This document shows, piece after piece, positions 1 to 64,000 of a DNA stretch of 64,000 bases (position 1 is its first letter; every line of letters begins with the position of its first letter). Origin of the DNA: Leptothoe kymatousa TAU-MAC 1615 (GTDB taxonomy: Bacteria; Cyanobacteriota; Cyanobacteriia; Phormidesmidales; Phormidesmidaceae); contig NZ_JADOER010000013.1 in NCBI RefSeq assembly GCF_018739865.1, positions 62,001 to 126,000 of the forward strand, in the 5' to 3' direction. Both the position numbers and the translations under genes were made by a program. The notes beneath the pieces were generated by a model. That model worked only from the letters and a program-made list of their open reading frames with translations, was not told where the DNA came from and ran no database searches.

Positions 1-219
1 TAACCGGCTGGTATTAACAGATCCGCTTGTGTGTGGGCGTTGAGCCATGGGCTACCCCAACAGCCCGATCATACTTTATTTTTGTTTTATGGCCATGCTA
101 CTGCCGCCGCTGTGTGCTAGGGTCATGGGAAAACGTTATTGTTGTTACAGTTAGGGGATTGCGGAAAAATAATGGCCCTGGTGGCGATGGGTGAAAGGGC
201 CCGTGGCTGGATAGGCTGT

Positions 220-630
220 TTACAGCCGTTTGCTATAAAACATGCGGTGGTGGTCGTTTTGAAAGTCTGGAATCTCACCCATTTTGGTAAAGCCTAGTTT
301 TTCGTAAAAGCCGGGGGACTGAAAACTAAAGGTGTCCACGTCGATGCCTCGACAATGTCGTTGTCTGGCTAATGCTTCGACTACGGCCATTAGCTGGCTG
401 CCTGCTCCCTGGTGTCGATAGTTTTCGGTGACCCAGAGGTTGCCAATGTGCAATCGGCCCCAGGTAACACATCCCTCTGTGCCACCAATAATGTCATCGG
501 CCTCATTTTTGACGGTAAAGCAGAAGTAGTGATATTCATCGTCAATGAAGCGGTTGTTATAGGCGGTTAGGCTATCGCGCACATACTCCATGTCTGTTTT
601 AGATGGATTGGCATCAACCGTTAAGGCCAT
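220..630 (-). CDS. GNAT family N-acetyltransferase
   Basis: A 136-residue protein of the GNAT fold, which transfers an acetyl group from acetyl-CoA to an amine. The acetyl-CoA loop is visible as RHQGAGSQL at residues 72-80, followed by the usual FYEKLGF segment near residue 108. The length is that of a single-domain GNAT with nothing fused. The ATG at 630 is preceded by an AGGGGTG ribosome-binding site. It stands alone between an uncharacterised edge region and ftsH, which lies downstream on the same strand side, so its substrate cannot be inferred from context. Family assignment is firm; substrate is unknown. Confidence 0.85.
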   Translation of the reverse strand: MALTVDANPSKTDMEYVRDSLTAYNNRFIDDEYHYFCFTVKNEADDIIGGTEGCVTWGRLHIGNLWVTENYRHQGAGSQLMAVVEALARQRHCRGIDVDTFSFQSPGFYEKLGFTKMGEIPDFQNDHHRMFYSKRL

Positions 631-723
631 TACTCGGTCACCCCTAAATCAGCATGGAAAAAGCAGGAGCCTGGGACCCCTGCTTAAGATATTGCCATAC
701 AGACTGCCGCTGGTGCAGAACCT

Positions 724-2505
724 TTAGGCCATTTGCCCTTTAGCAAGCCAGATCTGGGTATTCACTGGAGCCTGGGCCTGGGCTAGCATGGCTTGGAGGG
801 TTTCCCCTTCTAATACATCTTCGGTCAACAATATCTGGGTCATTTGATCCAGCAGATCGCGGTTGAGCATGAGCACGGCCTTGGCCACCCCATGGGCCTG
901 GTGGATGGACTGCTTCACCAATCGATCAATCTCGGCGGCTACTTCACCCCCCATGGGTCGGCGGGTGCGATCGCTACCGAGAAAGTCTGACTGGGTATTG
1001 GCAAAGGCGATGGGGCCTAGGTCGGGGGCCATGCCATATTGGGTGACGGCGCGCTCGGCTAGGTCTGTGGCTTTCTGGATGTCGTCGCTGGCCCCGGACG
1101 AGACTTTGCCAAAGACGACTTCTTCGGCGGCCCTACCCCCCAATAGGGTGGCCAGCTGTCCCCGCAGTTCGTCCTCTAGCATCAGGTAGCGGTCTTCCGC
1201 CGGGGTTTGCATGGTGTAGCCCAAGGCCCCCTTGCCCCGAGGCACAATGGAGATTTTGGCCACCTGGGTGGCACCGGGCATCAGGGCACCGACAATGGCA
1301 TGGCCCACTTCGTGGTAGGCAACAGTTTGCCGCTCCATGGGCGATAGAATGCGCGATCGCAGCTCCAATCCCGCAATCACCCGCTCCATGGCCTCACGAA
1401 TATCGGCCATCATCACCGCCTGCCGATTGTTACGGGCCGCCAGCAGTGCCGCTTCATTAATTAGGTTGGCCAGATCCGCCCCCACAAAGCCAGAGGTTTG
1501 GGTGGCAATGTCCCCCAGGTTCACATCTTCCGCCATCGACACCTGGCGGGCATGCACCCGCAGAATCTCCAACCGACCGTTGCGGTCCGGACGATCCACC
1601 AGCACCTGCCGGTCAAACCGGCCCGCCCGTTTTAGCGCCGGGTCCAAAATCTCCGGGCGGTTTGTGGCCCCAATTAAAATCACACCGCTGTTCTCATCAA
1701 AGCCATCCATTTCCGTCAGCAGTTGGTTCAGGGTTTGTTCCCGCTCGTCATTGCCGCTGTGGGGACCGCCGCCACCGCGAGACTTGCCAATGGCGTCCAG
1801 CTCATCAATAAACACAATACAGGGGGCCTGCTTTTTCGCCTTATTAAACAAGTCTCGCACCCGAGAGGCCCCCACCCCCACATACAGCTCCACAAATTCC
1901 GATGCCGCCACACTCAAAAAGGGCACATTGGCCTCGCCAGCCACCGCCTTGGCCAATAGGGTTTTGCCGGTTCCCGGTGGCCCCACCAGCAACACCCCCT
2001 TCGGCAGCTTGGCCCCAATCTGGCGATACTTCGCCCCATCCTGGAGAAAATCCACCACCTCTTTTAGTTCTTGTTTGGCCTCGTCCACCCCAGCCACATC
2101 GGCAAAGGTGACACCGGCCCGTTCGCCCCGCTTGGCCGCAGTTGGGGTGGGGCCATAGGTTCTCGCCTTGGTTTTACCCACCCCACTACCCGCCGGGCTA
2201 TTTTTTAGCGCCCAGGCCAGGGTGCCCATCAACGCCCCAGTAGACAGCAACAACCCCATCAGCCCCGCCACCGCACTGGCATTGTCCGGGGGCGTCACCA
2301 GATCCACCTGGTGCTGACGCAGCATGCCCGGAATATCGTCCGTGTTGCCCGCCGGGCGATGGGTGTAAAAGCGCTTAAACCCAAACGTCGGTTTGAGCAC
2401 ATACTCAATCCGGTTCGGCCTCAAGGTCACTCGCTGCACCTTTTGCGCCTTTACCTGTTCCACAAACGTGCTGTAAGTAGCGTGGGAAATGGTTGCCGTC
2501 TTCAT
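724..2505 (-). CDS. ftsH: FtsH-type ATP-dependent zinc metalloprotease with one membrane span
   Basis: Membrane-bound AAA+ protease that extracts and degrades membrane and soluble proteins; in cyanobacteria this family maintains photosystem and stress proteins. Seen in the 593 residues: a short N-terminal domain (about 10-75) resembling the FtsH extracytoplasmic domain, one hydrophobic span (about 79-100), Walker A GPPGTGKT at 175-182, Walker B IVFIDE near 230, the SRH region with [10 protein letters not shown] and GRFDRQ, and the zinc site HEVGH at 398-402. Canonical FtsH has a first membrane span before the extracytoplasmic domain; here none is visible, and the ATG at 2505 leaves no room for it. 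Either the protein is a one-span variant or the true start lies upstream in another frame. Catalytic motifs are all intact, so it should be active. Confidence 0.93.
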
Positions 2506-3176
2506 CGTTGTAGTCTCTTGCTGCGCTTTTCAACAATTTGATTATGGAAGACTCATCGGCCAAAAAAAAGATGAGATTACCCCACCTAAAGAGTCTTTCC
2601 TTTGCTAAAAAAACACCGCTATACGGTTCTCCTGGGCAATAGATTCGGTTTCCCGAAGTGATTAATCGATTTATTGCATAATTAACCTGTGGCACCGAAC
2701 CAAGCTAGCGGTTTACCGATCCTGGAAAGTGAGGGATGATTTACGCAAATTGGCCTACAAAATATCTTTTTATCCAGCTCGGGTAGAGCTGGAATCGTTT
2801 AACAGGTGTAGAGGCCGAACTGCGTAAGCTTCCCGTGGTGGGCATTGCATGCAGTGTCCCACGGGAAGATGGGGGGGATCAACAATGCTCTTTGCGACGA
2901 CGATCGATTTTATTTTTTGCAAAATTCAATACGGCAATATTTGTGCAACAAAATTAACACCCCCGATCCAGGGATCCGCAACTTAGCCCAAGCCACTACG
3001 TAAACCAACCTGTTGCACAACTGGCGGGAAACAAAAACAACACATTTTAGGAATAGTGTGGTGGAATATAGAAGAACGGTTTTGTAGTAGTCCATAGACA
3101 GAAGAGAAAACAACATGAGCATCTTCTTCTAAACAGAACGAGCACGTCTATTCCATCCACAGCCGGGAGATTTCAC
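2506..3176. other. Intergenic region with one hairpin
   Basis: About 670 bases between the divergent ftsH and the membrane protein at 3177, so it must hold both promoters. I see no convincing gene: the short open frames here have no ribosome-binding site or family resemblance. A 10-bp perfect inverted repeat (CTTCCCGTGG at 2829-2838 and its complement at 2859-2868) forms a hairpin with a 20-base loop that itself contains GCATGC. Confidence 0.5.
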
Positions 3177-3656
3177 ATGCCACGTACCAAACGTCGCAAA
3201 GCAAAGAAAAAGCAATGGCACGCGCAGCTACCAAAACCACTTCAATCAGTTTTGCACCGTTGGCCCATTAAAGAATGGCCCCCCAAAGAGCCCACCTGGG
3301 GTTTGGTGGGTGCCGGTTGGGGGCTGGCCGCCATCGGTTTGTTATTTATCATGGGCACAAGGTTTCAAGCCTCGGCCACCAATGGCAAATCGGACTGTCG
3401 CCGGATTGTTGAACCCAGCGTTGTCCTATCGCGTCAGGAACTGGCCGATTTACTCACCGTGCCTGAGCGGGCTGAACAAAGTAAGGTAAAAGCCATTGTG
3501 GCAGAGCCCTACTGCCAGCTGGCCGACCTAGAACTTCGGGACGGCATCAGCGCCCAGCGAGAAGCCTATCCCCTCGCCTTTGATCCCAAAACTTGGTTGG
3601 TTCTACTGTACGAAGGAAACGAATATGCCGGTTATGCCTTTAGCTTTCAGCAATAA
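3177..3656 (+). CDS. Conserved-looking single-span membrane protein of unknown function
   Basis: A 159-residue protein that I do not recognise. The first 22 residues are very basic (KRRKAKKK), then one transmembrane helix spans roughly residues 42-62 (WGLVGAGWGLAAIGLLFIMG), followed by a soluble domain with two cysteines near 75 and 110. The positive-inside rule places the N-terminus in the cytoplasm and the C-terminal domain outside. A GGGAG ribosome-binding site precedes the ATG. It overlaps the following lipoprotein gene by 32 bases, which points to co-transcription and perhaps translational coupling; the two may work together at the cell envelope. Confidence 0.75.
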   Translation: MPRTKRRKAKKKQWHAQLPKPLQSVLHRWPIKEWPPKEPTWGLVGAGWGLAAIGLLFIMGTRFQASATNGKSDCRRIVEPSVVLSRQELADLLTVPERAEQSKVKAIVAEPYCQLADLELRDGISAQREAYPLAFDPKTWLVLLYEGNEYAGYAFSFQQ

Positions 3657-4095
3657 ATGTCGAGCACTGGTGGGGCTGCTGGCGTTGCTTAGTGTCGGCT
3701 GCAGCCGCGCCAGTGACCACACCCGCACCCTGACGCTGCACCAAAGTTGGCCCCTGGCGGTGGGTACCGAAGTGGCGGGCTACACCGTTAGCAGCGGTCT
3801 AGGGGACATTACCCTAAACCTGCGGGGCGACAATATCCACATGCCCTTCGACGGCACGGTCGAAGCCACCCCGGTGAACAAGTCTAACTGTGTGTTGGTG
3901 TCCAGTGGCGATGTGCCCGCCTATTTGTTTCGCCTGTGCGGTGTGCGGCAGGCACAGCTGGGTCACCACAGGGAAGGCAGCGCCATTGGCTCGGCGGGGC
4001 AGCTGGTGTTTTCCATGCTGCGGCGACAGCCGGACGGCACCTGGGCCATTGTGGAACCCTCGCCCAAGTTTGTTGAGCAAATGTTGGCCAGGTAG
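3625..4095 (+). CDS. Small lipoprotein of unknown function
   Basis: Encodes 156 residues beginning MPVMPLAFSNKC, with a hydrophobic stretch ending in the lipobox LSVGC, so the mature protein should be a lipid-anchored envelope protein. The start at 3625 is chosen over an earlier in-frame codon because AAGGA lies eight bases upstream and because the signal peptide then has normal length. The body contains LNLRGDNIHMPFDGTVE, reminiscent of a beta-barrel or LysM/M23-like beta-hairpin fold (weak impression only). It starts inside the end of the preceding membrane-protein gene. No family was recognised. Confidence 0.75.
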   Translation: MPVMPLAFSNKCRALVGLLALLSVGCSRASDHTRTLTLHQSWPLAVGTEVAGYTVSSGLGDITLNLRGDNIHMPFDGTVEATPVNKSNCVLVSSGDVPAYLFRLCGVRQAQLGHHREGSAIGSAGQLVFSMLRRQPDGTWAIVEPSPKFVEQMLAR

Positions 4096-4127
4096 TAGAA
4101 GGAAACGTTATTAGCAATGTGCCGACA

Positions 4128-4228
4128 ATCTCCTCCTCGGAGGGGTGCTCCTTGGGCGGGGTGGGTTGACCGTTAGTGCCATGGGGCGAAACCCACCCCG
4201 GAGCCCCTCCCAAGAGGGGATGGGAGAT
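4128..4228. repeat. Long imperfect inverted repeat downstream of the lipoprotein gene
   Basis: Nested arms fold this 100-base stretch into one hairpin: ATCTCC (4128-4133) with GGAGAT (4223-4228), GGAGGGG plus GCTCC (4139-4151) with GGAGCCCCTCC (4200-4210), and GGGGTGGGTT (4158-4167) with AACCCACCCC (4190-4199). It follows the stop codon at 4095 and could end transcription, but there is no T-run. It may also be a mobile palindromic element. Confidence 0.6.
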
Positions 4229-4281
4229 CTCAACTGGCTTAGGTTTTGGCTTTTCTTTTGATCATTTTTTGTGAGAGCCAC

Positions 4282-4307
4282 GTTGGCTTCGACTCCGCTC
4301 AGCCAAC
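4282..4307. repeat. Short hairpin upstream of the exported protein gene
   Basis: GTTGGCT (4282-4288) and AGCCAAC (4301-4307) enclose TTCGACTCCGCTC. The sequence resembles a short interspersed motif I associate with cyanobacterial intergenic regions; only one copy was seen here. It lies 46 bases before the ATG at 4353. Confidence 0.45.
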
Positions 4308-4352
4308 ATTACGTTCGCTATCAGAGTGATTTCGCGTTAGGAGACAACTCCC

Positions 4353-5126
4353 ATGTACATCAAATCTGTTACGGAGCTGCTTTTTGGTATTGCCCTAACT
4401 TTAATTGCGCCCCTGGCGGCCCAGGCCAAACCGGTGGCGTTGGACTTTGGCCTGGACGCTGTTCCTGCCACAACGGTGGACCAGGGGCGTTTGGCCCAGC
4501 CTTCTGGGAATGTGGCCCTGACATTTGGTTTGCCCTCCCGAAGAGAGGCGGCATCGCTTTCTTTGTTGGGGGATATTGCTGACCATCCGTTGAACCAGCT
4601 ATTTGCCGGGAATACGGTTTCGCTGGTGGCCAAGGCGGTGGGTAGTGCGGAGGGAACGCGCACGCCCAATGGTGGTTATACCAGTGCCTACTATGGCCAT
4701 GTGGATCCGGGCAACGGGGTGTGGAACCTGGGTAGTTTTTCGTATCAGCATGGGGCAACGTCGCCCGCCGATGCGGATCGTAAGCAGCTAAGCCGACTAC
4801 AGCGCCAGGCCTTGGCCCTGCGGAACCAGGCCAAGAAAAAACAAATTAAACTGACGCTGCTAGAGGAACTAAACGGCATTGACCTGGCCAACCAGGCACC
4901 GTTGGCAGCGTTGGATCGGGGCTATATTGACTGGCTCTTTGAGGCGAAGCAGCTGCCCATGAACGATGTGGAACGGATCCGCTGGGCGCGATCGCGGGCA
5001 TTTATTGATCCAGATACGGGGTATTTAGATGCGCCGGGTTTGGGCAACAATATGGACTCGATCTATTGGGACCAGGCGCGGCGGTTGGGCCAGATTGAAA
5101 AGGCGCTGGGGCTGCACCAGTGGTAG
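4353..5126 (+). CDS. Exported protein of unknown function
   Basis: A 257-residue protein with a clear signal peptide: MYIKSVTELLFGIALTLIAP is followed by an AxA-type cleavage site (LAAQAKP) near residue 25. AGGAG precedes the ATG. The mature region begins with a low-complexity segment, then NGGYTSAYYGHVDPGNGVW (about 107-125), a helical stretch rich in basic residues, and an acidic/aromatic C-terminus. The segment around GHVDPGNG looks conserved rather than random, and may be an enzyme or binding loop. I do not recognise the family. The next gene is convergent. Confidence 0.75.
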   Translation: MYIKSVTELLFGIALTLIAPLAAQAKPVALDFGLDAVPATTVDQGRLAQPSGNVALTFGLPSRREAASLSLLGDIADHPLNQLFAGNTVSLVAKAVGSAEGTRTPNGGYTSAYYGHVDPGNGVWNLGSFSYQHGATSPADADRKQLSRLQRQALALRNQAKKKQIKLTLLEELNGIDLANQAPLAALDRGYIDWLFEAKQLPMNDVERIRWARSRAFIDPDTGYLDAPGLGNNMDSIYWDQARRLGQIEKALGLHQW

Positions 5127-5148
5127 GGGCCGAAAACTCTACCAGGAC

Positions 5149-5376
5149 TTACGAGGCGGACTGCTTTTTGCGGTAGGCATACTGACCGTGGATATTGACG
5201 GAATAGGGAATGCCGTAGGTGAGCAGTCCGGCCAACCAGCGGCTGGGGGTCATTTTGCCATTGGCCAGGGCGGGACCGTGGTTAATGGTAAACAGAACGG
5301 TGCCGACGAAGAGAGCGACTTTAACAGCGCCAGGACGCAGGTCTCGGTCAGCAAGGGCGGAGAAATAGCCTTTCAT
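5149..5376 (-). CDS. nrtS: NrtS-type nitrate/nitrite transporter subunit
   Basis: A 75-residue membrane protein with two hydrophobic helices, VALFVGTVLFTINHGPAL and a second in WLAGLLTYGIPYSVNIHGQY. The NHG motif in helix one and the TPSRW...GLLTYGIPY...NIHGQ pattern match what I know of NrtS, a very small cyanobacterial nitrate uptake protein that works as a homo- or hetero-oligomer. Some species carry two adjacent nrtS genes; only one is seen here. A GTA-N8-TAC NtcA-type site lies 64 bases upstream of the ATG, which fits a nitrogen-regulated transporter. Identification rests on motif recall, not on alignment. Confidence 0.7.
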   Translation of the reverse strand: MKGYFSALADRDLRPGAVKVALFVGTVLFTINHGPALANGKMTPSRWLAGLLTYGIPYSVNIHGQYAYRKKQSAS

Positions 5377-5427
5377 GGTAGATGCGGTAACGATTTTTAT
5401 TTAGATGCAATATTTAAAAATTAACAT

Positions 5428-5486
5428 AAACCATAAAGTGTAGCGATGGCTACTGTTTTTAGTGCGATCGCTACACTTTATGGTTT
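5428..5486. repeat. 20-bp perfect inverted repeat upstream of nrtS
   Basis: The arms at 5428-5447 and 5467-5486 are perfect complements over 20 bases (AAACCATAAAGTGTAGCGAT), with a 19-base loop. The right arm contains a HIP1 octamer. It could be a transcription terminator between nrtS and whatever lies upstream, a cruciform operator, or the relic of a small mobile element. Confidence 0.65.
5440..5453 (-). promoter_or_regulatory. Candidate NtcA-binding site upstream of nrtS
   Basis: A perfect GTA-N8-TAC palindrome. Reading toward nrtS, a TTAAAT hexamer (minus strand, 5418 to 5413) follows 21 bases later, close to the 22-base spacing of NtcA-activated promoters. The motif occurs about once per 4 kb by chance, so position and the nitrogen-related target are what support it. 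It overlaps the left arm of a long inverted repeat. Confidence 0.5.
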
Positions 5487-5490
5487 AAAT

Positions 5491-5898
5491 TTAGTAGTCT
5501 GCGGTTTTGGACTGGGACTGTTTAGGGGTTGGCTTTGGGGGGTAGGGCTGGGGGCGTTGCAGTAGGGGTTGGGGCTGCCAAAAAATGGGCAGCTACCTAC
5601 TGACCTATCAGCTGCAATAGAATCTTTTTTGCAAAACAGCCAACTGTTTCGTTTGAAGTAACGTACAAAACCACAAGCTCTGGCCCCATGGCCCCACCCC
5701 CGGCACCTTGGGCTCCACTGGGCTCTGGATCAACCGCTTACTCAAATACCGCACATTATCGTGCAGACGGTATCCCGGCTTATTCTGTTGTTTGGCCCCC
5801 GCCAACAACAACGCCCGATTATAAAAAAGTTCAACAGCGCCCTAGCCTTGCGGGGGCGCATTCCCCACAGCATGGCCGCCAAGGCTCAATGGCAAACC
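5491..5898 (-). other. Region with a possible decayed reading frame and a G-rich tract
   Basis: No intact gene is apparent. On the minus strand one frame reads protein-like text (VELFYNRALLLAGAKQQ, then YRLHDNVRYLSKRLIQ) from about 5845 to 5700, is then interrupted by stops near 5608, and in the same frame resumes as a proline- and glutamine-rich tail (LLQRPQPYPPKPTPKQSQ) ending at 5491. This pattern could be a pseudogene remnant, but it has no confident start or family. On the plus strand 5525-5574 carries runs of three to six guanines. Confidence 0.25.
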
Positions 5899-6666
5899 CT
5901 ACTCAAGGGAAAAGTCTGGCTCGGCATCAATCGATACGCGATTCCATTCTGGTTCGGGCATATTTTGGGTGGCTTCCCGCAGGGTGCTTTCCCAATATTT
6001 GCGAATCTTGGCCAAGTAGGGATCGCTGGACTGGAGCTGCACCCGATGGCGGATTTCGTAGCTGTCGGCCTCGTAGAGCACCATGTTGATGGGGGGACCG
6101 ACGGAAATGTTGGACCGCATGGTGGAATCGATGGACAACAGGGCACATTTTGCGATCGCATCCAGCGAAGAATCATAGGTAATGGTGCGATCTAAAATCG
6201 GTTTGCCATACTTTGTTTCCCCAATTTGCAAAAAGGGCGTTTCCGGCGTGGCCTGGATGCAGTTGCCCTGGCTGTAGATCAGATACACCTCCGGCGGTTC
6301 TCCCGGCAGCTGCCCCCCCACCAAAAAGTTGCACTGAAACTTAATGCCATCCTGGTCGAGCCAGGTGCGATCTTCCTTTTGAATGTTGCGAATCTTTTGG
6401 CCAATGTAGCGGGCCACAGCATACATCGTAGAAATAGAATGGAGAGATTCACTCGCCCCCATTTTAATGTCTTGCCCCAGCTCGTGCACAACCGCCTGGG
6501 TCACCGATAAATTCCCCGAGGTGCAGGCCACCAGCACGCGCTCTCCGGGCAGGGAAAAGTCAAATAGCTTTTGGTAGGAAGAGATATAGTCCACCCCCGC
6601 ATTGGTGCGAGAATCGGCGGCCAGCACCAGCCCTTCTTTTACCGATATACCTAAGCAATAGGTCAC
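5899..6666 (-). CDS. Anbu-type proteasome homologue (Ntn hydrolase)
   Basis: A 255-residue N-terminal nucleophile hydrolase of the proteasome beta-subunit superfamily, of the bacterial Anbu (ancestral beta) type. After removal of the initiator Met the chain begins with Thr (MTYCLGI), the expected nucleophile, and continues VLAADSRT and ACTSGNLSVTQ, which are the classic proteasome-like strands. Translation starts at a GTG with GAGGAG upstream. Family members usually assemble into rings or helical turns; many sit with ATP-grasp, alpha-E and transglutaminase genes, none of which are adjacent here. Physiological substrate is unknown. Confidence 0.85.
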   Translation of the reverse strand: MTYCLGISVKEGLVLAADSRTNAGVDYISSYQKLFDFSLPGERVLVACTSGNLSVTQAVVHELGQDIKMGASESLHSISTMYAVARYIGQKIRNIQKEDRTWLDQDGIKFQCNFLVGGQLPGEPPEVYLIYSQGNCIQATPETPFLQIGETKYGKPILDRTITYDSSLDAIAKCALLSIDSTMRSNISVGPPINMVLYEADSYEIRHRVQLQSSDPYLAKIRKYWESTLREATQNMPEPEWNRVSIDAEPDFSLE

Positions 6667-6814
6667 TAATTCACACTCCTCTAGCGGTGGGGATGAGTCA
6701 CAGTGTAAGGGAATGGTTGGCGTTTTTGTAAATTTTGCTACCCCAGGGGGATGGCCTACCCAGGGCCGTTTATGGCCCCCTGGGCCACTGCCCTGTTTGT
6801 TTTTTTACCAGGCC

Positions 6815-7897
6815 CTACCGCTGGGCGGCCTGATGTTGAATCAGCTGTTGCACCTTAATCACCGCTCGGTTATATTCTGGCCCTTTGCGCTGGGGCATTT
6901 GGTCAAAGGCCCGTTGTTCATCTTCCACCATGGCCACATCCTGCTTCACCAACCCCACTAACAAACCCCGCGCCGCATTAAACAACCGGTTTTTTACAAA
7001 TCGCCGAAATCGCACCGGCAGCTTGTGCAACCGATGAAATGCCCCCAGGGAAACAAAATGGACCAAATAGGCCCGGGTGTTTGTTTCGCCCACAGGGCAA
7101 AACAAACAGTAAATTTTAAAGTCTTTCCCCAGAACCGACTGCCAGTGGGGATAGACATAGCTAACGTCTAAATTGGTGGGGCGCAATTTGCGCATGGCTG
7201 GAATAAACAGCTGGCCCACGGAGTAAATTTTGTCGATTTTGTAGTAAGTCTCTGCCCTATAGTGGGCATCGACCCGCTGGGGGGTGGCCTCGAGGGTATT
7301 GAGAACGGGGTTGGCCCAGGCCTGGAGGTCGTCGTGTAGCCGCCCGTGGTACATGTCCATCAGGTTCTCGATCAAAAATGAGAAATGGGCCTGGGTGTCG
7401 ATCACCGTGTAGGAGGCGATATAATTAAGCTGGTCCCATTCCGGTAGCCCCAACAGGGGGGTGTCATCCGCCAGGGCCGCATCCCCAGGAAACAGCCAAA
7501 TAAATCCATCCTGTTCCCGCACCGGGTAGCATCGCAAACGACAGTTGGGCAGCTTTTGGTTGGCTTGCAAATAGGGAACGTCTACGCAGTTTCCGCTGTC
7601 ATTAAATTGCCAGCCGTGATAAACACATTCAATGAGATCGCCCTGCACCTGACCGCGGCTTAGCTTTACCTGTCGGTGGGGACATCGGTCTTCCAGGGCA
7701 CAAACAGTTTGGCGCGTGCGATACAAGACGATCTGCTGCTGCCACAGCACCACGGCCATGGGTTTATCGGTCAGTTCGCTGCTGTGGGCTACCACATACC
7801 AATGGTTGGGGTTAATCGGCGCCCGGCGAATGGCGTCCTGGGAATGTGGAGATTTGGGCGTAGTAACCGGAACGGTTGGAACCGTTGAAGTATCCAT
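6815..7897 (-). CDS. Rieske non-haem iron oxygenase, pheophorbide-a-oxygenase-like
   Basis: A 360-residue oxygenase. The Rieske [2Fe-2S] site is plain: CPHR and, 17 residues later, CVYHGWQF. The rest resembles the Pao/Tic55/Lls1 group, including the segment ENLMDMYHGRLH that should supply the mononuclear iron ligands. The start at 7897 is preferred because an upstream in-frame start would run through the divergent gene that begins at 7989. The shared 90-base gap suggests a divergent promoter pair. Members act on chlorophyll derivatives, phenolics or carotenoids. A CruE-like carotenoid enzyme lies 1.1 kb away, and in synechoxanthin synthesis a Rieske-domain protein follows CruE, so carotenoid oxidation is one possibility (inference). 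Confidence 0.8.
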   Translation of the reverse strand: MDTSTVPTVPVTTPKSPHSQDAIRRAPINPNHWYVVAHSSELTDKPMAVVLWQQQIVLYRTRQTVCALEDRCPHRQVKLSRGQVQGDLIECVYHGWQFNDSGNCVDVPYLQANQKLPNCRLRCYPVREQDGFIWLFPGDAALADDTPLLGLPEWDQLNYIASYTVIDTQAHFSFLIENLMDMYHGRLHDDLQAWANPVLNTLEATPQRVDAHYRAETYYKIDKIYSVGQLFIPAMRKLRPTNLDVSYVYPHWQSVLGKDFKIYCLFCPVGETNTRAYLVHFVSLGAFHRLHKLPVRFRRFVKNRLFNAARGLLVGLVKQDVAMVEDEQRAFDQMPQRKGPEYNRAVIKVQQLIQHQAAQR

Positions 7898-7988
7898 AGA
7901 GACATCAAGGGCTGGACTCACTAACCTACACCCTAGCGCGCCCCCACCCGTAGAGAAACTTAAAAATAGAAACTCCGAGGTCTGTACG

Positions 7989-8858
7989 ATGCCCCCATCT
8001 TTATCAGAAACTCCCCGAGGTTCCACCCTAGGCCTAACCCTAGCCACCGCCATGGTGCTGCTGTCCACCGGCTGTCAGTCGTTGGAGGCCCCCAGTGCGA
8101 TCGCGCCCGCCGACGCCCAATCTAGCAACGCCCAACTGTGGCAAAGCGACTTATCCCAGGCCGATTGGCAAACCAACTGGGAACCACGGGAAGATAAGTC
8201 CTGGGGCCGTGACAACATCGAAATCCTCCCCGACGGCCAGACCTTTGACCACATCCTGCGGGTCCACTACCCTACCGGTAGCGCCAGCCCGTCTGTCTCG
8301 CGCAACACCGATACCCCCCTGGGGGGAGCCCAGTTCTATAGCGATCTGTTTTTACCCGGCGAAGATCGGCTGCGGCTCACCTACCATGTGCGGTTTGCCG
8401 AGGACTTCAACTTTGTTAAAGGGGGCAAACTGCCGGGGCTATTTGGCGGCATCGGTGCCAGCGACGGCAACCGTGTGGACGGCACCGACGGATTTTCCAC
8501 CCGCCTGATGTGGCGACAAAATGGCCAGGGGGAGGTCTACGCCCATTTACCCACCAGTCAAAACTATGGCACCTCCCTGGGCCTAGGCACCTGGCAATTT
8601 TTGCCCGGCACCTGGTATCGCATCGATCAGGAGGTGCGGCTCAACCATCCCAAACGGGCCGATGGTTACCTGCGGCTGTGGGTGAATGGCGACCTGGTGG
8701 TGAACCAGGCAGGGGTTGGTTTTCGCACGACCAGGTCCCTAAAAATTGACGGTATTTTCTTTTCCACGTTTTTTGGCGGCGGCGATAGCTCCTGGGCCAC
8801 CCCCCAAGCCACCTACGTTGATTTCGCCGACTTTGCCATTAGTTCGGTGGCGAAATAA
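7989..8858 (+). CDS. Lipoprotein with polysaccharide-lyase family 14-like domain
   Basis: A 289-residue protein starting MPPSLSETPRGSTLG, with a lipobox LLSTGC near residue 26, so it is probably anchored on the outside of a membrane. The body shows the hallmarks of the PL14-like jelly-roll: LTYHVRFAEDFNFVKGGKLPG, then GGDSSWATP near the C-terminus. PL14 enzymes cleave alginate or glucuronan chains, but many bacterial homologues with this KGGKLPGL signature have no tested activity. Divergent from the Rieske gene. Likely role is remodelling or uptake of an exopolysaccharide (inference). Confidence 0.75.
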   Translation: MPPSLSETPRGSTLGLTLATAMVLLSTGCQSLEAPSAIAPADAQSSNAQLWQSDLSQADWQTNWEPREDKSWGRDNIEILPDGQTFDHILRVHYPTGSASPSVSRNTDTPLGGAQFYSDLFLPGEDRLRLTYHVRFAEDFNFVKGGKLPGLFGGIGASDGNRVDGTDGFSTRLMWRQNGQGEVYAHLPTSQNYGTSLGLGTWQFLPGTWYRIDQEVRLNHPKRADGYLRLWVNGDLVVNQAGVGFRTTRSLKIDGIFFSTFFGGGDSSWATPQATYVDFADFAISSVAK

Positions 8859-9023
8859 CCTGGCTCCCTTGTTGCCACCGCTGCCCCAGTGCCTGACCAG
8901 GGGCTGAGACTGAACTCGCACAATGGCGCTGGCCTGGGATGTGTCAAAATGGGCCATTAGCTGCATGTAGAGTCACTATTTGCACGCCTCGATTGCTAGC
9001 CCCATCTCTCTCTCAAAGCTGTC

Positions 9024-10982
9024 CTAAACTTTAAATACGCCTTCTGGGTTAACCGACATCAATGGCCGACGGGCGGCACCTTCCCTTTGTAGTATCTCGT
9101 TGGCGGCTAACAAACCGCTGCTGATGGCCCGTTCCATCAAACCACAGGGAAACGGCATTTTTACCCAGTCTCCGGCAAACATCAAATTGGAAACGGCGGT
9201 GGCGCTGGTGGGACGGTTGGGATAGCTGCCGGGGGGGAATCCGGCAAAGTTTTTTTGGTTGACCAGTTCCTGGTGCAAAATGGTTGCCCCTGCTAGCTCT
9301 GGGACAATCTCCTGGAGCTCTCGCCGAAAGGTGTCCAGTAGGGCCTGCTGGGTGGGAAATACTTTTTCTTTGTAGCAGTAGGCATGGAGCTCAACCACAC
9401 TGCCGCCGGTGTCTTCGGCCCATTGGGCATAGTCCCCCTGCACCTTGTGGTATAGGGTAATACTATCGGTGAGGTCATAGCCAGAGAGAGAGGTAAACCA
9501 GCTTTGCTCCCATTCAAAATCGCGGTCTAGCCAAAAGCGACCAACGGCAAAGGGGTCGGCCACCTGTAGCTGATCGACCTGGGTGAGGACAACGGGATTG
9601 GCGTCCCCCTGGGAAAGGGCAAAGAGATTTTTGATGCCGGGAATATCGGCGGCAAAAATATAGTAGTCCGCCGTTAGGCTATGGGCCTGGGCATTGGTCT
9701 TGTTGCCGGGGTTGGCGGCCATGAGCTGAATCCGCTCGGGCTCCCGCTTAAGTACTTTAAACTGGGCCAAATTTTCCTGGGCGGGACCGCTTAGTACCTT
9801 GCCCTGGGCATCGTAGGCGGCACCGTGGCAGGGGCAGATAAATCCTTTACCTGTTTCGGCGACCTCTTTGTTCACGCTGCAGCCCTGGTGGGTGCAGGTG
9901 AGGGAAATGGCCCGGTCGCTATTTTTGTTGACCACATACAGCCGATCGCCAGCGCCATAGTAGTCGGTGGTTTCGGTGCTGAGTAGGGGATTGAGATCGC
10001 ACCAAAACGGCACCGGATTCGCGGCGATATTGCCCATTTGATAGTCCAGGCTGGCGATTTTGTCCTCAGCCCAGTTCACCTGGCTGACGGTCACCCCGGT
10101 GAGAATGCGCCCGCCATTAGCCTCAATCGCCTCGCTGAGGGGATCCACTAAACAGCGGCCCATGTCTTCACAGGTGCCATTAAAGGCCAGCCCCTCCGGG
10201 TTACCAAAAAAGTAAAAATGGAAAAACTGCATCAGTTCCCCAGCGCTGAGCACGTCCGGGGCATTCAAACTGGACTTGGCAAAGGGCAAAAAGTACAGAT
10301 CGTACAGCCCTTGAGGAAACTGGCCCTGGCCCCATTCATCCACCGAAAGATGATCTAATCTTTCATAGGTTTGGGGCATGCGGAAGCTAGTAATCTCCCG
10401 AAACACTTCCAAATGCTTCAGGTTGGCCAAATTAATTCCCCACTTCAGCCGGTTGTCTGACGAAATGGCCAGATCCACAATGTTCCAAGGAAAGGCGGCA
10501 TTGCTGGGATAAAACGCCTCGGGCTGATAGCCATTTTTGTACAGCACCGCGTAAAAGTTCAAAGACTGGAAATTATCCTGGGCCTTGAGCTCATCCACCA
10601 GGCTAAATAGGTTGTAATACTGGGGAAAAAAGCCATGGAATCCATGCTCCATGCGGAGCTCATGGTCCCCCACTTGGATCGGCCAGCTGGCAATTTTGCC
10701 CCCGAGCTGGGGCGCGCGCTCCACCAGGGTCACGGCCACGCCGCGTTTGCTCAGCTCATAGGCCGTCGCTAAGCCAGCTAAACCGCCGCCCACCACCACG
10801 GCACTGGTGTTGCGGCCTACGGTTTGGGGTAACTCTAACCGATCTACTTGGTGCAGGGAGGGTTTGGGTTTGGCCAAGCGGGTATAGCCTAGGGTGCCGC
10901 CTACGGCTCCGGCTCCTAATAGCTTGATCGCACTCCGGCGTGAAATGTCGGGGGTTTGCCAGGTTTCGGGAAATGGATTCAT
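9024..10982 (-). CDS. cruE: CruE/CrtU-type carotenoid ring desaturase/methylase with inserted Rieske domain
   Basis: A 652-residue flavoprotein. Order of parts: a twin-arginine-like leader (SRRSAIKLLGAGAVGG, about 15-30), the FAD-binding dinucleotide fold VVVGGGLAGLATAYELSKRG, a phytoene-desaturase-like core, and an inserted Rieske domain with CTHQGC and CPCHGAAYDAQG. The end MFAGDWVKMPFPCGLMERA is the second FAD contact. This arrangement is that of isorenieratene synthase-type proteins, which desaturate and move a methyl group on beta-carotene rings on the way to aromatic carotenoids such as synechoxanthin. The start at 10982 is chosen because the Tat-like leader follows directly; an ATG at 11054 is possible. 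The pathway assignment is from family knowledge. Confidence 0.8.
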   Translation of the reverse strand: MNPFPETWQTPDISRRSAIKLLGAGAVGGTLGYTRLAKPKPSLHQVDRLELPQTVGRNTSAVVVGGGLAGLATAYELSKRGVAVTLVERAPQLGGKIASWPIQVGDHELRMEHGFHGFFPQYYNLFSLVDELKAQDNFQSLNFYAVLYKNGYQPEAFYPSNAAFPWNIVDLAISSDNRLKWGINLANLKHLEVFREITSFRMPQTYERLDHLSVDEWGQGQFPQGLYDLYFLPFAKSSLNAPDVLSAGELMQFFHFYFFGNPEGLAFNGTCEDMGRCLVDPLSEAIEANGGRILTGVTVSQVNWAEDKIASLDYQMGNIAANPVPFWCDLNPLLSTETTDYYGAGDRLYVVNKNSDRAISLTCTHQGCSVNKEVAETGKGFICPCHGAAYDAQGKVLSGPAQENLAQFKVLKREPERIQLMAANPGNKTNAQAHSLTADYYIFAADIPGIKNLFALSQGDANPVVLTQVDQLQVADPFAVGRFWLDRDFEWEQSWFTSLSGYDLTDSITLYHKVQGDYAQWAEDTGGSVVELHAYCYKEKVFPTQQALLDTFRRELQEIVPELAGATILHQELVNQKNFAGFPPGSYPNRPTSATAVSNLMFAGDWVKMPFPCGLMERAISSGLLAANEILQREGAARRPLMSVNPEGVFKV

Positions 10983-11109
10983 TAAGGAAATGGAACGTAA
11001 TCGGTGAGCGCTAGTGGGGTGAAAAAGCTGATTTAGAGGCGGGGAAAGCTCCATGCAGCGGTGGTTTGCCGATGCTGGGCGCGCCCATTTTTGTATACGG
11101 AGACCTCCT

Positions 11110-11147
11110 CTAAATAGATGGAAATTAACTGTCCTCCATCTATTTAG
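11110..11147. repeat. 13-bp perfect inverted repeat in the cruE/ABC permease gap
   Basis: CTAAATAGATGGA at 11110-11122 is mirrored by its exact complement at 11135-11147, with a 12-base loop. It lies in the 375-base region between two divergent genes, so it is not a terminator for either; an operator or cruciform is more likely. I see no other feature in this gap. Confidence 0.55.
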
Positions 11148-11357
11148 TCGGATGGGGGGACATTGCCCACCATGTTGGTCAATCGGCCAAGATTACGGCT
11201 ACGTTATGAGGAACTTAGTATGGGGGCTGATTTATAAAACGGCTTGGAAACTTAGAAAAGATTAAGGGGACAAGCCATTAAGGGCAAAAATTAAAATCTG
11301 ATATAAAACAAATTTGATACAAATCTTAAACCATCAGGGGACCGTTCTAGACTATCC

Positions 11358-12134
11358 ATGATCAATTTGAAGGGAAACTATTGGCAGGAAACGACGGCGG
11401 TGGCCCAGCGGATTTTGCTAGAGCTGGTGCGCCGTCGCCGCAGCCTGATTTTTTGGGCCATTTTTCCCACCCTGTTGCTATTTCTCAATGGGGCCATTAC
11501 CGCAGAACGCGCCCAGCTAGATCTGGCGGGTGCTTTGGCGGTGGTGGCACCGCCCACCCTGGTGGGGGCGGCCCTATTTTTTAGCTGCCTGGGGGGCAGT
11601 GTTGCCACCGTGGTGGCGGAACGGGAGCAAAAAACGCTGAAACGGTTATTTCTTTCCCCCCTGCGGGGGGTGTCCTACTTTTTGGGCATTGTTTTGGCCC
11701 ACAGCGCCATTGGTGTGGGTCAGGCTTTATTGGTATTTGCGATCGCCCTGAGCTTGGGGGCCACGTTTTCGGGGTCCTGGCCCCTGGCCATATGGATTAT
11801 TTTGCTCAGCATCCTGGCCTATGTGGGGGTGGGGTTTATTTTAGGCACCCAGTTTGCCCGCCGCACAGAAGATGTCAATGCCCTGGTGGCGGCCTTTGGG
11901 GTGCCGCTGCTGATCCTGGGCGGGGCGTTTATGCCCACCTCGATTTTTCCCGATAGTTTGTTGCGCTTAGCCCGGTTTAACCCCATTTTCCATATGACCG
12001 AAGCCCTCACCCTGACCATGGCCAATGAAGCCGCCGGGGACCATATTATATTTCTAAGCGGGTTTGCGATCGCCATGGTCATCGCCGGGTGGCTATCGTA
12101 TCGCCGTATGCTGCGCATCGAACGTCAACTCTAA
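11358..12134 (+). CDS. ABC-2 type transporter permease
   Basis: A 258-residue integral membrane protein with six hydrophobic spans and the typical mid-protein signature GSVATVVAEREQKTLKRLFLSPL, in which the EREQ/TL-R/L-P pattern marks the ABC-2 permease family. Such permeases export drugs, lipids or polysaccharide precursors together with a separate ATPase. No ATPase gene is adjacent, so this is an orphan subunit. Its last codons (RIERQL, stop) form the first part of a 45-base unit that is repeated downstream. Confidence 0.85.
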   Translation: MINLKGNYWQETTAVAQRILLELVRRRRSLIFWAIFPTLLLFLNGAITAERAQLDLAGALAVVAPPTLVGAALFFSCLGGSVATVVAEREQKTLKRLFLSPLRGVSYFLGIVLAHSAIGVGQALLVFAIALSLGATFSGSWPLAIWIILLSILAYVGVGFILGTQFARRTEDVNALVAAFGVPLLILGGAFMPTSIFPDSLLRLARFNPIFHMTEALTLTMANEAAGDHIIFLSGFAIAMVIAGWLSYRRMLRIERQL

Positions 12135-12270
12135 ATGCTTAAGTAGTCTGGTGTGCGGCGCACCGAACGTCAGCTCTAAAGGCTTAAATAGTGTGGTGTG
12201 CGGCGCATTGAACGTCAATTATAAAGGCTTAAGTAGTGTGGTGTGCGGCGCACTGAACGTCAACTCTAAA
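12120..12270 (+). repeat. 45-bp tandem duplication spanning a stop codon
   Basis: Three full 45-base units start at 12120, 12165 and 12210, and a partial fourth at 12255. Each unit carries the coding sequence for the last residues of the ABC permease (ERQL) and its stop codon, then the same spacer GCTTAAGTAGTSTGGTGTGC with small changes. In the duplicated copies the frame again reads RRTERQL or RRIERQL then stop. The period is an exact multiple of three. Confidence 0.85.
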
Positions 12271-12284
12271 ACCAAAAACACTCT

Positions 12285-12755
12285 ATGGATGCGAGTCTAC
12301 TAGCCACCTTTGGCGCCGGATGTTTCTGGGGCACCGAGAACGCCTTTCGTCAGCTAAAGGGGGTGAGCAGCACCTCCGTCGGCTACATGGGGGGGCATTT
12401 CGAAAACCCTTGTTACCTAGATGTACTTTCCCGCATCACCGGCCATGCGGAAGTGGCACAAATCCAATACGATCCTAGCCTGATCACCTATGGAACATTG
12501 CTAGAAACGTTCTGGCACATGCACGACCCCACCAGCCTCAACCGCCAAGGTGCCGACCGGGGAGAACAATATCGGTCAGTGATTTTTTATCACACCGATC
12601 AACAACAACAGCTGGCACAACAGTCTAAACGGGCCATGACCAGCAACTACAGCCAGCCCATTGTGACCCAAATTGTTGCTGCATCAGCCTACTGGCTAGC
12701 CACCGAAGAACACCAGCAATATTTCGAAAAAAAATCTTTTAAGAAATCCCCATAG
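12285..12755 (+). CDS. msrA: Peptide methionine-S-sulfoxide reductase MsrA
   Basis: A 156-residue repair enzyme that reduces methionine-S-sulfoxide in proteins, using a cysteine in the motif GCFWG (residues 12-16; catalytic Cys13). VGYMGGHFENPCYLDV and GHAEVAQIQYDP are the conserved following blocks. The protein is compact, lacking the N-terminal extension found in many homologues. It follows a tandem repeat and has no clear ribosome-binding site. A hairpin directly after its stop codon probably ends its transcript. Confidence 0.92.
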   Translation: MDASLLATFGAGCFWGTENAFRQLKGVSSTSVGYMGGHFENPCYLDVLSRITGHAEVAQIQYDPSLITYGTLLETFWHMHDPTSLNRQGADRGEQYRSVIFYHTDQQQQLAQQSKRAMTSNYSQPIVTQIVAASAYWLATEEHQQYFEKKSFKKSP

Positions 12756-12764
12756 CCAAAAAAA

Positions 12765-12795
12765 TATCCTGCCAATCTATAAAAAAGGCAGGATA
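12765..12795 (+). terminator. Hairpin after msrA
   Basis: TATCCTGCC (12765-12773) pairs with GGCAGGATA (12787-12795) over nine bases, ten bases after the msrA stop. The loop is A-rich, and on the minus strand a T-rich loop and tail are present, so it may serve both msrA and the convergent small peptide gene. Confidence 0.6.
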
Positions 12796-12857
12796 AATAT
12801 CTTAAAAAAATACCGTAGCTCTCAACAAATATCAGCTACGACATTCTCAATGAAATC

Positions 12858-13034
12858 TTACTTAGACTGGTTGTCTAGCTGGTCTAGACGCTCGGCCTGG
12901 ATATCCTTAACAGCTTTGGACTGGTTGTCTAGGTGCTCAAGACGCTGCTCTTGTAGCTTGTTGCCACCGGCAACGTTCTCTAGTTGCTCGTCAGACAGTT
13001 GCTGATCGGAAGCATTCTTATTTTGCTCTTCCAT
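12858..13034 (-). CDS. 58-residue double-glycine leader peptide (secreted-peptide candidate)
   Basis: A small gene that length cut-offs miss. It encodes MEEQNKNASDQQ, then LSDEQLENVAGG (residues 13-24), then a 34-residue core. The L-S-x-E-x-L-E-x-V-A-G-G pattern is the classic double-glycine leader recognised and cut by peptidase-containing ABC exporters. The core has no cysteine and contains LDNQSK twice (35-40 and 53-58) in a charged, helix-forming context, so it is unlikely to be a lanthipeptide. A GAGG ribosome-binding site sits ten bases before the ATG. A HlyD-type secretion protein gene begins 700 bases away on the opposite strand. GG peptides of this kind act as bacteriocins or, as with the EbfG peptides of Synechococcus elongatus, in biofilm formation. 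The gene call is strong; the role is inference. Confidence 0.8.
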   Translation of the reverse strand: MEEQNKNASDQQLSDEQLENVAGGNKLQEQRLEHLDNQSKAVKDIQAERLDQLDNQSK

Positions 13035-13740
13035 GAAATTAACCTCGATTTTAAAACAACAAAATCTTGTCCAACAGATTGTGTCTGCTACAGGACTCTT
13101 TCATCATATCGAGACTTTTTCAAAATGGAAGTGGTTTTGTAAGATTCTCATGAACTTCTAATGATTTGCTCGGCTTTGAAGTACTTCCTAAGATTCTATT
13201 AAGATATGCAGGGGTGATTTATCCGAAACCTGAACAATTCCCCGGCAATCCTGAGAATCTCCTGAGCGTGCTCCATGTGGTTCAGGACAATGTGAGTCTT
13301 AGTTATTTTTTACCTAGCCAGTAATCGGCGCTCACGGGCTAACAAAAGTTCCTTGTGTAGGTTGTATGAAATCCAGTGAAACCCAACACCAGCAATGGTT
13401 ACGTTAGGCTACACTAGTGCTAACCTAACCCACGGCAGAACAAGGGTTTCGAACGTTTTGTCAGTTAACCAGCTCTACTGCTAGGGGCATTCTGACAGTT
13501 GCAGACTAGAAAGATAAACCGAACCTTAAGACTTACTTACTACATGGATTTTCAAGGTAAGTAAATTTTTAAGGTGAAACTATCCCCAGTTGCAGCACCA
13601 GAAAACATTAAGAGAAGTGAGGATTTTAGCCCCCGTTTATAGAGTATTAGACTAGGGATGTTCTAATCCATAATCCCTATGGTTACAATTGGGCAGTTAA
13701 TACATTAAATTTAAGTTGTTCAGTGAGGTGAGAAAATCCC
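13035..13740. other. Divergent intergenic region between peptide and HlyD genes
   Basis: About 700 bases with no supported gene. A short inverted repeat TTACTTAC (13533-13540) / GTAAGTAA (13557-13564) lies upstream of the HlyD gene. It must hold both divergent promoters. I found no second GG-type peptide here. Confidence 0.45.
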
Positions 13741-14331
13741 ATGGGAGACAGTAGTATTTTTCGGCAAGAAGCGCTGGAACGGCTATCTTCACCGGAACAA
13801 CTTGACCAGCTGATGAAAATTGTTTCGCCCCGCAGCTGGTTACCCCTCATTACCGTCGGGGGCCTGTTGGGGGCCGCTATTGTGTGGGGGTGCGAAGGAC
13901 GTATCCCGGTGACCACCAGCAGCCATGCTATTTTGGCCTATGCCGAAAATGATAGTAATGAGTTAATTGGTGTGGCGCATTTTCCGGCTGGGGAATTGGC
14001 CCAAATAGAACCGGGGATGGATGTGCTGCTGATCCCGGCTGTGGAGGGAAATAAGCAAGCCCCCGGCGGCATTGAAGGGACGGTCAAGCAGCTATCGGTG
14101 CCCATGGTGACCACCCTAGAAGGGGTGCGCCAACTAGAAGATCCAAGTGCCCCCAGTACGATTGAAGTATTAATTGATCTAACCCCCGACCCCGATACGG
14201 CCAGTGGCTACAAGTGGTCCGCCAGTAGCATGAGCATGATTCCCCTGGCGGGAATGCATGCAACCGCTCGGGTAACCCTGGAGGAAAAAGCACCCCTGTG
14301 GTTTGTACTACCGTTTTTGCACCAGTCCTAG
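13741..14331 (+). CDS. Minimal HlyD/NHLM-type peptide secretion protein
   Basis: A 196-residue protein whose opening (IFRQEALERLSSPEQLDQLM, then VSPRSWLPL) is the typical start of the HlyD-like adaptor of NHLM/NHLP bacteriocin export systems. One membrane span follows at about residues 38-53. The usual adaptor is near 400 residues with a long coiled-coil hairpin; here that hairpin is absent and only a beta-barrel-like region remains, ending in LWFVLPFLHQS. GAGGTGAG lies before the ATG. No exporter ATPase is nearby. It may work with the GG-leader peptide gene upstream (inference from proximity and family). It could alternatively be a regulatory or truncated adaptor. Confidence 0.75.
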   Translation: MGDSSIFRQEALERLSSPEQLDQLMKIVSPRSWLPLITVGGLLGAAIVWGCEGRIPVTTSSHAILAYAENDSNELIGVAHFPAGELAQIEPGMDVLLIPAVEGNKQAPGGIEGTVKQLSVPMVTTLEGVRQLEDPSAPSTIEVLIDLTPDPDTASGYKWSASSMSMIPLAGMHATARVTLEEKAPLWFVLPFLHQS

Positions 14332-14393
14332 GTTTGTTGTCGGTTTGCCCCCACATTCTGTCCGGCATTCCCAAGACTTAAACGCCCAGAAAG

Positions 14394-14440
14394 CCAGTGG
14401 CCAGTGAGAAACAGGTATTCCTCACTGGCCACTGGTTTTA
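14394..14440. terminator. Bidirectional terminator between HlyD and dps genes
   Basis: A perfect 15-base inverted repeat, CCAGTGGCCAGTGAG (14394-14408) and its complement (14421-14435), followed by TTTTAAA. It sits between convergent genes and can serve both. Confidence 0.8.
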
Positions 14441-14463
14441 AATGAAGTAGATCGGATCAGAGA

Positions 14464-14946
14464 CTACTGCAACAGGCTACGCAACATCCATGCATTTTTC
14501 TCATGGATTTGTAGCCGCTGGGTTAGTAGGTCCGCCGTGGGCTCATCATTGGCCTCATCCGCAATGGCAAAGACTTCGCGGGCGGTGCGGGCAACGGCCT
14601 CTTGGCCTTCGACCAACAGCGTAATCATTTCTTCTGCGGTGGGTACCCCTGGGGTTTCGCTAATGGAGCTGAGTTTAGCGTATTCGCTATAGGTGCCAGG
14701 GGCCGGAAACCCTAGGGCGCGAATGCGCTCTGCGATCGCATCTACGGCCAAGGCCAATTCGTTGTATTGGGTCTCAAACATCAGGTGCAGGGTTTGGAAC
14801 ATGGGGCCGGTCACATTCCAATGGAAATTGTGGGTTTTGAGATAGAGCGTGTAAGTGTCTGCCAACGTACGGGATAGACCATCTGCGATCGCGCGACGAT
14901 GCTCATCACTAATGCCAATGTTGATGGGGAGCGTTGATGCAGCCAT
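14464..14946 (-). CDS. dps: Dps family DNA-binding ferritin-like protein
   Basis: A 160-residue mini-ferritin that stores iron and protects DNA by consuming peroxide at inter-subunit ferroxidase sites. The ligand motifs are visible: [11 protein letters not shown] (residues 38-48) and [11 protein letters not shown] with the conserved Asp and Glu. The ATG at 14946 is chosen over upstream in-frame codons because TTAGGAG lies nine bases before it. The protein ends in a helix without an extended basic tail, so DNA binding may be weak. It is convergent with the HlyD-like gene. Confidence 0.92.
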
Positions 14947-15208
14947 AACTAATCTCCTAACGGTTAGAGGTGAGAAACAAGATAAACCTTGGGGCCAGGG
15001 TCCTTTTGCAAAAGGGGCCTTTTCACAAAATAGAAAGCGGTCCAGCAATTATAGATAGCACCTACCCTTAGTAGGCCGACCCTAAGAATGTTTTTACGCT
15101 GGGGCAACCAGTCATTGATGCCAGGGTTAGCATGCCTAACGGCGACATCAGCAAAATTTTAGGGTTACGGTCTCTGGACCCCTTAATCATACTCATAACG
15201 ACTTCGAC

Positions 15209-17107
15209 TTGCAACCTTTTTTGATTACCTCTGGTGGGGAGAAAAGCCGGGGTGTCTCTTCCTTGAGGCCAGTTGAAAAAGTCCTACAAATTACCAAAGC
15301 CGTTGCCCAACGTTTGGGCTATGGTTTGGGGGTAACTGTAGATGGACATATGGTTTTGGCTAACGGTTGGTTGTCGGGTACCTGGAAAAAACATGCAGTC
15401 CTCATGGCGGTTGGATTGCTGGCAATTTTGCCCAGCAAAGCCATGGGGCAGGCACCGCTCAACCCCGAAATTCAGATTGGCCTGATCCAGCGCTTTGGGG
15501 AAGAAGCCAAAGACAAGTTAGTGTTAACCCCCCTCGCGGGCGATACCCTCACCGTTCAGTTTGAAACCGGTGGCCAACCCCAAACCCTGACAACCAATCA
15601 GTTGGTCCTAGAGGTGGGGGCCGAGTCTCTGGCCCAACCGGTGTTGCAAGAATGGGTTGTCCTCAGTAGCCACCGTAGTTTTGAGAGTGCCGAAGAAAGT
15701 GCTAACCAATGGCGGCAACAGGGCATTGAGGCAGAATTGGCCCAGCCCAATACCTGGCAGGTTTGGGCCAAGCGGGAAAATTACAACACCCCCATGCTGC
15801 GTCGCCTGCTGCTAGAAAGCTTGCACAAAGCGGGCCACACCAATACGTTTATCGATAGTCGTGTGCTCACCGAAAGCCCCAAGGCCGCCTTTATTGCCAA
15901 TGGCTATCGCTACAATCGAGATGTATTCCGCATCACTAGTGCCAACCGCCGGGTGCAAATTGCTGAGAATGGCGGTTCGAAGAAACTGTTTGGGGGAGAT
16001 TTTAAACTACAGCCCAATGCCTATGGCACCTATACCTTGGTCAACCAGGTGCCCATTGAGCTCTATTTGCGCGGTGTCGTCCCCCACGAAATTGGCCCTA
16101 GCGCGCCCCAAACCGCCGTAGAAGCCCAGGCCGTATTGGCCCGCACCTATGCCCTGCGCAATCTGCGGCGGTTTGCCATTGATAACTATGAGCTTTGCGC
16201 CGATACCCAATGCCAGGTCTATCGCGGCCTTAGCGGCGCCGTGGCGCGGGCAGACCGTGCGATCGCAGTCACCAACGGCCAGGTACTCACCTACAACGGT
16301 GAACTCATCGACGCCCTCTATTCCTCCACCACCGGCGGTGTTACCGCTCGCTTTAGCGATGTTTGGAACGGCTTTGACCGTCCCTATCTCCAACCCGTTA
16401 TCGACTCCCTCGCCATTAGCTGGGACCTTGCCGCCCGTCCCCTCTCCGAGGAAAACAACTTTCGCGCCTTTATCAATCTCAAGAATCGATTCAATGAAGA
16501 TGACTGGCCCACCTTTCGTTGGAAACGCTCAGGCACCTTTAAAGAGATCACCGCAGGGGTAAAAGAATATCTAACCAATCGCAAAAATCCCCTGGCGAAT
16601 CTCAAAGCCGTGACTGGACTGACCGTTACTGAACGATCCCAGACAGGACGAGTGCAAACCCTATTGGTTAACACCGATGTGGGGGACTTTGAACTCCATA
16701 AAAACGAAGTTGTCAGCGCCCTAATTCCTCCCCGCAGCCAGTTCTTTTACCTAGAGCCGTGGTACGAAGAGGTTAAAAACGATAAAAAAGATGCCAAGCA
16801 AACCAATAAAAACAACCCAACCGCCAGCACCCCCACCCAGCAACCCAGCCCTCCCGTAGTTAAAGGCTACACCTTTGTGGGTGGGGGCTTTGGCCATGGC
16901 GTAGGCATGAGCCAAACCGGATCCTATCGCCTCGGAGAAAACGGTTGGCCCTACCAGCGCATTCTTCAGTTTTACTATCCCAATACCCAATTGCTCCCCA
17001 TCAGCAACGATATTGTGTTTTGGCAAGAGCCTGAAACAACAGCAACTACCGACCTAGACACCACAGAAAGCAACAAGACCCAAGAACCAGCATTTTCGTT
17101 ACCCTAA
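15209..17107 (+). CDS. SpoIID/LytB-domain exported protein
   Basis: Up to 632 residues. The SpoIID/LytB domain occupies about 245-420 and 560-610, with YLRGVVPHEIGPSAPQTAVE, AVLARTYALRN and the terminal block GFGHGVGMSQTGSYRLGENG. Members are lytic transglycosylases or amidase enhancers acting on peptidoglycan. A hydrophobic segment (HAVLMAVGLLAILPSKAMGQ) is the probable signal sequence. The start is uncertain: the frame opens with TTG at 15209, while an ATG at 15350 would give a more normal signal peptide; neither has a strong ribosome-binding site. A low-complexity T/P/Q-rich insert near residue 530-550 interrupts the domain. Confidence 0.85.
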   Translation: MQPFLITSGGEKSRGVSSLRPVEKVLQITKAVAQRLGYGLGVTVDGHMVLANGWLSGTWKKHAVLMAVGLLAILPSKAMGQAPLNPEIQIGLIQRFGEEAKDKLVLTPLAGDTLTVQFETGGQPQTLTTNQLVLEVGAESLAQPVLQEWVVLSSHRSFESAEESANQWRQQGIEAELAQPNTWQVWAKRENYNTPMLRRLLLESLHKAGHTNTFIDSRVLTESPKAAFIANGYRYNRDVFRITSANRRVQIAENGGSKKLFGGDFKLQPNAYGTYTLVNQVPIELYLRGVVPHEIGPSAPQTAVEAQAVLARTYALRNLRRFAIDNYELCADTQCQVYRGLSGAVARADRAIAVTNGQVLTYNGELIDALYSSTTGGVTARFSDVWNGFDRPYLQPVIDSLAISWDLAARPLSEENNFRAFINLKNRFNEDDWPTFRWKRSGTFKEITAGVKEYLTNRKNPLANLKAVTGLTVTERSQTGRVQTLLVNTDVGDFELHKNEVVSALIPPRSQFFYLEPWYEEVKNDKKDAKQTNKNNPTASTPTQQPSPPVVKGYTFVGGGFGHGVGMSQTGSYRLGENGWPYQRILQFYYPNTQLLPISNDIVFWQEPETTATTDLDTTESNKTQEPAFSLP

Positions 17108-17127
17108 GGCTAACGAAAATGACTCCT

Positions 17128-17173
17128 AAATCAGTGGCGGGGATCTGACATGTCAGATCCCCGCCACTGATTT
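17128..17173. terminator. 46-bp perfect palindrome, probable terminator
   Basis: The two 23-base halves (17128-17150 and 17151-17173) are exact complements with no spacer. The core is GGATCTGACATGTCAGATCC, flanked by AAATCAGT and ACTGATTT, so a transcript from either side ends its stem in U residues. It lies between the convergent spoIID-like and ferredoxin genes. Confidence 0.75.
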
Positions 17174-17242
17174 AATCAATACTAATGAACAGCCAATTGG
17201 GTCAAACGCCATTAGAGAACGGTGATTAATCGGCTAAACAGC

Positions 17243-17542
17243 TTAGTAAAGGGATTCTTCCTTGTGGGTTTCGATAGTACAGTCAGAAGTGGGGTAGCAA
17301 ACACAGGTTAAAACAAACCCAGCTTCGATCTGGTCATCGTCTAAGAAAGACTGATCGGACTGATCAACAGTGCCTGCAGTCAGCTTCCCAGCACAGGTGG
17401 AGCAAGCCCCTGCACGACAGGAGTAAGGAAGATCAAGCCCCTTCTCCTCAGCGGCATCCAAAATATACTCGTCTTCAGCGACTTCAATAGTGGTGTTTAG
17501 ATCTTCAGACTCATTAATTAGAGTAACCTTGTAGGTTGCCAT
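17243..17542 (-). CDS. petF: Plant-type [2Fe-2S] ferredoxin
   Basis: A 99-residue electron carrier downstream of photosystem I. Cluster cysteines are CRAGACSTC and a final Cys in VLTCVCYP, giving the C-x4-C-x2-C-x(n)-C pattern. AGAGGA precedes the ATG. Compared with the second ferredoxin 700 bases away it has SCRAGAC instead of SCSAGAC, an extra Cys after the last ligand (TCVCYP) and a slightly longer N-terminal loop. The two are clearly paralogues from a tandem duplication; different redox partners are plausible. A hairpin lies 45 bases before the start codon, as it does for the other copy. Confidence 0.93.
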
Positions 17543-17586
17543 GAAATCGTCCTCTAAGATTGCGGTTGTTGTAAAAACTGTTGCTC

Positions 17587-17605
17587 CTCAATAGTTCCTA
17601 TTGAG
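17587..17605 (-). promoter_or_regulatory. Leader hairpin of first ferredoxin gene
   Basis: CTCAATAG (17587-17594) and CTATTGAG (17598-17605) form a stem with a three-base loop, extended by partial TTGCTC/GAGCAA pairing. It begins 45 bases upstream of the ATG. The CAATAG/CTATTG core recurs in the leader hairpin of the second ferredoxin gene. Confidence 0.5.
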
Positions 17606-18054
17606 CAATCAGCGGTAGGAAGCTATGGGAATTCAACATCGTTTTTGATACTAAGGGAAAATTATGGTTCTGTGCCACTTTTCACAAGCCTAGAAGAACG
17701 GTATTTATAATTGAATCAACAGTTTTTATACGGTTTTACTTATGGGTTATGGAGCCTGGATTGTTTTAATGATTACGACTGGAACTTTTGGCGTAGCAAA
17801 CCAGACGTAGCTCAGACTGCAAGATGATTTGGACGATGGCCACAGGCTTGGAAAATACGACGTAAACTGCGCTCTTTACGCCGTATCACATTTCAATAAA
17901 ATGCCTTAACGTAGCCTACGATACTCAAGTTAAATTATCAGTAAATCGAAGGTTGATTAGAAAAAATTATATTTTCTGTTCCTAGAGATATGGAACAAAA
18001 TCAGTAGCTTATGTAATGCAGTCTTTAGACTTAAAATATTGCGATCGCTAAGGA
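17606..18054. other. Intergenic region between the two ferredoxin genes
   Basis: About 450 AT-rich bases with no supported gene. A GTA-N8-TAC motif at 17911-17924 has no matching -10 at the right distance in either direction. A HIP1 octamer is near 18041. Confidence 0.4.
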
Positions 18055-18153
18055 GCTGTTAAGACACTACTTCACGGTTTAATCCTGACAAGCTTGTTAA
18101 GCCATGATTTCCATGAACAAAGCCATGACTTTATTTTTTAACAAGCCCTAAAC
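18055..18153. repeat. Dispersed repeat, copy A
   Basis: About 99 bases that match a second copy at 33701-33802. Shared blocks are GCTGTTAA, CTACTTCAC-GTTTAA, GCTTGTTAAG-CATGATTTC and TTTTTAACAAGCCC. GCTTGTTAA and TTAACAAGC are complementary, so the element folds into a stem. Each copy lies downstream of a gene and is followed at once by another hairpin. Confidence 0.75.
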
Positions 18154-18197
18154 GAAAAAATGGGAAAAGCTACCTAGATAACCTGTCCCATTTTTTC
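18154..18197 (-). terminator. Terminator downstream of second ferredoxin gene
   Basis: GAAAAAATGGGA (18154-18165) pairs with TCCCATTTTTTC (18186-18197), a 12-base perfect stem with its U-run inside the stem on either strand. It lies 57 bases after the ferredoxin stop codon. Confidence 0.65.
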
Positions 18198-18253
18198 AAT
18201 GACCATGGATTCTACATGACTCATGTGGCGCAAATAGAATCCAATGGCACGGT

Positions 18254-18553
18254 TTAGTAAAGCTCTTCTTCCTGATGGGTAACGATGGTGCAGTCAGAAG
18301 TGGGCTTGGCTACACAGGTTAGGACAAAGCCAGCTTCGATTTGGTCATCATCCAAGAAGGACTGGTCTTCTTGATCTACAGTACCAGCGGTGATTTTACC
18401 TGCACAGGTGGAACAAGCACCCGCACTGCAAGAGAAGGGAAGATCATCTACTTCATCACCGTCGTTTGCAGCATCAAGAATAGTATCGTCTTCATCAACT
18501 TCAATTGTGGTGCTGTTGCCATCGGTGATCAGAGTAACCTTATAGGTTGCCAT
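18254..18553 (-). CDS. petF: Plant-type [2Fe-2S] ferredoxin, second copy
   Basis: A 99-residue ferredoxin with CSAGACSTC and [12 protein letters not shown]. Its sequence ([20 protein letters not shown]) is closer to the major photosynthetic ferredoxin than the first copy, and it is more acidic. AGAGAGGA precedes the ATG. The gene has its own terminator and a 16-base-stem leader hairpin. It hands electrons from photosystem I to FNR, nitrate reductase and similar enzymes. Confidence 0.94.
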
Positions 18554-18597
18554 GTCAATATCCTCTCTACAATTCTAGTAATTTAGTCTAGATAGCT

Positions 18598-18640
18598 TCA
18601 ATAGATACCTTACAAACAGTGTCCGTAAGGTATCTATTGA
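18598..18640 (-). promoter_or_regulatory. Leader hairpin of second ferredoxin gene
   Basis: TCAATAGATACCTTAC (18598-18613) is perfectly complementary to 18625-18640, with an 11-base loop. It begins 45 bases before the ATG, the same distance as in the paralogue. It could stabilise the mRNA, bind a protein, or act as an upstream terminator. Confidence 0.55.
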
Positions 18641-19102
18641 ACTAACTTCTTTTTCGATAGTACGAGAAAATGATTCTGCTTCGCTACTTTTCTAAGCTAT
18701 TGCTGAATGGTTTTAATAATCGAACTTAGCCATTGCCACTGCTTTTGCTTATGATGACGAGCGTTGGAGAATATTGATAGTAAAAGCTGAACTCTTTGCT
18801 GTATAGGGCATTGACATCTAACTGGAAACCACAATCATTCCATAAGCCATCAGTTAGATTGCTTGTAATCAATCTTTTTATAACAAAAACTTATGGTTTA
18901 TTTAGAGCCTGGTTTATTGATAGTTATTCTCACTTTATTATTTGTTTCTGCTGTTATAAAGGCAGGAGAGACCGAAGCATTTTTGGGATAGGCAAATTTG
19001 GTTTAAACAGGTCGGCAATGGGGCAAAAATTAAAGATACTACGGATTTAAAGTCATCAGGGTTTATTCTGAAAACCTGGTTCATGCATCCCTCAATTAGC
19101 TT
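18641..19102. other. Intergenic region between ferredoxin and bvdR
   Basis: About 460 AT-rich bases between divergent genes. The one open frame here (18796-19050) has no ribosome-binding site and no protein-like composition. Nothing else was seen. Confidence 0.4.
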
Positions 19103-20098
19103 ATGACCATCCATGCAGCCATCATTGGAACTGGTTTTGCGGCACGCAAACGGGCGGAAGCCCTAGGGGCAATCCCCGGCATTAAATTGACCAAAATCGT
19201 GAGTCGCCATGCCGAGCGCGTCCAGCAACTGGGTCAAAAATATCAGGTGGATGTACTTTCCCATGTGGACGATCTATGGCGCGAACCAGACTTGCACCTC
19301 GTTTTTATCTGCACGGTTAATGCAGACCATGGGGCGCTTGTGCAGCAAGCCCTGGAACATCATAAGCATGTTGTTGTGGAATACCCCCTGGCCTTAGATG
19401 TCAGCCATGCAACCCAGCTAATGGCCCTGGCACAACAACGTCAGCGGCTGTTGCATGTGGAACATATTGAATTGATTGGCGGGCTGCACGTGGCTATGCA
19501 GGAGCATCTGGCGGCGGTGGGCATACCTCACTACGTTAACTATCGCACCCTCGCACCCAAACAGTCGGCCCCCCACAAATGGAGTTATTGCCTAGAGTTG
19601 TTGGGATTTCCTATGATGGCGGCCCTATCACGCATTCAGCGTTTAACAAATTTGTTGGGACCGGTGGAAACTGTTGTCTGTCAGGGCGGTGTGCAACCGC
19701 CAGACACTCGATATTTTTATCGATGTTTATACAGTGCGCAACTGATGTTTTGCAATGGCACCTTAGCAGAGCTAACCTACGGCAAGGGGGAAGGTGTGTG
19801 GCAGCGCAGTCGCTATATAGAGGTGAGGGGAGATCGAGGTTGCCTGGTATTTGATGGGAATCAAGGTTGTTTAACCACAGCCCAAGGGGAACAAATCATT
19901 AGCGCTGCGCCCCGGCAGGGCCTATTCCACAAAGATACCCAACGGGTCGTCGATTATTTGCTGAGGGAACGACAACTGTATGTTACCCCAGCAGAGAGCG
20001 TCTACTCCCTAAAGGTGGCTGCTGCCCTACAGCGCTCAGTGGAACTGGGGGCAACAAAGGTTAGGGTGGATCGGGCCAACGGCCTATGGGGTAACTAA
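19103..20098 (+). CDS. bvdR: Biliverdin reductase BvdR-type oxidoreductase
   Basis: A 331-residue Gfo/Idh/MocA-fold NAD(P)H enzyme. The dinucleotide site is [15 protein letters not shown] (about 8-22). The set [40 protein letters not shown] and [10 protein letters not shown] matches my recollection of Synechocystis BvdR (slr1784), which reduces biliverdin IX-alpha to bilirubin and influences phycobilisome assembly. Length agrees. The final 15 bases overlap the convergent comB gene. Confidence 0.8.
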
Positions 20099-20818
20099 CA
20101 CCCCTGGACGTTCCTGTTCTGGCACAATATCCATCACGTCTAAGCGGGCACAGTATTCTAAATCGGCGGTGTTGTTGAGCCGCAGCAGGCGCTGACCGTG
20201 GCTGGCAGTGTGCATTAGCTCCAGCATCCGATCTTGCCAACGCTCGTAAAGGGCGACGGCAGCGATGGCAGAGTCATTGCCAATGCAGTCCCCAAAAGAT
20301 TGCCCCGTGGCGGCCATCAGACTGTGGATAATTGCCCCGGCGCACACCGTATCCTCTAGGGAATAGGTGCCTTCCCAGCCAGACCCGACGAGCCAGACTG
20401 TTTCGGGTTGCTTACTCAATAGCTTTTCCACCACCGCCTGGCGAGTGGTTAGGGCAGCGGTCATGACGCTGGGGGCCATTTGAATTCGCTGCAAACACCG
20501 GGTGCCGTTGGTGGTGCTCATAAATAATCGACGACCCGCGGTTTGCTCAGGAGAGTGATCGCGGGGAGAATTGCCTAAGTCAAAACCATCCACCCGTTGA
20601 CCGCCGCGTTCTCCGGCAAGCAGTCGTTTTTCTGGCGGATATTCTTCACTCGCTTGAACCAGCTTGTCTAGGTCACTAAAGGCCTCAATCGCTTCAGCAC
20701 CTGCTGCAAACGCGGCTGCCATGGTGGTGGTTGCCCTGAGGACATCAATAGCGATCGCGCAGGCAGGCAAGCTATCAACCGGCGTTTCTTCAGGCGTGTG
20801 GTAAACGAATAATTTCAC
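20084..20818 (-). CDS. comB: 2-phosphosulfolactate phosphatase (ComB family)
   Basis: A 244-residue member of the ComB family. Diagnostic stretches are [38 protein letters not shown] and STTNGTRCL. In methanogens ComB makes sulfolactate for coenzyme M; cyanobacteria lack that cofactor, so the role here is unknown, perhaps sulfolactate metabolism or another phosphatase activity. The gene starts with GTG and its tail overlaps bvdR by 15 bases. Confidence 0.85.
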
Positions 20819-20890
20819 AAAACTTTAGGCGCGAACAGACCTGACTATTCTATGCGGGAACGTACGCAAAGCGGGAATGTACCCAAAAAA

Positions 20891-22162
20891 TTAAATTCCT
20901 CCCACAAATCGCCCCGAATTTAACAAATCGTGGGGATCAAACTGCTGCTTGATCGCTTTCATCATCCCCAGGGCATTGCCCGTATAGCCCCAGGGCTCAA
21001 ACGTTAAAGAATTTGGAGCTTGCAAAACCGTTAGATAGCCCTTGTGATTAGAGCAATGCGATCGCACCTTATTTAAAATATCAATAATATTAGGGGCCTC
21101 GGCACTGAGGGCAATGAGCCCCAACCCACTGGCATTGTGCAAGCGGGCCAGCCAATTATCCGCCGATACCTCTGCCAACAGTTGCAACAGCGGCACCAGC
21201 TCGGTGGGCAAGATGCCAACTTTGCACAACAGTTTGCTAGGGCTGGCCAACTGCAGCGCCAGCGATGCCCAGAACGTACTGTCTTCCACCGCACTACTTT
21301 CTAGACCGGCCGCCTGGGCAATGGCCTGAAACCGCTCCACCTGTTCGTCTACGCCAGCGGCAATGCCTTGAAACCGCCCCACCAGCCGCATACCATTGCT
21401 GGCCCCAATCAGGTCCATGGCCACCGGGGTAATGCCCTGGAGACGGGTTTGCAATGCGGCCTCCGCGATCTCATCCGCCGCCCCAGACAGCACCACCGTT
21501 TGCGAAACCGCCGCCACCGGATATAGCCGCAGATTCACCTGGCTCAAAATCCCCAGGCTGCCATAGGCCCCGGTCATCAGCTTCATCAGATCGTAGCCCG
21601 CCACATTTTTCACCACCCGGCCCCCGGCCTTGACCACCTCGCCGTCGTAGCGCACAAACTGCACCCCAATCACCGTATCCCGGACGCTGCCATAGCGCTG
21701 GCGCAAGCTACCCCCATTGGCGGTGGCCACAATGCCCCCAATGGTGGCCCGGTCGCCATAGAGCGGATCCACCGGCCAAAACTGGTTCTCCAACCCCAGC
21801 TGGGACTGCAAATCAGCAAACCCAAGGCCCGCTTCCACCCGTGTCGTAAAATCCTCTATCCAGTGATCCAACAGCCGATTTAGCCGCGCCGTGCTGATCA
21901 CCACATCCACATCCTTTAGCCGGCTACCGCCCCAATGCAGCTTAGTCCGCTGGCCACAGCTAACCATGCGCCACCGCCGTTCATAGCAGGTGCGCACCAC
22001 CGCCGAAAGCTGTTCCACCGACTCTGGATAAATAATACACAGATCTTCAGTACCCTCAAATCGAGGGTCATTGGTGCCCTCAGTTTGAGGGGCATCGACC
22101 TGAGACCAAGGCACCACCTGACCAGACCCAAGCAGCGATTGAAACGTAGTATCGGGGCTCAT
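20891..22162 (-). CDS. glcE: Glycolate oxidase/dehydrogenase FAD-binding subunit GlcE-like
   Basis: A 423-residue FAD-linked oxidase of the VAO/PCMH fold. The FAD domain shows VDPLYGDRATIGGIVATANG and GGRVVKNVAGYDLMKLMTGA, both typical of GlcE/GlcD. At 423 residues it matches the short, cyanobacterial GlcE-type protein and lacks an Fe-S domain; partners GlcD and GlcF are not in this window. It oxidises photorespiratory glycolate or a related 2-hydroxyacid. The ATG at 22162 is preferred to an upstream TTG. Confidence 0.85.
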   Translation of the reverse strand: MSPDTTFQSLLGSGQVVPWSQVDAPQTEGTNDPRFEGTEDLCIIYPESVEQLSAVVRTCYERRWRMVSCGQRTKLHWGGSRLKDVDVVISTARLNRLLDHWIEDFTTRVEAGLGFADLQSQLGLENQFWPVDPLYGDRATIGGIVATANGGSLRQRYGSVRDTVIGVQFVRYDGEVVKAGGRVVKNVAGYDLMKLMTGAYGSLGILSQVNLRLYPVAAVSQTVVLSGAADEIAEAALQTRLQGITPVAMDLIGASNGMRLVGRFQGIAAGVDEQVERFQAIAQAAGLESSAVEDSTFWASLALQLASPSKLLCKVGILPTELVPLLQLLAEVSADNWLARLHNASGLGLIALSAEAPNIIDILNKVRSHCSNHKGYLTVLQAPNSLTFEPWGYTGNALGMMKAIKQQFDPHDLLNSGRFVGGI

Positions 22163-22233
22163 AGCATCGCGCAAACTGCGCTCTACATTTTATAGGGCTT
22201 TGCCAGCTGATATGTAGTTAGGGCAGCATCAAA

Positions 22234-23028
22234 TCAATCAATGCCAATCTTTACCGGACCACTCCCCGGATCGCTCGGTGGCCCCGATCGCACCTTTCGA
22301 TAATCCGCATACAGCCGGTCCCGCCAGGCCCAAAACCGCTCATACTCAGGATTGTCCGCCAGCCCCGGCACCCCCTTCCCACACAGACCCGCCGGCAGGT
22401 CCACATATTGTTGGGTCGGAAACTTTAAATACATGGAAATCCCAGCGATCGCAAAATCCGCCAGTGTCGGTTCACCGCTCACCATATAGGGATGCTCCGA
22501 CAGCACCCCACAAATCGAAGATAGGGCCTGCTGCAGGCTCAACGTCGCCGACTTAATATCATCCGGCCCAAAGCCAATGCCCGTTCCCAACAGATTTAGC
22601 ACATCCCCCGGCACCGCCCCCACCAAGGTTTTCACCACATCCGGTGTCGAGGCCGGCAACAGCGCCGTCCGAAAGCTTGGATGCTGGCTAAAGGCACCGA
22701 TCATGGCCTTGCGCCCATTGGGGCCAATGGACTCATCCGCCCAGTCTTCCAACATCATGCAAAGACCCCGGATCGCATCGTCCCCAGGCAGCACAGGCCG
22801 TTCAGGATAGGTCTTATCCAGGTAGAGTGCGATCGCAGTAGAATCCGCCACCACCGTTGCCCCATCCTTAATCACCGGCACCTGGCGCTGACCCGACAGC
22901 CGATACAGGTCCACCTGGCCCACCCCCGGCGTTACCTCCACCGTCCTATAGTCCAGCTGTTTATAATCCAAAACCAGCCGCACCTTTTCACAATAGTGGG
23001 ACGCCTCAAACTGGTATAGCTCAATCAT
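22234..23028 (-). CDS. Glutathione S-transferase family protein
   Basis: A 264-residue GST. The thioredoxin-like N-domain reads ELYQFEASHYCEKVRLVLDY, with SxxCEKVR as the redox/glutathione site, and VPVIKDG with the cis-proline; ADSTAIALYLD supplies the glutamyl-binding residues. The helical C-domain contains EPTLADFAI (N-capping box), the usual GST folding signature. Substrate unknown. A short tandem-repeat tract lies just upstream of its ATG. Confidence 0.88.
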   Translation of the reverse strand: MIELYQFEASHYCEKVRLVLDYKQLDYRTVEVTPGVGQVDLYRLSGQRQVPVIKDGATVVADSTAIALYLDKTYPERPVLPGDDAIRGLCMMLEDWADESIGPNGRKAMIGAFSQHPSFRTALLPASTPDVVKTLVGAVPGDVLNLLGTGIGFGPDDIKSATLSLQQALSSICGVLSEHPYMVSGEPTLADFAIAGISMYLKFPTQQYVDLPAGLCGKGVPGLADNPEYERFWAWRDRLYADYRKVRSGPPSDPGSGPVKIGID

Positions 23029-23038
23029 ATTGAATTCG

Positions 23039-23137
23039 GAGTTCGGAAGGTTGAATTCGAAGTTCGGAGTTCAGAGTTCGGAAGGTTGAATTCGAAGTTC
23101 GGAACTTTAATTTCCTAATTCCGATTTCCTAATTCTG
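23039..23137. repeat. Short tandem repeats rich in GTTCGGA
   Basis: A 30-base sequence at 23039-23068 recurs exactly at 23074-23103 (period 35), and TTTCCTAATTCCGA at 23111-23124 recurs with one change at 23125-23137. The pieces are built from heptamer-like GGAGTTC, GGAAGTT and GAATTC units, like the short tandemly repeated repetitive sequences of cyanobacteria. Confidence 0.8.
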
Positions 23138-23186
23138 CTCCCTTACCTGATAGCTCAAAAAACACGGTCCAAAACCCAAAACTCCC

Positions 23187-23951
23187 TTAAGAACATCCCT
23201 CGGGTGCCGTCACCTTCACCGTCAAATCGTCGTAGCCCAACGGGTTCAACAGCTGGCGAATCGTCACCTCCGCCCGTTCGCTGGCCATATTCAAAATGCC
23301 TTCATCACAGGCCCCCTCACGAATGCGCTTTAGGGCCTCCTGCTGGGCCAGGGTTTGCAGTTCCGGTGCCCGATCGGGGCCCAGGTTCAAAAAGCCCCGA
23401 CTATAGTCATAGACCTTAGACCGGCTCACATCCAGCTTACTATCCAAAATTTTCGGGGCCGGCAGCGTCACCGTCAGCCGGGGGGGCAACTCCCCCGCAC
23501 CATCCACCACCTCAATATTCTCCTCCGTCAGCGCCGACAGGTCGATGCCCGCGCGCACTTCCCCATGGGCCACGTATAGCAAATTCGTCTGCCCAATCAC
23601 ATAGTTACCTACGGTGCGGTTACTCTCCGTAGGCACCACCGCCTCCATGGAAAAAATGGCTGTGGTTAATTCGCTAGCGCCCTGCACCTGATTCACCACC
23701 AGGGTGCGCGTATCCACCTTATCTTCCGGTGGTTTAGGGGTGAACATCAGCTGCACCCCATCCATAAACTGATCCCCGGTGCGCCACAGCCCATAGGCCG
23801 TCACCGAGCCCACCACTAAACCGGCCCCTAACAGGGTCATGGAAAATAAAGACCAAATCCGCAACGGCTGCAGCGGCCTAAAGTTGCGAGTTTTTCGATC
23901 AGATTTACGGGAGCGGCTACGCTTGGAAAGGCGGGGAGGACGAGTAAACAT
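23187..23951 (-). CDS. DUF4230-family single-span membrane protein
   Basis: A 254-residue protein with a very basic start (KRSRSRKSDRKTR), one transmembrane helix at about residues 33-54, and an extracytoplasmic domain. The order LTTAIFSMEAVV, YVAHGEVRAGIDLSAL and VTLPAPKI followed by DYSRGF matches DUF4230, whose function is unknown. The ATG at 23951 is preferred to an upstream TTG. It may be an envelope protein resembling band-7-like or stress proteins, but no role can be given. Confidence 0.8.
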   Translation of the reverse strand: MFTRPPRLSKRSRSRKSDRKTRNFRPLQPLRIWSLFSMTLLGAGLVVGSVTAYGLWRTGDQFMDGVQLMFTPKPPEDKVDTRTLVVNQVQGASELTTAIFSMEAVVPTESNRTVGNYVIGQTNLLYVAHGEVRAGIDLSALTEENIEVVDGAGELPPRLTVTLPAPKILDSKLDVSRSKVYDYSRGFLNLGPDRAPELQTLAQQEALKRIREGACDEGILNMASERAEVTIRQLLNPLGYDDLTVKVTAPEGCS

Positions 23952-24122
23952 GGAACCGTCTAGAACGCTAGGGATGATTCTAACGTCAGTTGCCAAGAAT
24001 GGACGGCGGCTACAGCAAGTTAATAGAAATGGCCGGGGTTGATGTGGATAGCCCTACAATCCAATCACGGCGGTTAGGCAAACGCGATAAGGTGAATAAA
24101 GCACTGCTGATATTGCATTACT

Positions 24123-24533
24123 ATGACCGCTGCTTCCACCGATTCTAATCAACAACGGCTTAAACATTTTCGTAATCAACTGCTGCAACTACACAAATTA
24201 TTGTTGGAATCGGAGCGTATCCGCTACGAACAGACCAACGGCCCGATTAAAAATAAGGGTGAATTTTTTCAGTTGGTGATTGGGGATGATGCGTTTAGTT
24301 GGCTGCGGCCCATTTCCCAGTTTATTGTGCAAATTGATGAGTTTCTAACGGCGAAAGAACCTCCAGAGAACCCCGAGGAGACGGCGGCGATTTTGTTGGA
24401 AAAGGGACGGCTGATGATGAAGCCCAATGAGAATTCGTCGACGCCCCTGGCGGCTAAGTATTTTGAAGCGATTCAGCGGGATCCTCAGGTGGCCCTGATG
24501 AATGCTGAGATTAATCAGGTGTTTAAGCCGTAG
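24123..24533 (+). CDS. Conserved-looking small soluble protein of unknown function
   Basis: A 136-residue, probably all-helical protein without signal peptide. Text such as QLLQLHKLLLESERIRYEQ and FFQLVIGDDAFSWLRPIS looks like a compact helical fold, possibly of the kind seen in cyanobacterial conserved hypotheticals. No catalytic motif is visible. It stands alone, convergent with ada, and is separated from it by a palindromic repeat. Confidence 0.7.
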   Translation: MTAASTDSNQQRLKHFRNQLLQLHKLLLESERIRYEQTNGPIKNKGEFFQLVIGDDAFSWLRPISQFIVQIDEFLTAKEPPENPEETAAILLEKGRLMMKPNENSSTPLAAKYFEAIQRDPQVALMNAEINQVFKP

Positions 24534-24563
24534 GTAGAAACCAGTTTTTCCAGCAACCCTCTC

Positions 24564-24628
24564 AGAAACCCGGTTTCTAAGGCAAAAGTCATGCACTAGG
24601 TTCCGCACTTTCCAGAAACCGGGTTTCT
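24564..24628. repeat. Two copies of the AGAAACCSGGTTTCT palindrome
   Basis: AGAAACCCGGTTTCT at 24564-24578 and AGAAACCGGGTTTCT at 24614-24628, each followed by AAGG, are near-identical palindromes on either side of the ada stop codon. This is a common intergenic repeat motif in cyanobacteria. The second copy lies inside the coding end of ada and specifies residues LRNPVSGK. Confidence 0.75.
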
Positions 24629-25498
24629 AAGGAAAGCGGATTGCGCCTCGATTTGACTAGCTTCCCAACCGACCAGAACAGTTTTACGATCCAGGCCCCA
24701 GCGATAACCACCAAGCTCACCCGAACCACGAATCACTCGGTGGCAGGGGATGAGATAGCCGACAGGATTGCGTCCCACAGCATTACCGATGGCTCGGGCG
24801 GCTGTGGGTTTCCCCATGGACTTTGCTAATCCTTGATAGGTGGCCAGTCCACCCAAGGGAATTTTCAATAGGGCCTGCCATACTTGAATTTGAAAGTTTG
24901 TTCCTTTGACATGGAGCGTTAGGGGAGATCGATTGGCCCTATGGAAGATTTGGTCACAAATATGCTCGGTTGCCTTTTGTTCATACCTAATGGTGGCATT
25001 CGGCCATTCTGTTTTTAACTGTTGTTCAGCCACTGCCTGATTAGGGTTATCAAGGAAGTGTAAATTACAAATTCCCCGATCAGTCATGGCAATGAGACAA
25101 TCTCCAAACGGAGAATTGTGAATACCATAGCGAATCTGTAAACCAGCGCCTGCGGACTTATATTCACCGGGAGACATCGCTTCTAAGGTGACAAATAAAT
25201 CATGGAGACGTCCAGGGCTAGATAGGCCTGAGTCCATGGTTAGGTCTAAAAGACTATTGGTCTCAGCAATTTTAGATTTTGCGTAGTTTAAGGTTAAGTA
25301 CTGGGAAAACCGTTTGGGACTAATGCCGGCCCATTGGGTAAACAACCGTTGGAAGTGATAGTCACTCAGGCCTACATGCTGGGCAATGGTGGCTAAATTA
25401 GGCTGCTCCAAGTGATGCTGACGAATAAATGCGATCGCGTTAGCCATGCGTTCATAGGTTTCTTGATCCTTAGCTGAGGTGGTTATAAATGAATCCAT
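24596..25498 (-). CDS. ada: Ada-type AraC regulator fused to O6-alkylguanine-DNA methyltransferase
   Basis: A 300-residue protein with an AraC helix-turn-helix (about 10-100: FIRQHHLEQPNLATIAQHVG, LSDYHFQRLFTQWAG) and a DNA-methyltransferase domain ending in NPVGYLIPCHRVIRGSGELG, where the PCHRV cysteine accepts the alkyl group. E. coli Ada has a zinc-Cys4 sensor before the HTH; this protein lacks it, so regulation by phosphotriester methylation is unlikely. The ATG at 25498 was chosen as the first Met before the HTH. The C-terminal tail is derived from a palindromic repeat. Confidence 0.88.
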   Translation of the reverse strand: MDSFITTSAKDQETYERMANAIAFIRQHHLEQPNLATIAQHVGLSDYHFQRLFTQWAGISPKRFSQYLTLNYAKSKIAETNSLLDLTMDSGLSSPGRLHDLFVTLEAMSPGEYKSAGAGLQIRYGIHNSPFGDCLIAMTDRGICNLHFLDNPNQAVAEQQLKTEWPNATIRYEQKATEHICDQIFHRANRSPLTLHVKGTNFQIQVWQALLKIPLGGLATYQGLAKSMGKPTAARAIGNAVGRNPVGYLIPCHRVIRGSGELGGYRWGLDRKTVLVGWEASQIEAQSAFLRNPVSGKCGT

Positions 25499-25579
25499 AC
25501 ATTTGCTGGAGCTTGGGTAGGGTATCCCTGACAAAGATATCGGTAGGCATCATGTATAACCACCCAGTTCTTGCTAACT

Positions 25580-25621
25580 GTAGTTTGTCGTACAGCAACG
25601 CATCGTTGTTGCTCCTACGCT
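25580..25621 (+). promoter_or_regulatory. NtcA-activated promoter of glnN
   Basis: A perfect GTA-N8-TAC site (25580-25593) is followed after 22 bases by TACGCT (25616-25621), which fits TAN3T. This is the canonical class II NtcA promoter layout. It implies a start near 25628 and a leader of about 375 bases. glnN is a well-known NtcA target. Confidence 0.7.
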
Positions 25622-26002
25622 ATGTCAATCAAGCATTATGCAAAAATATTACTCCTTTGCTTGAGGTGTTACAAAGGCTTAGGTCCAAACGTTATTGCGC
25701 CATAGGGTTCAAGGTGTCATCACCAAGACCCTAGACCTTAGGGGCAATGGTTAGGGTTTCTGTCTTTGTAACGCCATTTCTGGAAATCAGAAACGCTCTT
25801 TTTTTAGAAAGACCTTTACCACACAATTGTCGTCAATGCTCGACAAGTTCTTGAATCGAAAGAACTTTATGGGTTGCATAAAGAATACAAGGGAATAATT
25901 AGCCCCAATTAGCCCTAGATAGTTGGCGTTTGGTATCTCTGTTGTCTATTTCAAGTGGGTGGGTTCAGTACCATCAGACAGTTGGTCCCCCATAAAGGAA
26001 TT
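25622..26002 (+). other. Long leader of glnN with terminator-like hairpin
   Basis: No gene is seen. TTTCTG (25777-25782) and CAGAAA (25788-25793) form a hairpin, followed within six bases by seven T (25799-25805), resembling a weak intrinsic terminator about 150-180 bases into the leader. An alternative pairing uses GTTTCTG near 25755. This could be an attenuator. Confidence 0.4.
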
Positions 26003-28177
26003 ATGAGCGGAAATGCAGGTCGGGTTCAAGCCATTAGTCAAATTGTCAATCGGGAGCCGCTACCCCCCAAGGCACCGGCAAGCCTTGAAGAGATTTGGGC
26101 AGACAATGTCTTTAACCTTCCTAAAATGAAGGCCACTCTGCCCAAGGGTGTTTTTAAGTCGATTAAAAAAACAATTGTGACTGGGGAGAAATTAGATCCC
26201 TCGGTGGCTGATGCGGTCGCTACGGCGATGAGAGATTGGGCCATATCTAAGGGCGCGCTCTACTATGCCCACGTGTTTTATCCCATGACGAACCAGACTG
26301 CTGAGAAGCATGACGGGTTTATTGCGCCCCAAGGGGACGGCACGGTCATTTCAGAATTTTCTGGCAAGCTATTGGTTCAGGGTGAGCCAGACGGCTCTTC
26401 ATTCCCCAATGGTGGTATCCGTGGCACCTTTGAGGCCCGAGGCTATACCGCATGGGATGTGACCAGCCCGGCCTATATCATGGATACGGATAACGGCTCC
26501 ACCCTATGCATTCCCACGGTATTTGTTTCTTGGACGGGGGAAGCGCTGGATAAGAAAGTGCCGCTGTTGCGGTCTATTGCGGCGATGGACAAAGCCGCTA
26601 GTAAGGTTTTAAAGCTTTTGGGCAATACGGATGTTGCCCATGTCAACTCCAGCTGTGGTGCTGAGCAAGAATATTTCTTAATTGATGCTAACTTTGCTAC
26701 CCAGCGTCCCGATCTGCTGTTGGCTGGACGCACCCTGTTTGGTAAGGCTCCCGCCAAGGGACAAGAATTTGACGATCACTACTTTGGGGCCATTCCAGAG
26801 CGGGTGCAGGTATTTATGCAGGATGTGGAGGAAACCCTCTATAAGCTAGGGATTCCTGCCAAAACTCGCCACAATGAAGTAGCACCAGGGCAGTTTGAAA
26901 TTGCCCCCTATTTTGAAGCGGCTAACGTGGCTAGCGACCACCAGCAGATGATTATGACCGTGTTGCGCCACACGGCGAAAAAGCATGGCTTTATGTGCTT
27001 ACTCCATGAGAAACCCTTTGCGGGCATCAATGGATCTGGTAAACACGTCAACTGGTCAGTGGGCAACTCGACCCAGGGTAACCTGCTGGACCCCGGTGAT
27101 TCTCCCCACGAGAACGCCCAGTTTTTGGTGTTCTGCGGTGCTGTAATTCGAGGTGTACATAAGTATGGACCACTGATGCGGGCAGCCATTGCCACCGCCA
27201 GCAACGACCATCGCCTCGGGGCCAACGAAGCACCACCGGCCATTATGTCAGTGTATTTAGGCACCCAGCTTGAAGAAGTCTTTGAGCAAATCAAGACCGG
27301 CTCCATAACTGACTCTAAAAAGAAAGGGGTGATGGATCTCGGTGTAGACGTGCTGCCCTATTTGACTAAAGATGCGGGCGATCGCAACCGTACCTCGCCC
27401 TTTGCCTTTACCGGCAACCGCTTTGAATTTCGCGCAGTCGGTTCAAACCAGTCGGTGTCTGGTCCCCTAATCGTCCTAAATACTATGCTGGCCGATTCCC
27501 TAGATTGGGTCGGCAATCGCCTAGAGGCCGAACTCTCGGGAGGGGCAGAACTCAATACCGCAATTCTCACTGTACTCAAGGAGGTGATGGAGCAACATGG
27601 TGCCGTGGTCTTTGGCGGTAACGGGTACTCCGAAGAGTGGCACAAAATGGCGGTTGAAGAGCGGGGCTTGGCAAACCTACCTACCACAGCTGATGCCCTA
27701 CCGGTGTTGCAAGAGGAGTACATTGGCGACCTTTTCCAAAAGACAGGTGTATTGACACCGGTTGAGTTGGAAAGTCGTTTTGAGGTCTATGCCGAGCAAT
27801 ATATTCTCTCCATTGAGGTGGAATGTAAGCTAGTGATTGAAATGGCTAAGACCAAGATCTATCCAGCCGCTGTTGATTACTTAGCTAAGCTGTCGTCTAC
27901 AATTTCAAGCTTGGAAGGCTTAGGCGTCACCCTGGAAAAGGGAAGCGCTGAAAAAATTGCGGAGCTGACCAATGGCATGGCCAGTACTGTTGCCAAATTG
28001 AGTGAAGCCCTTGGGACTCATGATTTTGGCGGTGCTGGTGAGCACATGGCTTACTGTGCCAGCACCCTACGTCCCTTGATGGATGATGTGCGCGAATATG
28101 TAGATACGCTAGAAAGTGAAATTTCTGATGAGTTTTGGCCGTTGCCCACTTACCAGGAAATGCTGTTTATCAAGTAG
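26003..28177 (+). CDS. glnN: Type III glutamine synthetase GlnN
   Basis: A 724-residue enzyme of the GSIII family, ATP-dependent condensation of ammonium and glutamate. GSIII landmarks: [19 protein letters not shown] at the start, the long N-terminal domain, ISVEQEYF-like segment read here as [31 protein letters not shown] (ammonium/glutamate site), [12 protein letters not shown] (ATP/metal region) and [12 protein letters not shown]. The C-terminal helical extension is also typical. AAGGA lies before the ATG at 26003. GlnN is the second, nitrogen-starvation-induced synthetase of many cyanobacteria, and a class II NtcA promoter lies upstream. Confidence 0.95.
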
Positions 28178-28200
28178 TTTTTTTAGAAGAAGCTGTTGAA

Positions 28201-28221
28201 CAAGTAAATAGAATTTACTTG
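28201..28221 (+). repeat. Hairpin after glnN stop
   Basis: CAAGTAAAT (28201-28209) and ATTTACTTG (28213-28221) are perfect complements with a three-base loop, 23 bases after the stop codon. It may stabilise the 3' end of glnN mRNA ahead of the terminator. Confidence 0.5.
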
Positions 28222-28242
28222 TATCCCATGGCATTTAGTTTT

Positions 28243-28272
28243 GAGGCAAGGTAACTTCTTGCCTCTTTTTTT
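28243..28272 (+). terminator. Intrinsic terminator of glnN
   Basis: GAGGCAAG (28243-28250) pairs with CTTGCCTC (28258-28265), followed by seven T. This is a textbook intrinsic terminator. Confidence 0.9.
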
Positions 28273-28338
28273 ATGCCTGCGATCTTGCACCAGATCGGTT
28301 TTGAGCTTATAACCCACGTTAGGTTAAAAACCCAACGC

Positions 28339-28508
28339 TAATTGAAGGCTGTCCACTAAAGGGACAAGATTCGCTTAATAGCTCTGTACTTGGAGCTTTC
28401 ACAGATCCTCTACCCCCTTTAGTGGGTTTTGATTCAATTAGCCTTGGAACTTTCAGTCCAAGGTGGGCCGTGCTCAAGATGCGATTCCACCGCATCAAAT
28501 AGGTTTGA
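28339..28508. ncRNA. Highly structured intergenic region, candidate non-coding RNA
   Basis: Three nested stems fold 28339-28440: TAATTGAA/TTCAATTA (28339-28346, 28433-28440), CCACTAAAGGG/CCCTTTAGTGG (28353-28363, 28415-28425) and AGCTC/GAGCT (28380-28384, 28393-28397). Two more hairpins follow, CCTTGGA/TCCAAGG (28442-28448, 28457-28463) and GCTCAA-ATGCG with CGCAT-TTGAGC (28472-28510). No known RNA family was recognised and strand is unknown. It lies beyond the glnN terminator and just before a convergent gene, so one or more stems may also be terminators. Confidence 0.4.
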
Positions 28509-28512
28509 GCGC

Positions 28513-29850
28513 TCAGCCCTCACTATAATCAAACGCATTGTCCCAAAGATAATCCAACACCGCCATAGAATCCTTTAACGACAACAACCGACACCGCCCC
28601 TGGTCGTCATAGTCCATTAACGGTTTCTCCACACCGCCCACATATCCCCGCAGCCCCTGCAAGTTCTTTAGCGGCCCTGCAATATCAAAATTGATCGCCG
28701 TCCCCGTTTTCTCCACCATCCATTTCTCAACCTTGGCATCAAGGGCTTGGGGCGTCAGAGGTTCTGCGCTGGTGAGCAAATGGTAATACACCAGAATAAT
28801 TTCCTTGCATTCTTCCTCTTCGGCAATGTCCACCAGCATTTGAAACACGCTAGCGTTATTGGCCAGGTTGTTAAAAAACAACGTATCGGTCACGTCCTTT
28901 TGGAACTTTATCTTTTTGTTTTTATACTGGCTATATTGTTTTACGCCAAAGCCCCCTAACGCAATCACAAAGGTGAGGGTCGCCACCAGCACCGGCATAA
29001 TGTTGCGGGCCTGTTCTTCCTCCACATCGATGGATTCTAGCGCCGACCCGGCATTGAGGGTGAGTAAAATAGCGGCCACTAAAATCAAAATATTGGGCAG
29101 CGCCTTTAACAACACAGGAATAGCGGCCCCAATGGCTGGCACCGCCAGCATCAGCTGATCCCGCAGGGTCATGCTGGTTTTGACATTGGGAAACAATAAA
29201 TCTAGATCAAATTTGGGAATATTTTTGTAAAAATAGACATACATTTTGCCGGGGACAAACTTGCGTTCTGCTTGGCCCCGTTTTCGCTTAGTCTGCTTTT
29301 CCTTTGCTTGGAAATAGCGCTCCCCCTTAAACTGGATTAGCAAAACTAAGCGTTCTAGAATATCGACGGTTTGTTCTGCTTCCCAGAAGAAAAATTTCTT
29401 GGTTTTAATGGTTTGGTTAATATCCCCCCGGCAGTAGCAGAGCACCTGCTCAAAATCGTTGAAATCCACATCGGTTTTCAGGTTGATTAGGGTGCGGCTA
29501 TTGAGTGCTTGTTGAATGGTGGCCTCAGGCACTGGGTAATAGTTGGCCTGGTCTAGGGTGCGCTTAAATGCCTGCATCAGGCTACGCCCCATGGCTTCGT
29601 AGTCCTGCAAGGACGTTTCGTATAGGGGCTGGATCTCGGCATTGGGGTTGAACACCCTGTAGTTCTCTTTAATGGTGTCCAGGGTGCTATGGAATTTGAA
29701 GTGGTAAAACGCGGTTAGAATTTCGCAAAATGCGGCAAATTCCTTGGCGGTTTCGTCGGTCAGATGCCCATCGCTCAGGCACAATTTAATGATGTCCTTA
29801 CGGGGATAAGGGATAAATGCTTCGCGGGGAGGGTCGGTAGTCATGGCCAT
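28513..29850 (-). CDS. DUF3754 (TMEM143-like) membrane protein
   Basis: A 445-residue protein. The conserved block runs from YETSLQDYEAMGRSLMQAF through LIQFKGERYFQAK, RKFVPGKMYVYFYKNIPKFD and DLLFPNVKTSMTLRDQLM, which is the DUF3754 core found in cyanobacteria, plants and TMEM143. Two hydrophobic segments (about 238-265 and 283-303) follow. Function is unknown; plant homologues are organellar. It is divergent from the TSUP transporter gene, sharing a 94-base gap. Confidence 0.85.
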   Translation of the reverse strand: MAMTTDPPREAFIPYPRKDIIKLCLSDGHLTDETAKEFAAFCEILTAFYHFKFHSTLDTIKENYRVFNPNAEIQPLYETSLQDYEAMGRSLMQAFKRTLDQANYYPVPEATIQQALNSRTLINLKTDVDFNDFEQVLCYCRGDINQTIKTKKFFFWEAEQTVDILERLVLLIQFKGERYFQAKEKQTKRKRGQAERKFVPGKMYVYFYKNIPKFDLDLLFPNVKTSMTLRDQLMLAVPAIGAAIPVLLKALPNILILVAAILLTLNAGSALESIDVEEEQARNIMPVLVATLTFVIALGGFGVKQYSQYKNKKIKFQKDVTDTLFFNNLANNASVFQMLVDIAEEEECKEIILVYYHLLTSAEPLTPQALDAKVEKWMVEKTGTAINFDIAGPLKNLQGLRGYVGGVEKPLMDYDDQGRCRLLSLKDSMAVLDYLWDNAFDYSEG

Positions 29851-29944
29851 GGAATCTATTTATTGGCCTGCTTTGAAGGGTAAATGAGGTAGCTTTGCTT
29901 ATCCTACAGACTTTTGCGAGTTTATTCAGCTTTCGGAGAATAAT

Positions 29945-30703
29945 ATGCCCCTAACCTTTGATTTGGTGGCCCTGTTGTTTGTGGTGGCCATGGCGGCGGG
30001 CTGTGTGGATACCATTGCGGGCGGTGGTGGCCTAATTGTGCTGCCGACACTGTTGATGGTGGGCGTACCGCCTGCGGTGGCCCTGGCTACGAATAAATTG
30101 CAGGGCAGCGGCGGCACCTTGGTGGCGTCCGTCTATTTTGCGCGTAAGCAAATCGTGCGCCTAGGCGATATTCAGCTCACGGTTTGGATGACCTTTCTGG
30201 GGGCGGTGTTGGGCGTTTGGCTGGTGCTGCAAATCAATAGCACTGCCCTCAATGCGATTATTCCATTTTTGCTAATTGCCATGGGGGGCTATTTTGCCCT
30301 ATCCCCCACCCTGGGGACCACGGACCAAAAACAACGGTTGGCCCACGGGCCTTTTGCTGGGTTTATCGCCCCCCTATTGGGGTTTTATGATGGCTTTTTT
30401 GGTCCGGGCACGGGCATGTTTATGGTGCTATCGCTGGTGAGTTTACGGGGCCACAATCTAACTAAGGCCACCGCCCAAACAAAAGTGCTTAACTGCACCA
30501 GCAATGTATCCTCGCTGCTGTATTTTCTTGTTTTTGGCCAGGTGTATTGGGGGGTGGGGCTGGTGATGCTGGCGGGGCAGGTGATTGGCTCGTCTATTGG
30601 GGCCAGAATTGTTCTGGCCAAGGGGGCCGGGTTGATTCGCCCGGTGGTGGCGGTGGTGTGTTTTGTGATGGCGTCTAAGCTTTTGTGGGATGCCCTGGGG
30701 TGA
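29945..30703 (+). CDS. TauE/SafE (TSUP) family transporter
   Basis: A 252-residue integral membrane protein with about eight spans, recognisable by AAGCVDTIAGGGGLIVLPTLL and the second repeat GFYDGFFGPGTGMFM. The internal duplicated glycine-rich loops are the hallmark of the family, which exports sulfite, sulfoacetate or other organic anions. No sulfur-metabolism gene is adjacent, although comB is 10 kb away. Substrate unknown. GGAG lies a few bases before the ATG. Confidence 0.88.
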   Translation: MPLTFDLVALLFVVAMAAGCVDTIAGGGGLIVLPTLLMVGVPPAVALATNKLQGSGGTLVASVYFARKQIVRLGDIQLTVWMTFLGAVLGVWLVLQINSTALNAIIPFLLIAMGGYFALSPTLGTTDQKQRLAHGPFAGFIAPLLGFYDGFFGPGTGMFMVLSLVSLRGHNLTKATAQTKVLNCTSNVSSLLYFLVFGQVYWGVGLVMLAGQVIGSSIGARIVLAKGAGLIRPVVAVVCFVMASKLLWDALG

Positions 30704-30708
30704 TGCCA

Positions 30709-30945
30709 TTATGCATCGAGATATTCGCCGAGCACTTCGCAGGGGCCATCTTCTACACCGTCGTAAATCGATGCGCTGTTGGAAAAAGGCGGTGTGGGTT
30801 TGTCGCTAATGCCTAAATGGGTGTGCACAATGGTCAGGATGGCTTCGGAAACTGAGGTAATGTCTTGTTGCCGTTGATAGGTGCGCAGCCGGTCTAGGAC
30901 TTCTGGGGTGAGCAACAGGGTCAGGGGCGTAGGGGCAGTTGACAT
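30709..30945 (-). CDS. Small ribbon-helix-helix-like protein
   Basis: A 78-residue protein with LTLLLTPEVLDRLRTYQRQQ and SVSEAILTIVHTHLG, which fits the strand-helix-helix layout of CopG/Arc-type DNA-binding proteins. The acidic tail (YDGVEDGPCEVLGEYLDA) is unusual. No toxin partner is adjacent, so an antitoxin role is not supported. It is convergent with the transporter gene, five bases away. Confidence 0.6.
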   Translation of the reverse strand: MSTAPTPLTLLLTPEVLDRLRTYQRQQDITSVSEAILTIVHTHLGISDKPTPPFSNSASIYDGVEDGPCEVLGEYLDA

Positions 30946-31002
30946 AGTCTAAGGTTTTAAGGGCGATACATCTAGCATATCGGGCCGCTGGTTCAGGGGG
31001 GA

Positions 31003-31066
31003 TTGCCTAAGGTGCCAATTTGCCTAGGTACTAATTTGCCTAGGTGCCAATTTGGCTAGGCGCCAG
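31003..31066. repeat. Four tandem 16-bp repeats
   Basis: TTGCCTAGGTGCCAAT occurs four times head to tail with small variation (31003-31019, 31020-31035, 31036-31051, 31052-31066). CCTAGG and GGCGCC give local symmetry. They lie in the shared upstream region of the RHH-like and CHASE2 genes. Confidence 0.8.
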
Positions 31067-31121
31067 GGTGAAAACGTTATTGCCCGCCTATGGGGGGGCA
31101 ATCTGGGGTCGCTGATACTGT

Positions 31122-33698
31122 TTGCCCTCGATTGTGTCCCTAGTGCTCCTGAAGAAAATTTATTTGGCAGCTAAAGTGCCTTTCAAGGCCTATCCGTTTG
31201 CCAAGGGGCGCAGGCAATGGCCACTGTTATTAATTGCCTGTGTGGTTACGGGGACCATGGTGGGTATGCGACAACTGGGGTTGTCCCAGCCGCTGGAGTT
31301 GGCGATTTATGATTGGTTTTTGCGATCGCACCGTGCCATTGCCCCCGATCCTCGCATTCTGATTGTAGAAATCACCGAAAGTGATATCCAACGTCATCAA
31401 ACTTGGCCCTTCAGCGATGAGCTCATTGGTCGCCTACTATCCCAGCTACAACAGCATCACCCCGCCGCCGTTGGTCTAGATCTCTATCGAGATTTTCACC
31501 ATCCCCCCGGCGAGAAACTGCTCAAACAACAACTACAAAGAACGAATGTTATCTCCATCGAAAAATTAGGTGGGCCAGATACCTATCATGTTCCAGCCCC
31601 CAAAGGCGTGCCCAGAGACCAAATAGGATTCAATGATTTCGTCGTCGATCCAGATGGCATCGTGCGACGAAATTTTCTGTTTGCCACGGTGGGAGAAATA
31701 GAATACTACTCCCTATCCCTCCGCCTCAGTCAACTCTATCTAGCCAAAAAACATCCAGAAATTTCCCCTGAGCTAGAAATTTCATCAAATGCTGTCTCTT
31801 TAGGAAATACAGAATTTAAGCGACTTCGCGCTAATGCCGGAGCCTACCAAGGCATTGACAATGGAGGATATCAATTACTCCTAAGATATCGCACCCCCCA
31901 CTTGCCAGCTCAAAGAATTTCCATCAGTGATATCCTAGACAACAATTTTGACCCTGCCTGGATCAACAATAAAATTGTCTTAATTGGGACTACGGCCCTC
32001 AGCGAAAAAGACTATTTCTATACCCCCTATGGTTCATCTGAAGCCAACCAACTAGTGATGCCTGGCGTGGTTGTGCACGCCCATCTAACGAGTCAAATCA
32101 TCAGTGCCACATTGGGTGAACGCTCCCTTTATCGGTTTTGGCCAGATTTTATAGAAATTATTTGGATTGGCCTATGGGCCCTCGCCGGCAGCATCTTAAT
32201 CTACCGTTTTGATCGGCCTAGAATTCTGAGTGCCATCAGCCTTGTAAGTGTCTGTAGCATCTCCATTATTGCCCTTTTTAGCCTCACCCAAGGCATTTGG
32301 ATTCCCTGTGCCATGCCGCTGTTGAGCTTTAGCATGGCCGGCACCATTGCCCTAGTCTACAAAGAGTTTTATCGCAGCTTTTTTGACGAATTAACCGGCC
32401 TCTCCAATCGCACATTCTTTATGCGAAATCTGGAAAAGCTGCTCAAAGGCAAACAAGCACAAGCAGAAATAAATATAGCTGTTTTATTTATCGACATCGA
32501 TCAGTTTACACTGATTAATGAAAATTTCGGACGTGCCGCCGGAGACGAGCTATTACGGATTATCACGGCTCGATTGCGGGCCAGCCTACCCTCTAAAAGT
32601 AAGCTGGCCAAGCTAGATGGAGACGATTTTGTTGTTGTATTAAAACAATGTCCTAACCTGAAATTAGCCTCTCAGCTAGCCGACAGAATGCAAGAAAATA
32701 TCTCGCGACCGATTACATTCAAACGACAAAATCTTCGATTGACCGCTAGCATTGGCATCGCCATGAGCGAGGCGGGTAGCCATAAGCAAGCCGAAGCCAT
32801 CGTGCGCGATGCCCAAATGGCCATGTATCGAGCAAAGTCCATGGGCAAAGCGTGCTATGAAATATTCTCTGCCCAAATGCGCACCCAGTCCGCAACGTTA
32901 TTTTCGCTCAACTCAGATCTGCCCCAAGCGATTGAACAAAATCAGCTACGGTTACACTATCAACCCCTGATCCATCTTGAAAGCGGAAAAATCCAAGGCT
33001 TTGAGGCATTGGTGCGATGGCAACATCCCAAAAAGGGTTTGATCTATCCCGGAGATTTTATCCCCTTAGCAGAAGAGAATGGCCTGATCGTTCCCCTGGG
33101 CTACTGGGTACTTAAAGAAGCCTGTCGTCAAAATCAGCTTTGGAACCAGGCCTATCCCCAAGCTACTACTCCTTTATTTATTAGCGTTAACCTGTCCGGT
33201 CGTCAGTTTCGAGATCCTCACCTGATTGAGAACATTCAAAAAATTATCGAAGATGTGGACCTACTACCCCATAGCCTCAAATTAGAACTCACCGAGAGTG
33301 TGGTCATGGACGATGTGGAAGTATCGGTAAACGGGCTGCTGAGTCTTAAAAAAATAAATATTAAGGTGGGTATTGATGATTTTGGCACCGGGTATTCTTC
33401 CTTGAGCTATCTACATCGTTTTCCCGTGGATACCCTTAAAGTAGATCGCTCCTTTGTCATGCGCATGCATGATGCATCAGACAACGAAGCCATTGTGAAA
33501 ACAATTATTTCCTTGAGCCACAGCTTACAAATGGACGTTATTGCTGAAGGTATTGAAACAGCGGCTCAGGCTGAAAAGCTGAAAACCTGGAACTGTGAAT
33601 ACGGCCAAGGCTATTTTTTCTCCAGGCCCGTACCCTCAGAAAAAGCTGAAGCATTACTGGCCAATCCACCACATTGGGCCTACCCTCAAGACGCTTAG
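31122..33698 (+). CDS. CHASE2-GGDEF-EAL membrane sensor, probable c-di-GMP phosphodiesterase
   Basis: Up to 858 residues. One N-terminal span, an extracytoplasmic CHASE2 sensor domain (about 55-340; LELAIYDWFLRSH, VVGLDLYRD-like read AVGLDLYRD, NNKIVLIGTTA), three further spans (about 347-415), a GGDEF domain and an EAL domain (from about 600). The GGDEF signature has decayed to LDGDDF, so cyclase activity is doubtful. The EAL domain keeps its residues: EALVRW, VNLSGRQF, LELTESV, IDDFGTGYSS, KVDRSF and AEGIET, so it should hydrolyse c-di-GMP. The start is uncertain (TTG at 31122 or GTG at 31134). A paralogue lies at 43467-46007. Confidence 0.88.
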   Translation: MPSIVSLVLLKKIYLAAKVPFKAYPFAKGRRQWPLLLIACVVTGTMVGMRQLGLSQPLELAIYDWFLRSHRAIAPDPRILIVEITESDIQRHQTWPFSDELIGRLLSQLQQHHPAAVGLDLYRDFHHPPGEKLLKQQLQRTNVISIEKLGGPDTYHVPAPKGVPRDQIGFNDFVVDPDGIVRRNFLFATVGEIEYYSLSLRLSQLYLAKKHPEISPELEISSNAVSLGNTEFKRLRANAGAYQGIDNGGYQLLLRYRTPHLPAQRISISDILDNNFDPAWINNKIVLIGTTALSEKDYFYTPYGSSEANQLVMPGVVVHAHLTSQIISATLGERSLYRFWPDFIEIIWIGLWALAGSILIYRFDRPRILSAISLVSVCSISIIALFSLTQGIWIPCAMPLLSFSMAGTIALVYKEFYRSFFDELTGLSNRTFFMRNLEKLLKGKQAQAEINIAVLFIDIDQFTLINENFGRAAGDELLRIITARLRASLPSKSKLAKLDGDDFVVVLKQCPNLKLASQLADRMQENISRPITFKRQNLRLTASIGIAMSEAGSHKQAEAIVRDAQMAMYRAKSMGKACYEIFSAQMRTQSATLFSLNSDLPQAIEQNQLRLHYQPLIHLESGKIQGFEALVRWQHPKKGLIYPGDFIPLAEENGLIVPLGYWVLKEACRQNQLWNQAYPQATTPLFISVNLSGRQFRDPHLIENIQKIIEDVDLLPHSLKLELTESVVMDDVEVSVNGLLSLKKINIKVGIDDFGTGYSSLSYLHRFPVDTLKVDRSFVMRMHDASDNEAIVKTIISLSHSLQMDVIAEGIETAAQAEKLKTWNCEYGQGYFFSRPVPSEKAEALLANPPHWAYPQDA

Positions 33699-33700
33699 GC

Positions 33701-33802
33701 GCTGTTAAAAAACTACTTCACAGTTTAAAATCCAAAAAGGCTTGTTAAGTCATGATTTCAAGGAACAAGACCATGATTTTAATTTTTAACAAGCCCTTAA
33801 AC
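33701..33802. repeat. Dispersed repeat, copy B
   Basis: About 102 bases matching copy A at 18055-18153 over most of their length, including GCTGTTAA, CTACTTCAC, GGCTTGTTAAG, TCATGATTTC and TTTTTAACAAGCCC. It begins two bases after the CHASE2 stop codon. Internal GGCTTGTTAA and TTAACAAGCC are complementary. Confidence 0.75.
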
Positions 33803-33808
33803 TAAAAT

Positions 33809-33836
33809 GGATTACCCAAATAAATGTGGGTAATCC
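33809..33836 (+). terminator. Hairpin following dispersed repeat B
   Basis: GGATTACCCA (33809-33818) pairs with TGGGTAATCC (33827-33836) over ten bases with an eight-base loop. There is no T-run; it may end the CHASE2 transcript or belong to the repeat. Confidence 0.5.
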
Positions 33837-33982
33837 GCAAATATGCAAACATATCAGGCCTAAATAGCCGTTGCTGATTTAGCAACCGATCTGCAAGGTT
33901 GACTCACCGTATGGATCGGACCCATACAATCCTCCCGAGGAAGAGCGCCCCTGCATAAATACACCGCCAATTCAGCCTGCCG

Positions 33983-34696
33983 TTACTCAAGGACGGGAGT
34001 GTTGGCCACAGAGGTTAGATTAGCCCCGGCTAAAATACTTTGCCAAGCCTCATGAACAGATTGGTCGTTAGGCCGCTGCCGCTTGAGATCCGCTAGCATG
34101 GCAATCATGTCGTACCACAGATAGTTGTTGCGATAGGCAACGGCTTGTTCCATGGACACATCGGCCGTAATGGCCGGATCTTCTGACTGTAACTGAATCC
34201 ACCCATGCATGGATGGGCTATCAGGCCGCAGCTGGTCGTTACACATCATAATCAGTGACCACTGATATAATTCATTTGCCGCTAAAGCAGGTGCATCTTC
34301 TGGCAAGCTAATACTGACAATGCCGGGGGTCTCTGGTAGTTCCAAATATGTCTCATAGTAATAGCTATCTTCGGATTGAACGGTAAATAAAGCTTGACGA
34401 GGCGTATTCGCAGTCGTTGCCACTAGCACTTCAGGATATGATTTGCTGGTCAGGCCATATTGAGATGTGGGTACCAAAGCTGTTGTTTGGTGATTGGAAC
34501 AGCTATCACGGGAAGCCCCACTTACCGTACGCTTGGGGGCTTGGTCATCATTGTCGGGCCAAAAAGACCAGTCATTGGTGGGCCAAGTGGCAACCGTTAT
34601 GGACTCTCTCGCCGTTTGGGCCGTGGCATAACTATTGCCAAACACTCCTAGGGTGCTAGCTAAGACTAATCCAATCGGTATGTAAGTTCGCATCAT
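33983..34696 (-). CDS. Exported DUF928 protein
   Basis: A 237-residue protein with a signal peptide (IPIGLVLASTLGVFGNSYATAQ). The pattern ALVPTSQYGLTSKSYPEVLV, then YYYETYLELPETPGIVSISLP and YQWSLIMMCND, is the DUF928 domain, an exported cyanobacterial family of unknown function often found near CHASE2 and CHAT genes. This copy lacks the GLPGRR N-terminal signature seen in the other two. It and the next gene are in tandem, 73 bases apart, and probably one unit. Confidence 0.8.
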   Translation of the reverse strand: MMRTYIPIGLVLASTLGVFGNSYATAQTARESITVATWPTNDWSFWPDNDDQAPKRTVSGASRDSCSNHQTTALVPTSQYGLTSKSYPEVLVATTANTPRQALFTVQSEDSYYYETYLELPETPGIVSISLPEDAPALAANELYQWSLIMMCNDQLRPDSPSMHGWIQLQSEDPAITADVSMEQAVAYRNNYLWYDMIAMLADLKRQRPNDQSVHEAWQSILAGANLTSVANTPVLE

Positions 34697-34769
34697 GGGT
34701 CTAATGTATTGTGTACTGAAACGACTAATAGCTGGATGGGAAAAATGATTTCCGATGCAATCACTGCAA

Positions 34770-35549
34770 TTAATTGAATATGGCCATTGCAGAAAGCCTG
34801 ACTGTTGAGGCTGACGTTAAGTTAGGCAGGTTAACGGCTGCAAGTAAGCTGGCCCACTCGGTAGCCACTGCTTCATCTTGAGGATTTGCCTGATACAGCT
34901 CTTCTAAAATTAGGGCGGCATCATGCCACAGATAGGCTTCTTGATATAGCAATCGAGCCTTTTCTAACGGAGCAGCCGTCCCTAATTTAGACGCTAGGTC
35001 AGAGGTTGAATCTCGCCCTGCCAGCCATGTTTCTAAATTCACTCGACGGGTCCATCCATCTACAGAAACATCATATGCCCGATCCTCCGCAACAATAGAG
35101 AAATACCAGTGATAATTTTCATCGATTGTGAGTGGCGCTAAACCCTCTACACTCGCTAGATCGATGCTAAAAATACCTGAATCAGAAGCAACAGCTACGG
35201 TTGTTTCATATACGAGTTCGTCGGCTTCATTTCGTAGGACGTATTCCACCTCTCGCACATTTTCAGCATTGGGTAGGTAAAACAGAAAGCAAGGATGAGC
35301 CGCTGTTGTGACACCCAGGTTAGTTTCAGGCATTAGGGCAGTTAGAGGCATCTGATTCATGGAGGGCGGTGCGACAGACCCACCTCCGCGAGTACCCCCC
35401 CCTAGGCGACGCCCTGGCAACCCCTGGATAGGAGAATCATTAGACTGGTGAGCGGCATTGGCCAAACTGGGTATTGCGCCCAAATTCCATGCGAGCAGGC
35501 TACCCAGTCCAGTAGCCACAACAGTTTGGTAGAACGTAGATACGGTCAT
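34770..35549 (-). CDS. Exported DUF928 protein with GLPGRR signature
   Basis: A 259-residue exported protein. After the signal region comes GLPGRRLGGGTRGG (about 44-57), typical of DUF928, then LTALMPETNLGVTTAAHPCF and YHWYFSIVAED. It is the upstream gene of the DUF928 pair. Function unknown; the domain probably has an immunoglobulin-like beta fold (inference from strand pattern). Confidence 0.85.
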   Translation of the reverse strand: MTVSTFYQTVVATGLGSLLAWNLGAIPSLANAAHQSNDSPIQGLPGRRLGGGTRGGGSVAPPSMNQMPLTALMPETNLGVTTAAHPCFLFYLPNAENVREVEYVLRNEADELVYETTVAVASDSGIFSIDLASVEGLAPLTIDENYHWYFSIVAEDRAYDVSVDGWTRRVNLETWLAGRDSTSDLASKLGTAAPLEKARLLYQEAYLWHDAALILEELYQANPQDEAVATEWASLLAAVNLPNLTSASTVRLSAMAIFN

Positions 35550-36566
35550 GATTGTAAATCAAACAAGAAGACTATATTTCACAGGTTCTTAAGCTGGACT
35601 CTTGCTCTCCACATGCTCCGAAACTGTGGAGATGACCGCAGTTGATGTATGCAGTCTTACGTACATGTTCCTATTTTTTGCCCCATTAGACCATTGTAGT
35701 TATACGTATACGAGAACATGCTTTAACCATGTGGTTGATGTTTGCTCAGTCGCTTAAAAGTTGTTTTTAGCCGTTGCATATAGGGAAAAAACATACAAGC
35801 TAGAACATCTTTGAATGCACTTCATAAAAAGGTTTTGAACTGTGGGTGAATCTCCTGAAAGATGAAAAATCTTTAAGAAATGAGCTCCGTATAATCCCTG
35901 GTATTGAAGCTTGATTTGTACATAGGCGGCTTTAATTTTTTTCTTGATCGTGTGAGGATTCTGATGGGAGATAAATCAATAGTGTGACCAAAAAGTTCTA
36001 ATTCATAGAAATGGCGTACTCTTCTTTAAAGCCAATTACCCACTAACGTGTAGGGCGCCTTGTCATTCTGCCTTGTTTTGTATCTTTGATAACGATACGA
36101 GACGGGGCATTGGGCCAAAAATGATTGCTGCTATACCCGCTGCAATCATTGGATATCACTTCAGGCGCATCAACTATCTAATGCATATATAGCTTGGCTC
36201 TGCCGTACATCATCAATGCTACGGATCTGCCATTGCAGTAGCCAATAAAGAGAGTACTGAAAGGCAGTACAAGAGTGGGTCTATCAATTTTCAGCCAGCA
36301 TGACAGGAAAAATATGTTTGATGGGAAATTTATAGATATCCATAATCTGGCGATGCTCTACGGAAATAACCTAGTAAAGTTCCCCTAACCTTTATATGTG
36401 TTAAAGCACTTTAGAGATTACTCGACTAATGTTGAGTTTTCTAGCAAACACGCTATCAATGTAAAAAATAGCACCCTTGTCAAGGCACAATGTGCTTAAT
36501 ATGTATCAGCACATCTACCAGCTGTTGCTGATTTGGTGAACGTTCTGGAATGCTTCTTGAAATCCC
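35550..36566. other. 1-kb AT-rich intergenic region upstream of the TIR-WD40 gene
   Basis: No gene is supported; all frames are short and lack ribosome-binding sites. AATGATTGC (36120-36128) and GCAATCATT (36142-36150) form a nine-base hairpin. TATACGTATA near 35702 is a short palindrome. The length and base composition are unlike the tightly packed neighbours. Confidence 0.5.
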
Positions 36567-39500
36567 ATGTCATCAGCTACAACTATCCTCCAGGATGCTT
36601 TTATTTCCTATGGAAGGGCCGATAGTAAAGGATTTGCCAGTAAGTTAAATCAATGCCTGATCGATCAAGGTCTAGAGGTGTGGTTTGACTTTGATGACAT
36701 TCCCCTAGGAGTGGACTATCAAAATCAAATTGATGACGGCATTGAGCGCAGCAAAAACTTTCTGTTTGTGATTGCGCCCCACTCTGTTAACTCCGCCTAC
36801 TGCCGTTTGGAAATCGAGCATGCGCTCCGGTTGGGGAAGCGTATTATTCCACTGCTACATGTGGAAGCCATTGACAAAGATATTTGGCAGCAGCGCAATC
36901 CCCAGGGCACAGATGCCGATTGGAAAGACTACCAGGCTAATGGGCTCCATTCCAGCTTTCCCAACATGCATCCCATTATCAGCAAAATCAATTGGGTGTA
37001 CTTCCGCGAGGGTGTGGATGATTTTCAAACTTCATTCCAGGGTTTGCTGACCATTTTTGAACGTCAGCAAGATTACGTAGAACAGCATACGGCTTTGTTA
37101 TCCCAAGCACTTGTGTGGCAGCGGCATCAAAGACAGGTTCAATATTTGCTAGTTGGTCAAAACCGGATTCGGGCGGAGCAGTGGCTAAAACAAAAGTTCA
37201 CTGAAGAGCAGGCACCCTGCCAACCGACGGAGCTGCAATGCGAATTTATTTGCGAAAGCATTAAAAATGGCAACGGTCTTATGACCGATGTATTTCTGTC
37301 CTACTCCGAAAAGGATAGGGCACTTATGGATCAAGTGCGTAGTTCCTTAATGCGTGAAGGATTTACCACCTGGATTAACCGCACAGATATTCGAGTCAGC
37401 GGTGACTTTCAGGCCGCTATTAACAAAGGTATTGAAGAAGCTAGTCGGATGGTGTACCTGATTTCACCAGATTCCCTAGCGTCTAAATTTTGTCAGCAGG
37501 AATTAGAGTACGCTCGTCAACTCAATAAACAAATCATTCCCTTGAAGATGCGTCCAGTGGATTTGGACACCATGGCAGATGACTTAAGGTCACTGCAGTT
37601 TATTGATTTTTCCAATAATGCAGAGGGGGATAATGTCGCCTATCAAAAGGATGTTGACAAGCTGGTAAAGCTTTTACAAGAGGACAGTGATTACTTCCAT
37701 CAGCATAAGCATTTACTGGTAAAAGCCCTAAAATGGCAGCAAAATCAGCAAAATCCTAGTTTGTTGATTAGGGGATATAATCTCAGCCATGCCGAAGCCT
37801 GGCTTAAGGTGGCCCGCAAGCATGGAGAGCAAAAGCCTCTGACGCTGCAGGAAGACTTTATTCAAGAAAGTCTGAGACAGCCTCCCAATCAATCTATTGA
37901 TGTGTTTGTTTCCTATTCACGGGCAGATTCTGACTTTGCTCGACAGCTCAATGACGCTCTTCAGCTACAGGGAAAGACCACCTGGTTTGATCAAGAGAGT
38001 ATTGTTGCTGGTGCGGCTAATTTTAAGGAAGAAATTTTTAATGGGATTGAAAGCGCCGATCACTTTTTGTTTATTATCTCTCCTCGCTCTATTCAGTCAC
38101 CCTATTGTGCGGAAGAAGTAGAGTATGCCCAAAGCCTCAATAAGCGTATGCTGACGGTATTGCATCGCCCCATCAATACTAAGGAGTTACATCCTGCCTT
38201 AGCATCGGTGCAGTGGATTGATTTTAATAGCAAAAAGAATGACTTTAATTCTAATTTTAGTACCCTGCTGCGGGCCCTAGAGAACGATCCAGCCTACCTG
38301 CGATTCCACACCCGGCTCTTGGTTCAGGCCCTGGAATGGGATCAGCAAGATCGAGACGAGAGTCTTTTGCTGCGCGGCAAGGCCCGGCGAGAGACAGAAA
38401 GTTGGTTGCTGGAGGCGAAGGATAAATCTCCCCAACCCACCAGTCTGCAGCAGGACTTTGTCACAGCATCTGCCTCTGAAGAAATTCGTCGACAGCGCTC
38501 AGCTATCCGACTGCAGAGGGTTGGTATGGGGTTGATTAGTTTGATATCCGTGATTGCCATCGGCGCGGGCCTCTATGCTAGACAACAAGAATCTAAAGCA
38601 CTAACTGCACAAGAACGAGCCACTAGACAGCAACAAAGGGCAGAAATACAACAAACTTTAGCCCTCACAGAAACATCTGAGGCTTTGTTTGAATCGGATC
38701 AGCCTTTTGAGGCGCTTCTAGAGGCTATGAATGCCGGCATCGCACTTAGGGCTAAGGAAAGCGAGATTAAGGCAGAAGAGGAAAAAACTACGGCTAAAAG
38801 AGGTGCGGCTAAAGCTGAAGACAAGCCTGAAAATGCTATGGTCTCGGAACTAGACGCACTCCATGTTGATGTCATTACGGTTCTGCAACAAGCAGTTTTT
38901 TGGGTACGAGAAAGCAATCGATTTGACGGACACGATGGCATTATTTGGGATACGGCTATCCGTAAAGATGGCAAGATGATTGCCTCGGCCAGTGCAGATG
39001 GCTCGGCCCGGCTGTGGAATCCGGATGGTAGCCAGCTAGGAGATCCGTTTGTTGTAGACGAAACTCAAGTTCTCAGCGTCGCCTTTAGCCCCGATGGGAA
39101 ACAGTTAGCTATCGGTTTAGAAAATGGTGATATTGAGCTGTGGCAAATAGAACCACAACGGCGAAAGTTTACCACCATACGGCACAGCGACGATCCGGTT
39201 ACTGACCTCGCTTTTTCCCACAATGGTCAGATCATTGCTTCGGCTAGTGAAGATAAAACAGTGCGCCTTTGGAAAAAGGATGGGACTCCCTTAAAAACCT
39301 TGACGCAGCATATTGCTTCGGTGCGGGCGGTGGAGTTTAGCCCCGATGGTAAGCTGTTGGCTACGGGGGCAGATGACAGCACCCTGCGGTTGTACACCTC
39401 TGACGGTAAATTTTTGAAGACCCTTCGGGGACATAGGGCCCAGGTAAAGGGCATTGCCTTTAGCCCCGACAGCTCTATGCTGGCATCGGCTAGCTGGGAT

Positions 39501-40796
39501 GAGACTGTGCGTCTTTGGAAAAGTACGGGGGAATCGATTCGGGACATTCGCGGCCACAACACGCTGGTTTATGATGTGGGCTTTAGTCCGGATGGTAAAT
39601 ATTTGGCATCGGCCAGCTGGGATAAAACCATTAAAACTTGGACGCTGAAAGGAGAACCGATTACCACGGTATATGGCCACACGGCTCAGATCCACAGCGT
39701 TGACTTTATTAGCCTTAATGGTTCAAAAGATGACCATCAGCTGGTCTCCGGTGGGGGCGATCGCACCATTCGTCTATGGGAATTGGATCGACCCCTAATT
39801 ACTTCGCTACGGGACCACCAGGAAAGCGTATACAGTGTTGTTTTTTCTCCAGACGGTGGGACCATTGCCTCGGCCGGAGCCGACAATACTATTCGACTGT
39901 GGAACCGAGAAGGTAAAGCCCTAAAGGCGCTTAAGGGACACACATCAGTTATTTGGAAACTCGCCTATAGCCCAGATGGCAAAACCCTGGCATCCGCCAG
40001 CTCAGATTACACCGTCAAACTCTGGAATAGTGAGGGCAAGGTGTTAACCACCCTGGCGGATCATAAGGGGCCTGTTTATGCCTTAGCCTTTAGCCCCGAT
40101 GGTCAATTGCTAGCCACTGGCGCTGCGGATCGCACCATTCGCATTTGGAAATTAGATGGCACCTTGGTGACCGAAATCCCGGATTTAGATAAGGATGTGT
40201 TGAGTCTGGCCTTTAGCCCTGACGGCAAAATCTTAGCCAGTTCTGGGTGGGAGCATTTTGTCCGACGCTGGACGCTGGAGGGGGAAGAGCTAGACCGTTT
40301 GGAAGGCCACCGGGGGTGGATCCATGAGGTGACCTATAGCCCTGATGGGGAGACTATCGCCACCGCCAGTTCCGACAACACCGCTAAAATTTGGCATACT
40401 TCTGGTGAATTACTTTATACGTTGGCGGCCCACCAAGATGGGGTGGTGACTGTTCAGTTTAGTGAAAATCCAGACAATCCAGAGAAGAACTTAATTGCCA
40501 CCGGCAGCTATGACCATACGGTCAAGCTATGGAACATGGATGGAACCCTCTTAACGACCCTGAGGGGACACGAAGGGCGGGTCAACCACCTAAGCATCAG
40601 CCGTGACCAAGAATTATTGGCCACGGTGGGCGAAGATAAACGACTGTTGTTGTGGAGTTTGGATCTACGGGAAGAGTTAGATCTCTTGCTGAGTCAAGGC
40701 TGCAAGTGGTTAGAAGGCTATCGCCGCACCAATACTAAGGCTCCTGCAGACATCAAAAACTACTGTGCTCAACAGCCACAATCAGAAGATTCATAG
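36567..40796 (+). CDS. Triple-TIR, single-span, fourteen-WD40 protein
   Basis: A 1409-residue multidomain protein. Three TIR domains begin at about residues 11 (AFISYGRAD), 241 (DVFLSYSEKD) and 445 (DVFVSYSRAD); each keeps the S-x5-C-x2-E stretch with the glutamate that is catalytic in NAD-cleaving TIRs (Glu82 in the first). Each TIR is followed by a related helical module of about 65 residues (169-232, 373-436, 572-635; for example HKHLLVKALKWQQNQQNPSL). One membrane helix (about 652-671) is followed by fourteen WD40 repeats from 786 (FSPDGKxLASAS-D-TVRLW), enough for two seven-bladed propellers. TIR-WD40 proteins in bacteria are suspected immune or stress sensors; NAD hydrolysis on ligand recognition is the likely action. 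No other defence genes adjoin it. Confidence 0.9.
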   Translation: MSSATTILQDAFISYGRADSKGFASKLNQCLIDQGLEVWFDFDDIPLGVDYQNQIDDGIERSKNFLFVIAPHSVNSAYCRLEIEHALRLGKRIIPLLHVEAIDKDIWQQRNPQGTDADWKDYQANGLHSSFPNMHPIISKINWVYFREGVDDFQTSFQGLLTIFERQQDYVEQHTALLSQALVWQRHQRQVQYLLVGQNRIRAEQWLKQKFTEEQAPCQPTELQCEFICESIKNGNGLMTDVFLSYSEKDRALMDQVRSSLMREGFTTWINRTDIRVSGDFQAAINKGIEEASRMVYLISPDSLASKFCQQELEYARQLNKQIIPLKMRPVDLDTMADDLRSLQFIDFSNNAEGDNVAYQKDVDKLVKLLQEDSDYFHQHKHLLVKALKWQQNQQNPSLLIRGYNLSHAEAWLKVARKHGEQKPLTLQEDFIQESLRQPPNQSIDVFVSYSRADSDFARQLNDALQLQGKTTWFDQESIVAGAANFKEEIFNGIESADHFLFIISPRSIQSPYCAEEVEYAQSLNKRMLTVLHRPINTKELHPALASVQWIDFNSKKNDFNSNFSTLLRALENDPAYLRFHTRLLVQALEWDQQDRDESLLLRGKARRETESWLLEAKDKSPQPTSLQQDFVTASASEEIRRQRSAIRLQRVGMGLISLISVIAIGAGLYARQQESKALTAQERATRQQQRAEIQQTLALTETSEALFESDQPFEALLEAMNAGIALRAKESEIKAEEEKTTAKRGAAKAEDKPENAMVSELDALHVDVITVLQQAVFWVRESNRFDGHDGIIWDTAIRKDGKMIASASADGSARLWNPDGSQLGDPFVVDETQVLSVAFSPDGKQLAIGLENGDIELWQIEPQRRKFTTIRHSDDPVTDLAFSHNGQIIASASEDKTVRLWKKDGTPLKTLTQHIASVRAVEFSPDGKLLATGADDSTLRLYTSDGKFLKTLRGHRAQVKGIAFSPDSSMLASASWDETVRLWKSTGESIRDIRGHNTLVYDVGFSPDGKYLASASWDKTIKTWTLKGEPITTVYGHTAQIHSVDFISLNGSKDDHQLVSGGGDRTIRLWELDRPLITSLRDHQESVYSVVFSPDGGTIASAGADNTIRLWNREGKALKALKGHTSVIWKLAYSPDGKTLASASSDYTVKLWNSEGKVLTTLADHKGPVYALAFSPDGQLLATGAADRTIRIWKLDGTLVTEIPDLDKDVLSLAFSPDGKILASSGWEHFVRRWTLEGEELDRLEGHRGWIHEVTYSPDGETIATASSDNTAKIWHTSGELLYTLAAHQDGVVTVQFSENPDNPEKNLIATGSYDHTVKLWNMDGTLLTTLRGHEGRVNHLSISRDQELLATVGEDKRLLLWSLDLREELDLLLSQGCKWLEGYRRTNTKAPADIKNYCAQQPQSEDS

Positions 40797-40810
40797 CCCT
40801 GGCTAGATGT

Positions 40811-41905
40811 CTACTTGCTGACCACTGTCATATTCATTAGGCTAAATAGCTTGTACAGGATGCGGGCACTTACGTTGCCATCCCACTCGTGGTTGCCCGT
40901 TTCACAAATGTCGCAGCCAACAATGTGGCGGCCACTGCGAACAACTTCGCGCCAGAGGCAATAGACTTCTTCCAGGTTCAACCCACCGGGGACTGGGGTG
41001 CCGGTGTGGGGACATAGTTTAGGGTCTAGGCCATCTACATCACAGCTAATGTAGACGTGCTGTGGCAGGTGGCGCACGATGGCCTGACACTGCTGTAACC
41101 AGCCCTGCCCCGCGTAGGTAGCGCGTTTTATCTGTGTATCTAAATAGGTAACAATGCGGCCGTCATATTGTTGTATTAAATTGATTTCACCATGGGAAAT
41201 ATCGCGAATCCCCACCTGCACCAGTTTAGAAATCTGAGCTAATTGCAGGGCATTAAACATAATAGAGGCGTGGGATTGTTGAAAGCCTTCATAGGCATGG
41301 CGAAGATCTCCATGGGCATCCACATGGAGAATGCCAAAATCAGCATATTGCTGAGCTAATGCCCTGAAGGTGCCTAGGGGCACACTGTGATCGCCACCGA
41401 TAACGATGACTTTTTTATTTTGGTCTAGGGCAACCTGGGTTTGATATTGAACCCAGCGGGTCATGGTGTCGCAGCCCTGGTTAACGCGGCTTAAAGCGGC
41501 CCCTAGCTCCGGAGCCTCGTCAGGGCTAATGCCTTGTTCTGCACCCCGAATGACTGCGATCGCATCTGGCCTTAATCGTTTATTTTGGGCCAATAGCCAT
41601 GCTGGAATTGGCAACATATAGATACCCTGTCGCCACGCCTCAGGATGATCAAAATCATAAAAGTCTAGTTGGGGAGATGCCCGCAAAATGGCCGCTGGCC
41701 CCTGGCAGGTTCCATCTTGATAGGACGTAGTCACATCCCAGGGCACTCCAATCACCACAGTGCTGGCGTGGGCATAGTCATGGGGAAACCCAAACACATT
41801 GCCATTAACTGCTCCCACCCCCCCGGGGTCAAAATTCGCAATTCGCTCGGCAATGCTGCATGGGGAATAAGCACCTTTCCGTTTGGGGTTAGACCGTTTT
41901 GCCAT
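40811..41905 (-). CDS. Ureohydrolase (agmatinase/arginase family)
   Basis: A 364-residue manganese- or nickel-type ureohydrolase. Metal-binding motifs are visible: GGDHSVPLGT, ILHVDAHGDLRHAYEG and YISCDVDGLDP. It starts four codons inside an earlier TTG, at an ATG with GAGG seven bases before it, and lies 16 bases after the speD-speE fusion gene, so the pair is probably an operon. Context favours agmatinase (agmatine to putrescine, feeding the fusion protein). However, cyanobacteria use related proteins for arginine and guanidine compounds, so the substrate is not proven. The N-terminal 35 residues are an extension rich in basic residues. Confidence 0.85.
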   Translation of the reverse strand: MAKRSNPKRKGAYSPCSIAERIANFDPGGVGAVNGNVFGFPHDYAHASTVVIGVPWDVTTSYQDGTCQGPAAILRASPQLDFYDFDHPEAWRQGIYMLPIPAWLLAQNKRLRPDAIAVIRGAEQGISPDEAPELGAALSRVNQGCDTMTRWVQYQTQVALDQNKKVIVIGGDHSVPLGTFRALAQQYADFGILHVDAHGDLRHAYEGFQQSHASIMFNALQLAQISKLVQVGIRDISHGEINLIQQYDGRIVTYLDTQIKRATYAGQGWLQQCQAIVRHLPQHVYISCDVDGLDPKLCPHTGTPVPGGLNLEEVYCLWREVVRSGRHIVGCDICETGNHEWDGNVSARILYKLFSLMNMTVVSK

Positions 41906-41921
41906 ACTCTGCCTCAATGCC

Positions 41922-43205
41922 TTATTTTTCTAACATGTTGCGAATAAATGTAGGCAAACAAAATGCAGCACTATGAATATCACTGTTGTAATACTGCAAA
42001 TTAAACATCTGGGCCATATCCTGCGATCGCTGTCGATCAAAATCTTCTAATGGATGTTTACCATCCTTTGTACAGTAGGTAAAGCTCCACATGCCCGTAG
42101 GATAGGTGGGAATAAATGCCAGATAGCAAAAGACACTATCAGGATTAAAGATATCCTGTAAACAGTGGTTGAGTTCAACAAATGCCTTCTGATTAAAGTG
42201 GGGAGATTCACTTTGAGCCGTCATCACGCCCCCCGGCCGGAGGCAACGGTACACATCCTGATAAAAAGCTTTAGAAAACAACCCTTCTGCAGGCCCCACC
42301 GGGTCCGATGAGTCAACAACAATCATGTCAAAACTATCGGCAGAGGCCTGTTTCACATACTCAATGCCATCATCAATAATTAGCTTGAGCTTGGGATGAT
42401 CAAACGCTGATGATAGGCTAGGCAAAAATTCCTTTGACGCTCGGACAACCGCCTCATCAATTTCAACCATGGTGACGTTGTTAACTTGGTCATAGCGCAG
42501 AATTTCCCGAATACTGCCACCGTCACCACCGCCAATGACCAGCACATCTTTAACATCCGGCTGGGCCACCATGGGCACATGAATAATCATCTCATGGTAG
42601 CCTTTCTCATCCTTTTCGCTACACATGACCATTTTATCAACGGCCAGGAGCTTACCATACTCAAAGGTGTCAAATACTTCAACGGTTTGATAGGGTGATT
42701 TTTCGCGAAATAAACAGTCTCCCTTATGGCGAATGGACAGAGCCATATTCTCATTGCGATCGGTAAACCATACGCTACGGCTATATTTAGGTACCACTAA
42801 CTGCTGGGTGGCATCCTCCCGCAGTTCTCCCAATTCAATACTGGCCTTTTCGAGAAGATCCAGCTGGCCTCGATTGATTTCGACCGCGGAACCATGTTCT
42901 GCCTGGAATGCCTGTTTGAGAATTTTATAAGATGTCCATGGATTAACGGAATCACCGCAGGTGAATAGGTCTACTGCTGCATAGCGATATTCGGGCCAGG
43001 TGTGAATTGCCAAATGACTTTCCTGGATCACCACCACCCCGGATACTCCGAAGGGAGAAAAATGATGAAATACGGAACTAATAATGGTAGCGCCTGCTTC
43101 TTTGGCAGCATTAACCATGCTCGACTCAATGCGAGGAACATCATTGAGAATTTCGGAAGAGCAACCGTGGAACTCGACTAAAATGTGACGGCCAAGAGAT
43201 TTCAT
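41922..43205 (-). CDS. AdoMet decarboxylase-spermidine synthase fusion protein
   Basis: A 427-residue fusion. Residues 1-120 are a class 1B S-adenosylmethionine decarboxylase: the self-cleaving [12 protein letters not shown] puts the processing Ser at 63, with His68 and Cys83 at the same numbers as the catalytic residues of the Thermotoga enzyme. Residues about 135-427 are a spermidine synthase, with [26 protein letters not shown] and [15 protein letters not shown]. The two activities catalyse successive steps: decarboxylated AdoMet is made and its aminopropyl group moved to putrescine. Both active sites look complete. Such fusions are known but uncommon. The ureohydrolase gene lies just downstream. 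Confidence 0.92.
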
Positions 43206-43466
43206 AAATATATAGCCCTAATACAACCTACCGATAACAAGTCCCCGCTTTAAACAGTTGGGGCAACATCATAAACGAAACGACCACCGTGTCACCCAGA
43301 CCATATGCAGAGACCACCAACCGCAGAATAGATCAATAGAAACCAATAGTAGACTGTTCAAATCAATTAGCCCAATTAGTTTATAACTAAATTGGCCAAA
43401 CTTGCACAGGGAGCGTTTTGTAGTGACTAAATCCGCTAGGGGTAAGGTTGAGAATGAATGTTTTCA

Positions 43467-46007
43467 TTAGACATCATCGATTTGCCAAATTTTGTTTTGC
43501 GAAAGTAATTTTGTTGCTTGGTTTCTGGGCACAGGTTTGGAGAAATAGTATCCCTGGGCATATTGACATTGCAATCCTTTCAAAAGTCTTGCCTGGTCGA
43601 TGGTTTCAACACCTTCCGCAACGATGTCTAGATTAAGGCGCTGGGCAAGGGTAACAATTGTGCCAACAATATTCTCGTTTTCCTGGTTTGTTTCCATACG
43701 ATCAACAAATGATTTATCAATTTTGAGGGAGTCGATGGGCAATCGATGTAAGTAGCTAAGGGAAGAATAGCCAGTGCCAAAGTCATCTAAGCTAATGTGC
43801 AATCCCTCATCCTTCAAATAGGTTAGCTGTTGAATAGCCGAGTCCACGTCGTTCATCGCCACACTTTCTGTTAGCTCTAACTTTAATCCTCGGGGGTCTA
43901 ACCGATAGTGGTGCACAATATTTGCAATGGTTGTGGCTAAATTTGGTTGTAAAAATTGACGACTGGAAAGGTTAACGCCAATAAATAAAGGGGGCTGTTG
44001 GGGAAACTGTTGCTGCCACTGTTGTACTTGAGAGCAGGCCTCCTTCAGGATCCATTCTCCCATGGCTAAAATCATGCCTGTGTCTTCAGCAATCTCGATA
44101 AATTCAATGGGGGGCACCAGCCCTCGGTTTGGATGTTGCCATCGAATCAACGCCTCAAATCCGGCAATTTTACCGATATTGAGGTCTAGAATTGGCTGGT
44201 AATATAGCTGAAACTGTTGATCCTCTCCGGCATCGCGTAAATCCATTTCCAACTGAAACTGCGATACGGAATGGGTCCGCATATCTTCTTGAAAGATTGC
44301 CTGAGAGTTACGTCCTTTATTTTTAGCTTTACCAAGGGCATGGTAAGCGTCTTGCAACAGGGCATGGGCAGGATAGTTTTTCCCTTTAGGGTGAAAGGCG
44401 ATGCCAATGCTAATGGTTGTTTTGACGGGGTTGCCATTGATAGAGATGGAATCCATCAAGTTCGAGCGCAGGTGCTCAGTGATGTCGGTGGCTGTTTGGG
44501 GATGGTGGATGGAGGGTAAAATCGCGATAAACTGGTCGCTACCGACCCTGGCTACCGAGGCTTTCGGCAGATGGTACACAATGCGCTCCGCAACAATTTG
44601 CAGTAGTCGGTCCGCTACCTTTTCTCCGAGGCTTTCATTGACCGCCTTAAACCGGCCTAAGTCGATTAGTAGCAAGGCCACCATGGCCTTGCTATCATTT
44701 TGCTGATCGAGGTGATGCTGTAATTGTTTGATGCTGGAAAATCGGTTGGGCAGGCTCGTGAGGGAGTCGTAGAAAGTGCGGTAAAACACCTGATAGGCAA
44801 TGGTGGCACTGGCAACTAGGGAAAAGCCCAATGCTGGAGGAATCGTCGGAATCCAGCCATCTAAGGCGAATAGCCCCCAGCCAATGGCAGTCAGGGTAAG
44901 CATTGCGATCGCGCTAGTCAGCAGCAAACGCACCAAACTCTGAATATGCCAGGCCAACCCCCCACCAATCAAACACCAAAGCAAGATCCAGCACTTTTCT
45001 TGCCATTGGTTCCAGGTCCAAATCAGGGAATACTTTTTCTCTACAATCGACAAAATTTGGTTGACCACATGGGCATGAATGACAACACCCGGTGTCATGC
45101 CCACAGAGCTACTATTCCTAGTGAACGGCGTAAAAAAGATATCTTTAATGCTAGGGGCAACCGTCCCAATCAGCACCACTTTGTCCTTGAACCAAGCAGG
45201 ATCCACCTGATCATCCAAAACATTCCTTAGGGACACCTGCCGAATCCCATCATTTTGGGTTTTATATTGCAGCAGCACCTGGTAACCGGCCATATCTTCA
45301 TTTTGATACCCCCCCGTATTGGCATCCAAGGTGGGAAAGAGTTGGCCCGCAATGTTTAAACCCGTGCCTTTGGGATCAAAAATATTAGGACCATATCGAT
45401 CTCGCAGAACGTGAAGACTGACCCTTAACCCCAGGGAATAAAAATCATCCGGTTTAACAGACGCAAACATAAAATTGCGTCGAACCACCCCATCCGTATC
45501 GGCCACAAAGTCGGCAAACCCAGTACGATCCGGCGTCATTCCTATGGGGGCCGGACTGCTGCTATCTGGGTCAACACCAATGCCTAAATCATATACACCA
45601 TAGACATTCTCCTTCGCCAACTGCCGTTGGAGACGTCCTTGGCCCGGTGGATGTTCAATATCGCGATAGATATCCAGGCCAATGACTTTAGGGTCATAGG
45701 TTTGCAATTTCGCCAACAACTCAGCCACTGTCCCATCGCTGAGGGGCCAACGGTTGTAGGAGCGAATATCAGTCTCCGTAATCCCCACCACCACCACTTC
45801 AGATAGCCCATCCTTAGAGGTGTGATGGCGCACCTGACGGTCAAAGGCTTTTAACTCCGCCCCCTGTAATCCCCCAAGCTGGCGCAGACCTATGATCAGC
45901 AGCGCTATCCCCACAGCAATGAGGACATACCCATAACGCTGCAACTGTCGCCAAAGCCGCAACTTTATAGAACCAAAAACTCGACGATAAAAGTGACCAA
46001 AGTGCAA
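43467..46007 (-). CDS. CHASE2-GGDEF-EAL membrane sensor, second copy
   Basis: An 846-residue paralogue of the protein at 31122-33698. CHASE2 (about 40-330: ELKAFDRQVRHH, VIGLDIYRD, KDKVVLIGTVAPS), three spans, a GGDEF domain with decayed signature VGSDQF, and an EAL domain with intact EALIRW, VNLSSRQF, LELTESV, LDDFGTGYSS, KIDKSF and AEGVET. Again a phosphodiesterase is predicted, with an inactive or GTP-sensing GGDEF. It starts with TTG preceded by AGGGGGA. It lies directly downstream of the FhaB-CHAT gene (68 bases) on the same strand, so both may be co-transcribed. Confidence 0.88.
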   Translation of the reverse strand: MHFGHFYRRVFGSIKLRLWRQLQRYGYVLIAVGIALLIIGLRQLGGLQGAELKAFDRQVRHHTSKDGLSEVVVVGITETDIRSYNRWPLSDGTVAELLAKLQTYDPKVIGLDIYRDIEHPPGQGRLQRQLAKENVYGVYDLGIGVDPDSSSPAPIGMTPDRTGFADFVADTDGVVRRNFMFASVKPDDFYSLGLRVSLHVLRDRYGPNIFDPKGTGLNIAGQLFPTLDANTGGYQNEDMAGYQVLLQYKTQNDGIRQVSLRNVLDDQVDPAWFKDKVVLIGTVAPSIKDIFFTPFTRNSSSVGMTPGVVIHAHVVNQILSIVEKKYSLIWTWNQWQEKCWILLWCLIGGGLAWHIQSLVRLLLTSAIAMLTLTAIGWGLFALDGWIPTIPPALGFSLVASATIAYQVFYRTFYDSLTSLPNRFSSIKQLQHHLDQQNDSKAMVALLLIDLGRFKAVNESLGEKVADRLLQIVAERIVYHLPKASVARVGSDQFIAILPSIHHPQTATDITEHLRSNLMDSISINGNPVKTTISIGIAFHPKGKNYPAHALLQDAYHALGKAKNKGRNSQAIFQEDMRTHSVSQFQLEMDLRDAGEDQQFQLYYQPILDLNIGKIAGFEALIRWQHPNRGLVPPIEFIEIAEDTGMILAMGEWILKEACSQVQQWQQQFPQQPPLFIGVNLSSRQFLQPNLATTIANIVHHYRLDPRGLKLELTESVAMNDVDSAIQQLTYLKDEGLHISLDDFGTGYSSLSYLHRLPIDSLKIDKSFVDRMETNQENENIVGTIVTLAQRLNLDIVAEGVETIDQARLLKGLQCQYAQGYYFSKPVPRNQATKLLSQNKIWQIDDV

Positions 46008-46075
46008 TGGGTCCCCCTACCAATTAGGCAGTCAACTAGATTTAGAGTGACGAACATTTGCACGCACAACCATGC

Positions 46076-49000
46076 TTACCAAGGATTCCCAATCATAGTA
46101 AAACCAGACCAATAGGCCGGATGACTAAAATTCCAGCTTCCACTGGCATCTAACCCAGGTAAATAGCCAATATCCCGATTTCCATGGCCGTAAACTTGCC
46201 CATGGTGCACACCAACGTCTCCTCGCAGCATGGCGATCTGAGCCTGGCGCAGGGCGGCACTACGGCTGGGCGTAGCCCCAAGTGCTTGATAAAATTCTGC
46301 CATCAGCCCCAGGGTGCCTTCATCACTGATGGACCAAAGACTCGCCAATGCCGTACGCACGCCCACTTTAACCGCCAAGCCAGCAAAACCGAACTCAGCA
46401 TCGGCATCCCCCAGGGCTGTGGCACAGGCGCTTAAAATCAAAAAATCAATGGCATCCAGAGGGAGTGCCTGTAATTCGGTCAAACTAATGCTACGGTCCC
46501 ACAGTTGCACATAGGAATTTTCTAAATTACCGGCTTCAAACACCGCATGGGTAGCTAAATGCATACTGGTGAAGCGATTTTTCTCTAACTGGTGATGCAG
46601 GGCTGCGAGGGTGGTTTCGTGGTCGAGGTAATAATTATCTCCTGTGGCTTGAACGGCCAACTCCAGTTCCAGAGGCACGGCTTCTAAATCGGCCTGGTGA
46701 GTAAAATCCGCAATCCCCATGGCTAGAACAGAATCAGTCTTTGTCCTATCGTTCTGATTTAACACCTGCTGGGGAGGACTTAAATCGGTAAGTCCAGCGC
46801 TGGGTAACAGACCAATGCTATATTGCTCAATCAAAAATTGTTCGCCATCGTGCAAGGCTGCCATGGGTAGGGACCGTAGGCCTGCATCTAGGACGAAACC
46901 GATGTGGTCAATATTAGCCATCTCCAGATCATCGACCATGGGGCGAATTAACCAATCGTAAAGCTGCTGAGCGGGGGGCAAATATTGGGCAGGGCGCAAT
47001 AGGGGGTTCATGACTGTGCGGTGCAAGTCATCGATTACAGATTGCACCTCTACAGCTGTGACATCTACGGGGTGATATACCGGAGGACCGTCACCACTCA
47101 TTAATAGCAGTTCTAGACGATTGTTGTTGAGGCGCACGTACATGATGCCAGGGGTAATACCTTGAGTGCGCGCCACTTCTTGCAAGGTTTCTTGCAGGAT
47201 GCTTAAGGTGGGTGAAGCCGGCATGGGTAAATTTAATGCCCTGGCAAACTCACCGGAAAAAGTATTATCTATCTGCACCAAAATCGATTCTTCGCTATTG
47301 GCATTGAGAACGTTGTCTTGTTCTTCGCCGCTGTTAGCGCTGGTGCCGTTGTTATCCAACTCTAAAACATTATTTTCTCGCAATAGCTCATTTGTGTTGG
47401 CACGGGGATCTTCCGTTGCCAAAGCGGGGGTGGTTATGTTTGGTGTTTCTGTGCCCACCGTCGGAGAATCAGGCGATGGTACCTGAAATGCGTTAATCAG
47501 CTGAATGGTATCGAAGCTAACTGATTGAGTAATGCTTTGGGGGCCAATTAGCTGATCTACATCGGTTACCAGACTGCCTGAGGTGCCATGAATGCTGCTA
47601 TCGCCCACTAAAAACGGAGTTGTGGAGGCGCTATTGTAGGCTAAGCGGATAGTACTATCCCCCGTGGTCAGAAGGCTAACATCGGTATTGGGGATACGGT
47701 CAAGGGCCTGGAAAAATCGTTGGTTAGCAATGGCAATATTGCCACCGTTTCCTTGGGCCGATGCATCGATAAAATCGACAACAATATCGCCAATGGAAGT
47801 GAGCCGAACATCTCCTCCCTGGGGCTCTACTAAATCAGGACTTTGAGCTGTGGATGTTAATTGTTGACTGCGAATGGTTCCCTGGGGAGCATTGATGGCA
47901 ATGCCCCCACCATTGCCACGGTTGGTTTCACCTGCGTTTGTGTCTGTGGCAATGGACCCGGTTTCAATATTGGCGGTCAAACTTGTCAGCGAAACCTCAC
48001 CGGCATTTTCGGTGTTACTGGCATTGACGTTAATGGAGGAGTCAACGCTGTCTGTAAAAATATTGCCGTCAGCCCTAAGGCTAATATCACCACCCGCACC
48101 CGTATTGCTGCTGCTAGAAATTGCTGTGCTGAGATTACCGGCATTAATAGTGCCTGTTTCAGCAAGCAGACTGATGTCTCCAGCTCTACCATTGTTGTTT
48201 AAAATCTGATTGGTTGTTGTCTGAATATCTTTAACGTCGATATCGTCAAATGCTGACAGGGTTATGCTGCCACCATTGCCATTGTTGTTCAAGGGGGCTC
48301 GGGCTGAGCTGTTCAGGTTGCCTGCCACAATATCCCCTTGGGTGGCAGTTAAGTTGATGTCCCCGCCGTCAAGATTATTGTCAATGGTTGAAAATGCACT
48401 GGTATTTAGGTCGCCAACAGTGATGTTAGCGGCGGTAATTTCAATAGCTTGCCCTACCGTGCGCAACTGATCGTTAGGGTCCATGGCAAAGCTTCCCTGG
48501 CCATCATTATCGGCATCTGCCAAAAAACGAATACTGCCTGGGAAGTTAAGGACACCGTCACTTAATGGGTTGATGGTAATGTTGTCATCGGCCTGGATAA
48601 CTAAATTAGGGTTACCCGTAATTGATGTTTCTAGGGTGTTTTCGTAGAGAATTCCTGGGTTATTGTCTCCTCCAGGATCTGTCCCTGCACGAATTTCAAT
48701 ATTTTCAGGATCGAGTAATAGGGTGCCTGGGGTGCCCTGCGATCGCAAATCCACCTGACCATCGAAATAAAGGTGCTGTTTTCCCGAAATTTCCACACTA
48801 CCGCCAGCCTGGGTGCCTCGGGCACTCACATTACCTAGAAACCGAGTGCTCCCATCGGCCCACACCACCACCTGACCGCCGGTTTGTGGATGGCCTATCT
48901 GGCCATCCGCCCGCAGGCTGGATGCAGCATCAACTACCGTCGTTTGAGCCGTTGGCAAAGGCCCTCGCCCCTGGTAATCGCCCCCAATTAAAATCGTCCC

Positions 49001-49942
49001 GCCATGTTCAGCCCGTACTGTAGCGCCTGCTGTAGCAACAAAATCGCCTAATACCTGAATTTTACTGTCACTACCGCTAGTCGTTAGATTGCCACCAACA
49101 AAGACTGTCCCTGGAGATAACTCAGATAGAGACTGCGCCCCCGTTAATTGGAGCATGCCGTTGCCATCGACTTCCATCGCTGTTGCATGTTCCACCCGGT
49201 TTGGCAATAACCAAGGAGAAACCGTTTCCATTGCCGCTGGAAGCGTATACGCAATGCCGTTTCCTAAACTTACCTGGGGATGATGACCCACCGCAGCCAG
49301 GGTAATTTCGCCCCCACTCAGTGTCCCCTGGTTAATGACCCTATGGCCCATCAAAGCTAAGGCATTACTATTGCCAACCCTAAGATCGCCTAAATTGATA
49401 ATGGAGCTAGGACCATAGGGGTCAAAATGTATTTCTAATACATTCCCCTGCACATTGCCAGGATATCCCACGAGGCCAAACGAACCGTGGGTAAAATCGA
49501 GCCGTTCCGCCGTCAGGGTTATAAAATCGCCCCCTAGATTAAGCCCGGCGCCCGCACCAAACAGCACCCCCGCTGGGTTCATTAAGTACAGGCTAGCTGG
49601 GGCACCACTAACTGCAATCAAACCACTAATTTTAGAGGGCAAACCATTGGTAATTCGGCTAACAATAGTTTCAACATTTGAATTCACAAGGAATTCAGCC
49701 GTGTTAGCATCCTCTAAATTAAATTGTTCAAAGCTGTGGAATAAAAGTTTGGAACTATCTGTCGGTGTACCGCCCGAAATGGTAAACCGCTGCCCCTGTT
49801 GAACAACTTGAGTCTCAATCGCATCCTGGGCCGGCACTACCTGAGCATCAGAACGCTCAACTAAACCCACAAGGACGATCGCTAAACCAGCAGCACCAAT
49901 ATGCAGCAAAAAATTGTAATCAACTGATTGCAACCTGCCCAT
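46076..49942 (-). CDS. Filamentous-haemagglutinin-like protein with C-terminal CHAT protease domain
   Basis: A 1288-residue protein. After a signal region comes a two-partner-secretion (haemagglutination activity) domain (about 35-260: LLFHSFEQFNLEDANTAEF, SLYLMNPAGVLFGAGAGLN). A long repetitive beta-helix region follows (about 410-770: NAGNLSTAISSS, ITVGDLNTSAFSTIDN), then a linker, and a CHAT domain from about 990. The caspase-type dyad is His1132 (HLATHAVF) and Cys1173 (LSACATALGD). It is thus a secreted or surface-anchored adhesin carrying a predicted cysteine protease. No TpsB transporter gene is in the window. Neighbours are DUF928 and CHASE2 genes. Confidence 0.9.
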   Translation of the reverse strand: MGRLQSVDYNFLLHIGAAGLAIVLVGLVERSDAQVVPAQDAIETQVVQQGQRFTISGGTPTDSSKLLFHSFEQFNLEDANTAEFLVNSNVETIVSRITNGLPSKISGLIAVSGAPASLYLMNPAGVLFGAGAGLNLGGDFITLTAERLDFTHGSFGLVGYPGNVQGNVLEIHFDPYGPSSIINLGDLRVGNSNALALMGHRVINQGTLSGGEITLAAVGHHPQVSLGNGIAYTLPAAMETVSPWLLPNRVEHATAMEVDGNGMLQLTGAQSLSELSPGTVFVGGNLTTSGSDSKIQVLGDFVATAGATVRAEHGGTILIGGDYQGRGPLPTAQTTVVDAASSLRADGQIGHPQTGGQVVVWADGSTRFLGNVSARGTQAGGSVEISGKQHLYFDGQVDLRSQGTPGTLLLDPENIEIRAGTDPGGDNNPGILYENTLETSITGNPNLVIQADDNITINPLSDGVLNFPGSIRFLADADNDGQGSFAMDPNDQLRTVGQAIEITAANITVGDLNTSAFSTIDNNLDGGDINLTATQGDIVAGNLNSSARAPLNNNGNGGSITLSAFDDIDVKDIQTTTNQILNNNGRAGDISLLAETGTINAGNLSTAISSSSNTGAGGDISLRADGNIFTDSVDSSINVNASNTENAGEVSLTSLTANIETGSIATDTNAGETNRGNGGGIAINAPQGTIRSQQLTSTAQSPDLVEPQGGDVRLTSIGDIVVDFIDASAQGNGGNIAIANQRFFQALDRIPNTDVSLLTTGDSTIRLAYNSASTTPFLVGDSSIHGTSGSLVTDVDQLIGPQSITQSVSFDTIQLINAFQVPSPDSPTVGTETPNITTPALATEDPRANTNELLRENNVLELDNNGTSANSGEEQDNVLNANSEESILVQIDNTFSGEFARALNLPMPASPTLSILQETLQEVARTQGITPGIMYVRLNNNRLELLLMSGDGPPVYHPVDVTAVEVQSVIDDLHRTVMNPLLRPAQYLPPAQQLYDWLIRPMVDDLEMANIDHIGFVLDAGLRSLPMAALHDGEQFLIEQYSIGLLPSAGLTDLSPPQQVLNQNDRTKTDSVLAMGIADFTHQADLEAVPLELELAVQATGDNYYLDHETTLAALHHQLEKNRFTSMHLATHAVFEAGNLENSYVQLWDRSISLTELQALPLDAIDFLILSACATALGDADAEFGFAGLAVKVGVRTALASLWSISDEGTLGLMAEFYQALGATPSRSAALRQAQIAMLRGDVGVHHGQVYGHGNRDIGYLPGLDASGSWNFSHPAYWSGFTMIGNPW

Positions 49943-50007
49943 AAATACTGGTTAGAGAACCATTCAAGGGTTGTACAGTTCTAAGCGATGGGCACGGCCT
50001 ATGTTGA

Positions 50008-50742
50008 TTAGGACTCACCCGTTGATGTGACGTCTACGGAGCTAGCATCCACAGAGAGTGGAACAATCTGCTCTAGTCTAGCTGAGGCCATTAGCCTCTG
50101 CCACTGGCTTAATACATCTTGATTTTGTGGCTGGGTTTGTAGCTGTTCTACCAATAACCCAAGGCGGTCATACCAAAGAATATGATCCTCCATGCTGGAA
50201 GCTGCTACTCGGTCAACCCAGCCTTCTACAGAAATATTTTCTGAACGGTTATCAGGGTTACAAACAATGGATGCTGCCCAGCGATACCGACTATTAACTT
50301 CTAGGGTCGGCGCATTAGCCATGGTACTTAAGTCTAGGCCTACCAAATCGGTAGTTGGCTCAACCATAACTGTTGTTTGATAAATAATATCGTCTTGGGA
50401 GTCAAACAAATAAAACTCCAACTGTTTAGAACTGGCCACATCAGGCACACTTAGCCATAGCGTTGGCTTATCTACAGCCGTTTTGCCCAAATTAGTTTCA
50501 GGCACAATCGCCACCAAAGGCTCTGCGTTTTGGGCACAGGCAGATGACGGTAGTCGGGATGCTCCACTAATGCGTCTGCCAGGCAATCCTTGACGAACTT
50601 CCTCATCATCGGCTCCATGGGAGACAGCCGGAAAAGATACTACTCCCAACATGGCAGCAAGGGCCATAATGCCCAGACGTCTTCCCCATGTTTTATGGGA
50701 TTTTGAAGCTAATGGCTTGATTGCAAGGTTAGTGAGTGTCAT
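50008..50742 (-). CDS. Exported DUF928 protein, third copy
   Basis: A 244-residue exported protein. GLPGRRISGASR (about 53-64), LVAIVPETNLGKTAVDKPTL and YRWAASIVCNPDNR are DUF928 landmarks. It is the gene upstream of the FhaB-CHAT protein, 65 bases away on the same strand, and may be expressed with it. DUF928 domains recur near CHAT-domain genes, suggesting an accessory role in secretion or surface display (inference). Confidence 0.85.
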   Translation of the reverse strand: MTLTNLAIKPLASKSHKTWGRRLGIMALAAMLGVVSFPAVSHGADDEEVRQGLPGRRISGASRLPSSACAQNAEPLVAIVPETNLGKTAVDKPTLWLSVPDVASSKQLEFYLFDSQDDIIYQTTVMVEPTTDLVGLDLSTMANAPTLEVNSRYRWAASIVCNPDNRSENISVEGWVDRVAASSMEDHILWYDRLGLLVEQLQTQPQNQDVLSQWQRLMASARLEQIVPLSVDASSVDVTSTGES

Positions 50743-51281
50743 ACGAATAACTGGTCTAATGTGCTGCAGTCCAATGGCCTATATGCTATTGTCTTCCATC
50801 GAGACACTAGATTCAAAGCTCTGATGAAAAAGCTCTAATGAAAGACTCATCCATCAGTTTCTCTTAGAGTGAAAGATGCGAAACTAAGTAGCTACTAAAA
50901 TCTTATTTTAAACAAATATGCAGGGAGCGCTAGTGTCCCACACCTGTATTCCCTTTCTATTTTCTAAAATAGACTAGCCTAAGAAAAAACCGTGCATGTA
51001 CCTATGACAGCATGAGATTTTTGCAAAGACATTTTCAGTAGTTTAGACAAAAGTTGAAAACCCGCTAATCCTTTGAACCATAAAGTTTTTGACCAATATT
51101 TCTAAGTGTAAACACACATCAAAACAACAATCTTCTAAGGTAACTACAGAAATCTTTTGTGCATGGAATAGCTTTAGATTAATTAAACAATTGTTGATGG
51201 GAAGTGGGCCGTGGCTATAGGCAAAAAGAACACCAGCGTTACTCCATTGGGGCTTAACCCTGCACAACACCTGCAGTTATT
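50743..51281. other. Intergenic region, AT-rich
   Basis: About 540 bases upstream of the DUF928 gene; it should hold its promoter. Frames at 51043-51270 and 51211-51432 lack protein-like composition and overlap the hairpins described for the candidate RNA. Nothing else is supported. Confidence 0.4.
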
Positions 51282-51400
51282 AAAAAAACTACCGAGCGTG
51301 GTCATGCACGGTATAGCGATCTCACAATTGCGAAAGGGCCCCAGGGGCACAGGTTATGTGTATCGCAGGTGGCTTAAGCATTCAGCCGTCTGCGATACCA
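51282..51400 (-). ncRNA. Candidate small RNA with intrinsic terminator
   Basis: On the minus strand a 5' hairpin (GTATCGCAG with CTGCGATAC at 51360-51398, inner GGC/GCC) is followed about 50 bases on by a second hairpin at 51290-51313 (TACCG-x-GC with GC-x-CGGTA) and seven U (51288-51282). A free-standing hairpin-plus-terminator unit of about 120 bases with no coding potential is the signature of a small RNA. No promoter was identified and no known family recognised. It may instead be a decayed gene's terminator. Confidence 0.45.
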
Positions 51401-51512
51401 ACGGATCAAAGCACTCAAATCAAATTGCTTAAAAGCTAGACCAATGTAAATGGTGTTTCGTTATCAATGATGGGTTTTCACTGCAAAAGGTGAATTAGTT
51501 TATAGAAATAAT

Positions 51513-51546
51513 GTGGCTATCCTAGCTAAAGGTCTAGGATAGCCAC
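51513..51546 (-). terminator. Hairpin downstream of the small basic protein gene
   Basis: GTGGCTATCCTAG (51513-51525) and its complement (51534-51546) form a 13-base stem with an eight-base loop, 25 bases after the stop codon at 51571. A short AT-rich tract follows on the minus strand. Confidence 0.6.
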
Positions 51547-51570
51547 ACCGCTACAAAAGATTATTGAGGC

Positions 51571-51822
51571 TTATCTTTTGAGTTGGCTATGCTTGCGATG
51601 ACTTGATCCTTGTCTTGATCCTTTCGAACGATTTTTATCGCCATAATCAGACCTGGACTGACTGCGTGATTCCCGAGCAATGTAGTCAATCAGAGCCTGA
51701 TTTAACATGCGATCGTCGTCATAATCTTTAGAAGCGGGCTGAAACTGCTGTTGATTGGGCTGCAGAATTTTACTAGTTGCTAAAAAGATACTAATTACGA
51801 TGAACAATGGTATGAAAGGCAT
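51571..51822 (-). CDS. Small membrane-anchored basic protein of unknown function
   Basis: An 83-residue protein: one N-terminal hydrophobic helix (MPFIPLFIVISIFLATSKI), an acidic/amide-rich middle (YDDDRMLNQALIDYIARESRS), and a very basic serine-rich tail (SRSDYGDKNRSKGSRQGSS). AGAGGG lies before the ATG and a hairpin follows the stop, so I believe it is a real gene. No family recognised. Confidence 0.6.
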   Translation of the reverse strand: MPFIPLFIVISIFLATSKILQPNQQQFQPASKDYDDDRMLNQALIDYIARESRSQSRSDYGDKNRSKGSRQGSSHRKHSQLKR

Positions 51823-51988
51823 GGGGCAACCCTCTTAAAACTCAGTAGATGCGCTGATTGGGAACTATGAAGCTGATAGTAACCCAGTAAAATTACAGTG
51901 AAGATGACGGTGATCACACTGATAAAGCGATTTCGACACTAAGCGCCGTGACTAGTGAGTAGTATATTGGCTGTCGCCCCTCTCCCCA

Positions 51989-53416
51989 TTAAACTAGGGA
52001 GCGCCGCCAGTTAAAGAAACGACGAAGTATATTTTGTAGTCGATCATTTTTGGCGTAGCTCTGTTTAGTCAGTTGCAAAGCGGTCTTTGCATTGATTTCC
52101 GACAGCGTTGGATAAACATGGATGATGCTTTTGATGGCACCGATTTTCATTTTGTAGCTCATTGCTAGCACGACTTCGTGGATCAGCTCTCCCGCATGGG
52201 GGCCGACAATGTGTGCGCCTAAAATTTCTCCATTTTTGCGGGTGATAAATTTGGCAAACCCATACCCTGCCGCTTCCGCCAATGCCCGATCCACATCTTT
52301 AAAGTCGTGCTTAAGTACGGCCACATCGTCGCCATAGCGCTGCCGTGCCTGATCTTCGGTTAAGCCTACGCGGGCCAGTTCAGGTTCCGTAAATGTGGCC
52401 CAGGGAATAACTCGATAGTCTGCTTTTTTGGTGGGTAGAAACAGCGCATTTTGAATGACTACGGCGGCTTCATAGCCGGCAACGTGGGTAAATTGGTAGC
52501 CCCCAATCACATCCCCTGCGCCGTAGATATGCTTCACATTTGTCTGGAGCTTTTCGTTAACGTTGACTCCAGTTTTGCCCACCTCAACACCGGCCGCATC
52601 CAACCCTAGGGATTCCACATTAGGCACGCGGCCCGTGGATAGTAAAATCTCGTCGACAATGACAACTTGATCACCTACGTAGAGGTGTTTTTTGCCGTCG
52701 ATGACTTCCACTTTCTGGGCCCGACTTTGGGTTAGGACTCGGATACCTTCGGATTCCAACTGCTTTTGGACCACTGCCGCCGCTTCAGGTTCTTCCTTTG
52801 GCATGATCTGCTGGCGACTGGCGACAATGGTCACCTCTGCCCCTAGGCGGGCAAAGGATTGGCCCAGCTCGCATCCGATGGGGCCAGCGCCAATTACGGC
52901 CAGGGAGTCGGGCCGTTCTTTCAGGGAAAAGACCTGTTCGTTGGTCAAAAAGCCGGCTGCTTTGAGCCCTTCGATGGGTGGGAGTGCGGGGCGAGAACCG
53001 GTGGAAATCAGGAAATTGCGCCCTTTAAGCTGCTTGCCATTGATCTCAAAGGTGCGGGCGTCGGTGAATTTGCCTGAACCGTAGAATACGTCGACGCCAA
53101 GGGCTTCGAAGCGTTCGGTGGAGTCGTGTTCTTGAATGACGCCGATGACATTTTGGACGTGGTTGATGGCTTCTTCGAATTTAATGGTGGGTGGGTCGGT
53201 GTAAATGCCAAACTTGGACCCGGTGCGCACATGGTGGGCGACCTGCCCGGCATGGATCAGGGATTTGCTGGGTACACAGCCATAGTGTAGACAGTCCCCA
53301 CCTAGGAGATGTTTTTCAACTAGGGCAATGCGGGCATTGAGCTGGGCTCCGGCACTAGCGGCCACTAACCCGGCAGAACCGCCACCGATAACTACAAGGT
53401 CGTACTCAACTGCCAT
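51989..53416 (-). CDS. FAD-dependent pyridine nucleotide-disulfide oxidoreductase
   Basis: A 475-residue flavoprotein of the lipoamide dehydrogenase/glutathione reductase family, mercuric-reductase-like group. Visible are the FAD fold VVIGGGSAGLVAASAGAQLN, the redox disulfide GGDCLHYGCVPSKSLIHA (C-x4-C), the NAD(P)H fold AVIGAGPIGCELGQSFARLG and the dimer-interface HxxxP (IIHVYPTLSE). It lacks the N-terminal metal-binding domain and terminal Cys pair of true mercuric reductases, so mercury reduction is doubtful. A general disulfide or quinone reductase role is likely. No operon partner was recognised. Confidence 0.88.
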   Translation of the reverse strand: MAVEYDLVVIGGGSAGLVAASAGAQLNARIALVEKHLLGGDCLHYGCVPSKSLIHAGQVAHHVRTGSKFGIYTDPPTIKFEEAINHVQNVIGVIQEHDSTERFEALGVDVFYGSGKFTDARTFEINGKQLKGRNFLISTGSRPALPPIEGLKAAGFLTNEQVFSLKERPDSLAVIGAGPIGCELGQSFARLGAEVTIVASRQQIMPKEEPEAAAVVQKQLESEGIRVLTQSRAQKVEVIDGKKHLYVGDQVVIVDEILLSTGRVPNVESLGLDAAGVEVGKTGVNVNEKLQTNVKHIYGAGDVIGGYQFTHVAGYEAAVVIQNALFLPTKKADYRVIPWATFTEPELARVGLTEDQARQRYGDDVAVLKHDFKDVDRALAEAAGYGFAKFITRKNGEILGAHIVGPHAGELIHEVVLAMSYKMKIGAIKSIIHVYPTLSEINAKTALQLTKQSYAKNDRLQNILRRFFNWRRSLV

Positions 53417-53442
53417 ATTTATTGCTCCTGGTCGATTTCATA

Positions 53443-53470
53443 TTTGAAGGTACAGGTTTGAAGGTACAGG
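53443..53470. repeat. Two tandem 14-bp repeats
   Basis: TTTGAAGGTACAGG occurs twice head to tail (53443-53456, 53457-53470), just upstream of the oxidoreductase start. Confidence 0.75.
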
Positions 53471-53552
53471 TTCTTTCTGAAGGCTGGCTGAGAAGCTATG
53501 GAAAAAATCTTAAGGCTATTGATTGGTTTGCTCACAGCCTTTTCAAGATTCG

Positions 53553-53586
53553 TAATTGGGGCCCATGGGCTGATGGGCCCCAATTA
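53553..53586 (-). terminator. Terminator-like hairpin at end of guanidine operon
   Basis: TAATTGGGGCCCA (53553-53565) and its complement (53574-53586) form a 13-base stem with an eight-base loop. On the minus strand it follows the Rieske gene stop at 53621, so it may end the guanidine operon. Directly before it CCCCACCCACTAA, containing the stop codon, is duplicated in tandem (53608-53633 as read on the plus strand). Confidence 0.6.
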
Positions 53587-53620
53587 CTATGCCCCCATCT
53601 TTAGACCTTAGTGGGTGGGG

Positions 53621-54745
53621 TTAGTGGGTGGGGTTAGATGTTTGACTGATAAAATCCAAAATCAACTGTTGCTGATGTACGATTCGGGCTTCTAGCTGAT
53701 TTACGGGGCCAGGGGTGTAAGCCCCGCTAGCATAGCCCTTTTGAACATTTTCGGTAAGGATAATATCCTCCGATGTAAAGGCATCAAAATCAGCCTTTAG
53801 GGTAGCTATGGATGGGCTGAGCTCGGGAATGCCGTAGACTTCTGAGCGCAGTTCGCAGGTGTTGCTGGTCAAGGGGGCGATGTAGAGCCAGGCAAGCATC
53901 CCGTTGGGAAGACCCAGCAAATGGAGATTGGGGAAAATGCCATAGGTGAAGAATGCTGTCTGGCTTAGCTTTGGTAAATCGGGGAGGGCCGTATTTTCGG
54001 CTTGCCAATCGGGGGTGACTGGGGTGCGTAGACAGTTGGTGTAGGTTTCCAGGTGGTGTGAATAGTGTTTGATCGGCCCCTGGACTTTGTGGAGGGTATG
54101 GCGATGCGCGATCGCAACATGGTAATCACACAGGGTATTGTCGTGGAAGTTTTTCCAGTTGCAATTCACCACCTGGCGCTGGCTTAGCAACAACCGGGTT
54201 TGGCCTCGACGGTGGTGCCCCAAATGCTGGGGAATGCTGCCCAAAAAGTCATGGAGCGAGGGTGCATCATCGCTAAAACAAATAAACAGGAACCCACTCC
54301 AGGATTCCAGACGAATGGGTGAGAGGGGGTAATTTTCTGGCTTAAACGTATCTGAAAATTTTGGCTGGGCGGGGGCGCCCACCAGGTTGCCGTGCAAATC
54401 GTACACCCAGGCATGGTAGGGACACACCAGATGTTTTTGGCTGTGGATGCCGGTTTGGTTACACAGCAGCGACGCCCGATGGGGACACACATTATGGAAC
54501 GCTTTGAACTCACCGGGCCCCAAGCACGTAATCACCACCGGCTGCCCCACTACCTGCTTGGCCCACACCTGTCCCACTGCCAGTTGGGCACTATCACCAA
54601 TGTAGAGCCAGGTTTTTTGAAAAATATGTTTTTTCTCTATCGGCAACCAGGCCGGGTTGGTGTAATGATCCGCCCTGAGGAGGAAGTGGGCGGGTAAATC
54701 ACGCTGATTCACCAGTTGGGGGGATGGTTGTTGCTCCGCTAACAT
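53621..54745 (-). CDS. Rieske aromatic-ring-hydroxylating/N-demethylating oxygenase alpha subunit
   Basis: A 374-residue oxygenase with Rieske motif CPHR and CPYHAWVYDL, and a non-haem iron region NWKNFHDNTLCDYH-AIAH. The pattern resembles the choline/carnitine monooxygenase and methylamine-demethylase branch more than aromatic dioxygenases. It begins 27 bases after the importer ATPase gene and is probably the last gene of the guanidine operon. A natural idea is oxidative demethylation of methylguanidine or a related alkylguanidine before hydrolysis (inference, untested). Reductase partners are not adjacent; ferredoxin could serve. The stop codon is tandemly duplicated. Confidence 0.8.
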   Translation of the reverse strand: MLAEQQPSPQLVNQRDLPAHFLLRADHYTNPAWLPIEKKHIFQKTWLYIGDSAQLAVGQVWAKQVVGQPVVITCLGPGEFKAFHNVCPHRASLLCNQTGIHSQKHLVCPYHAWVYDLHGNLVGAPAQPKFSDTFKPENYPLSPIRLESWSGFLFICFSDDAPSLHDFLGSIPQHLGHHRRGQTRLLLSQRQVVNCNWKNFHDNTLCDYHVAIAHRHTLHKVQGPIKHYSHHLETYTNCLRTPVTPDWQAENTALPDLPKLSQTAFFTYGIFPNLHLLGLPNGMLAWLYIAPLTSNTCELRSEVYGIPELSPSIATLKADFDAFTSEDIILTENVQKGYASGAYTPGPVNQLEARIVHQQQLILDFISQTSNPTH

Positions 54746-54772
54746 TGCCCAGGTTCAAAAAAGGAGGACACA

Positions 54773-55543
54773 CTAAACGCTGGCCATATCGGGCTTACCC
54801 CGCAACAGGTCAGTGATTTCATGTTTATAGGCTTGAAACTGATGCTCTCGCTTCATGGCATAGGTGCGCTTGTCTGGCAGGTCCACGGTAATCTCGCGCT
54901 GAATGGTGCCGGGGCGAGCGGTCATGACATATACCCGCTGGGAGAGGAAAACGGCTTCTTCCACGTCGTGGGTGATCATTAAAATAGTGCAGCGGGTGCG
55001 CTTCCAAAGATCCAACAAAAATAGCTGCATGGCTTCTTTGGTTTGCACATCCAGGGCGCCAAAGGGTTCGTCCATCAGTAGAATTTTGGGGTGACAGGCC
55101 AGGGCACGTGCGATCGCAACCCGCTGCTTCATCCCCCCCGACAATTCCTTAGGCAGTGACTTAGCAAACTTAGTCAGACCCACCACATCCAAATAGTAGC
55201 TAGCCCGTTCCCGGCGCTGTTGCTTAGCCATGCCCTGTAGCTTCAGGCCAAACTCCACATTTTGCTGCACCGTCATCCAAGGGTAAAGGGTGTACTTCTG
55301 AAACACCATGCCCCGGTCAGCCCCAGGCCCCGTAACCCGCTCATAATCCACCGTAATCTCGCCACCGGTGGGGGTGTCTAGCCCAGCAACCAGGCGCAAC
55401 AAAGTTGACTTGCCCGAACCCGAGGCCCCCACGGCACACACCAGTTCACCGGTGTCCACATGCATATTGATGTCTTTCAGGGCCAAGAGCGGACCTTGTT
55501 CCGTTGGGAACTGCTTATATAGCTTAGAAATTTCAAGATGCAT
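54773..55543 (-). CDS. ABC importer ATPase (TauB/SsuB/NrtD-like)
   Basis: A 256-residue ATP-binding subunit: Walker A GASGSGKSTLL, signature LSGGMKQRVAIARALA, Walker B ILLMDEPFGALD and the H-loop ITHDVEEA. It lies two bases from the permease gene and belongs to the cluster gdmH-ghaA-ghaB-SBP-permease-ATPase, the same order I recall for Synechocystis sll1077-sll1082. Predicted to drive guanidinium uptake. Confidence 0.93.
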   Translation of the reverse strand: MHLEISKLYKQFPTEQGPLLALKDINMHVDTGELVCAVGASGSGKSTLLRLVAGLDTPTGGEITVDYERVTGPGADRGMVFQKYTLYPWMTVQQNVEFGLKLQGMAKQQRRERASYYLDVVGLTKFAKSLPKELSGGMKQRVAIARALACHPKILLMDEPFGALDVQTKEAMQLFLLDLWKRTRCTILMITHDVEEAVFLSQRVYVMTARPGTIQREITVDLPDKRTYAMKREHQFQAYKHEITDLLRGKPDMASV

Positions 55544-55545
55544 GA

Positions 55546-56400
55546 CTAATCAAACGCCCACTTACAACTGATTCTGAGCACCCAACGAAAGACCAAATCC
55601 AGGGCGAAGCCAATCACCCCCAGCATAATTAAGCAAGCAAAAATCTCATCGGTTTTGAAAAACCGCTGGGCCAACAAAATCCGTTTTCCCAGGCCTTCTT
55701 CCGCCGCCACCAGCTCAGCAATCACCACCAGGTTCCAAGAGGCGGCAACGTTAATGCGAAACGTATCAATAATATTGGGAATAACATAGGGCATAATCAC
55801 CGACCTCAGCACCTGCCAGCGATTCCCCCCCAACGTATATGTGGTCTCAATCAGATCCTTGGGAACAAATTTCACCGCATCCATAATCATTAGGGTGTTA
55901 TAGAATACGGTGCCAATAAAAATAAGGGCGATTTTGGGTTCTTCATTCAGACCCAAATAAATGATCAAAAGCGGAATAAATGCCGGGGCCGGCATATACC
56001 GCAGAATGCCAATAATCGGCTCCATCATGGCGCGAATACTGGCAAAGGCCCCCATGCTAATGCCCAGGGGCACCGACACAATGGCCGCCAGGGTAAACCC
56101 GACGGCCACCCGTCCAAAGCTGGCCAGAATATCTTGAGTGACAAATCCTTTTTCCCACAGCCGTTGAAATGCGACCGTCACATCCTGGGGGCTAGGCAAG
56201 AACTTCGGATTCACGTCCGCATAGTTGGACGCCAGCCACCACACCGTTAGGGGCACCACCACCGAAACCGCAATCAGCAACCAGTTAAGATTATCGGGAA
56301 TATCTTCTGCAATACGCCAAAAAACAGTGGGCTTAAGGCTTTTAGTCGTTGGCTGAAACTCGTCTAGTTCGGACGCCTGGGTCATTTTTCTAAGACGCAT
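55546..56400 (-). CDS. ABC importer permease (TauC/SsuC/NrtB-like)
   Basis: A 284-residue membrane protein with about six spans and the EAA-type cytoplasmic loop read as TTYTLGGNRWQVLRSVIMP. ATG at 56400 is chosen over an upstream frame that runs through a 26-base palindrome; ATG at 56385 is also possible. It is the membrane subunit of the predicted guanidinium importer. The gap to the substrate-binding protein gene holds that palindrome, which could lower permease expression relative to the binding protein. Confidence 0.9.
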   Translation of the reverse strand: MRLRKMTQASELDEFQPTTKSLKPTVFWRIAEDIPDNLNWLLIAVSVVVPLTVWWLASNYADVNPKFLPSPQDVTVAFQRLWEKGFVTQDILASFGRVAVGFTLAAIVSVPLGISMGAFASIRAMMEPIIGILRYMPAPAFIPLLIIYLGLNEEPKIALIFIGTVFYNTLMIMDAVKFVPKDLIETTYTLGGNRWQVLRSVIMPYVIPNIIDTFRINVAASWNLVVIAELVAAEEGLGKRILLAQRFFKTDEIFACLIMLGVIGFALDLVFRWVLRISCKWAFD

Positions 56401-56425
56401 ATATATAAACAGACCGGATGCCTGG

Positions 56426-56451
56426 TCGGGGCATGCCATGGCATGCCCCGA
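56426..56451. repeat. 26-bp perfect palindrome between importer genes
   Basis: The two 13-base halves (TCGGGGCATGCCA and its complement) meet without a spacer. It lies between the substrate-binding protein stop (56462) and the permease start (56400). Intercistronic hairpins at this place in ABC operons commonly raise binding-protein mRNA over permease mRNA. Confidence 0.7.
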
Positions 56452-56461
56452 CGGAAACTAT

Positions 56462-57508
56462 CTAAGACCCCTCTGCATAGGCTTTAACAAAACTGTCATC
56501 CAAGATGGCCCCGAGATCGTCGGGCCCCGCTTCGATAAAGCCCACATCCACCATAAAGTCATTCATCTTTTGAGACGCGAAGGGCATATGTTTCATGCCA
56601 TCCCCGGCGCTAAAGGCTTCCAAGTTCTCTTCAACGGTGAAAATCCGAGTGCCTGCTTTAAAGTTTTCGTATTCTTCAACAGTTACCCCCGAGCGAGCGG
56701 CCATGATTTTGTTGGATTCCTCTGGATTTTTAGCGATGTAATCTAACGTCGCAAACCAGGTATTGACCATCGCTTGAACTTGTTCAGGCTGTTCATCAAT
56801 CACCTTTTGGCTCATGACCAACAGGTCAGGAATCGCCCCAGGGTAATCCTTCGACGACAATAGCTCTTTACTGCCTTCTCGCTCCAGGGCAATCCCCCAA
56901 AAGGGAGGCCATGCGGCAACGGCATCCACCTGTCCAGAAGCAAAAGCAGCGGCAGCAGCCCCCGTTTCTAAATTCTTGATCGTAATGTCCGAGCGAGACA
57001 TACCCGCATCTTCCAAGGCCTGGGTAAGCATAAAGTCGCCCACCACCCCTTCTTCTAGGGCAACGGTTTTACCCTTTAGATCGGCAACGCTATTAATCCC
57101 CTCGGCGACAATAACTTTGTCATTCCCGGCAGAGTTATCGTTCACCAACACAGCCACTTCCCCATTGGCGGCATCGGCGGCAAACGAAATCGTATCGTTC
57201 AGGGTCTGCCCATTGCCATCCAGCTGCCCAGCGGCAAAGGCTTCCATGGATGCCAAGTAGCCATCAAACCACTTGAGCTCCACATTAGCCCCATTCTCCG
57301 CAAACAGTCCTTTCTCTTCGGCAACTGCCCAGGGTAACCAACCAGGCCAGTTGCTATACCCAATGACTAACGGTGCTGCATCTGCTGCGGCAACCTCAGG
57401 AGCCGACGGTTCTGAGCCGGTTTCCGGTGCATTACTGGCACAGCCCACAGCAACCACTAAACCAAAGGCAAAGGCCAGGCAGGTAGATAAAAATCGTTGT
57501 CGTCGCAT
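56462..57508 (-). CDS. ABC importer substrate-binding lipoprotein, predicted guanidinium-binding
   Basis: A 348-residue NrtA/TauA/SsuA-like binding protein. MRRQRFLSTCLAFAFG ends in the lipobox VAVGC, so it is lipid-anchored. The ATG at 57508 is preferred over 57520 because GAGG lies six bases upstream of it. YSNWPGWLPWAVAEEKGLFA is the typical start of the mature domain, and the aromatic residues there could make a cage for a cation. Genomic position after gdmH and the maturation genes supports guanidinium as ligand; this remains a prediction. Confidence 0.88.
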   Translation of the reverse strand: MRRQRFLSTCLAFAFGLVVAVGCASNAPETGSEPSAPEVAAADAAPLVIGYSNWPGWLPWAVAEEKGLFAENGANVELKWFDGYLASMEAFAAGQLDGNGQTLNDTISFAADAANGEVAVLVNDNSAGNDKVIVAEGINSVADLKGKTVALEEGVVGDFMLTQALEDAGMSRSDITIKNLETGAAAAAFASGQVDAVAAWPPFWGIALEREGSKELLSSKDYPGAIPDLLVMSQKVIDEQPEQVQAMVNTWFATLDYIAKNPEESNKIMAARSGVTVEEYENFKAGTRIFTVEENLEAFSAGDGMKHMPFASQKMNDFMVDVGFIEAGPDDLGAILDDSFVKAYAEGS

Positions 57509-57589
57509 TACGTACCTCATAAACTGAAAAAATCGTTGAACATTTTTGCAAGCTAGTAGTTGTTCTGTTTTATACAGGACTTAAGATCG

Positions 57590-58282
57590 TCATACTGTGA
57601 GCTGTAAACGGTTTGATTGAACAGTCACTGCTTGCTGCAGCCAGTTACACCACGCATCTAGCCCTTCCCCTGTCTTTGCAGACACATGGAAGATGGCCAC
57701 CGTGGGATTAATTTGCCGAACATTGGCCTCAATTTGGGCAAGGTCAACGTCCAAATGGGGCACTAAATCGGTTTTCGTAATTAACAAACAGTCCGCTTCT
57801 CGAAACATCACCGGATACTTAAGCGGTTTATCCTCCCCTTCGGTAACACTGAGCAAGGCGACCTTAGCATGCTCTCCCACTTCAAATTCAGCCGGACAGA
57901 CTAAATTTCCAACGTTTTCAACGACTACCAAGTCCAGGCTCTGTGGATCGTGTTGCTGCAGCTGTTGAATCCCGCCAGCAACCATTTTTGAATCTAGATG
58001 ACAGGAGCGACCGGTGTTGATGGCGACGACGGGAACACCGTGTTGACGCAGGCGTTCCGCATCTAATTCAGTGGTCATATCGCCTTCAATGACGGCAACT
58101 TGGAGATTCTCTAGGCTTTTGAGGGTGGCTTCTAAAAGTTGAGTTTTACCCGCCCCTGGGCTACTCATCAGGTTGATACAGGTAATGCCCCATTGATCAA
58201 AGTGGGCGCGGTTATGGTCTGCCCCCCGTTGATTGGCATGGAGCAGGTTCATTTCGATGGCGGCGTCAAAGGTTTGGTGCAT
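57590..58282 (-). CDS. ghaB: HypB-like GTPase, guanidine hydrolase accessory protein
   Basis: A 230-residue GTPase with P-loop [50 protein letters not shown] and the base-recognition motif ITKTDLVP. HypB proteins deliver nickel to hydrogenase; no hydrogenase is in this window, and the place beside gdmH indicates the GhaB role of nickel delivery to guanidine hydrolase. The start at 58282 ([18 protein letters not shown]) is preferred: upstream in-frame codons fall in a repeated palindrome. The histidine-rich nickel-storage N-terminus of some HypB proteins is absent. Confidence 0.88.
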
Positions 58283-58291
58283 ATTGGAGAC

Positions 58292-58341
58292 GGTGGGCAT
58301 GGCCCACCGGGCAATGGGTAACGGGGTGGGCATGGCCCACC
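58292..58341. repeat. Two copies of a palindromic 17-mer between ghaA and ghaB
   Basis: GGTGGGCATGGCCCACC occurs at 58292-58308 and 58325-58341. Each copy is itself a near-perfect palindrome. They lie in the gap between ghaA's stop (58362) and ghaB's start (58282), and could form intercistronic hairpins. Confidence 0.75.
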
Positions 58342-58361
58342 TCTGCAAAATAATGGCCATT

Positions 58362-58715
58362 TCAAGCCGCAACGCATTCCAGTCGGTCAATTTTCAATTC
58401 GCGGCCGGAGCGGATGTCTTCCATGGGGCTATGGCAGCTGGGACAGGCATATTGGCTGCCCAGCTCCGGCTGATAGTCGGCATGGCAGGTGTGGCAGTGG
58501 GCCACCAAGGGCACATCTTTGATCGCTAGCTCCGCCCCATCGAGGAAGGTGCCCTGGGTTTGCACATCAAAGGCAAACTGTAGGCTAGCGGGTTCTACAC
58601 AGGTAAAGGTGCCAACAATCAGGTGAACTTTTTGAACCGTCGGTTTTTCTGGCTGTGCATCCCACCAGTCTCGAATTGTGCCAATTAAGGCTTTGGTCAT
58701 ATCGGTTTCGTGCAT
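58362..58715 (-). CDS. ghaA: HypA-like nickel metallochaperone, guanidine hydrolase accessory protein
   Basis: A 117-residue protein beginning [10 protein letters not shown], whose His2 is the nickel ligand of HypA proteins (MHE start). A structural zinc site is given by CHTC and CPSC (about 74-77 and 90-93). It is HypA-like and lies between gdmH (13-base gap) and ghaB. Its role would be to supply Ni2+ to GdmH together with GhaB, as known for the GhaA/GhaB pair. Confidence 0.88.
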
Positions 58716-58728
58716 GATTCACCGTCCC

Positions 58729-59907
58729 CTACTGCCAGCCACTGCCAACATCCATATTGGCTTCGGCATGGATGTAATCTGGGGTACTGCTGCGGGGCAG
58801 CTGACCCGACTGCACCAGGTGGGCCATGGCATCGCAAATTACCCGGGTGGCCATCAGGGAGGTCATGTCGCTGATGTCGTAGGGGGGGGATACCTCTACA
58901 ATTTCTAGGCCACACACTGGGGCACTGCGAATGATTTTGCCTAGCAAATATAGGGCTTCCCGCGGCAACAACCCACCGGGTTCGGGCCAGCCGGTACCGG
59001 GGACAAATCCAGCATCGATACAGTCAATGTCGAAACTGATGTAGACGCAGTCGGTGCCGTCTAGGGCTCGCTCCAGGGCAAAGTCGGCGGCGGCATCCAG
59101 CCCCATTTCGGTAATGTCGGTGACGGTGAGGATGTTGGTGGCCCGCTCGCGACAGACTTTCACCCCCTGGCGAGGCACCTGCCAGCCGCCAATACCTAGC
59201 TGCACTAGGTTTTTGGCGGGGGCATTTTTCATATTGGTGGCATGGAACCAAGGACAGGTGTGCATGCGTTCGTCTAGATCGGTCTCTTGGGTATCCACAT
59301 GGCGATCGAAGTGGATGATGCCGACTTTTTTGTCGCCGAGATGGCGACATACGCCGCGCACGGTGGGGAACCCGATGGAATGGTCGCCACCGAGAATGAT
59401 GGGGAAGGCGCCGGAACTAAATACGTGGGCTACGCCTTTAGAAATTTGGTCAAAGGATTTTTCGTTGTTGGCGGGGATGGTGAAAATGTCCCCCACATCG
59501 CAGAGGGTAATTTGTTCGCGCAGGTCGATCCCCATTTCGAAGTTGTAGGGGGTGTAGAGGGCGGAAATGCGCCGGATGCCCTGGGGACCAAAGCGGGTGC
59601 CGGGGCGGTAGGTGGTACCGGAATCGTGGGGCACCCCCATAATGGCGATGTCGTAGTTGCCTACTTTGCGCACATCTTCAATGTAGGGGGCTTTGAGAAA
59701 GGTGTTGATGCCGGCATAGTGGGGCAGCTCGCCCCGGGAGAAGGTGGGAATGGTGCGATCGCGAATGCTGGCGGCGGCCTCCAGGCCATACTCTAACCCT
59801 TGGGAAACCTCCTGTTGCCAACCGGTGAGGGGAAGCTGAGCCTCCCGTTCCAAGGCACGATTTGCCTCGGAGTCAGCAGGATTACGAAATGTAGGCGTAT
59901 CACTCAT
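58729..59907 (-). CDS. gdmH: Nickel-dependent guanidine hydrolase GdmH
   Basis: A 392-residue ureohydrolase-fold enzyme hydrolysing guanidine to ammonia and urea. Metal motifs are ILGGDHSIGFP, IIHFDRHVDTQETD and YISFDIDCIDAGFVPGTGW. The DRHVDT (rather than DAHxD) motif, the roughly 70-residue N-terminal extension and the length match GdmH (Synechocystis Sll1077) rather than agmatinase. The neighbours seal the call: HypA/HypB-like nickel chaperones, an ABC importer and, upstream, a guanidine-I riboswitch. Older annotation would call it agmatinase. Confidence 0.92.
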   Translation of the reverse strand: MSDTPTFRNPADSEANRALEREAQLPLTGWQQEVSQGLEYGLEAAASIRDRTIPTFSRGELPHYAGINTFLKAPYIEDVRKVGNYDIAIMGVPHDSGTTYRPGTRFGPQGIRRISALYTPYNFEMGIDLREQITLCDVGDIFTIPANNEKSFDQISKGVAHVFSSGAFPIILGGDHSIGFPTVRGVCRHLGDKKVGIIHFDRHVDTQETDLDERMHTCPWFHATNMKNAPAKNLVQLGIGGWQVPRQGVKVCRERATNILTVTDITEMGLDAAADFALERALDGTDCVYISFDIDCIDAGFVPGTGWPEPGGLLPREALYLLGKIIRSAPVCGLEIVEVSPPYDISDMTSLMATRVICDAMAHLVQSGQLPRSSTPDYIHAEANMDVGSGWQ

Positions 59908-60030
59908 GATGTCGACGTGTAACGCTAAAAACTAAACGACAAAACCAACTCAATACGGAAAAGACCGTCAGGCTTTGGGATACTGCCGGCAAACCACAAG
60001 CCACCCACAGTAGCAAAAAGCAACAACATC

Positions 60031-60089
60031 AAAAGCCCGGAAGAAATCGCAGCAGGCAAAACCTGCAAAATGACTTCTCCCGGGCTTTT
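60031..60089 (-). terminator. Riboswitch expression-platform terminator
   Basis: On the minus strand AAAAGCCCGGGAGAA (60089-60075) pairs with TTCTTCCGGGCTTTT (60045-60031), with a nested GCAGG/CCTGC stem in the loop, then GATGTTG. The 5' half of this stem is also the conserved 3' part of the aptamer, so ligand binding would prevent the hairpin. Transcription into gdmH then proceeds. Confidence 0.85.
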
Positions 60090-60200
60090 ATCCCGCCGTG
60101 TACCAAAAAACTGGCGGCTTCTCTCGGACCAGACGATTAACACAAAAACAACCTATGAAAGGTGATCTACCGTTAAACCGGAACCCTAGAAACCTAATGT
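60074..60200 (-). promoter_or_regulatory. Guanidine-I (ykkC class) riboswitch
   Basis: Read on the minus strand, the conserved elements appear in order: CTAGGGTTCCGG (60189-60178), TCTGGTCCGAGAG, then ACACGGCGGGATAAAAGCCC and CGGGAGA ending near 60075. These match the consensus of the guanidine-I riboswitch, which activates transcription on guanidine binding. It ends 170 bases before the gdmH start and overlaps the terminator hairpin. Known function: genes behind it handle guanidine. Confidence 0.92.
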
Positions 60201-60213
60201 TGTCGTCGGGTTC

Positions 60214-60255
60214 AGTATTCACGGTTGCCCCCCTTCAGAAAGTATATTGTGCTAC
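60214..60255 (-). promoter_or_regulatory. Candidate NtcA-activated promoter of the guanidine operon
   Basis: GTA-N8-TAC at 60242-60255. On the minus strand AATACT (60219 to 60214) follows exactly 22 bases later, matching TATAAT at four of six positions. A start at about 60206 would place the riboswitch at the very 5' end of the transcript, which is where riboswitches usually lie. A random hit cannot be excluded. Confidence 0.5.
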
Positions 60256-60773
60256 CAAACAACACTTAAATAACAGAATATTTTTTGCAATCCAAAAAGA
60301 ATTATCGATAATTTAGCGACAAAATAGCGTGTATATTTTGTCAATCCTTTACCTGGAGACCCCAGGGTTTACGGCACTTTCATCAGCAATGATGGCCCCT
60401 AACCCCCCATAACTTCATCGTATTTTTGAGTTTTAGGCATCGTTCTCTGGGCAAAAAATATTGGAACCAAAATTACCCAGGGCGCCCCTTTGATGAACAA
60501 CTTTGAAGATGATGTAAAAACTTCGCAACAATATGTCAAAAAAAGCAGCATTATTCTTTTATTAATAAGGAAATCTGCTTTTACCTTTGGAAGGAGATCA
60601 TAAATAGAGCCATCGACGGTTCAACGTTCGAGTAAAGCTGGCAATTTGGTCTGGAAAAATAAAAAAGGGCAGATTACTATCTTTTTGGTACACTTTCATC
60701 TGTCGAATTTTGGATCCATAGCCAGGTTTACGGCTCGGTTCATCCTTGAAATCAGCAACTGCAAACCAGGGTC
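60256..60773. other. Intergenic region upstream of guanidine operon
   Basis: About 520 AT-rich bases between divergent genes. AATTATCGATAATT (60300-60313) is a perfect palindrome. GGTTTACGGC appears near 60368 and again near 60725. No gene is seen. Confidence 0.45.
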
Positions 60774-61115
60774 ATGAAAATAGCAATTAGCCCCGCCCGG
60801 TGGGTTAAGTCCACCTTAGTTAGCCTCATGGGTCTCGCCATCGTGTTCGGTGTTGGCCTATCCGCCGCACTGGCTGTACCTGCAGCGCCGGCCAATCAGG
60901 AGCTGGAGGCCCAGGCCCTACCGATTCAGCCTGAACTAACCAACCCGGGTGAAATTCCCCTTGAAGAATTCCAGGCCCCACCCCAGATATCGGCCATAGA
61001 CTGGTTTGAGGAATTGGTGGCTACGGCGGAGTCCATTGAGCCTCAGGGCAATAGCTTAGACTCAATGCTCGATCAGTGGCTATCCACCGCAAAAACGATA
61101 TTTAACGGTAGCTGA
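60774..61115 (+). CDS. Small exported protein of unknown function
   Basis: A 113-residue protein with a signal peptide (STLVSLMGLAIVFGVGLSAALA, cleavage after ALA near residue 34). The mature part is short and acidic (ELEAQALPIQPE, IDWFEELVATAESIEP) and probably helical at the end. No motif or family was recognised. Its AT-rich upstream region shares no obvious promoter with the guanidine operon. Confidence 0.6.
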   Translation: MKIAISPARWVKSTLVSLMGLAIVFGVGLSAALAVPAAPANQELEAQALPIQPELTNPGEIPLEEFQAPPQISAIDWFEELVATAESIEPQGNSLDSMLDQWLSTAKTIFNGS

Positions 61116-61180
61116 GCGTTTCCGCTGGACCCTGTCCCCACATCAGCAAAACCGTCACTGCCTCTGGTGTTTTTCCAGTT

Positions 61181-61717
61181 ATGGGTTACTCCATTCGTTT
61201 GGCCACTGCCGCCGACATTGCCCATTTACCCCCAATTGAAAGGGCGGCGGCCCAACGATATTTGCCCTATTTGTCGCAGCTGGGTCTGACTCCAGAAAAC
61301 CTGGAAGACATTGTTCCCATTGATTTTCTGCACCGGGCTCAATGCCAACAGCATCTTTGGGTGGCGGTCTCGCCCTGGCCAAAGGATCCGCTACCCAAGG
61401 GGTTTGTGGTGGTGGAGCGTTTGGTTAATGGCTTTTTTGTGGTGGAGCTGGATGTGGCCCCCGGCTATGGGCGCCAAGGCATTGGCTCTGCTTTAATGAA
61501 GCACGTGATGGCCGCGGCCTGGGAGCAATCTTTATCGACGGTGACCCTGACCACATTTCGCCATGTGCCGTGGACGATTCCGTTTTACCGCCGCCTGGGG
61601 TTTGAAATTGTTGTTCCGGGCAACTACACTCCAAGCATTCGTGCCATTGTGAACCATGAAGAACGCCATGGTTTTCGTCGTCAGGTGCGCGTGGTAATGC
61701 AATGTCAGATTTCTTGA
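61181..61717 (+). CDS. GNAT family N-acetyltransferase
   Basis: A 178-residue acetyltransferase with the acetyl-CoA loop VAPGYGRQGIGSALMKHVM and RRLGFEIV. The overall layout is that of small-molecule or protein N-acetyltransferases. It overlaps the queG start by 16 bases, so the two are co-transcribed, but a functional link is not evident. Confidence 0.85.
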   Translation: MGYSIRLATAADIAHLPPIERAAAQRYLPYLSQLGLTPENLEDIVPIDFLHRAQCQQHLWVAVSPWPKDPLPKGFVVVERLVNGFFVVELDVAPGYGRQGIGSALMKHVMAAAWEQSLSTVTLTTFRHVPWTIPFYRRLGFEIVVPGNYTPSIRAIVNHEERHGFRRQVRVVMQCQIS

Positions 61718-62691
61718 ATCAATCCCCCCCTGCCCGAGACGTATTGCTAAAGGATCTAGACCAACGGATCGAAGCATTGGGGTTTCATCGCTTTGGCATT
61801 GTGGCGGTCCCCCCCGAGCCCACGGCCCCGGAGCAGGCCATGGAAAGTCGTCTGCAGGACTGGCTGCACCAGGGGTACCAGGCCGACATGGGCTGGATGG
61901 CAAACCCTAAACGGCAAAACATTCGTCGGGTGATGCCGGAGGTGCGATCGCTGATTTGCGTGGCCCTCAACTACTACACCCCCCACCAGCGGCCCGGGGG
62001 CAATGACCATGGCAAAATTGCCCGCTATGGCTGGGGGCGAGACTATCACCGGGTGATGCACAAAAAGCTGAAGCAGCTATGCCTGTGGCTGCAGGGTGAG
62101 GGCATTTTGGCCCGCTACTATGCCGATACGGGGCCGGTGCAAGATAAATTTTGGGCCCAGGAAGCGGGCATCGGCTGGGTGGCCAAAAACGGTAATGTGA
62201 TCACCCGCGACTATGGTTCCTGGGTCTTTTTAGGGGAAATTCTGACCAACCTAGAGCTGCCCGCTTCCAAGCCCCACACCAGCCACTGCGGCACCTGCAC
62301 CCGCTGTTTAGACGCCTGCCCCACCCAGGCGATTCGGGCTCCGGGGGTGGTGGATGCGGACCGCTGCATTGCCTACCACACCATTGAAAATCGCAGCGAA
62401 CAGCTGCCCGAGACCGTTGCGGCCAACCTCAACAACTGGGTGGCGGGCTGCGATATTTGCCAGGACGTGTGTCCCTGGAATCAGCGCTTTGCCCAGCCGA
62501 CGGATGTGGCGGAATTTGAGCCCTATGCGGGGAATGTGGCCCCCCAACTGGAGGAGTTGGCCCAACTGACTGAAGCAGAGTGGAACCAGCGGTTTCCGGC
62601 ATCGGCACTGCGGCGGATAAAGCCGAATATGTGGCGGCGAAATGCGATGGCGGCGATGGCGAACCCGGGTAAAAAGCCCACAGCCCCCTAG
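61702..62691 (+). CDS. queG: Epoxyqueuosine reductase QueG
   Basis: A 329-residue enzyme making the last step of tRNA queuosine synthesis, reduction of epoxyqueuosine with cobalamin and two [4Fe-4S] clusters. Cluster motifs CGTCTRCLDACPTQAI and CDICQDVCPWNQRF are complete. VCVALNYYTP-like segment and RYYADTGPVQDK (catalytic Asp region) match the family. The C-terminal HEAT-like domain of longer QueG proteins is missing, as in many cyanobacterial forms. Confidence 0.94.
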   Translation: MSDFLNQSPPARDVLLKDLDQRIEALGFHRFGIVAVPPEPTAPEQAMESRLQDWLHQGYQADMGWMANPKRQNIRRVMPEVRSLICVALNYYTPHQRPGGNDHGKIARYGWGRDYHRVMHKKLKQLCLWLQGEGILARYYADTGPVQDKFWAQEAGIGWVAKNGNVITRDYGSWVFLGEILTNLELPASKPHTSHCGTCTRCLDACPTQAIRAPGVVDADRCIAYHTIENRSEQLPETVAANLNNWVAGCDICQDVCPWNQRFAQPTDVAEFEPYAGNVAPQLEELAQLTEAEWNQRFPASALRRIKPNMWRRNAMAAMANPGKKPTAP

Positions 62692-62702
62692 GCTGACTGC
62701 CA

Positions 62703-63401
62703 CTACATCACTAGTTTGGCCGAAGCTCCGGTCAAAACGTAGGCATAATCCGATTGCTTTAGGGCCGCTTGTACCTCATCGTAATTTGTCATTAAATCCG
62801 TAATGCTCCGGTGCACCAGCTTCACCGGATATTGCGCCCGTTGTCGCTGCTTTAGATCCAGGAAATGGCACAGCCGCTCGGCCGTCGCCTTATAAACATT
62901 GGGGTCTAACAGATCCGTTTCATAGGTAATGGTTAGGTGGGGCACCATGGCCACCATGGCCGCTTCCGCTACCCGTTGCTCATCTAGATGTTTGAGGGTG
63001 GCAATCAGTTCGGTGGGGTTAATGGTTTGGACTTTGGGTTGCTGGGCCTTAAGGACGGCAATGCCATGGCGCATAAGGTCTCGACGCTGTAGGTGAATCA
63101 CCTTATATCCCTGTTTATGGAGCAGTTCCATAAATCGATGGGGCTCAGACATTTGGTGGGTGGCGATTAGGTCGGCGGCCGATAGCTTAAACCCAAAGGC
63201 GTAGTCGGGGCAGGCCAATTGGTGATGCTGGATATGGCGCAAGGGAAAAAAGTGGCGGTGCGCTAGTAGCGATTCCACCTTCCAGTTACTGGGCAGGGGA
63301 CCATGGCGAGCGTCTGCCACTCGCCGCAGTAAATCAATGACTAGTCTTCCTCCACTAAACTCTGTACCAAACAGAACAAAGCGATGGGTTGGTTGGGACA
63401 T
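62703..63401 (-). CDS. Sulfotransferase-like protein
   Basis: A 232-residue protein. The start region FVLFGTEFSGGRLVIDLLRR resembles the PAPS 5'-phosphosulfate loop of sulfotransferases, and VIHLQRRDLMRHGIAVLKAQ the 3'-phosphate binding region. TITYETDLLDP is a usual late motif. ATG at 63401 is preferred to 63476 because the loop follows directly. A lipid, sugar or peptide acceptor cannot be inferred. It is convergent with queG, 11 bases apart. Confidence 0.7.
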   Translation of the reverse strand: MSQPTHRFVLFGTEFSGGRLVIDLLRRVADARHGPLPSNWKVESLLAHRHFFPLRHIQHHQLACPDYAFGFKLSAADLIATHQMSEPHRFMELLHKQGYKVIHLQRRDLMRHGIAVLKAQQPKVQTINPTELIATLKHLDEQRVAEAAMVAMVPHLTITYETDLLDPNVYKATAERLCHFLDLKQRQRAQYPVKLVHRSITDLMTNYDEVQAALKQSDYAYVLTGASAKLVM

Positions 63402-63540
63402 GGCGGACAAGTGACGTGGACCAAACAGTAATCGCACCTGATGGATTAGCCAGGACGATAAGTGGATAGATGGCATAGTCGAACCCCCTGCACCTGAGCG
63501 TTTTACCCAGGAGTCCTAAGTATGCCCGTAACTAGAAATA

Positions 63541-63570
63541 ATTTCATTCCTGAAAAGAGTAGGATGAAAT
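63541..63570. repeat. Imperfect hairpin upstream of gcvT
   Basis: ATTTCATTCCT (63541-63551) and AGGATGAAAT (63561-63570) pair with one bulged T, 30 bases before the gcvT start. It may be a leader structure. I do not see glycine-riboswitch motifs here. Confidence 0.4.
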
Positions 63571-63600
63571 ATGCCGTCTTACTAAGCCTGAGCTTTTGCC

Positions 63601-64000
63601 ATGGGTCTGCTCCGTACTCCACTTTACGATTTATGTGTTCAAGCGAATGCTCGCATGACTGCCTTTTCGGGCTGGGATATGCCGGTGCAGTTTAGCGGGA
63701 TTAAACAAGAGCATGGGGCCGTACGTACAGGGGTGGGGATTTTTGATATTTCCCACATGGGCAAGTTTGTCCTGCGGGGGGATAACGTGTTGCGATCGCT
63801 GCAGCAACTGGTCCCATCTAACCTGGGCAAACTAGTGCCAGGCAAAGCCCAATATACAGTTCTGCTCAATCCCCAGGGCGGCATTATCGACGACCTCATT
63901 GTGTACGACGAAGGCGACAACCAGGTCACCCTAATCGTCAATGCCGCCACCACCGACAAAGACAAAGCCTGGTTGCTAGAACACCTAACCGACGTGGACC
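63601..64000 (+). CDS. gcvT: Glycine cleavage system T protein (aminomethyltransferase), 5' part
   Basis: The first 133 codons of GcvT, cut by the window end. MGLLRTPLYDLCVQANARM, FSGWDMPVQFSGIKQEH, GVGIFDISHMGKF and QYTVLLNPQGGIIDDLIVY are diagnostic for the folate-binding T protein. It moves the methylene group of glycine to tetrahydrofolate and releases ammonia, a photorespiratory step linked to GlcE. The ATG at 63601 fits the family N-terminus. Confidence 0.95.
   Translation, partial: MGLLRTPLYDLCVQANARMTAFSGWDMPVQFSGIKQEHGAVRTGVGIFDISHMGKFVLRGDNVLRSLQQLVPSNLGKLVPGKAQYTVLLNPQGGIIDDLIVYDEGDNQVTLIVNAATTDKDKAWLLEHLTDVD

Follow-up and report, generated by a model that had tools for sequence, protein, structure and literature searches.

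A double-glycine peptide of Leptothoe kymatousa whose core recurs in long secreted-type repeat proteins of the same genome

A 64,000-nucleotide stretch of the Leptothoe kymatousa TAU-MAC 1615 genome (hereafter the window) carries a 58-codon frame that reads as a peptide with a double-glycine leader, and the locus raises the question of whether this frame is a gene, how its product would leave the cell and what the product would do there. To our knowledge, most cyanobacterial double-glycine peptides have no known function and have variable cores.

The frame occupies positions 12858..13034 of the minus strand, runs from ATG to TAA (stop at 12858-12860) and encodes no cysteine. It is preceded by a ribosome-binding site, GAGG (13043..13046, 8 nt before the start codon), read from the sequence. 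The product is divided into a leader of 24 residues (12963-13034), ending in GG within LSDEQLENVAGG, and a core of 34 residues (12861-12962; NKLQEQRLEHLDNQSKAVKDIQAERLDQLDNQSK), which consists of two putatively helical repeats and contains LDNQSK twice. In all these respects the original prediction described the gene correctly. A protein search returned 25 relatives, each matching end to end with 68-95% identity, and 24 of them have lengths of 57-59 aa. The exception, P0018 of Leptolyngbya sp. Heron Island J (85 aa, locus L014), is longer at its N-terminus, its public annotation beginning 27 residues too early and thereby hiding the leader. Some relatives are annotated, as “hypothetical protein,” which qualifies the earlier statement that such a frame is too short for usual gene calling.

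An alignment of the window peptide with 24 of the 25 relatives has 20 invariant columns, including S14, L18, V21, G23 and G24 of the leader. Pairwise dN/dS among the window and four relatives (Nei-Gojobori) is 0.013-0.124 in 9 of the 10 pairs, with saturated dS in the remaining pair, and the leader and the core are each constrained across these five genomes. The frames are intact in all 10 named peptide loci fetched (L010-L019). A frame so short and so often labelled hypothetical might be taken for a chance or decaying one, but a dN/dS far below 1 and the intact frames of relatives refute this explanation, and conservation, synteny and a downstream hairpin also speak against it. Given 25 relatives of nearly fixed length, the low dN/dS, the ribosome-binding site and the conserved terminator-like hairpin, 12858-13034 is a real gene under selection, with hardly any room for doubt. 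Related genes also exist in further forms. At least four genus relatives carry another peptide gene at a separate place (L015-L018), genome G062 has an additional diverged peptide of 63 aa (L119), and three genomes have leader-core-leader-core genes with a second internal GG (G011, L133 8460-8735; G015, L103/L153; G055, L134 663-941). Judging from their sequence, such precursors would yield two two-repeat cores from one protein.

The hairpin lies at 12758..12795 on the minus strand, with arms at 12787-12795 and 12765-12773 followed by a run of seven T. An equivalent downstream hairpin is present in five genus relatives (L010-L014, of which L012 and L013 are nearly identical), where the arms have changed yet still pair fully when G-U is allowed. 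It is not listed by a consensus terminator scan, whose allowed loop length it exceeds, and the sites of the promoter and terminator scan are no more numerous than in shuffled sequences. The convergent neighbour is msrA (12285..12755, plus strand; TIGR00401, 190 bits), which adjoins the peptide gene in 4 of the 5 genus relatives, L010 having no msrA match; its position is conserved, but it is probably not part of the peptide system. Two other features of the surroundings were observed. Between an ABC permease gene and msrA, a frame at 12064-12303 with the repeated unit VCGALNVNxKGLSS resembles a short DNA tandem repeat, and a tandem pair of similar 99-residue genes, labelled by eye as [2Fe-2S] ferredoxin-like, is located at 17243-17542 and 18254-18553 (minus strand).

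The divergent neighbour of the peptide gene is a short HlyD adaptor of the NHLM type (13741..14331, plus strand, 196 aa). It matches positions 1-55 and 287-420 of the 421 positions of TIGR03794 with 108 bits against a cut-off of 156.2, thus keeping both ends of the model without its middle, and the adaptors of the window and its relatives alike score 107-108 bits with both ends matched. In five genus relatives the adaptor is of equal length, 84-85% identical and located beside the peptide gene, and its dN/dS is 0.019-0.034 (5 of 10 pairs, those with unsaturated dS). A decayed adaptor or a fresh deletion is excluded by this identity, equal length and low dN/dS.

The distribution of the two genes was examined by profile searches over 63 genomes of the window's order, where a match to the peptide had to cover both leader and core. 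The peptide is present in 25 of the 63 genomes, 8 with the repeat type of the window and 17 with another core (e.g., VDFDQLRRENLDKDASRLDEIRRENLEKD); all 17 second-type peptides were read as sequences. For the short HlyD, 31 genomes matched at E 1e-15, and four (G040, G041, G043, G044) were dropped since only the first 66-77 model positions were matched, in proteins of ~500 aa, leaving 27, among which G014 is a partial match. Both genes are present in 23 genomes, the peptide only in two (G055, G020), the adaptor only in four (G067, G025, G034, G014) and neither in 34 (P = 4.6e-11, Fisher's exact test, which ignores the relatedness of the genomes). In 21 of the 25 peptide genomes the short HlyD is divergent from the peptide gene and within 2 kb of it; in the remaining four, the two genes are on different contigs (G049, G065) or no short HlyD was found (G055, G020). 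A much diverged double-glycine peptide was seen in G034 (L165, contig G034:C116, about 5264-5467), 1.4 kb from a diverged short HlyD; its core is different, ending RFREMRRENRDK, and it was left out of the counts. The nearby secretion adaptor named in the original prediction is an NHLM-family gene in a shortened form, with its transporter genes outside the window. Of 386 genomes sampled across the phylum, the second-type profile matched only 3 at E 1e-6, each of them a member of the window's family.

Outside the genus, 12 loci were fetched around the peptide gene (L118, L126-L136), and 11 of them contain a cyclic-nucleotide-domain protein, the short HlyD and a C39 ABC transporter in a row, the C39 gene being interrupted by the contig end in L127 and L136. 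The twelfth locus (L134) is a 3.9-kb contig without operon genes, and a second ABC transporter is additionally present in 9 of the 11. Scans covering four to five proteins of relatives assigned the cyclic-nucleotide-domain protein to TIGR03896 (233.6 and 194.3 bits, cut-off 161.05), the C39 transporter to TIGR03796 (1093.4-1122.5 bits, cut-off 853.3) and the second ABC transporter to TIGR03797 (987.9 bits, cut-off 709.4; copy of Leptolyngbya sp. PCC 7375). Within the genus, all five relatives tested have the ABC pair side by side at a site away from the peptide locus (little upstream sequence being covered in L074), and in all five the C39 ABC gene is over the cut-off. The window's own draft assembly, 75.3% complete, gave no TIGR03796 match over the cut-off, and its sole C39 match belongs to a long-type transporter that also has a cyclic-nucleotide domain; we take the missing NHLM C39 transporter as a probable assembly gap. 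The presence of the operon beside the peptide gene in 11 of the 12 loci beyond the genus makes it very likely that the peptide is the cargo of the neighbouring NHLM-type C39 exporter. Inspection of the gene maps by eye revealed neither a modification gene nor an immunity gene.

With its short leader, hydrophobic spacing and GG before the core, the peptide has the sequence features of a double-glycine (C39-processed) precursor in the broad sense, and its linkage to a C39 ABC transporter is found in the 11 relatives' loci rather than within the window. It scores below the cut-offs of the NHLP precursor TIGR03793 (16.2 bits, cut-off 50.9) and the Nif11-type precursor TIGR03798 (15.6 bits, cut-off 32.3). 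The best NCBIfam match is to the CTB family bacteriocin NF038167 (22.4 bits, and 19.0-24.4 in three relatives, cut-off 32), which involves the leader region (residues 11-30) and leaves the core unmatched; no bacteriocin model reaches its cut-off. Pfam gave nothing at the cut-off for the window peptide, three relatives, three long repeat proteins or the scanned second-type peptides and long protein. Three peptide-type homologues (P0023, P0040, P0046) have a precomputed Pfam label, PF28158.1, so that part of the peptide group may already belong to a very recent family, PF28158.

The nearest described systems are the group V cyanobacterial “bacteriocin” clusters, for which the consulted part of Wang et al. 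(2011, PMC3140520) describes a two-CAP_ED protein, HlyD, a short-type C39 ABC transporter, a peptidase-less second ABC transporter and nearby double-glycine precursors. The peptide's operon has the same gene set, with the C39 ABC1, ABC2, HlyD and two-CAP_ED protein found together in relatives. Whereas that account emphasizes little core conservation among precursors, the core here is conserved and repeats the module of separate secreted-type arrays; also in contrast to it, the HlyD is shortened and the gene set is split in the window's genus. A member of the peptide group could appear in the supplementary precursor table of the same paper. The NHLP and Nif11-type precursors with the TIGR03794/03796/03797 cassette, as presented in the portion of Haft et al. 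(2010, PMC2887384) drawn on here, have the same transporter families and double-glycine cleavage, whereas this peptide has a leader of 24 residues, falls far under the cut-offs and has no modifying enzyme seen nearby. A literature search, with supplementary tables not covered, returned no paper on the peptide or its repeat. As far as this search goes, a conserved double-glycine core in common with a second, secreted-type family is new.

The second family was found when the window's genome was searched with the peptide. Its core only (residues 23-58) matched in three other proteins on two contigs, of 169, 187 and 129 aa (101 aa for the last when counted from its MKR start), which have 4-9 repeats. 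They begin with MKRTxLSALTVL and run on to APVAxA, and by eye the basic start, hydrophobic stretch and A-x-A predict Sec-type signal sequences. The repeats of the arrays are spaced by 16 and 18 residues, and the exported-type core is one such 16+18 unit; by this comparison of sequences, the 34-residue core corresponds to one complete module of the genome's own arrays. An array profile matched no PDB sequence at E 0.1. In Leptolyngbya sp. PCC 7375 (L013; G004/G022), at least nine intact array copies were found together with weaker or broken matches, and 8 of the nine intact copies are on contigs of 344 and 157 kb (L107-L114, L116; G022). Most long-protein copies have the gene and short flanks in common; L112, L113, L114 and L123 have 2.1-2.5 kb in common at 90-93%, and the flank comparison found no element boundary around the copies. 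In the window's genome, two long repeat genes are adjoined by frames that by eye are transposase-like and reverse-transcriptase-like (group II intron type; L025, 10018-11250 and 11861-13531).

Peptide genomes fall into two repeat types by lineage, RLEHLDNQSK or LRRENLDKD, and the peptide and the arrays are of the same type. The second-type peptides, like the first-type ones, are encoded divergently next to this operon, so they are positional counterparts with a changed repeat. Second-type long proteins have MKRIALALTALTAVSIAVAPAAHA-like starts followed by FDELRRENLDKD arrays, in which the units are paired at a distance of 15 residues and linkers often intervene (spacing 22-23), and one pair is one second-type core; in other second-type arrays a spacing of 15 alternates with 16 or 13. 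One LRRENLDKD-type protein (L170) scores 41.4 bits against the pentapeptide MXKDX model TIGR02953 (cut-off 41) over residues 3-58 only; as its repeat spacing is 15/23, not five, we do not assign it to that family. First-type arrays were read in 4 of the 8 first-type peptide genomes (G000, G022, G027, G062), and second-type arrays in 6 of the 17 second-type ones (G066, G011, G013, G015, G038, G055) as well as in nine genomes without detected peptide. Going by match counts alone, more than one match is present in 8/8 first-type and 15/17 second-type genomes. With the thresholds applied here, none of the 25 peptide genomes combines the two types. Searched with the first-type profile at E 1e-5, the 17 second-type genomes have 0-2 matches apiece, which in 15 of them were read as the peptide itself (no match in G019, a single match left unread in G020). 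The second-type profile at E 1e-3 matches once or twice per genome in the 8 first-type genomes, which equals their number of known peptide genes. The array families, although unlinked to the peptide gene, appear from these sequences to have changed repeat type along with the peptide. This joint change is the strongest hint of a common function for peptide and arrays. The co-divergence could stem from one old split and common descent rather than continued contact. Peptide and arrays are not obligate partners, since an array was not detected at E 1e-3 in the peptide genomes G039 and G050, and since no peptide was detected in many genomes with arrays.

Structure prediction (AlphaFold2) gave the peptide a single helix spanning residues 15-57 (mean pLDDT 78.7, pTM 0.43, 17 sequences) and the 169-aa array of the same genome one helix of 140 residues and a short one (mean pLDDT 84.8, pTM 0.35, 21 sequences). 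The models are single chains of low pTM and display no contact, and they predict that peptide core and arrays are both helical.

The following explanation would best accommodate these observations. The peptide gene is under selection, and its genomic partners are the short HlyD and, beyond the genus, an operon comprising the TIGR03896-type protein, the short HlyD, the TIGR03796 transporter and the second ABC transporter. The C39 domain would cleave after Gly-Gly and the core would be exported through the ABC pair with the short HlyD, a step that is probable in view of the leader, the linkage and the intact ECG motif of the C39 domain. The core itself is a single complete module of the genome's own arrays, peptide and arrays change repeat type in step between lineages, and both forms are predicted to be helical. 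The long arrays would be taken across the inner membrane by Sec and would meet the short module outside the cell. There the short module may co-assemble with the arrays in an extracellular matrix, sheath or biofilm, with the short form nucleating or capping; we hold this last step tentatively. That the core is also a module of signal-bearing arrays favours a structural or assembly function outside the cell over a free-standing bacteriocin. We put the probability of the chain as a whole, namely that a C39-exported helical two-repeat core assembles outside the cell with Sec-route arrays of the same repeat, at roughly 0.4. A bolder version, a two-route building system in which single units from the C39/NHLM route nucleate or cap Sec arrays, which reach 14 repeats, so as to form a helical matrix or sheath fibre, with two unlinked gene sets tightly co-evolving, is doubtful. 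A partial parallel is curli, in which CsgA and CsgB are secreted tandem-repeat proteins and a related minor subunit sets assembly. Curli is a beta amyloid with one secretion route, whereas the present system is predicted to be helical and would involve two routes.

The original prediction had suggested a secreted signal, a biofilm factor or a bacteriocin; a double-glycine peptide that is very likely exported stands, the product may yet be a signal or biofilm factor, and the bacteriocin is disfavoured. If the exported core were a cell-cell signal sensed by other cells, the long proteins would be alternative precursors cut outside or have another job. A small, conserved, exported-type core suits a signal, cut arrays would give like peptides as the core is one array module, leader-core-leader-core precursors exist, and the TIGR03896 cyclic-nucleotide-domain protein of the operon would couple export to a physiological signal. 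This reading is nonetheless unlikely, as the genomes read reveal no linkage of the peptide to any receptor or regulator gene, and arrays of 4-14 repeats, modelled as a rod, look structural. The peptide could also be an unmodified bacteriocin against close relatives, with periplasmic or surface arrays as decoys that bind it and give immunity; its leader resembles bacteriocin leaders (weak matches), the exporter family carries the bacteriocin name, and the arrays, like many resistance genes, are multi-copy and in PCC 7375 sit mostly on smaller contigs. This seems quite improbable given that no bacteriocin model is at its cut-off, that neither a modification nor an immunity gene was seen by eye in the gene maps, that the core is under purifying selection and has no net positive charge (4 K, 2 R, 4 D, 3 E, counted from the sequence), and that many genomes have arrays but no detected peptide and two have the reverse.

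A matrix role has a functional precedent in cyanobacterial biofilms, likened here by function and not by sequence. According to the parts of the reports consulted, EbfG1-4 of Synechococcus elongatus are double-glycine proteins required for biofilm and secreted with the help of a C39 transporter, PteB (PMC4997328), and EbfG1-3 form amyloid (PMC9981879); as proposed for this peptide, they are cyanobacterial double-glycine proteins with C39-aided release and a role outside the cell. The peptide might likewise be an amyloid matrix protein to which the arrays are irrelevant. We consider this very unlikely. The core is modelled as a helix, not strands, the EbfG precursors are about 9-10 kDa and are not stated in the consulted parts to have a module in common with other secreted proteins (PMC4997328, PMC9981879), and PMC4997328 states that mature EbfGs have no homology to proteins of other cyanobacteria. 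Such an explanation would also leave unexplained the module in common with the arrays.

The conserved core of this peptide has a visible candidate partner in the long secreted-type proteins that the same genome builds from this module, and this candidate offers a way to learn what a class of exporters now labelled “bacteriocin” does. The design is unusual in that one module is apparently sent out by two secretion routes, and the very short NHLM adaptor is a further unusual element of the system. If co-assembly with the arrays is the true explanation, the peptide would be a ready-made short piece of extracellular scaffold.
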